Below are positions 1 through 22,265 of a stretch of 22,265 nucleotides of DNA, piece by piece (position 1 is the first letter of the stretch; the number at the start of each line of letters is the position of its first letter). Under the pieces are notes generated by a model. That model searched no databases. It was not told the DNA's origin and worked only from the letters and a program-made list of their open reading frames with translations. The stretch comes from a virus: positions 1-22,265 of IMG/VR virus record IMGVR_UViG_3300025652_000624; one strand, 5' to 3'. Made by a program: the position numbers and the translations under genes.

Positions 1-2
1 TA

Positions 3-59
3 AACAACAAATTAGAAGAATTAAGAAGATGGTTTGATGCTATGAGTGATTGCGTATGA
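3..59 (+). CDS. C-terminal end of a truncated upstream gene
   Basis: An open frame enters from the left edge and ends at a TGA at 57-59. It supplies the last 18 residues (LEELRRWFDAMSDCV at the very end), which look like a short amphipathic helix. The stop overlaps the ATG of the next gene as ATGA (56-59), the compact coupling seen elsewhere in the window, and this supports the frame being a real gene. Too little is visible to name the product. Confidence 0.45.
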   Translation, partial: NNKLEELRRWFDAMSDCV

Positions 60-190
60 CTGCCAAAAAAAAAGGTGCAGATGGAAAAGCCTGTTGGAAA
101 GGTTATAGATTTGCAGGAACAAAAAAAGGCAAAGATTCTTGTGTTAAAGTAAAATCATCAAACAAAGCTAAAAAATATGCAATGGGATAA
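56..190 (+). CDS. Small basic protein (44 aa) with a CWKGY motif
   Basis: This 44-residue protein is rich in lysine. It carries the pattern ACWKGYRFAGTK (residues 12-23) followed by GKDSCVKVK (25-33), so two cysteines sit 16 residues apart around a Trp/Tyr/Phe core. From memory, very similar short proteins (K-x-CWKGY-x(3)-GTK-x-GK-x-xCVK) occur in cyanophages and other marine phages, without an assigned function. The start at 56 is chosen because it forms an ATGA overlap with the preceding stop and an in-frame stop lies just upstream. It leads a trio of small basic genes directly before the packaging genes. A nucleic-acid or virion-associated role is only a guess from charge and position. Confidence 0.75.
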   Translation: MTAKKKGADGKACWKGYRFAGTKKGKDSCVKVKSSNKAKKYAMG

Positions 191-193
191 ATT

Positions 194-355
194 ATGAAAG
201 GCGTAAAACACTACACTAAAGATGGTAAAGAATGGAAGGGCAATATGCACACAATGCCTAATGGCAGTTTGCATACAAATAAAACCCATACTAAAACCTC
301 ACAAAAATTAGTGCATTATAAAGAGTTGTCTAAAACAGCTAAAGCTAGATCATAA
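194..355 (+). CDS. Small basic protein (53 aa) with an MPNG..HT..TH motif
   Basis: This 53-residue protein is rich in Lys, His and Thr. It reads MKGVKHYTKDGKEWKG, then MHTMPNGSLHTNKTHTKTSQ (residues 18-37), and ends in a Lys/Ala-rich helix. The signature K-x-M-PNG-x-LHT-x-KTH is one I recall from many marine phage genomes with no known function. A GGGAT sequence lies about 6 bases before the ATG. The TAA shares its last base with the ATG of the next gene (TAATG at 353-357), suggesting coupled translation. It is unlikely to be a shadow, because it fills the space exactly between two coding regions on the same strand. Confidence 0.75.
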   Translation: MKGVKHYTKDGKEWKGNMHTMPNGSLHTNKTHTKTSQKLVHYKELSKTAKARS

Positions 356-603
356 TGGCTATTGATTACAGAGGTGAAAAATTTTCTGGTTACAACAAGC
401 CTAAAAGAGCTAGAACTAAAACTAAAAAGTTTGCTGTATTAGCTAAAGAAGGAACTACAATTAAATTAGTAAGATTCGGTGATGCTAATATGACTATTAA
501 AAAAGACCAACCAGCTAGAAAAAAGTCTTTTAGAGCAAGACATAAATGTGATGAAAAGAAAAGTAAATTAAGTGCAGGATATTGGTCTTGTAAGAAATGG
601 TAA
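355..603 (+). CDS. Conserved small basic protein (82 aa), FRARHKC / YWSCKKW family
   Basis: This 82-residue, strongly basic protein has an N-terminal Lys/Arg tract (KPKRARTKTKKF, residues 16-27), a central strand-like segment (TTIKLVRFGDANMTIKK) and a conserved end: PARKKSFRARHKCD then AGYWSCKKW. I recall the pattern FGDxxM-x-IKK...RRKSFRARHxCD...YWSCKxW as widespread in marine phages and in some viruses of microalgae, annotated as a domain of unknown function. The two Cys and one His could bind a metal, but a full zinc-binding set is not evident. It closes the trio of tiny basic genes upstream of the packaging module. Function is unknown. Confidence 0.85.
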   Translation: MAIDYRGEKFSGYNKPKRARTKTKKFAVLAKEGTTIKLVRFGDANMTIKKDQPARKKSFRARHKCDEKKSKLSAGYWSCKKW

Positions 604-609
604 AATATA

Positions 610-1275
610 ATGGCTGAATTTGATTATATAAATACTCCTCTTGGTGAATTAGAATATTTATTGCCAAATTTTGAAGCTATGATGCGTGGCACAAAACCAG
701 AAGCAACAGCTAATCTAGCAAGTAGAGCAGATGTAGGAACTGGTTATATAGATAGCATAATTGGAGCAGACGCAGTTCTTGGACAAAGCACAGTAGACCC
801 AAGATATGGATTATCATACAAGGATAATGATAATTTAAATGCTAGTCTTATTTACGATCAAGATGGAAGGGAAGCAAATATAAATGCAGGGCTTTTAGGT
901 GGAAATGCTTACACCAAATATCTTAAAGATAACGCTAACAACTCTACATTAAAAGCTGGGTATCAAAATGATAGAGGTGGATTGAGTTTTCAAAAAGACT
1001 TTAGTGGGGGAAATGAATACAGAGGAAACATTAATCTAACACCTGATACATCTTTAGATTTCTTAAAAAATAACAACACTAAAAAACTTTTATTACAACA
1101 TTATTTAGACAAGAACAGATCTATAAGTGGAGCAGTAACAAATACAGACAATGGAACTGGTTTAAATTTAGGATATAATAATAAATTAACTGATAACAGT
1201 AACTTTAATGCAAATTATAGTAAAAATCGCAATGGAGATTACATGGCACAGTTGATGCTTAAATATGGTTTTTAA
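610..1275 (+). CDS. Unknown protein of repeated beta strands, porin-like C-terminus
   Basis: I do not recognise this 221-residue protein with certainty. After an N-terminal stretch of about 60 residues without a signal peptide, it consists of short strands with alternating polar and apolar residues, separated by Asn/Asp/Gly turns. Examples are YGLSYKDNDNLNASLIYD, LKAGYQNDRGGLSFQKDFSG and LNLGYNNKLTDNSNFNANYS. It ends in MAQLMLKYGF, with hydrophobic residues at every second position and a final Phe, much like the last strand of Gram-negative outer-membrane barrels, though the usual Gly of that signal is missing. It could be a small barrel or a beta-roll virion protein. Similar proteins seem to occur in marine phages near the packaging genes. 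The ribosome-binding site is weak. Confidence 0.8.
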   Translation: MAEFDYINTPLGELEYLLPNFEAMMRGTKPEATANLASRADVGTGYIDSIIGADAVLGQSTVDPRYGLSYKDNDNLNASLIYDQDGREANINAGLLGGNAYTKYLKDNANNSTLKAGYQNDRGGLSFQKDFSGGNEYRGNINLTPDTSLDFLKNNNTKKLLLQHYLDKNRSISGAVTNTDNGTGLNLGYNNKLTDNSNFNANYSKNRNGDYMAQLMLKYGF

Positions 1276-1291
1276 TTAACTACGGAGCAAT
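1272..1291 (+). promoter_or_regulatory. Repeated intergenic element TTAATTAACTA(C)GGAGCAAT, copy 1
   Basis: The segment TTAATTAACTACGGAGCAAT starts at the stop codon of the beta-strand gene and lies before the small terminase gene. Apart from one extra C it is identical to the element at 12391-12409, which also follows a stop codon and precedes a gene start. It includes a GGAG. At this copy the nearer GGAG for the terminase start is a second one at 1302-1305. It could be a phage promoter or a conserved translation leader; the sequence alone does not decide. Confidence 0.3.
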
Positions 1292-1315
1292 GACCCATAA
1301 TGGAGTTGCATAACA

Positions 1316-1627
1316 ATGGACAAAGAAGAAAGAAAAGAGTTAGCTGCTAAACGCAGTTCAGAGGTAAATAAAGGAAATACAAACTCTAGCAAAATCAATA
1401 GGTTGCTTGGAGATACACTTAAACGCAAGTTAATACAAGATGAAGCTGTAAGAGCTAACAAAGTAGTTGATGCTTTAATAACAAAAGCAGAAGATGGTGA
1501 TGTCCATGCTATCAAAGAAGTGCTAGATAGAACTGATGGCAAAGTGGTCCAAGAATCTAAAATATCTGGTGATAGTGATGAACCATTAATGATTAAGGTT
1601 ATTACTGGAATCAATGACAACGATTAA
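1316..1627 (+). CDS. terS: Putative small terminase subunit (TerS)
   Basis: This 103-residue, mostly helical protein lies immediately before, and overlaps by 14 bases, the large terminase gene, the usual place for the DNA-recognition subunit of the packaging motor. The central segment AEDGDVHAIKEVLDRTDGKV (residues 58-77) matches a pattern I recall in many phage small terminases and related proteins (a GD-x-x-AIKE-x-x-DR-x-DGK core). The N-terminus is rich in Lys/Arg/Ser, with the NKGNTNSSK stretch that often precedes this domain. No clear helix-turn-helix is visible. The start at 1316 has GGAG at 1302-1305. The assignment rests on position, size and motif. Confidence 0.7.
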   Translation: MDKEERKELAAKRSSEVNKGNTNSSKINRLLGDTLKRKLIQDEAVRANKVVDALITKAEDGDVHAIKEVLDRTDGKVVQESKISGDSDEPLMIKVITGINDND

Positions 1628-2876
1628 TACTGGATATGTACCCAGAGAACCTCAAAGACAGATTCACAAAGCTGTAAAAGATAACAGATTTGTTTGTATA
1701 GTAGCTCACCGAAGAATGGGTAAGACTGTTGGTGCTATTAACCAATTAATACATAGTGCATTAAATTGTGAGTTAAAGAATCCAAGAATGGCTTATTTAG
1801 CTCCAACTTATTCACAAGCTAAAAGAGTAGCTTGGGATATACTTACTGAATATACAAGACCATTAAAAGCTATAAATAATATTGCAGAGTTAAGATCAGA
1901 CTTTATGGGTCGCAGAATATCTCTTTTTGGATGCGATAATATTGATGCTTTAAGAGGGCAGTATTTTGATTTGGTTTGTATTGACGAATACGCACAGATT
2001 AACCCAAGTCTATTTAGTGAGATTATAAGACCTGCTATTGCAGACAGAAAAGGTAAAGTTCTTTTTATAGGAACTCCTAAAGGTAGAAACCATTTTGCTA
2101 CATTAAGAGATAAAGCAGCAACTGGCAAAGACAGTTGGAAGCTATTAGAGTTTAAAGCTAGTGAAACTGGATTAGTAGACCAGGAAGAATTAGATGCAGC
2201 ACTTAAAGAAATGGGTGAGGATAAATACTCACAAGAGTTTGAGGTAAACTTCCACACACCAGTAGAGGGTGCTTATTATGGTAGCCTTATAAATGATTTA
2301 GAGTTTAAGCAACAGATAAACGATAGTGTAATTCGTGATGATATTTGCAAAACATTTGTTTCATGGGATTTAGGTATGGGTGATAGCAGTGCACTATTTG
2401 TGGCACAATCAGCAGGACAAGAAATACACATTATAGATTTTTTAGAGAATCATGGTCAGGGACTAGATTATTATATTAATTGGTTAAGAGACAACCGATA
2501 CGATACAGCAGAACAGCTACTCCCTCATGATATACAAGTAAGAGAATTAGGAACAGGAAAGTCCAGACTTGAAGTATTAGAAGAAGCTGGATTAAATTGC
2601 AGAGTTGTACCAAAGCTAGGAATAGATGATGGCATACAAGCTGTACGCAGAATGTTGCCAAGATGTTGGTTCAATACGAAAGTTAAAGATGCAGTTGATC
2701 TATTAAGGAATTATCGTAGAACTTATGATGAAAAACGAGATGTATTTTTTGATAAGCCTTTACATGATTTTACAAGTCATGCTGCTGATTCATTTAGATA
2801 CCTGGCAGTAGGATTAAACGAAACAGATAATGGATGGGATAAACCTCTTGAAATTAATAAACAATGGATAGTATAA
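1614..2876 (+). CDS. terL: Large terminase subunit, ATPase and nuclease (TerL)
   Basis: This 420-residue packaging motor shows both terminase domains. ATPase: an adenine-binding Gln near residue 14, an atypical Walker A AHRRMGKT (31-38), Walker B FDLVCIDE (118-125) with the catalytic Glu125, and the coupling motif GTPKG (153-157). Nuclease (RNase H-like): WDLGMGDS (251-258, metal ligands probably Asp252 and Asp257), an Asp in LLPHD (306) and the final acidic HAADSFRY (Asp392). All key residues are present, so the gene looks functional. It pumps DNA through the portal and cuts concatemers. Length is in the normal range for compact terminases. The ATG at 1614 lies inside the end of the small terminase gene; its stop abuts the portal ATG (TAAATG). 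Confidence 0.95.
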   Translation: MTTINTGYVPREPQRQIHKAVKDNRFVCIVAHRRMGKTVGAINQLIHSALNCELKNPRMAYLAPTYSQAKRVAWDILTEYTRPLKAINNIAELRSDFMGRRISLFGCDNIDALRGQYFDLVCIDEYAQINPSLFSEIIRPAIADRKGKVLFIGTPKGRNHFATLRDKAATGKDSWKLLEFKASETGLVDQEELDAALKEMGEDKYSQEFEVNFHTPVEGAYYGSLINDLEFKQQINDSVIRDDICKTFVSWDLGMGDSSALFVAQSAGQEIHIIDFLENHGQGLDYYINWLRDNRYDTAEQLLPHDIQVRELGTGKSRLEVLEEAGLNCRVVPKLGIDDGIQAVRRMLPRCWFNTKVKDAVDLLRNYRRTYDEKRDVFFDKPLHDFTSHAADSFRYLAVGLNETDNGWDKPLEINKQWIV

Positions 2877-5063
2877 ATGGCATACGATAAAAAAATGATG
2901 AATAAAGATTCTGATGATAACCGAGAATTAGTAAATATTGTTGAATCACACATTGATGACTCATTAGGCTTTATTTCAACTGAAACTTCTCTATCAAGAC
3001 AAAGAAGTCTCTCGTATTATATGAGGGAAGTTTATGGTAACGAGGTCGAGGGTCGTAGTCAAATTGTAACAGCAGAAGTTGCAGAAGCAGTTGATGGTGC
3101 ATTACCACAACTAATGAAAGTCTTTACTCAATCTCAAAACGCTGTTGTATTCGAGCCAACAAACGAAGGCGATGGCGAAATGGCAGAACAGGCAACATCC
3201 TATGTGAACCACATTTTTTATAAAGATAACAATGGAATTGAATTGCTGCATGACATGATGTGGGATGCTCTTTGTCAAAAAGTTGGTGTACTAAAAGCAT
3301 ATTGGGATGACAAGAAAGATGTAACAAAAGAAAAATATGAAAATCTAACTGAAGACGAACTTGCAATGATTATGCAAGACGAAGAAGTAGAAATAGTTTC
3401 TCAAGAAGTTGTAGAAGAAGTTATAGAGCAAGAGCCACAACCAGCAATAAATCCAGAAACAGGACAGCCTTTAATTAATGATATGGGCGAAACATTAATG
3501 ATGGATGTAGAACCTATTGTTAATACTTATTACAATATTAAATGCAAAAGAACTAAAGACTCATCTAAAGTTAAAATTGAATCAGTTGCTCCAGAAGAAT
3601 TTTTAATTGATAAAAGAGCTATTAACATTGAAGATGCAGATTTTGTTGCACAAAGAAGTTTAGTTACTCGTAGTGATTTAATTGCTATGGGTTACGATAA
3701 GGATGTTGTAGCAGAATTATCTATGGGTGATACATTAGATTTTACTCCAGAAAGAGTTGCCAGATATGGAAGTGGTGAAGAACCTTTTAATACAAATAAT
3801 ACTGAAGATGAAAGTATGGAGCGAATTGAATATTATGAATGTTATATTCGTTCTGACTTAGATGGTGATGGTATAGCAGAAAGACATAGAGTTTGTTACG
3901 CAGACAACAAAGTGCTTATGCACGAAGAATGTGATTATCAACCATTTCACTCTATATGCCCTTTCCCAATACCACATAAGTTCTTTGGTGAATCATTAGC
4001 TGATCGTACAATGGATTTACAATTAATTAAGTCTACTATTACTAGACAAATGTTAGACAATTTATACCTAACTAATAACTATCGTGTTGGTGCAGTTGAG
4101 GGTCAAGTTAATCTTGATGACTTACTTACATCTACAGCAGGTGGTGTTATTAGAATTAAGAATCCTAATGCTTTAGTTCCACTTACAGTCCAATCTAGTG
4201 CTGGACAATCATTCCCTATGCTTGAGTATTTAGACTCTATACAAGCTAAAAGAACTGGCGTTAGCGAAGCATCACAAGGATTAGACCCTAACATATTACA
4301 GAATGTAACAGCTACAGCAGTCGCTGCTATGTCAAGTGCAGCAGGTGGAAAAATAGAATTGATAGCTCGTATCTTTGCTGATACTGGAGTTTCATCTTTA
4401 ATGAAGGGTATCTTACAACTCGTATGTAAATATCAAAACAAAGAAAGAATTATTAAAGTTAATAATAAATTTGTACCTATGAATCCTAGAGAGTGGAATA
4501 CAGAATACAATGTAACTGTTAATGTTGGATTAGGTACTGGTAGTAAATCAGAACAATTAAGTGTTATGCAAATGGTTCTAGATAAACAAGAGCAGATGCT
4601 GACACAATATGGTCTTAGCAACCCATTAGTAAGTCTTAAACAATACAGAGATACATTAGCTAAATTTGTAAACATGGCAGGATTTAAAGATGAGTCTGGA
4701 TTCTTAAAAGATATATCTCAAGAACAGTCAGACCAACTAGCACAACAACAAGCAGAAAGTCCACAGACTGACCCTAATACTGAAGCAGCTAAAATACTTG
4801 CACAAGTAGAAAAAGAAAAAGCTGAAATGCAGATGCAGTCTAAAATGGCACAATTAGAAATGGACAAACAAGAGCTTGAACTTAAAGTGCAAAAAGAAAT
4901 GCTTGAGCTACAACAAAAAGAAATACAGTTTGAAAAAGAAATGGCTTTAAAAGAAATGGAGCTAATGCAAAAAGCACAGAATGATAGTGCAAAAAATGAT
5001 GTATCTCAATCTAAAGAACTTATAAATGCTTTAGACAAGATTAATAACATTGCAGGAATGTAA
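2877..5063 (+). CDS. Portal protein (P22-type size) with C-terminal coiled coil
   Basis: At 728 residues this is close to the 725-residue P22 portal. It follows TerL directly, as portals do. The N-terminal part has the usual pattern of podovirus portals: a paired-helix start (RQRSLSYYMREVYGNEVEGR), then SQIVTAEVAEAVDGALPQLM (61-80), and later VAPEEFLIDKRA. The strongly acidic segment around 157-215 fits the variable insertion of this family. The conserved long-helix region includes SEASQGLDPNILQN. Residues 637-710 form a charged, Met-rich, Gln/Lys/Glu heptad region, predicted as a long coiled coil like the C-terminal barrel of P22 portal. As a dodecamer it forms the DNA channel at one capsid vertex, docks TerL, and later holds the adaptor. 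Confidence 0.92.
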   Translation: MAYDKKMMNKDSDDNRELVNIVESHIDDSLGFISTETSLSRQRSLSYYMREVYGNEVEGRSQIVTAEVAEAVDGALPQLMKVFTQSQNAVVFEPTNEGDGEMAEQATSYVNHIFYKDNNGIELLHDMMWDALCQKVGVLKAYWDDKKDVTKEKYENLTEDELAMIMQDEEVEIVSQEVVEEVIEQEPQPAINPETGQPLINDMGETLMMDVEPIVNTYYNIKCKRTKDSSKVKIESVAPEEFLIDKRAINIEDADFVAQRSLVTRSDLIAMGYDKDVVAELSMGDTLDFTPERVARYGSGEEPFNTNNTEDESMERIEYYECYIRSDLDGDGIAERHRVCYADNKVLMHEECDYQPFHSICPFPIPHKFFGESLADRTMDLQLIKSTITRQMLDNLYLTNNYRVGAVEGQVNLDDLLTSTAGGVIRIKNPNALVPLTVQSSAGQSFPMLEYLDSIQAKRTGVSEASQGLDPNILQNVTATAVAAMSSAAGGKIELIARIFADTGVSSLMKGILQLVCKYQNKERIIKVNNKFVPMNPREWNTEYNVTVNVGLGTGSKSEQLSVMQMVLDKQEQMLTQYGLSNPLVSLKQYRDTLAKFVNMAGFKDESGFLKDISQEQSDQLAQQQAESPQTDPNTEAAKILAQVEKEKAEMQMQSKMAQLEMDKQELELKVQKEMLELQQKEIQFEKEMALKEMELMQKAQNDSAKNDVSQSKELINALDKINNIAGM

Positions 5064-5293
5064 TGGATAAAAAAGCTGAAATTAATAGTGTATTAAATAC
5101 TCAATCATTTCTTGATGAAATAAAAGATATGACTAAAGAGTGTTATGCAGAAATAGAAAACTCTAATCCAGAGGATGTAGCTATAAGAGAAAGAGCTTAT
5201 CACAGGATTAAAGCAATAGATAACATGATGACTAGACTTCAATCAGTCGTAGATAGCGACAAGATTAAGGATAAATCATGGACAATATTATAG
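5063..5293 (+). CDS. Small helical protein between portal and scaffold (76 aa)
   Basis: This 76-residue, highly charged protein is predicted to be almost entirely helical, with one Cys (TKECYAEIE) and the central motif AIRERAYHRIKAIDNMMTRL. I do not recognise a domain. Its start overlaps the portal stop by one base (TAATG at 5061-5065), so it is probably translated by coupling to the portal. Small genes between portal and scaffold are common in podovirus-like genomes, and a role in procapsid assembly is plausible from position only. After its TAG comes the 52-base spacer that precedes the scaffold. Confidence 0.8.
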   Translation: MDKKAEINSVLNTQSFLDEIKDMTKECYAEIENSNPEDVAIRERAYHRIKAIDNMMTRLQSVVDSDKIKDKSWTIL

Positions 5294-5330
5294 GCATTTA
5301 GCCTGTATGGTAATGCCACACCTAGATGGC
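5293..5330 (+). other. Short inverted repeats in the spacer before the scaffold gene
   Basis: The spacer holds GGCATT (5293-5298) and its reverse complement AATGCC (5312-5317) around a 13-base loop. An overlapping, competing pair is GCCA (5315-5318) with TGGC (5327-5330). Neither stem is long and no T run follows, so this is not a convincing terminator. Because the two stems share bases, the transcript could switch between them, or the site could be an RNA-processing or promoter region for the abundant scaffold and capsid messages. The scaffold ribosome-binding site TTAAGGA follows at 5333-5339. Confidence 0.25.
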
Positions 5331-5345
5331 GATTAAGGAAATACA

Positions 5346-6365
5346 ATGAGTGAAGAAACCATGACTTCCGATTCAATGGAAAGTGGGTCAGACCTAACAA
5401 TATCAGAAGCAGCATCTGCATTTGAAGGTATGTTGTCCACACCAGAGGACTCGAAAGAGCAACCAACTGAAAAGGAAGAAGATACACAAGAAGCAGAAGT
5501 AGAAGAAGCAGAGGTTGAATTTGAAGCTGAAGAAACTGAAGAAGTTGAAGAAGCTGAAGAAGAAACTGAAGATGAATCCGAGATTGAAGATGAAGAAGTA
5601 GTTGAGGAAGAACAAACTTTCACAGTAAAAGCAGCAGGTGAAGAAAAAGAAGTTACCCTTGATGAACTTAAAAAATCTTATCAACTTGGCTCTGATTATA
5701 CTAAAAAGACTCAAGAAGTAGCTGAACAGCGTAAAGTTATAGAACAAGAAGCTAAAGCTATTATTGAAGCTAGAAAAGTTAGGGATGATTATGCTCAACG
5801 ACTTCAAGCAGTTGAAGAATTTTTGGTTGGCAGTAATGACAGTCCAGAAGATTTAACAGCTATGAAAGAGAACGACCCAATAGGATATGCAGTTAAGGTC
5901 GCAGAAATGACCGAAAAGAAAGAACAGTTACAACAAGTGCAATCTGAACGAGAACGCCTTGCTCAAGAGCAAAACGCAGTAAGATCAGATGAAATGCAAA
6001 AGTTTGTAGAACAAGAAGCACAAAAACTGACACAATCCTTGCCAGAGTTTTCAGACAAAACCAAAGGCGAACAGATCAGAAATGAGATTCGCAACTATGG
6101 AAAAAAGGTTGGTTTCACAGATGAAGAATTATCTTCTGTCTATGATTCACGCCATGTTCTAGTTTTACATAAAGCTGCACAATGGGACAAACTTCAATCA
6201 TCTAAATCAGGTGTAAAGAAGAAAGTTGCAAAAGCACCAAAAATGGTGAAGGGTGGAGCAAAAGTAAAACAAAATGCAACAGATAGAACTAAAAAACAAA
6301 TGCAAAGGTTGCAGCAAACTGGTTCAGCCAGAGATGCAGCAGCTATTTTTGAAAACTTAATGTAA
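5346..6365 (+). CDS. Capsid scaffolding protein
   Basis: This 339-residue protein sits directly before the major capsid gene. Residues 41-90 are almost continuous Glu/Asp, encoded by GAA/GAAG repeats. Then comes the motif TFTVKAAGEEKEVTLDELKK (91-110), followed by SYQLGSDYTKKTQEVAEQRK (111-130). I recall this combination (V-x-GEE-x-EVTLDEL-x-x-Y-x-x-x-x-DYT-x-KTQE-x-AEQ) as the hallmark of podovirus-type scaffolds. A long charged coiled coil follows (about 117-230), and the C-terminus is basic (KKKVAKAPKMVKGG and onward), which in scaffolds usually binds the coat protein. It would template the procapsid and leave before or during packaging. A TTAAGGA site precedes the start. Confidence 0.9.
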   Translation: MSEETMTSDSMESGSDLTISEAASAFEGMLSTPEDSKEQPTEKEEDTQEAEVEEAEVEFEAEETEEVEEAEEETEDESEIEDEEVVEEEQTFTVKAAGEEKEVTLDELKKSYQLGSDYTKKTQEVAEQRKVIEQEAKAIIEARKVRDDYAQRLQAVEEFLVGSNDSPEDLTAMKENDPIGYAVKVAEMTEKKEQLQQVQSERERLAQEQNAVRSDEMQKFVEQEAQKLTQSLPEFSDKTKGEQIRNEIRNYGKKVGFTDEELSSVYDSRHVLVLHKAAQWDKLQSSKSGVKKKVAKAPKMVKGGAKVKQNATDRTKKQMQRLQQTGSARDAAAIFENLM

Positions 6366-6377
6366 GGAAAAATAACA

Positions 6378-7358
6378 ATGGCAGAATTTAGAACTTTTAC
6401 AGCGATTGGGCAAAGGGAAGATTTAAGTAACACAATCTACAACATTGCACCAACCGAAACACCAGTAGTTTCATCTATTGGTAAAACAAAAGCAACAGCA
6501 ACATACCATGAATGGCAGACAGATACACTATTAGCAGCTTCAGCAGCAGGTTTAAAAGAAGGTGATGATGCAGCTGGTGCTTCTGATACTCCTACAACTC
6601 GTGTAGGTAACAGAACACAAATTCAAGGTAAAACAGTACACATCTCTGGAACTCTTGATGCAGTTGATAAAGCTGGTCGTAAGACAGAAACAGCTTACCA
6701 ATTAGCTAAAGCAGGACAAGAGCTAAAACGAGATATGGAAAAAACTATTCTTGGAAATGTAGCTCAAAATGCTGGTAGTGCATCAGTAGCTAGACTACTT
6801 GGTTCTATCCAAACATGGTTATTAACTAACTTTGTTACAGAAGCAACAGCAGGTTCTCCAGCAGGTCCAGTAGGTGGTAATGGTACAGCAGTTCGTACTT
6901 CAGCTGGTTCTGGTAACTATCTTGCTTTTGGCGAAGATAAACTAAAAGCAGCAGTTAAATCATGTTTTGAAAATGGCGGTAATCCAACTTTATTAGTTGT
7001 ACCACCAACACAAAAACAAGCAGTATCAGCATTTGCAGGTATTGCAGAACAGCGTTTCATGGCACCTGCTGCTAAACAAACAACTATTATTGGTGCTGCT
7101 GATGTCTATTTATCAGACTTTGGTACTTTATCTGTTGTACCTGACAGATTTATGACTCCTGATGGTGGAACTGGTGGCGGTGAACAAGCATTATTGCTTG
7201 ACCCAACTATGGCATCTATTGCTACACTACGACCATTTCAATCAAATTTATTGGCTAAAACTGGTGATAGTGAAAAGCATCAAATGCTTGTTGAGTACAC
7301 TCTACAAGTATCTAACGAGAAAGCACATGGTATTGTTGCTGACTTATTAGTAGCGTAA
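6378..7358 (+). CDS. Major capsid protein, SU10-like HK97-fold family
   Basis: At 326 residues this is the main shell protein. The start MAEFRTFTAIGQREDLSNTI, followed by YNIAPTETPVVSSIGKTKA and YHEWQTDTL, matches the pattern (I-x-P-x-x-TPF-x-S-x-x-G-x-x-x-x-x-x-x-x-EW-x-x-D-x-L) that I associate with the SU10 major capsid family (formerly a DUF5309-type domain). Downstream segments typical of the family are QIQGKTVHISGT, KRDMEKTILGN and a VVPPTQKQ-like P-domain segment. It sits immediately after the scaffold and has a good ribosome-binding site (TAAGGA). A stable hairpin follows the stop, as expected for a highly expressed capsid message. I did not identify a maturation-protease cleavage site, and no protease gene is visible. 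Confidence 0.93.
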   Translation: MAEFRTFTAIGQREDLSNTIYNIAPTETPVVSSIGKTKATATYHEWQTDTLLAASAAGLKEGDDAAGASDTPTTRVGNRTQIQGKTVHISGTLDAVDKAGRKTETAYQLAKAGQELKRDMEKTILGNVAQNAGSASVARLLGSIQTWLLTNFVTEATAGSPAGPVGGNGTAVRTSAGSGNYLAFGEDKLKAAVKSCFENGGNPTLLVVPPTQKQAVSAFAGIAEQRFMAPAAKQTTIIGAADVYLSDFGTLSVVPDRFMTPDGGTGGGEQALLLDPTMASIATLRPFQSNLLAKTGDSEKHQMLVEYTLQVSNEKAHGIVADLLVA

Positions 7359-7365
7359 TAAAAAT

Positions 7366-7395
7366 TAATGTTGCCCACTTCGGTGGGCAGTATTA
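7366..7395 (+). terminator. UUCG hairpin after the capsid gene
   Basis: TGCCCAC (7372-7378) and GTGGGCA (7383-7389) pair perfectly around a TTCG loop, giving the very stable C(UUCG)G tetraloop. Below two G-T wobbles the stem continues with TAAT (7366-7369) against ATTA (7392-7395), about 13 pairs in total. It lies 7 bases after the major capsid stop. The downstream tract is only TATTATT-like rather than a pure T run, so it may be a leaky terminator, or a structure that protects the 3' end of the capsid message and lowers expression of the genes beyond. Confidence 0.7.
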
Positions 7396-7407
7396 TTAAG
7401 GATTAAT

Positions 7408-7731
7408 ATGGGAAAATATAACGATTATTTAAAAAAATTAGAATACAGAAATTACAAAGCACATGATACTTCTGATGGAAAAGTTATAGAAGTTGTGCAA
7501 GATGTAAGTGATATTATTGAAAGAAACAAAATAGAATATAACAACAGCTCAACAAAATGGAGTGATGAACCTCTTGGTAACAAAATAGCGTCTCTACCTA
7601 TGACAGTTGTAGATAAACTAAATCAACAAGGCATCATGAGAGGGCATCATGTATTAGACCAAAAGGCTTTTTCTAAGTGGTTAAATGACCCAGAAAACAG
7701 ATTTTTTAGAACAAAACAGGGCAGAATCTAA
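7408..7731 (+). CDS. Conserved small protein after the capsid (107 aa), function unknown
   Basis: This 107-residue protein begins MGKYNDYLKKLEYRNY and ends in FSKWLNDPENRFFRTKQGRI. The C-terminal pattern W-L-NDP-x-N-RFFRT-x-x-GR is one I recall from several podovirus-like genomes, also between the major capsid and adaptor genes, without a firm function. The position would suit a head-decoration, head-completion or assembly role. The ribosome-binding site TTAAGGA lies 8 bases before the ATG, just past the hairpin, so this gene could be the first of a separately expressed unit. Its stop abuts the next start (TAAATG). Confidence 0.8.
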   Translation: MGKYNDYLKKLEYRNYKAHDTSDGKVIEVVQDVSDIIERNKIEYNNSSTKWSDEPLGNKIASLPMTVVDKLNQQGIMRGHHVLDQKAFSKWLNDPENRFFRTKQGRI

Positions 7732-8358
7732 ATGGCATTTTTTACTGATTACGCAACACTACAAACTACAATAGCTAATTATTTAGCTCGTAGTGATCTA
7801 ACTGCATCTATACCTGAATTTATTAGGTTAGCAGAAGATAGATTAAGTAGAGATTTGCGTATAAGACAAATGTTACAAATAGCAACAACTACTATTGACT
7901 CTACTAATGGAACAGTAGAAATACCAGCAGATTTTTTAGCTATGAAAGATATACATATATCTTCTAGCGATCCTATACAAACTGTTACATTCCAATCACC
8001 TAGTAATTTCTTTAGAAATACAAGAGCATCAACATCAGGGTTACCTTCTTTTTATACTGCATTAGGTAGCGAGTTTAGATTTGCTCCGATTGGTTCTTCA
8101 ACAGATACAATACAAATGCTCTATTATGTGAAACCACCATATATGAGCTCAACAGTTTCATCAAACCTCTGGTTAGCAAATACACCTGATTTACTGCTTT
8201 ACGCAGCACTTGGTGAAGCAGAGCCTTTCTTGATGAATGATGAAAGATTAGCAACTTGGTCAGCAATGTACGACAGAGGTGTTCAATCTTTAAGTAAATC
8301 AGATGATGAGGGGGAATTTCCTGCTCATCCAATGTCTATAACAACAACTACGAGGTAA
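7732..8358 (+). CDS. Head-to-tail adaptor (T7 gp11 / SU10 adaptor-like)
   Basis: At 208 residues it is close to the 196-residue T7 gp11. The N-terminal helical part MAFFTDYATLQTTIANYLAR and IPEFIRLAEDRLSRDLRIRQ (24-43) has the common adaptor pattern (L-x-x-x-I-x-x-x-x-x-R-x-DLT-x-x-I-x-x-FI-x-LAE-x-R-x-x-RDLR). It is followed by VEIPADFLAMKDI and a beta-rich middle (FRFAPIGSS, QMLYYVKPPYMS). A C-terminal helix pair, NTPDLLLYAALGEAEPFL, is typical of the same family. In such phages the dodecameric adaptor sits under the portal and carries nozzle and fibres. Unlike T7, where adaptor and nozzle genes are adjacent, a 6-kb fibre island separates it from the nozzle candidate at 14599. Confidence 0.82.
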   Translation: MAFFTDYATLQTTIANYLARSDLTASIPEFIRLAEDRLSRDLRIRQMLQIATTTIDSTNGTVEIPADFLAMKDIHISSSDPIQTVTFQSPSNFFRNTRASTSGLPSFYTALGSEFRFAPIGSSTDTIQMLYYVKPPYMSSTVSSNLWLANTPDLLLYAALGEAEPFLMNDERLATWSAMYDRGVQSLSKSDDEGEFPAHPMSITTTTR

Positions 8359-8364
8359 ACAACA

Positions 8365-8763
8365 ATGGCTAATATGTCAGATTATTTAGAAGTAGCCCTT
8401 CTAAACGAAACACTCAATGGGGTAGCTTTTACAGCAGTTAATAACCCTTACATTTCTTTACACACAGCAGACCCTACAGATGCAGGTACTGGTGCAGAAG
8501 TTTCTACTTCAGGCACTTCTTACGCTAGAGTTGCTTCTTCTTTTGCAACAGCTTCTGGAACTTCAGGAGCAGTAGTAACAGATGCAACAGCAACCTTTCC
8601 TACAGCAACAGCTAATTGGGGAACAGTAGGATGGATTGGTCTTTGGGATGCAGCTTCTAGTGGTAACTTGCTTTACCATACAGCTTTAGATGCTCCTAAA
8701 ACAATTGATTCAGGGGATATTTTTAAGATCACTGCTGGTAACTTATCAGTAACATTAGCATAG
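8365..8763 (+). CDS. Small fibre/appendage structural protein (132 aa)
   Basis: This 132-residue protein has one N-terminal helix (MSDYLEVALLNETLNG) and then a compact beta-sandwich-like body. PYISLHTADPTDAGTGAEVS, SYARVA, ATFPTATANWGTVGWIGLWD and GNLLYHTALDAPKTIDSGD are characteristic. I recall this pattern (LHTADP...GTEVS...SYARV...FPxATAxWGTVTHxGIxDAxxxGNLLxxG...VxxGD) from many phages, where it is called a tail- or head-fibre protein. The expected trimeric or decorating role has not been tested here. Its start is preceded by ACGAGGTAAACAACA, a good ribosome-binding site. It opens the fibre island. Confidence 0.82.
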   Translation: MANMSDYLEVALLNETLNGVAFTAVNNPYISLHTADPTDAGTGAEVSTSGTSYARVASSFATASGTSGAVVTDATATFPTATANWGTVGWIGLWDAASSGNLLYHTALDAPKTIDSGDIFKITAGNLSVTLA

Positions 8764-8773
8764 AGGATTAATC

Positions 8774-9262
8774 ATGGCACTTGTATTTAAAGACAGAGTC
8801 AAAGAAACGACTACGACTTCTGGTACTGGCACAGTTACACTTGCAGGTGCTTCAGATGGTTTTCAGGCTTTTACTGTAATTGGTAATGCAAACACTACTT
8901 ACTACACACTTGTTAGTGGTGAAAACTTTGAGGTAGGTTTAGGTACTTATACTTTATCAGGCACAACTTTATCAAGAGATACAGTTTTAGAATCTAGTAA
9001 TAGTGGTTCTAAAATATCACTATCTGGAACAAGTGATGTATTTTGTACTTATCCAGCAGAAAAAGCTGTAGCTCAAGATTCAAATAATAATGCAATAGCA
9101 CCACAACATCTTGCATCAAATGGTATTTTTACAAACAAAAATGAGGTAGCTACAAATTACACATTTGTTGCTAATCATAATGGAATGTCGGCAGGTCCAG
9201 TTACTGTAGCAAGTGGTGTAACAGTAACAGTTCCTAGTGGCTCTAATTGGGTGATCGTATAA
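8774..9262 (+). CDS. Tail-fibre-like protein with conserved C-terminal GPVTVASGV module
   Basis: This 162-residue protein has two recognisable modules. Residues 1-95, beginning MALVFKDRVKETTTTSGTGT and containing GFQAFTVIGNANTTYY, LSRDTVLESS and DVFCTYPAEK, form a module I recall in very many phage fibre or baseplate-associated proteins. Residues 121-162 (NKNEVATNYTFVANHNGMSA, then GPVTVASGVTVTVPSGSNWV) match a common C-terminal fibre tip or assembly module. It would be a virion appendage protein or an adaptor for longer fibres. A GAGGATTAATC ribosome site precedes the start. Its stop shares a base with the next gene. Confidence 0.8.
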   Translation: MALVFKDRVKETTTTSGTGTVTLAGASDGFQAFTVIGNANTTYYTLVSGENFEVGLGTYTLSGTTLSRDTVLESSNSGSKISLSGTSDVFCTYPAEKAVAQDSNNNAIAPQHLASNGIFTNKNEVATNYTFVANHNGMSAGPVTVASGVTVTVPSGSNWVIV

Positions 9263-10932
9263 TGGCTACAACAATAAATGCAGATACAAGTAATGGTTTA
9301 AAAATAACTTCAGATACTTCTGGCGTAATAGAATTTCAATCAGCAGGGACTACAAAAGCAGGAGTTAATTCAACAGGTCTTACTGGAGATGGTTCTCAAT
9401 TAACTGGTATAAGTTCTGTTCCAACAAATTTACAAATAACTAAAGCAGTTACAGGAGCAGTAACAGCTTTAAGAGGTGTTTCTAATGCTGCTAGTACTGG
9501 TAATGTAGGCACTTATCCTGTTGGTAATACTGTTGGTTCTGCTACTAATACAACAATGGCAGGACTTGTTCAGAATAATGGTACTGGTAAGACAGCAATT
9601 AAAGCTGCTGGTGGAAACAGAAATTCTTCTAATACCTCTAAAACTGATATGACAGTATTTGGACAATATTTAAATGGAAGTAATGTTTGGGTAAATAATA
9701 GTACAGGGTTAACAGTTGTTGCTCCTGATGAACTGGGTAGTGGTGCTAATTTTGAAATTGATAATGGTGTTGCTTATATTTGGAGAACACCAGACGGAAA
9801 ATTTCAAGTAGCTAATTTTGCTAGAGGTAATAATGGTACATATGCAACAGCGTGTGTAATTATGTATACTGTTGTTGTTAATGAATCTACAGGAGCACCA
9901 TCTGTAACAGGAACTGCTCGTCAAGCAACTTTTGGCGTTGGTGTTGGAACAGGTTCAGCAGGAACATCTGGTTTTGCTGCAAAAATATATGGCGAAGATA
10001 GGATTCAAGTAAGACTACAAGCTAACACTTATGGGTATTTTGAATTTTATTATGATACAGATTCTGGATGGGCAGCTCCTACAACTTCTGATGTAACTAG
10101 ATACGATTATACTTATGGCTATGAAATGAGTACAGTAAATAATAATGCTCTAGCTGTAAATCAATACCAAAAATTATCTGGACTAGAAAATGCTGCTGCT
10201 AATAGATTTATACAAGTAGCTCCCAATGGTTTAAGAACACTAGTAGTAGCTTCTCATGTTATCCAAAGCACTACTCCTGTTAATATAACTTTATCTGCGG
10301 ATTATGATTCAGATGGACAAACTTCAATGTTAGATTCTACCCATTGTATACAGATATATGTAGATACTGGTGGTAATAGAAAGATGAAAACTTTTACAAT
10401 AGCAGCAGATGGTGCTTCAGTTACATTAATTGATACTTTTGTATTGCCATCAGGAACTGAATCAACTAAACATTTTGTATTTAAAGATAGTAAAAATTTC
10501 GTACTAGCAAACTCTCCAGATGCAGCTGGAATAATTAATAGTGTTGGATTAGATACTGATTTTAGTATTTTAGGAACAAATATAAAAACTTCAGCACTTG
10601 CTTCTGCACAGGTAAATTATTCAGGTTCAGGTAATGTATTTAATGTTTGGAATTTACTTCTTGGTGTATATGGATTTCAAACTTATACAGTTAATGCTTA
10701 TTCTACTCCTCCTTTTAATTATGGTGGTGTAGCAGCAACTACAGCTTCATCTGGAAATGTAAGTGTATATGTTTCAGGAGTAGTTCCTGGATATTCAGGT
10801 ATGACAGTTAATGAAGTTTTTTATATTAACAATACTTTTGATGGCACATTCACAAATAATGCTAATTTAGGAACTCCTAGAGTTGGAAAAGCTATTAGCC
10901 AAACAGAAATTTTATTAGGAGAAGTATTATAA
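9262..10932 (+). CDS. Large tail-fibre protein (556 aa)
   Basis: This is the largest fibre gene of the window. The N-terminus MATTINADTSNGLKITSDTS, then GVIEFQSAGTTKAG and LTGDGSQLTGI (to about residue 47), is the common virion-attachment module of phage fibres. A long Ser/Thr/Gly/Asn-rich beta body follows (about 50-500), and the end GTPRVGKAISQTEILLGEVL resembles the capping segment of repetitive surface proteins. I start it at 9262, not at the in-frame ATG at 9247. The 9262 start gives the TAATG overlap used all over this window, and the start MATTIN is shared with the paralogue at 11782. No enzymatic domain is seen. It probably contacts the host receptor. Confidence 0.85.
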   Translation: MATTINADTSNGLKITSDTSGVIEFQSAGTTKAGVNSTGLTGDGSQLTGISSVPTNLQITKAVTGAVTALRGVSNAASTGNVGTYPVGNTVGSATNTTMAGLVQNNGTGKTAIKAAGGNRNSSNTSKTDMTVFGQYLNGSNVWVNNSTGLTVVAPDELGSGANFEIDNGVAYIWRTPDGKFQVANFARGNNGTYATACVIMYTVVVNESTGAPSVTGTARQATFGVGVGTGSAGTSGFAAKIYGEDRIQVRLQANTYGYFEFYYDTDSGWAAPTTSDVTRYDYTYGYEMSTVNNNALAVNQYQKLSGLENAAANRFIQVAPNGLRTLVVASHVIQSTTPVNITLSADYDSDGQTSMLDSTHCIQIYVDTGGNRKMKTFTIAADGASVTLIDTFVLPSGTESTKHFVFKDSKNFVLANSPDAAGIINSVGLDTDFSILGTNIKTSALASAQVNYSGSGNVFNVWNLLLGVYGFQTYTVNAYSTPPFNYGGVAATTASSGNVSVYVSGVVPGYSGMTVNEVFYINNTFDGTFTNNANLGTPRVGKAISQTEILLGEVL

Positions 10933-11162
10933 TGACTAATTTAATTAACCCAAATTTAAAAACACATTGCAAACAATTGTTAGTAGATACAGACTGGACA
11001 GATTTACCAAACAATACTTTAACACCAGAATGTAAAGCAGCATTTCAAGAATGGAGAAAATTAATAAGAACAGTTTTATTACAAGATCCTCTACAAGATG
11101 TTTATTTTGATGATGGAAGTAATTTGCCACCTCAACCAATAGAAGAATGGAGTAATAGCTAA
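10932..11162 (+). CDS. Putative tail-fibre assembly chaperone-like protein (76 aa)
   Basis: This 76-residue protein reads NPNLKTHCKQLLVDTDWTDL, then PNNTLTPECKAAFQEWRKLI and NLPPQPIEEW. The pattern (R/K-x-x-LL-x-x-TDWT-x-LP-x-x-x-L-...-W-x-x-YR-x-x-LR-...-P-x-P) is that of phage tail-assembly chaperones that help fold or mount fibre proteins. It directly follows the large fibre gene and overlaps its stop by one base, with AGGAGAAG inside the end of the fibre gene as ribosome site. It is probably dedicated to that fibre. It could instead remain in the virion as a small fibre partner. Confidence 0.72.
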   Translation: MTNLINPNLKTHCKQLLVDTDWTDLPNNTLTPECKAAFQEWRKLIRTVLLQDPLQDVYFDDGSNLPPQPIEEWSNS

Positions 11163-11782
11163 TGGCTAGTATAAAATTAACAGGTGATTCAAGTGGAGTG
11201 ATCACAGTATCAGCTCCAGCAGCAGCAGGAACTAATACACTTACATTACCTGCAACGACAGGGACAATATTAGATACTAATAGTGCTTTAGTTTCTAGCA
11301 AATTAACTGGAGCTTTACCTGCTATTAGTGGTGCAGCTTTAACAGGGATTTCTAGTGGAGGTGTAACTCATTTAGGAACATTAACAACTACAAGTGGAAC
11401 AACCCAAGCTCTAGCTGCTCAAAATTTTAGTTTATATAATCAAATATGGATTGTTACTGATAATGTAAGTGCTGGTGGTGCTGCTGATTTTCAAGTAGGA
11501 CTTAATGGCGACGCAGTTATAAATGTAAGTGCTCAAATTCCAGCAGCTTCAGGTATGTGGGCATGGTTTAGAATTGATTTAAGAACTAATACTTTTCTTA
11601 ATACTTTTGCTTATCCAGCAGCAGCTACATCTGGTTCAGGCACATTTGATAATTTACCAACAACAGGTGGTTATTATAATTTAAGTACAAATTACAGAGC
11701 AGTAACAAGTGGTGCTATAACTATAGCAATGGAAGGACAAACTTTTGATGCTGGTTCAGCAGAAATATATGGAGTTAAATAA
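11162..11782 (+). CDS. Tail-fibre protein, first of two tandem paralogues (206 aa)
   Basis: The N-terminal module (residues 1-60) is of the type GDSSGVITVSAPAAAGTNTL plus TLPATTGTIL, a very common virion-attachment sequence in phage fibres. From about residue 65 the protein shares a C-terminal domain of roughly 140 residues with its neighbour at 11782: GVTHLGTLTTTSGTTQ at the start, a FRIDLRTN centre and TFDAGSAEIYGVK at the end. The domain is beta-rich and may be a receptor-binding head. The different N-termini suggest module shuffling. It is linked by TAATG overlaps on both sides. Confidence 0.82.
   Translation: MASIKLTGDSSGVITVSAPAAAGTNTLTLPATTGTILDTNSALVSSKLTGALPAISGAALTGISSGGVTHLGTLTTTSGTTQALAAQNFSLYNQIWIVTDNVSAGGAADFQVGLNGDAVINVSAQIPAASGMWAWFRIDLRTNTFLNTFAYPAAATSGSGTFDNLPTTGGYYNLSTNYRAVTSGAITIAMEGQTFDAGSAEIYGVK
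11355..11376 (+). repeat. 22-bp direct repeat at a fibre module junction, copy 1
   Basis: This segment is identical to 11951-11972 over 22 bases. It encodes GGVTHLG at the start of the C-terminal domain shared by the two tandem fibre paralogues. Upstream of it the two genes are unrelated, so it marks the boundary at which N-terminal modules were exchanged or the domain was duplicated. Confidence 0.7.
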
Positions 11783-12390
11783 TGGCAACAACAATAAATG
11801 GTTCTACAGGTGCTAGTCAAATACAAGACAATACTGTTAGCAATGCTAAAGTAGCAGATGATGCTATTGGTATAGCAGAGTTATCAGCAACAGGCACAGC
11901 ATCTAGTTCTACATTTTTAAGAGGTGATAATGCTTGGGCAACACCAAGTGGTGGAGGTGTAACTCATTTAGGCACAATGACTACAACATCAGGTACAACT
12001 CAAACAATAACAGGATTAGATTTTACTGACTTAAATTTCTTAATTTTTGTTGTGGCACAAGTTAGTCATTCAGATACAGGTGGAAGTAGAAAATTACAAA
12101 TTGGTATAGCAGGTAATGCAGATTTCGCAGTAGGCGACCCAGTAGCAAATGGTAATTGTTCTATAGGACAATTGATATTTGATTTAAGGTCAAATATAGG
12201 TCATTTTCCACAATCACCAGGTAACACTCCAATTACATCAGGTTCTGATTTTGTGGGTGGTGGTACAGGACATTTACGATATAACATAGGAACAAATTTA
12301 AGGTCATCTTCTAGCACATCTGTTAGCTGTTCTTGGGAATCATCAGCTACATTTGATAATGGAAAAATAGAAGTTTATGGATGTAAATAA
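11782..12390 (+). CDS. Tail-fibre protein, second of two tandem paralogues (202 aa)
   Basis: The N-terminus MATTINGSTGASQIQDNTVS is followed by IAELSATGTASSSTFLRGDN and AWATP (to about residue 55), again a standard phage fibre shaft module but unlike that of the preceding paralogue. From about residue 57 the domain shared with the 11162 gene follows: GGGVTHLGTMTTTSGTTQ, LIFDLRSN and TFDNGKIEVYGCK. Both end in the sequence E-(I/V)-YG-x-K. The shared domain is diverged through its middle, as expected if each copy has been selected for a different ligand. The start MATTIN repeats that of the large fibre at 9262. Confidence 0.82.
   Translation: MATTINGSTGASQIQDNTVSNAKVADDAIGIAELSATGTASSSTFLRGDNAWATPSGGGVTHLGTMTTTSGTTQTITGLDFTDLNFLIFVVAQVSHSDTGGSRKLQIGIAGNADFAVGDPVANGNCSIGQLIFDLRSNIGHFPQSPGNTPITSGSDFVGGGTGHLRYNIGTNLRSSSSTSVSCSWESSATFDNGKIEVYGCK
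11951..11972 (+). repeat. 22-bp direct repeat at a fibre module junction, copy 2
   Basis: This is an exact copy of 11355-11376, 596 bases away and in the same reading context (GGVTHLG). Recombination between the copies would delete one paralogue's N-terminus cleanly and fuse the other's shaft to the second tip domain. Confidence 0.7.
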
Positions 12391-12409
12391 TTAATTAACT
12401 AGGAGCAAT
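12391..12409 (+). promoter_or_regulatory. Repeated intergenic element TTAATTAACTAGGAGCAAT, copy 2
   Basis: Directly after the stop at 12388-12390, the sequence TTAATTAACTAGGAGCAAT repeats the element at 1272-1291 with one base fewer. Here its GGAG lies 8 bases before the ATG at 12413 and serves well as a ribosome-binding site. Whether the A+T part is a promoter is open. Confidence 0.3.
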
Positions 12410-12412
12410 AAA

Positions 12413-12664
12413 ATGGCAGCAGAAAAAAACACAATAGTAACTAACCATCCTGATGGAACTCAAACTACAGAAGTTGTAGATTGGACACCAGAAGAATTAG
12501 CAGCTCATGCAGAAGCAGAAGCTAATGCTTGGAAAGGTAATAGACAATCAGCTTATCCATCTATAGGTGACCAACTAGATATGCAGTATTGGGACAGTGT
12601 AAATAACACAACAACATGGGCAGATGCAATAGCACAAGTAAAAACAGATAATCCAAAAGGATAA
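12413..12664 (+). CDS. Small conserved fibre-associated protein, YPSIGDQLDM family (83 aa)
   Basis: This 83-residue protein contains NRQSAYPSIGDQLDMQYWDS (residues 43-62) followed by TTTWADAIAQVKTDNPK. The pattern R-x-x-x-YP-x-IGDQLD-x-x-x-x...W-x-D-x-I-x-x-VK-x-x-x-PK is very common in small phage proteins located beside tail-fibre genes. I recall them as tail-fibre-associated or assembly proteins. The N-terminal half (VVDWTPEELAAHAEAEANAW) is helical. The element at 12391-12409 supplies the ribosome site. It may be a chaperone or a capping partner for the preceding fibres. Confidence 0.78.
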   Translation: MAAEKNTIVTNHPDGTQTTEVVDWTPEELAAHAEAEANAWKGNRQSAYPSIGDQLDMQYWDSVNNTTTWADAIAQVKTDNPKG

Positions 12665-12667
12665 ACA

Positions 12668-13213
12668 ATGTTTGGTATAAGTACATATTCAGAAGTACCA
12701 TTCAGCTCGTTAGCAAGTTCTACATTTAGTGGAATTGCAGCAATTAATGGAACTGCAACTGTAACTGTACTGACAGCAGGACAATTTGTTTATGGAACTG
12801 GAAGTGTAAATGGTACAGCTACTTTATCAGTTATAACTACTGGTCAGATTGTAGAGGGAAATGCTGGAATAAATGGAACAGCTACTTTAGCTGTAATAAC
12901 ATCAGGTCAAATAGTATTAGGTACTGGAGCAATAGTAGGAACAGGCACAGTAGTTGCTTTATCTGCTGGACAGTTTGTTTATGGAACAGGCTCTATATCT
13001 GGAACTGGTACATTACAAGGAATAGGTGGTTTTACAGTATCAGCACAGGGAAGTATTATTGGTTCTGCAACTGTAACTGCAAGTAGCACAGTTACTTGGT
13101 CAGGTAATGCAGCAATATCAGCAACAGGAACAGTAGTCGTAGATGGACATATTCAAGGTAATAATTGGACAGTAGTACCTGTAACTTCAAACACATGGAA
13201 TAGGATAGCGTAA
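12668..13213 (+). CDS. Repeat-containing fibre protein built of 21-residue beta repeats (181 aa)
   Basis: After an N-terminal cap (MFGISTYSEVPFSSLASS), residues 38-160 consist of about six repeats of 21 residues, each of the form GQFVYGTGSVNGTATLSVIT. They begin at Gly38, 59, 80, 101, 121 and 142; the fourth is one residue short. An incomplete unit precedes them (AAINGTATVTVLTA). Such regular V/I/G/T repeats suggest a beta-helix or stacked-hairpin fibre shaft. The end NNWTVVPVTSNTWNRIA resembles the C-terminal WTxxxxxSNTWxxI segment of similar marine phage proteins that I recall. A GGAT ribosome site precedes the start, overlapping the end of the previous gene. No enzyme domain is seen. Confidence 0.8.
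   Translation: MFGISTYSEVPFSSLASSTFSGIAAINGTATVTVLTAGQFVYGTGSVNGTATLSVITTGQIVEGNAGINGTATLAVITSGQIVLGTGAIVGTGTVVALSAGQFVYGTGSISGTGTLQGIGGFTVSAQGSIIGSATVTASSTVTWSGNAAISATGTVVVDGHIQGNNWTVVPVTSNTWNRIA
12779..13147 (+). repeat. Tandem 63-bp coding repeats in a fibre gene
   Basis: About six in-frame units of 63 bases (one of 60) encode the 21-residue beta repeats. The first and fourth units begin with nearly identical 23-base segments (12779-12801 and 12968-12990, two differences) exactly 189 bases apart. The repeats could change number by slippage or recombination and so alter shaft length. Confidence 0.7.
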
Positions 13214-13216
13214 ATT

Positions 13217-13690
13217 ATGAGCAGAGATAAAATATCAGAATGGTCAGCAACAGCAGGTTCTAATACTGATGTAGGTGGAATTAATATTAATGAGGGTTGC
13301 CCTCCAGCTACGATCAATAATGCTATTAGAGAAATAATGGCTCAAGTTAAAGATTTTTCTACAGGTTATGATAATGATAATTTTGTAGTCGGTGGAAATT
13401 TAACAGTAGATGGTACAACAACTTTAACAGGAGTTCCTACTGGACCAACAGCAGTTGCTGGAACAAACACAACTCAATTAGCTACTACAGCTTTTGTTCA
13501 AACAAAAGTAGGTACTGTAGGCACAATGGCAGCTCAAAGTTCTGGTGCAGTTAATATTACTGGTGGCACTATTGCTGGTACAACTATAAATTCAATTACT
13601 GTAGGAAGTAATGGTAGTGGAACAAAAACTGTTTCTGCATCTAATCCTACTGGTGGTTCTGATGGTGATATTTGGTATAAGGTAGACTAA
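13217..13690 (+). CDS. Tail-fibre/appendage protein, INEGCPPATINNAIREIMAQ family (157 aa)
   Basis: The N-terminus ISEWSATAGSNTDVGGININ followed by EGCPPATINNAIREIMAQVK (27-46) is a module I recall from a great many phage fibres, especially marine ones, where it links fibres to the tail. Then come VGGNLTVDGTTTLTG and GPTAVAGTNTTQLATTAFVQ (about 76-95), a typical fibre shaft/coil segment. The C-terminus GGSDGDIWYKVD is of the type found where a fibre is joined to the next polypeptide. It may form a complex with the poly-glycine protein that follows directly (TAAATG). Confidence 0.82.
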   Translation: MSRDKISEWSATAGSNTDVGGININEGCPPATINNAIREIMAQVKDFSTGYDNDNFVVGGNLTVDGTTTLTGVPTGPTAVAGTNTTQLATTAFVQTKVGTVGTMAAQSSGAVNITGGTIAGTTINSITVGSNGSGTKTVSASNPTGGSDGDIWYKVD

Positions 13691-14599
13691 ATGACTATCT
13701 ATGTTAATGATGGTGCAAACAAAGAAGTTAGACAAGTGTTTGTTAAAACTGGTGGTGTATGGAAATCAGCTAATGAAGTATATGTAAAACATTCTGGTTC
13801 TTGGGAATTAGTGCATGGTGTTACTTATGTTACATTAACAGGTGATTCTGATGGTTTAATAAAAAACTTTAATTTAGCTACTCATTTAGGAGTTACTTCA
13901 CCAGCAATTTTTTCTATCACAGTAGCAGCAGCTACAAACTTTGTTTCAACTAGCAACATAGTACCAGCATTTGATGTTGGTTCATTACCTGTTGGAAGTT
14001 CAGTATTACTTTCAATTCCAAGTGATTCTAGTATTACTGGTAGGGGTGGTAATGGTGGATATGGTTCTGATAGTGAAGGTGGAACAGGATTATCTGGAGA
14101 TTTTGGTGGCACAGGATTATACACAAGATTCCCAATATCATTAACCAATAATGGAATAATTGGTGGTGGTGGTGGAGGAGGTGGGGGTGGTGGTGGTCGT
14201 AGAGTTTATAACCCTGCTGGAAATGGTGGTGGTGGTGCAGGTGGTTATCACGAAGAACAAAATTCAGACACAATAGATACTACTAGACCTCCAGGTGGAA
14301 CAAATACAGGTTTATCACCAGGTAATAACAGATTAGTACCAGCAGGTTTTGGTGGAATAGGAGCTGGTCCAAGAACAGATGGTAGCACTTCTCCAGCAGC
14401 AGCAGATGGAACTAAAACAACAGGTGGAGCAGGTAGCTGTGATGTCTTTGGTGGAAGATGTGGTGGAGCTGGTGGAAATTTAGGCAATGTTGGTACTAGC
14501 AGTAATAATGCAGGTGGAGCAGCAGGTAATGCTATAGATGGACATTCCTATATAACTTATGTTACATCAGGAACAATATCAGGAGGGCAAGTAAACTAA
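13691..14599 (+). CDS. Poly-glycine, adhesin-like tip protein (302 aa)
   Basis: Residues 13-42 hold two short repeats, VRQVFVKTGGVWKSA and NEVYVKHSGSWELV, probably the attachment part. Residues 45-115 are beta-rich. From 117 on the protein is dominated by glycine: 12 consecutive Gly at 158-169, NGGGGAGG at 178-185, and FGGIGAG, GGRCGGAGG and NNAGGAAGN in the last third. The end GNAIDGHSYITYVTSGTISG closely resembles the end of T-even gp38-type adhesins, whose poly-glycine helices pack in a sandwich and bear receptor-binding loops. Variable loops such as 186-212 lie between the glycine runs. It is the best candidate for the receptor-binding tip. The stop overlaps the next start, with AGGAGG nearby. 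Confidence 0.8.
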   Translation: MTIYVNDGANKEVRQVFVKTGGVWKSANEVYVKHSGSWELVHGVTYVTLTGDSDGLIKNFNLATHLGVTSPAIFSITVAAATNFVSTSNIVPAFDVGSLPVGSSVLLSIPSDSSITGRGGNGGYGSDSEGGTGLSGDFGGTGLYTRFPISLTNNGIIGGGGGGGGGGGGRRVYNPAGNGGGGAGGYHEEQNSDTIDTTRPPGGTNTGLSPGNNRLVPAGFGGIGAGPRTDGSTSPAAADGTKTTGGAGSCDVFGGRCGGAGGNLGNVGTSSNNAGGAAGNAIDGHSYITYVTSGTISGGQVN

Positions 14600-16032
14600 T
14601 GCCTACTAAACGAGTTCAGTTCACAGATTGGCTACCAGATCAGCCAGATAATTCAGGTGCTTTAAATGAAGCTAAAAATGTAACACCAGTATCTGTTGGT
14701 TATCAACCTTTTCCTAATGCTGAAGATTTTAGTGGAGCAGCAGCAGAAAATATTAACTCTGTTTTTGTAGCAAAATTTGATACAGAAGTAGTGTTGTTTG
14801 CAGGTGGTGCTACTAAAATATTTAAGTTTAATTCATCTACAGAAGCGTTAGAAGATAAATCTAAATCAGGTGGTTATACAAGCACATTTGCTTGGAAGTT
14901 TGTTCAGTTTGGAAAAACAGTTTTAGCTGTTAATGGTACAGCACCTATTCAATATTGGACAATAGGAACTTCAACAGCTTTTGCAGATGTAGCAACCTCA
15001 CCAACAGCAAAACATATAACAGTTGTTAGAGATTTTGTAGTTACAGGAAGTGTAGCAGCAGGAACTTTAGGTCGTTCTACAGTAAGGTGGAGTGACATTA
15101 ATGATGAGACTGACTGGACAGCAGGTGCTACATCACAATCAGATTTACAAGTAATTGCAGATGGTGGTAATGTTGTTGGACTTACAGGTGGTGAATTTGG
15201 TTTAGTCTTTTTAGAGAAATCAATAGTAAGAATGTCTTATGTTGGAAGTCCTTTATTCTTTCAGTTTGACAACATATCAAGAGGATTAGGTTGTTTAAAT
15301 GGAAATTCTATTTGTCAATACAATCAAGTTTCATTCTTTTTAAGTGATGATGGATTTTATTCTTGCGATGGTAGTCAAGTAACACCAATTGGAAATGAAA
15401 AAATTGATCGTTGGTTTTTTGAGGATGTAGATTTAAGTCTATTAAGTAACATGACTGCTTCTATAAACCCAGCATTAAATATTGCTATTTGGAATTATGC
15501 TAATGTAGGTGGCGGTAGAAGTATGTTAGTTTATAATTGGACATTAGGTAAGTGGTCTAGGGTAGAAACCACAGCTACTGTTCTAGGCAATATAGCGACT
15601 GTCGGAACGACTTTAGAAGGTTTAGGTACTTTAGGGTACACCGACATAGATGTATTACCTGCATCACTAGATGCAAGACTTTGGGTAGGTGGTAAATTCT
15701 TATTTGCTGGTGCTACAGGCACAAAAATATCTACATTTACAGGCTCAACATATAATAGTGAATTAGTAACAACCGATCTTGAAGTTGGCTACAATTCTGT
15801 GATTAATTTATTAAGACCACAAATAGATAATGGTAGTGCAGATGTTTCTGTAGCTAGTCGCAGAGAATTAGATGATTCTGTTATATTTGGTGCAGAGGTA
15901 TCTACCACATCAGAAGGTAGAGTTAATATAAGAACTGGTGGTAGGTATCATAGAGTATCTGTTAAACCTACTGGCTCATGGACAAATGCTATGGCTATAG
16001 ATGTAGACTTTAAAACACAAGGCAATAGATAA
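14599..16032 (+). CDS. Tail nozzle / packaged-DNA stabilisation protein (P22 gp10-like size)
   Basis: At 477 residues it is close to the 472-residue P22 gp10. The start RVQFTDWLPDQPDNSGALNE, then AKNVTPVSVGYQPFP, carries the pattern W-x-PD-x-P-...-A-x-NV-x-P-x-x-x-GY-x-P typical of a family of phage head-completion/tail proteins. Repeated segments such as VFVAKFDTEVVLFAGG, TKIFKFNSST, FAWKFVQFGKTVLAVNG and FFLSDDGFYSCDG look like the blades of a beta-propeller, as in nozzle proteins. I infer a hexameric nozzle that extends the adaptor and plugs the DNA channel. It is preceded by an AGGAGG inside the adhesin gene. Confidence 0.78.
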   Translation: MPTKRVQFTDWLPDQPDNSGALNEAKNVTPVSVGYQPFPNAEDFSGAAAENINSVFVAKFDTEVVLFAGGATKIFKFNSSTEALEDKSKSGGYTSTFAWKFVQFGKTVLAVNGTAPIQYWTIGTSTAFADVATSPTAKHITVVRDFVVTGSVAAGTLGRSTVRWSDINDETDWTAGATSQSDLQVIADGGNVVGLTGGEFGLVFLEKSIVRMSYVGSPLFFQFDNISRGLGCLNGNSICQYNQVSFFLSDDGFYSCDGSQVTPIGNEKIDRWFFEDVDLSLLSNMTASINPALNIAIWNYANVGGGRSMLVYNWTLGKWSRVETTATVLGNIATVGTTLEGLGTLGYTDIDVLPASLDARLWVGGKFLFAGATGTKISTFTGSTYNSELVTTDLEVGYNSVINLLRPQIDNGSADVSVASRRELDDSVIFGAEVSTTSEGRVNIRTGGRYHRVSVKPTGSWTNAMAIDVDFKTQGNR

Positions 16033-16340
16033 TGGCAAGAATGTATAGAACTTTGCCATATCAAGGTGGAGAGCCTAGAGCTGTTGCAGAAGTAACTAAC
16101 AACGCAATGAATGGCAAAACCAATAATACTGGTTCTGTTACTTTAAGAGCTTCTAATACAACAACAACATTAAATGATGAAAGACTAGGATTTGATAGTG
16201 TTGTTTTATTATCGCCTTTAACTGCAAATGCAGCAGCACAGAATCCTTATATTTCTACTAAAGCTAAAGGAAGTGTAGTAATAACACACACAAGTGTAGC
16301 AAGTGCTGATTTAAACTTTGATTATATTATAGTAGGTTAA
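16032..16340 (+). CDS. Small conserved virion protein (102 aa), NGKTNNTGSVTL family
   Basis: This 102-residue protein has a short helix (PRAVAEVTNNAMNGKTNNTG) then beta strands: SVTLRASNTTTTLNDERLG, DSVVLLSPLTANAAAQNPYI, KGSVVITHTSVASADLNFDY and IIVG. I recall the pattern VNNxxNGKTNNTGxVTLxANxxxTTVxDxRVGxDSVILxxPxTANAA from many phages, usually near nozzle, fibre or internal protein genes, labelled as a structural protein. It is likely a trimeric knob or fibre piece. The start overlaps the nozzle stop by one base. Confidence 0.8.
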   Translation: MARMYRTLPYQGGEPRAVAEVTNNAMNGKTNNTGSVTLRASNTTTTLNDERLGFDSVVLLSPLTANAAAQNPYISTKAKGSVVITHTSVASADLNFDYIIVG

Positions 16341-16356
16341 GTGTTATTATTGTTTT

Positions 16357-16761
16357 ATGAAATTATATATTGTACCCACAACTCATGTGCAACAGTATTG
16401 GCATCTAGCTGAACCATTATTACAACTAGCTTTAGATAAAGGTAATGACGAGTTTACAGCAAGTCAATTAAAGTTAATGGTATCACAAGGGCAACAACAA
16501 TTATTACTCTTAATGAAAGATGATAAATGTTACTGTGCTTTGACTGTGCAATGGATTATGTACCCTAACGACAGAGTTTGTTATATCACTTATATAGGTG
16601 GTAAAAATACTAAAGCAGGATTTGAACAATTTAAAAATTGGGCAAAAAGTAATGGTGGAACTGCTATACAAGGTTCTACTAAATTTGAAAGTATAGAAAG
16701 ACTTTGGTCAAGACTATACAACTATAAAAAGAAGTATACATTAATGGAGCTAAAATTATGA
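16357..16761 (+). CDS. GNAT-fold protein resembling T7 gp13 (134 aa)
   Basis: Its 134 residues compare with 138 in T7 gp13. The middle segment ALTVQWIMYPNDRVCYITYI with GGKNTKAGFEQFKNWAKSNG (61-100), and the end SIERLWSRLYNYKKKYTLME, follow a pattern I recall from marine podoviruses (YPNDRVAxVTxIGGKxI...FxxFKxxLKxxGATxIQG...SIxRLWxRxxFxxxY). It is related to the GNAT acetyltransferase fold, though the usual acetyl-CoA loop (R/Q-x-x-G-x-G/A) is not evident. Its place before the ejection proteins fits a gp13-like role in assembling the internal core. The 16-base spacer before it shows no ribosome site, unusual here. The end overlaps the next start as ATGA. Confidence 0.72.
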   Translation: MKLYIVPTTHVQQYWHLAEPLLQLALDKGNDEFTASQLKLMVSQGQQQLLLLMKDDKCYCALTVQWIMYPNDRVCYITYIGGKNTKAGFEQFKNWAKSNGGTAIQGSTKFESIERLWSRLYNYKKKYTLMELKL

Positions 16762-17570
16762 TGCACGATTATTTTCCAGAACTAGATGGAAACCAATCTA
16801 TTGACAATGGTAAGTTGGGTAGACAATTCCACAAGGGTGGAGGTGGTGGTCAGAGCCAACAAACTACACAAAATATTGACCCTGCTATTCTTCCCTATAT
16901 AACCTATGGATTAGAAGAAGCCCAAGACCTCTATAAAAGTGATGGTCCAAATTATTATCCAGGTCAAACTTATGTAGACCCATCTGCACAAACAACATCA
17001 GCAATGGGATTAGCAGAAGCTAGAGCAACAGCAGGTAGTCCATTAATACCAGCAGCTCAAACTCAAGCATTAAGCACAATACAAGGTGATAGGTTATCAG
17101 CAGGAAATCCTTACTTTGCATCTATGATGGCTAATGCAGCTAGACCAGTAGTTAATGAATTTAATACAGCTATTAGAGATATAGGTTCACGAACAGCAGC
17201 ATCAGGAAGATATGGTTCTGGAGCTATGGGTGAAATGGAATCACAAGCATCAGAAAATTTAGCAAATGCTTTATCACAAAGAGGTTCAGAATTAGCTTAT
17301 CAAAATTACGCTACCGAAAGAGGTAGACAAGATCAAGCAATAGGAAATGCTGGAGCAATAGCAGGACAAGATTATTCTGACATTCAGCAACTAATGAATG
17401 TAGGTAAAATGCAAGAAGGTTATGATACATCTGCTCTTAATGCAGATATTGGTAGATTTGAATTTGGTCAAAATGCTCCTTACAACAAACTACAAAGTTA
17501 TTTATCAGCAGCTTATGGAGCACCAGCACCAGTTAATCAAACTACTACCTCAAGTGGGGGTGGTAAATAA
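16758..17570 (+). CDS. Internal virion / DNA-ejection-type protein A (270 aa)
   Basis: This Gln/Ala/Gly-rich 270-residue protein has a flexible N-terminus (FHKGGGGGQSQQTTQ), then PAILPYITYGLEEAQDLY, YYPGQTYVDPSAQTTSAMG and long helices (NPYFASMMANAARPVVNEFN; SENLANALSQRGSELAYQNY). It ends in NAPYNKLQSYLSAAYG and a Gly/Ser/Thr tail. I recall this layout (Gly/Gln-rich start, PYL-x-x-x-Y-x-x-A-x-x-L, YYPG-x-T, and PW/PY-x-x-LQ-x-Y near the end) from many podovirus-like genomes, where it is a virion protein placed before the large ejection proteins. The assignment to the ejection apparatus is from context. Either Met at 16758 or 16761 could start it; 16758 gives the ATGA overlap. Confidence 0.75.
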   Translation: MMHDYFPELDGNQSIDNGKLGRQFHKGGGGGQSQQTTQNIDPAILPYITYGLEEAQDLYKSDGPNYYPGQTYVDPSAQTTSAMGLAEARATAGSPLIPAAQTQALSTIQGDRLSAGNPYFASMMANAARPVVNEFNTAIRDIGSRTAASGRYGSGAMGEMESQASENLANALSQRGSELAYQNYATERGRQDQAIGNAGAIAGQDYSDIQQLMNVGKMQEGYDTSALNADIGRFEFGQNAPYNKLQSYLSAAYGAPAPVNQTTTSSGGGK

Positions 17571-18379
17571 TGGCAATTTTTTCTTCAGTAATAGCTCCAA
17601 TGGCAATAGGATTTTTGGCTGATAAAATGATGGGTGGTAAGGGATTAAAAGGAGCTGTGGCTGGTTTTGGATTTGGTGGTGGAGCTGAAGCAGCAGCAGG
17701 AGGAAAAGGTATGGTTGGAAACACAGCAGCTAACTCATTAGACGCAGGAACAGCACTTGGTAGTGGTGGCATGAATACATTTCAAGGTATGAACGCATTA
17801 GGCATGAACTCTGCTGTAAATGCAGGACTAGGAGTTGGACAAATTGGAAATGTAGTAACTCCAGAAAACACATCAAACCTATTAATGGATTCTGCATACA
17901 ATGCACAAATAGCACCTTCAGATGTTTATACTGGCGATTTAAGCATGATGGAAAATCAAAAATTAGGACTAGATATGAGTGGCATGAACTCAATAGGTAT
18001 TGATACTCCTATTGGATTAAATTCAACAAATCCTTTACCTGTAACTGGTGGTGGTTATGATTCAACATTAGGTGCTGAACAATTAAATTATCAACCAGAC
18101 TTTACTCCAATAACAGGTGCAGAACAAGGAACAGGTGGATATGAACAATCAGGAATGTTTGACAATGGACTATTAAATTATCTAGGTGATTTTGTCCCAA
18201 CTAAAAAAGATTTAGGTGGGTTAGCATTAAATATGGGAGTTAATGCACTTACTCCAGAACAAGAAGAAAGAATACGACACCAACAAGCAATGGTATCAAG
18301 AGGACAAACTGGTAGCTTGTTAGGTCAGGGTGGCTATCAAGGTATTGGTGGTCCATACATATCAAGAGCAGGATCATAA
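17570..18379 (+). CDS. Gly/Met/Asn-rich internal virion protein candidate B (269 aa)
   Basis: It begins with a hydrophobic segment, MAIFSSVIAPMAIGFLADKM (residues 1-20), then a Gly/Ala-rich stretch GFGFGGGAEAAAGGKG that could insert in or cross a membrane. The middle is low-complexity, rich in Gly, Met, Asn and Leu, with recurring GMN motifs (FQGMNALGMNSA, MSGMNSIGID). The end (LTPEQEERIRHQQAMVSRGQ) is helical and polar. No enzyme signature is visible. Membrane-active, flexible proteins in this position in podoviruses are usually ejected with DNA. A TAATG overlap joins it to the previous gene, with GGGGG as a possible ribosome site. Confidence 0.7.
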   Translation: MAIFSSVIAPMAIGFLADKMMGGKGLKGAVAGFGFGGGAEAAAGGKGMVGNTAANSLDAGTALGSGGMNTFQGMNALGMNSAVNAGLGVGQIGNVVTPENTSNLLMDSAYNAQIAPSDVYTGDLSMMENQKLGLDMSGMNSIGIDTPIGLNSTNPLPVTGGGYDSTLGAEQLNYQPDFTPITGAEQGTGGYEQSGMFDNGLLNYLGDFVPTKKDLGGLALNMGVNALTPEQEERIRHQQAMVSRGQTGSLLGQGGYQGIGGPYISRAGS

Positions 18380-18388
18380 GGGAAAACT

Positions 18389-19600
18389 ATGGCAAATAAA
18401 CCAGAAATAAATAATTTATTTAATATCTTTGAAGGTATGAACGCCTTTGGAGCAGGTCCAGATGCAAGAACTAAGAGCCTATTAGATTCAGAATTTATAA
18501 CACCAGAAACTGTAGAAGCAGCTAACAGAAGGTCTATAGGCACAGGTATTGTAACTGGATTAGCTAATTACCTTGCTATGCCAAAAAATCAAGGATTTGG
18601 AAGTGGTATACCTTATATTGCACAATCTTATTTAGCAGCTAATAAAGCTGCACAAGCTCCATTTCAAAGGATAGGAGATAAATATGCAATGGACACACAA
18701 ATTGCTGAACAAAAAAGAGTTTTAGAGCAAAGAGGTAAAAGAGCTTTAGGTATTGACCAGTTTATTTTAAATAATCCAAATATGGAACACATTAGAAATT
18801 TAGATGATGCTACACAAGATAAAATTATAGCTGAATCTGCTAAAATAAAAATGACTCCAAAAAAACCTTTAGCTTTTAATATGCAACAATTTAATGACAC
18901 AGTATCTTATTTACAACAACAAGAGCCAGATGCAGATTTGCAAACAATAAAAAACAAAGCATATAAAATAATTGCAGAAGCAAATAAAAATAACACAACA
19001 ATAAATATGCCTGGTCAAGATGTTATTAATAAAGATTTAGGAACATTGTTTGTAGATACCATGAATGTTGGTGTTTCTGCTGCTGGAAACTTAACCAACC
19101 TTGCACGAATGGAAAATTTATTAGCTAATGCTAATCAAGGTCTTCAACAAGGAAATTTTACAGATGCTAAAGCATTAGGAAAAAGATTTGGGTTTGAGGT
19201 AGATGAAACAGAATTAGACTCTGAACAAGCTGCTAGAGCTTTGTCTAATAAGTTAGCTATTGCTTTAAGACCAAAAAGTTCTGGTGTTATGACAGATAAA
19301 GATTTTAAAGTATTTTTAGAGTCTGTTCCTGGTATTCAAAATACAGCAGGAGCAAATAAATTAATGATAGAATTTGCTAGGGACTCGGCTAACAGGCAAA
19401 TAAAACTATCTAAAATGATGCGTGAATATAAGGCAGGAACTGTTGATGCTTATGGCAGACCTAAAAAACGAGGAGCAATGGATGATGGAGCTTATGAAAT
19501 GGTTGCAAAGTATTGGGAAGGTGTTGCTCAAGAACGAGTAGAAATGGGACTTATAGCAAGAGGTGAAAAGCTCGGTGAACCAACAATAAGGGAACAATAA
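18389..19600 (+). CDS. Helical internal virion / DNA-ejection protein candidate C (403 aa)
   Basis: This 403-residue protein is almost wholly helical. The N-terminal 100 residues contain the apolar stretch GIVTGLANYLAMP and a Gly/Ala-rich hinge. A charged helical middle follows (YAMDTQIAEQKRVLEQRGKR and onward), and the C-terminal third holds SNKLAIALRPKSSGVMTDKD plus FKVFLESVPGIQNTAGAN. The (L-R-PKGSG-x-MTD-x-D-x-x-x-F-L-x-x-VP) pattern recurs in marine phage structural proteins that I recall. A RRMGAMDDG-like basic-acidic patch (RPKKRGAMDDGAY) is near the end. It would be a core protein ejected ahead of DNA. The AAGGGAAA ribosome site precedes its start, after an 9-base gap. Confidence 0.72.
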   Translation: MANKPEINNLFNIFEGMNAFGAGPDARTKSLLDSEFITPETVEAANRRSIGTGIVTGLANYLAMPKNQGFGSGIPYIAQSYLAANKAAQAPFQRIGDKYAMDTQIAEQKRVLEQRGKRALGIDQFILNNPNMEHIRNLDDATQDKIIAESAKIKMTPKKPLAFNMQQFNDTVSYLQQQEPDADLQTIKNKAYKIIAEANKNNTTINMPGQDVINKDLGTLFVDTMNVGVSAAGNLTNLARMENLLANANQGLQQGNFTDAKALGKRFGFEVDETELDSEQAARALSNKLAIALRPKSSGVMTDKDFKVFLESVPGIQNTAGANKLMIEFARDSANRQIKLSKMMREYKAGTVDAYGRPKKRGAMDDGAYEMVAKYWEGVAQERVEMGLIARGEKLGEPTIREQ

Positions 19601-21150
19601 TGGCAAAAGATAATGACATAGTAACTTGGGATGTTCCTTACAAACAAAAGAAAGATGGCAGTCCAGATAGAATTATATCTGTTAGAGCTCCAAGAAACGC
19701 ATCTAAAAGTGAAGTTCAAGAATTAGCTCAAATTCAAATTGATAGAGTAACTGAAAATAATCTACAAAAAGAACAAGCCTACGAAGAAAGCAAAACTCCA
19801 TTACAAAAAACAATAGGGGAAAATGCTTATGGAGTTGTTGAAACTATTGGAGCAGTAGGAACATCTCCTTTAGCTTTTATAATGACTGGATTTAAAGAAG
19901 AATGGAAAAAACAAAACCCAGATAAAGCGTTTCCTAAATGGGTAGATTGGGCAGATGGATATAATCCTTCTGGGAAAAAATCACAAGATTGGCTAACTAC
20001 ATTTGCTGAATCTGAAATGGCAAAACTTATGCAAGGATTACCACCTACAATGGGTGGTGGCTATAGTGCTTCTTTAAAAAATCAAGCAATAAAAAGACAA
20101 AAATTAAGAACAAAAAATAATTTGCTAAGTAAAAAAAGTGAAAGACCTACTGCTAAACAAATTAAAGATGATGCACAGGCATCATACAATAGAGCAGAAG
20201 AAGTTGGTGCTACTATTAAGCAAAGTAATTTTAAAAACTGGGCAGATAGATTGGAAGAAGCATTAGGTGCAGAAGGATATGACCCATTGCTTGAAACTCA
20301 AAATTCAATTATGGTAACTATTAAAAGATTAAGAGAGTTAGCAAATAAAAAAAGACCCATAAGATTAGATGAATTAGAAAGATATAGAAAAATGGCTTTA
20401 AATGCAACAAGAGAATTAGATTCAACAACAGCTAAATTAGGTGGTGATTTAATTGGTGAAATTGATGATTTTGCAAATTCATTAAATAAAAATTCATTAG
20501 TTTCTGGAACAGATGAAGCTGTAGCTGCATTAAAAGATGCAAGAATGAATTGGAAAAGAAAGGTAAAAATTAATGAGTTAGAATGGTTAGGTGAAAGGTC
20601 AAATATTAAACAAGGCGTTCAAACTACCAACAAATCTGCAATGGAAGTTATGCGTCAAGAGGTTGGTGCTTTATTAACTAACAAGAAAAGGAGAAGGGGA
20701 TGGTCGGCTGAAGAAATAAAATCGTTAAAAGATTTTGCTCAAGGTGGAAAATGGGATAAAACTTTACAGAGAGTTTCTGGATTTGCACCAGAAAGAATTG
20801 CTTTTGGTGGAGGCGTATCATTGGGAGGTCCAGCATTAATTGGAGCTTATTTTGGTGGACCAACTGGAGCTGCTGTTGCAGCAGGTGGTGCTTATGGAAC
20901 TGGATTGGCAGCAAAAGCCAAACTTAATAGCAGAAGCACAAACAAAATGGGTAATATAATGATGGATATAGCAACTGGTGGGCAGCCAAATAAATATAAG
21001 CCTGGTGTTAATTTAAACACAATAGATACATCAGCAGCCTTTCCTTTAGTTCCTCGTTCTTTGTTAGATTTGTATGACCCTAATTATGAAGAAGAAGGAT
21101 ATGGAATTCCATCTGTTTCAAAAAGTTTGTTAGGGGAGATACCTAATTAA
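19600..21150 (+). CDS. Large internal virion / DNA-ejection protein candidate D (516 aa)
   Basis: This is the largest of the presumed ejection proteins. A folded N-terminal segment (DIVTWDVPYKQKKDGSPDRI, RAPRNASKSEVQELAQ) resembles a small beta-alpha start. Residues 150-370 form charged helices (SYNRAEEVGATIKQSNFKNW, RLDELERYRKMALNATRELD). A hydrophobic Gly/Ala zipper lies at about residues 402-444 (AFGGGVSLGGPALIGAYFGG, then PTGAAVAAGGAYGTGLAA), which could span the bacterial membrane. The C-terminus ends in a proline-containing polar tail. No lysozyme or transglycosylase motif is seen, unlike T7 gp16. Probably it makes the membrane part of the DNA conduit. Confidence 0.72.
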   Translation: MAKDNDIVTWDVPYKQKKDGSPDRIISVRAPRNASKSEVQELAQIQIDRVTENNLQKEQAYEESKTPLQKTIGENAYGVVETIGAVGTSPLAFIMTGFKEEWKKQNPDKAFPKWVDWADGYNPSGKKSQDWLTTFAESEMAKLMQGLPPTMGGGYSASLKNQAIKRQKLRTKNNLLSKKSERPTAKQIKDDAQASYNRAEEVGATIKQSNFKNWADRLEEALGAEGYDPLLETQNSIMVTIKRLRELANKKRPIRLDELERYRKMALNATRELDSTTAKLGGDLIGEIDDFANSLNKNSLVSGTDEAVAALKDARMNWKRKVKINELEWLGERSNIKQGVQTTNKSAMEVMRQEVGALLTNKKRRRGWSAEEIKSLKDFAQGGKWDKTLQRVSGFAPERIAFGGGVSLGGPALIGAYFGGPTGAAVAAGGAYGTGLAAKAKLNSRSTNKMGNIMMDIATGGQPNKYKPGVNLNTIDTSAAFPLVPRSLLDLYDPNYEEEGYGIPSVSKSLLGEIPN

Positions 21151-21353
21151 TGACCGATATTAACCCAGTAGAGTTTGGCAAAATGAAAGAACAGATCGAG
21201 CAATTACAAAAAGGTCAAGACGAACTACGAAAAGACATGAAAGAAATGTTGGCTTTAGCTAATAAATCTAAAGGGGGTTTTTGGATGGGTATGGGAATAG
21301 CTTCTTTTGTGGGTGGCTTAATATCTATAGCTATTAGAAACTGGATGCAATAA
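21150..21353 (+). CDS. Coiled-coil plus single-TM protein, XhlA-like lysis accessory (67 aa)
   Basis: Residues 8-36 (EFGKMKEQIEQLQKGQDELR and onward) form an amphipathic coiled coil, followed by one membrane segment at about 43-63 (GFWMGMGIASFVGGLISIAI) and a short basic tail. This helix-then-anchor layout is that of small phage lysis proteins of the haemolysin XhlA type, which help holins or regulate them. The placement just before two holin candidates agrees. It could also be a membrane-anchored virion protein, since it overlaps the last ejection gene by TAATG. A GGGGAG ribosome site lies in the previous gene. Confidence 0.7.
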   Translation: MTDINPVEFGKMKEQIEQLQKGQDELRKDMKEMLALANKSKGGFWMGMGIASFVGGLISIAIRNWMQ

Positions 21354-21478
21354 TGAACAACAAACAAAAATCTTTTAATAAACTTTTTGGTAAGCCAGTT
21401 ATTGTTACTCTTGCTGTATTAGCAGCACTACCTATTACACCTATTATTTTATGTTTAATTTATGGATGGAGTAACTAA
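21353..21478 (+). CDS. 41-aa single-TM protein in the lysis cassette
   Basis: This very short gene codes for a basic N-terminus (MNNKQKSFNKLFGK) and one hydrophobic segment at about residues 15-37 (PVIVTLAVLAALPITPIILC), then YGWSN. It fits exactly between its neighbours with a one-base TAATG overlap at each end, and the ribosome site of the next gene (GGAG) lies in its last codons, which makes a chance frame unlikely. No lipobox or signal cleavage is clear. It may be a pinholin, a holin antagonist, or a small inner-membrane spanin-like piece. I cannot choose between these. Confidence 0.68.
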   Translation: MNNKQKSFNKLFGKPVIVTLAVLAALPITPIILCLIYGWSN

Positions 21479-21825
21479 TGAATAACATAAGCATTTTATT
21501 AAAAAGACTTTCAGAGTCTACTACTTCGTGCATGGTAATGATGACACAAGGAAACTTACTAGCTATGACTCTAGGTCATTGGGGTAAAGCGTTACAGGTA
21601 GGATTAATTGCATCTGTAGCTACTGTAATTGTTGTAATTTATGGTAACAAAGATTGGTCAAATAATAAGTTTGCTATGGCAGGAGCTATAGGATTCTTTA
21701 CAGCAATTGCTGATATGATGTCACACCATTCAGGATTTGGTGGAGCATCTACAGAAGCAATCGTTACAGGCATAGGTGCAGGATTATTATGTCTTGCTAT
21801 GTCAAATGTATGGAGTAAAAAATAA
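21478..21825 (+). CDS. Holin candidate with three membrane segments (115 aa)
   Basis: The 115-residue protein has an amphipathic N-terminal region (CMVMMTQGNLLAMTLGHWGK) and three likely membrane segments at about 38-55 (QVGLIASVATVIVVIY), 64-80 (KFAMAGAIGFFTAIADM) and 91-110 (TEAIVTGIGAGLLCLAMSN), with a short charged tail VWSKK. Size, three-segment layout and placement fit a class I holin, which opens the inner membrane at a set time. I recall a QGNLL-x-x-TLGH motif in similar marine phage proteins. It is joined on both sides by TAATG overlaps, with GGAG just upstream. Confidence 0.78.
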   Translation: MNNISILLKRLSESTTSCMVMMTQGNLLAMTLGHWGKALQVGLIASVATVIVVIYGNKDWSNNKFAMAGAIGFFTAIADMMSHHSGFGGASTEAIVTGIGAGLLCLAMSNVWSKK

Positions 21826-22196
21826 TGTTAGCAGCACTTATATCGCCAGTAGCGGCATTGCTAGACAAGTTTATACCTGATGCAGATACTAAAAATAAAC
21901 TAGCACATGAGATAGCTACACTTGCAGAAAGACAAGCACATGAGATTGCGTTAGCACAGATAGCAGTAAACAAAGAGGATGCTAAAGGTGCATGGTTTCA
22001 AGCAGGATGGCGACCAGCAGTAGGATGGGTTTGTGTTGCAGGGTTTGCTATAAACTTTCTTATATCACCACTTGCTGCACCTTTTGGAGTAATAATACCT
22101 CAAGCTGATACAGCAACTATGTTACCTGTACTTATGGGTATGCTAGGTCTAGGTGGTTTAAGATCATACGAAAAGAAAAATGGTTTAAATAAATGA
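21825..22196 (+). CDS. Holin of the 3TM / gene-transfer-agent type (123 aa)
   Basis: The N-terminal half is an amphipathic helical region (LDKFIPDADTKNKLAHEIAT, then HEIALAQIAVNKEDAKGAWF). The core GWRPAVGWVCVAGFAINFLI (61-80) is followed by PVLMGMLGLGGLRSYEKKNG (101-120). The combination (FRP-x-VGW-x-C-x-x-G-x-x-x-x-x-x-x-P-...-L-x-GMLGLGGLR-x-YEK) is what I know from the GTA-holin/3TM holin family. At least two strong membrane segments are visible. A second holin-like protein directly after another is notable. Its TGA overlaps the start of the endolysin (ATGA). Confidence 0.85.
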   Translation: MLAALISPVAALLDKFIPDADTKNKLAHEIATLAERQAHEIALAQIAVNKEDAKGAWFQAGWRPAVGWVCVAGFAINFLISPLAAPFGVIIPQADTATMLPVLMGMLGLGGLRSYEKKNGLNK

Positions 22197-22265
22197 TAAT
22201 GGCAAGTCCTAATTTTAGTATGGATGAATTAACTCATTCAGACACAGCAGCAAGACATGGTATAG
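22193..22265 (+). CDS. Endolysin start, M15-type peptidase (truncated by window end)
   Basis: Only the first 24 residues are present: MIMASPNFSMDELTHSDTAA then RHGI. The pattern NF-(T/S)-x-DELT-x-SDTAAR-x-GI is the characteristic beginning of phage peptidoglycan hydrolases of the peptidase M15 (D-Ala-D-Ala carboxypeptidase-like) family. It lies after the holins, as an endolysin should. The zinc-binding His and Asp residues are beyond the window. The start could be 22193 (ATGA overlap with the holin stop) or the ATG at 22199. Confidence 0.8.
   Translation, partial: MIMASPNFSMDELTHSDTAARHGI

Follow-up and report, generated by a model that had tools for sequence, protein, structure and literature searches.

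The window, i.e., the whole stretch of DNA analyzed here, is 22,265 bases long and represents a viral contig. An open reading frame (ORF) at positions 13691-14599 encodes a glycine-rich protein and directly follows a fibre gene. The features of the two genes are as follows.

13217-13690, plus strand: fibre (carrier) gene, 157 aa, with an N-terminal anchor followed by fibre-like repeats
13643-13687, plus strand: putative C-terminal docking tail of the fibre, NPTGGSDGDIWYKVD
13691-14599, plus strand: polyglycine adhesin ORF, 302 aa, ATG start; gp38-type head on a three-repeat plug
13691-13825, plus strand: putative plug (docking) domain, aa 1-45; three 14-aa repeats, predicted to form three beta-hairpins
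13826-14038, plus strand: first part of the predicted beta-helix core, aa 46-116; aligns with S16 gp38
14039-14116, plus strand: first Gly-rich extension, aa 117-142; GRGGNGG, a loop, then GGTG
14162-14197, plus strand: G12 run, aa 158-169, 12 consecutive Gly
14162-14542, plus strand: second Gly-rich extension, aa 158-284; Gly runs at 0.10-0.66 bits, loops at 0.82-1.73 bits
14246-14347, plus strand: longest variable loop, aa 186-219; entropy 1.44 bits, with length changes
14543-14596, plus strand: C-terminal strands predicted to close the beta-helix, aa 285-302; entropy 0.43 bits; align with the S16 gp38 C-terminus

Genes for the terminase, portal and capsid proteins are located upstream of the adhesin ORF, a virion structural protein (phrog_3287) is encoded directly downstream, and a DNA-ejection-like protein and a holin further downstream. 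The portal protein shares 75% identity with its counterpart in Methylophilales phage Venkman. This phage was filed as a siphovirus, yet its tail looked short under the electron microscope, although the authors caution that tail loss is possible (PMC8163748). The first-pass annotation had placed the ORF in a podovirus-like late region. The late-region context holds, and the label ‘podovirus-like’ is reasonable but not proven, given the Venkman-like portal, the short tail of Venkman and the terminase, portal, capsid and DNA-ejection-like genes. Elsewhere in the window, two proteins of the tail region that resemble each other (206 and 202 aa) are encoded in tandem at 11162-12390 and both carry GGVTHLGT.TTTSGTTQ; a 221-aa protein (610-1275) without a PHROG match has repeated beta-like segments ending in Phe and resembles an outer-membrane barrel; and a protein composed of GTGSVNGTATLSVITTGQIV units (12668-13213), the counterpart of Venkman gp51, is encoded immediately before the fibre gene.

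Glycine accounts for 72 residues (24%) of the adhesin. The 12 consecutive Gly, several further Gly runs and GNAIDGHSYIT...GTISGG end listed in the first-pass annotation are all present: besides G12, there are fifteen runs of at least 2 Gly each between aa 21 and 299, and the protein ends in NAIDGHSYITYVTSGTISGGQVN. At the position of G12, 17/17 compared sequences carry at least 9 Gly in a row. Codon slippage is not the origin of this run, because its codons are a mix of GGT, GGA, GGG and GGC and differ among relatives while Gly is retained.

The ORF had been proposed from the sequence to encode a T-even gp38-like adhesin. For the head, sequence profiles and the predicted fold confirm homology to the receptor-binding portion of the T-even protein; the attachment domain is other than Gp38_N. 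The Pfam GP38 model (PF05268) matches the window protein at 25.9 bits (cut-off 25), as the sole match among Pfam families at E 0.1, and matches 22/22 family members, the best at 1.9e-13. At the same threshold, the protein matched neither the chaperone family profile (T4 gp38 / Tfa) nor Gly_rich_2 (PF21722). Furthermore, aa 16-301 of the window protein match phrog_2056 (E 1.4e-12), the family to which S16 gp38 itself belongs (2.7e-91). Comparison of the family profile with six gp38 proteins using hhalign gave 97.6% (E 3e-12), and aa 41-157 alone, ending before the long Gly run, gave 94.6% (E 6.5e-8). Composition was considered as the source of the match and ruled out by Gly-fixed shuffles: the unshuffled protein reached 28.8 bits with an HMM of T-even gp38, 300 such shuffles had a mean of -25 (sd 6) and a maximum of -2.8 bits, and the reversed protein scored -35.6 bits. 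Because the shuffled and reversed sequences score far lower, the likeness to gp38 goes beyond composition and Gly placement. A phmmer search of the PDB with the window protein returned no match, whereas profile and fold searches did, and tblastn against the phage collection yielded N-terminal matches only, the Gly-rich stretches being masked by the low-complexity filter. Relatives were searched with the non-polyglycine part of the alignment; the full alignment drew on Gly patterns.

The full-length, template-free AF2 model is of moderate confidence (pLDDT 73.5, pTM 0.71). In VIA comparisons, this model matched S16 gp38 (6F45_D) at Z 22.1 over 230 residues with an rmsd of 4.8 Å, and PP01 gp38 (9V85) at Z 21.1, with 2.5 Å over 203 residues; after the two gp38 structures, the next match had Z 6.0. 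Both structures were presumably released after the training date of the AF2 weights used, so the fold match should not be recall. Thus, the comparison with the S16 structure that the first-pass annotation had proposed supports its assignment, the modeled head being a beta-helix plus polyglycine extensions, as in T-even gp38. In the first extension, the Gly runs are near-invariant and the loop at aa 124-138 is variable. Residues 190-215, within the longest variable loop, have pLDDT below 50, and this loop (aa 186-219) is a candidate receptor contact.

The Gly-rich motifs are present and conserved in the window family. As anticipated in the first-pass annotation, variation is concentrated in the loops between the Gly runs: among the 17 compared sequences, entropy is 0-0.66 bits in the Gly motifs and 0.82-1.73 bits in the segments between them. 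Comparison of the window with a close relative, L008, at the DNA level revealed an island of divergence. The fibre gene is 99% identical and some 3 kb downstream are 94-100% identical, as are both flanks (94-100%, mostly 97-100%), whereas identity drops to 64-87% at 13768-14518, the receptor-binding part. This pattern is as would be expected of a receptor-binding tip. Furthermore, L008 and L041 have the head in common (91-95% in the Gly-rich parts) but not the plug (71%), and the window and L004 are also more alike in the head than in the plug, so that heads and plugs are shuffled among relatives. Variation consists largely of swapped blocks, not only of point changes in loops. At 14438-14461 (aa 250-257), the window protein has a two-Cys loop, CDVFGGRC, which alternates among relatives with a Cys-free version, DDLRGLGTRI, resembling two alleles.

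The first-pass annotation missed the attachment of the adhesin, namely the plug and the tail of the fibre. AF2 modeling of the plug alone from 25 natural sequences yielded three hairpins at a pLDDT of 92.1. The repeats are clearest in the relative L019 (ISVNDSGTWKSASE / IHIKDGGVWKRANE / VHIKEGGVWKLAFG). Successive Trp residues in plug-type N-termini are most commonly spaced by 14, although repeat 1 of the window protein is without Trp (GANK). PHROG matches of the plug are to proteins of unknown function or to a minor tail protein. Homology of the plug to Gp38_N (PF21721) was considered and rejected: the window protein has no Pfam match to Gp38_N, whereas S16 gp38 consists of Gp38_N and GP38, and profile-profile comparison of the two domains (hhalign) gave 0.1%. 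Neither a Pfam model nor a sequence relative in the PDB was found for the plug, and its predicted structure matched no PDB entry at Z of at least 2; this absence of a PDB match does not show that the fold is new.

The fibre protein encoded immediately upstream has PHROG matches to tail fibres, and its first 56 residues are 58.9% identical to Venkman gp50. The gap between the fibre and adhesin genes is 0 nt in the window, and the same order, with a gap of 0-3 nt, is found in 16/16 relatives. The fibre ends in the tail PTGGSDGDIWYKVD; the pattern GG..DGD[IV]WYK occurs at 13652-13683, with 0 occurrences expected by chance. Fibres of podo- and T4-like phages that are otherwise unrelated end in this tail, which takes up their last 13-15 residues.

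Association of the tail with the plug was assessed by searches in both directions, covering partly redundant loci (80 forward and 56 reverse, with 49 and 29 distinct N-termini, respectively, and 25 distinct tails). The forward search used a DNA pattern for the tail alone across viral contigs. The tail was located 0-2 residues before the stop codon in 80/80 loci, and in ~77/80 a gene opening with three repeats came next, at a distance of -4 to +9 nt; in the remainder, the next gene was an unrelated small gene (1) or encoded another protein (1), or no next ORF lay on the available stretch (1). The reverse search used a DNA pattern for the repeat alone, the plug alignment being too divergent, and found the repeat near the N-terminus in all 56 loci. 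The tail was encoded in the adjacent gene in 51/56 loci and one gene away in 2/56, a count that is not blind, since the tail expression was widened after misses and its narrower first form gave 35/56. The remaining loci had divergent tails, as judged by eye (2), or lay too near the contig end (1). Across the loci of this reverse search, the tail was found in 53 of 1039 reading frames, the number expected if it is confined to these sites. Among named phages, the pair is present in P-HM1, P-HM2, MED4-213, Paso, RHEph27, RHph_Y68, CHOED and HTVC023P, and in weaker form in S-SKS1 and Moabite. The pairing is not universal, because the tail is missing from Burkholderia phage FLC6, which does have the plug, and in Microbacterium phages the repeats are C-terminal. 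One of the latter is Doobus (L199), in which gp21, a minor tail protein, ends in three repeats. In L157 and L189, and possibly L105, a gene for a small Cys-rich protein (CxxC motifs, ~78-100 aa) lies between the fibre and adhesin genes.

The heads borne by the plug differ: they match GP38 (L077, L116) or Gly_rich_2 (L061, L062, L066, L076 and HTVC023P), or are unnamed. Across loci L061-L133 and L143-L197, many of them from uncultured phages, the three-repeat plug carries unrelated heads, often Gly_rich_2. An adhesin of the same kind, encoded after a fibre gene, is also found in Autographiviridae (Paso, RHEph27), T4-like cyanophages (P-HM1, P-HM2, MED4-213) and others. Hence, the suggestion in the first-pass annotation that the receptor-binding tip is common to unrelated phage types is borne out as to sharing, but only for the gp38-like head, which is joined to another attachment domain. 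Such sharing is not new: Paso_047 is already annotated in GenBank as similar to S16 gp38, based on HHPred.

A single-chain adhesin tip such as gp38 has to be mounted on a three-fold tail fibre; therefore, phages of this type all face a 3:1 mismatch. We consider it likely that the protein encoded by the ORF is a gp38-type adhesin that forms the tip of a short tail appendage and binds the receptor there, with the plug capping a trimeric fibre in a 3:1 arrangement. The N-terminus of the fibre protein encoded at 13217-13690 would anchor the fibre to the short tail. At the distal end, the three hairpins of the plug, one per 14-residue repeat, would be laid out with pseudo-three-fold symmetry, and each hairpin would receive the C-terminal tail (GGSDGDIWYKV) of one of the three fibre chains, so that a single monomeric adhesin would be mounted per fibre trimer. 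The head (aa 46-302) would be a gp38-type beta-helix carrying the two Gly-rich extensions, predicted to pack as a polyglycine II sandwich and to present the variable loops to the host surface.

Alternatively, the protein could be a gp38-type adhesin for which tail and plug are not the joint, the two genes merely traveling together and the plug binding another tail protein. Although the FLC6 plug without a tail and the C-terminal repeats of Microbacterium phages fit this explanation, we regard it as rather unlikely: the same tail ends otherwise unrelated podo- and T4-like fibres (75% identity over 24 residues for P-HM2), and one plug carries different heads, GP38 or Gly_rich_2, and therefore it is the interface that is conserved, not the cargo. 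It is far less probable that the protein helps the fibre to assemble, as the chaperones T4 gp38 and Tfa do, and is absent from the virion. Its gene does occupy a chaperone-like position directly downstream of the fibre gene, but in fold and in sequence the protein matches the gp38 adhesins of S16 and PP01, not the chaperone kind, and a receptor binder would be expected to have variable loops and an island of divergence. That the protein is a low-complexity decoration or structural protein resembling gp38 in composition only is hardly credible and, judging from the sequence comparisons, already refuted: Gly-rich proteins are common in phages and heads on related plugs match Gly_rich_2, but the shuffles fall far below the real protein, and the gp38 match persists without the long Gly run and extends to the fold (Z 22).

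The adhesin reading, with the plug as its joint to the fibre, has a wider version that we favor with some reserve, namely that the fibre tail (PSGGxDGDxWYKV-stop) and the three-hairpin plug constitute a general, undescribed coupling of one monomeric adhesin to a trimeric fibre, which would let unrelated podo-, sipho- and myoviruses swap heads (gp38-type, Gly_rich_2-type and others) while the fibre is unchanged. Sequence alone points to a solution of the 3:1 problem that T-even phages do not use and that is common among phages of sea and soil. Should the tail and the plug bind each other, the pair would allow receptor-binding genes to be predicted among those currently annotated as hypothetical, and would account for the movement of heads between phage lineages. 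The window protein is also a candidate receptor-binding protein for relatives of the OM43 methylotroph phages, for which we found no receptor study in the literature searched. No Pfam model or solved structure was found for the tail-plug pair, and a literature search covering mainly open-access journal papers returned no paper on the pair or on polyglycine adhesins in marine short-tailed phages.

Among known systems, the adhesin represents a variant of an established type, because the Paso protein is already annotated as gp38-like and Pam3 gp24 has a related domain; other database entries named Gp38 also exist outside T-evens. Pam3 gp24 is a tail fibre with a Gly-rich receptor domain of packed Gly-rich motifs, but it is a homotrimeric fibre with a TNF-like domain, located below the Gly-rich domain, and a separate chaperone, gp25 (PMC9608196). 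No TNF-like domain is among the structure matches listed for the window model, and the best match has a beta-helix in that position. Venkman gp50 (MT375522) shares the N-terminal fibre anchor and the gene position but has a collar-type tip fused in one protein, with no plug, tail or polyglycine adhesin, which agrees with the prediction of the tail-plug reading. Close parallels are CPT_Paso_047 of the Rhizobium podovirus Paso and its counterpart in RHEph27, in which a three-repeat plug and a Gly-rich head directly follow a fibre ending in PSGGVDGD[TV]WYK; these differ in a diverged head with shorter Gly runs and no Pfam GP38 match. PHM2_034/PHM2_035 of P-HM2 likewise combine the fibre tail, at the identity given above, with three repeats and a Gly-rich head, but in a T4-like cyanophage, with a very long fibre and a weak GP38 match (19.4 bits). 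Finally, gp38 of S16 (6F45) and PP01 (9V85) has the same beta-helix with two Gly-rich extensions and variable loops, the same gene position directly after the fibre gene and, likewise, three attachment elements, in its case three Trp. It differs in that these belong to three short helices in Gp38_N, instead of three predicted hairpins, and in that its carrier is the long gp37 of a contractile-tailed phage, instead of a 157-aa fibre with a GDIWYKV tail; the window protein also has one long extra loop (aa 186-219). In S16, the gp37 trimer has three pockets, each occupied by one of the three Trp of the attachment domain of gp38 (PMC6851490). On the simplest reading, three repeats would match a three-fold fibre just as three Trp match gp37, but through another domain.
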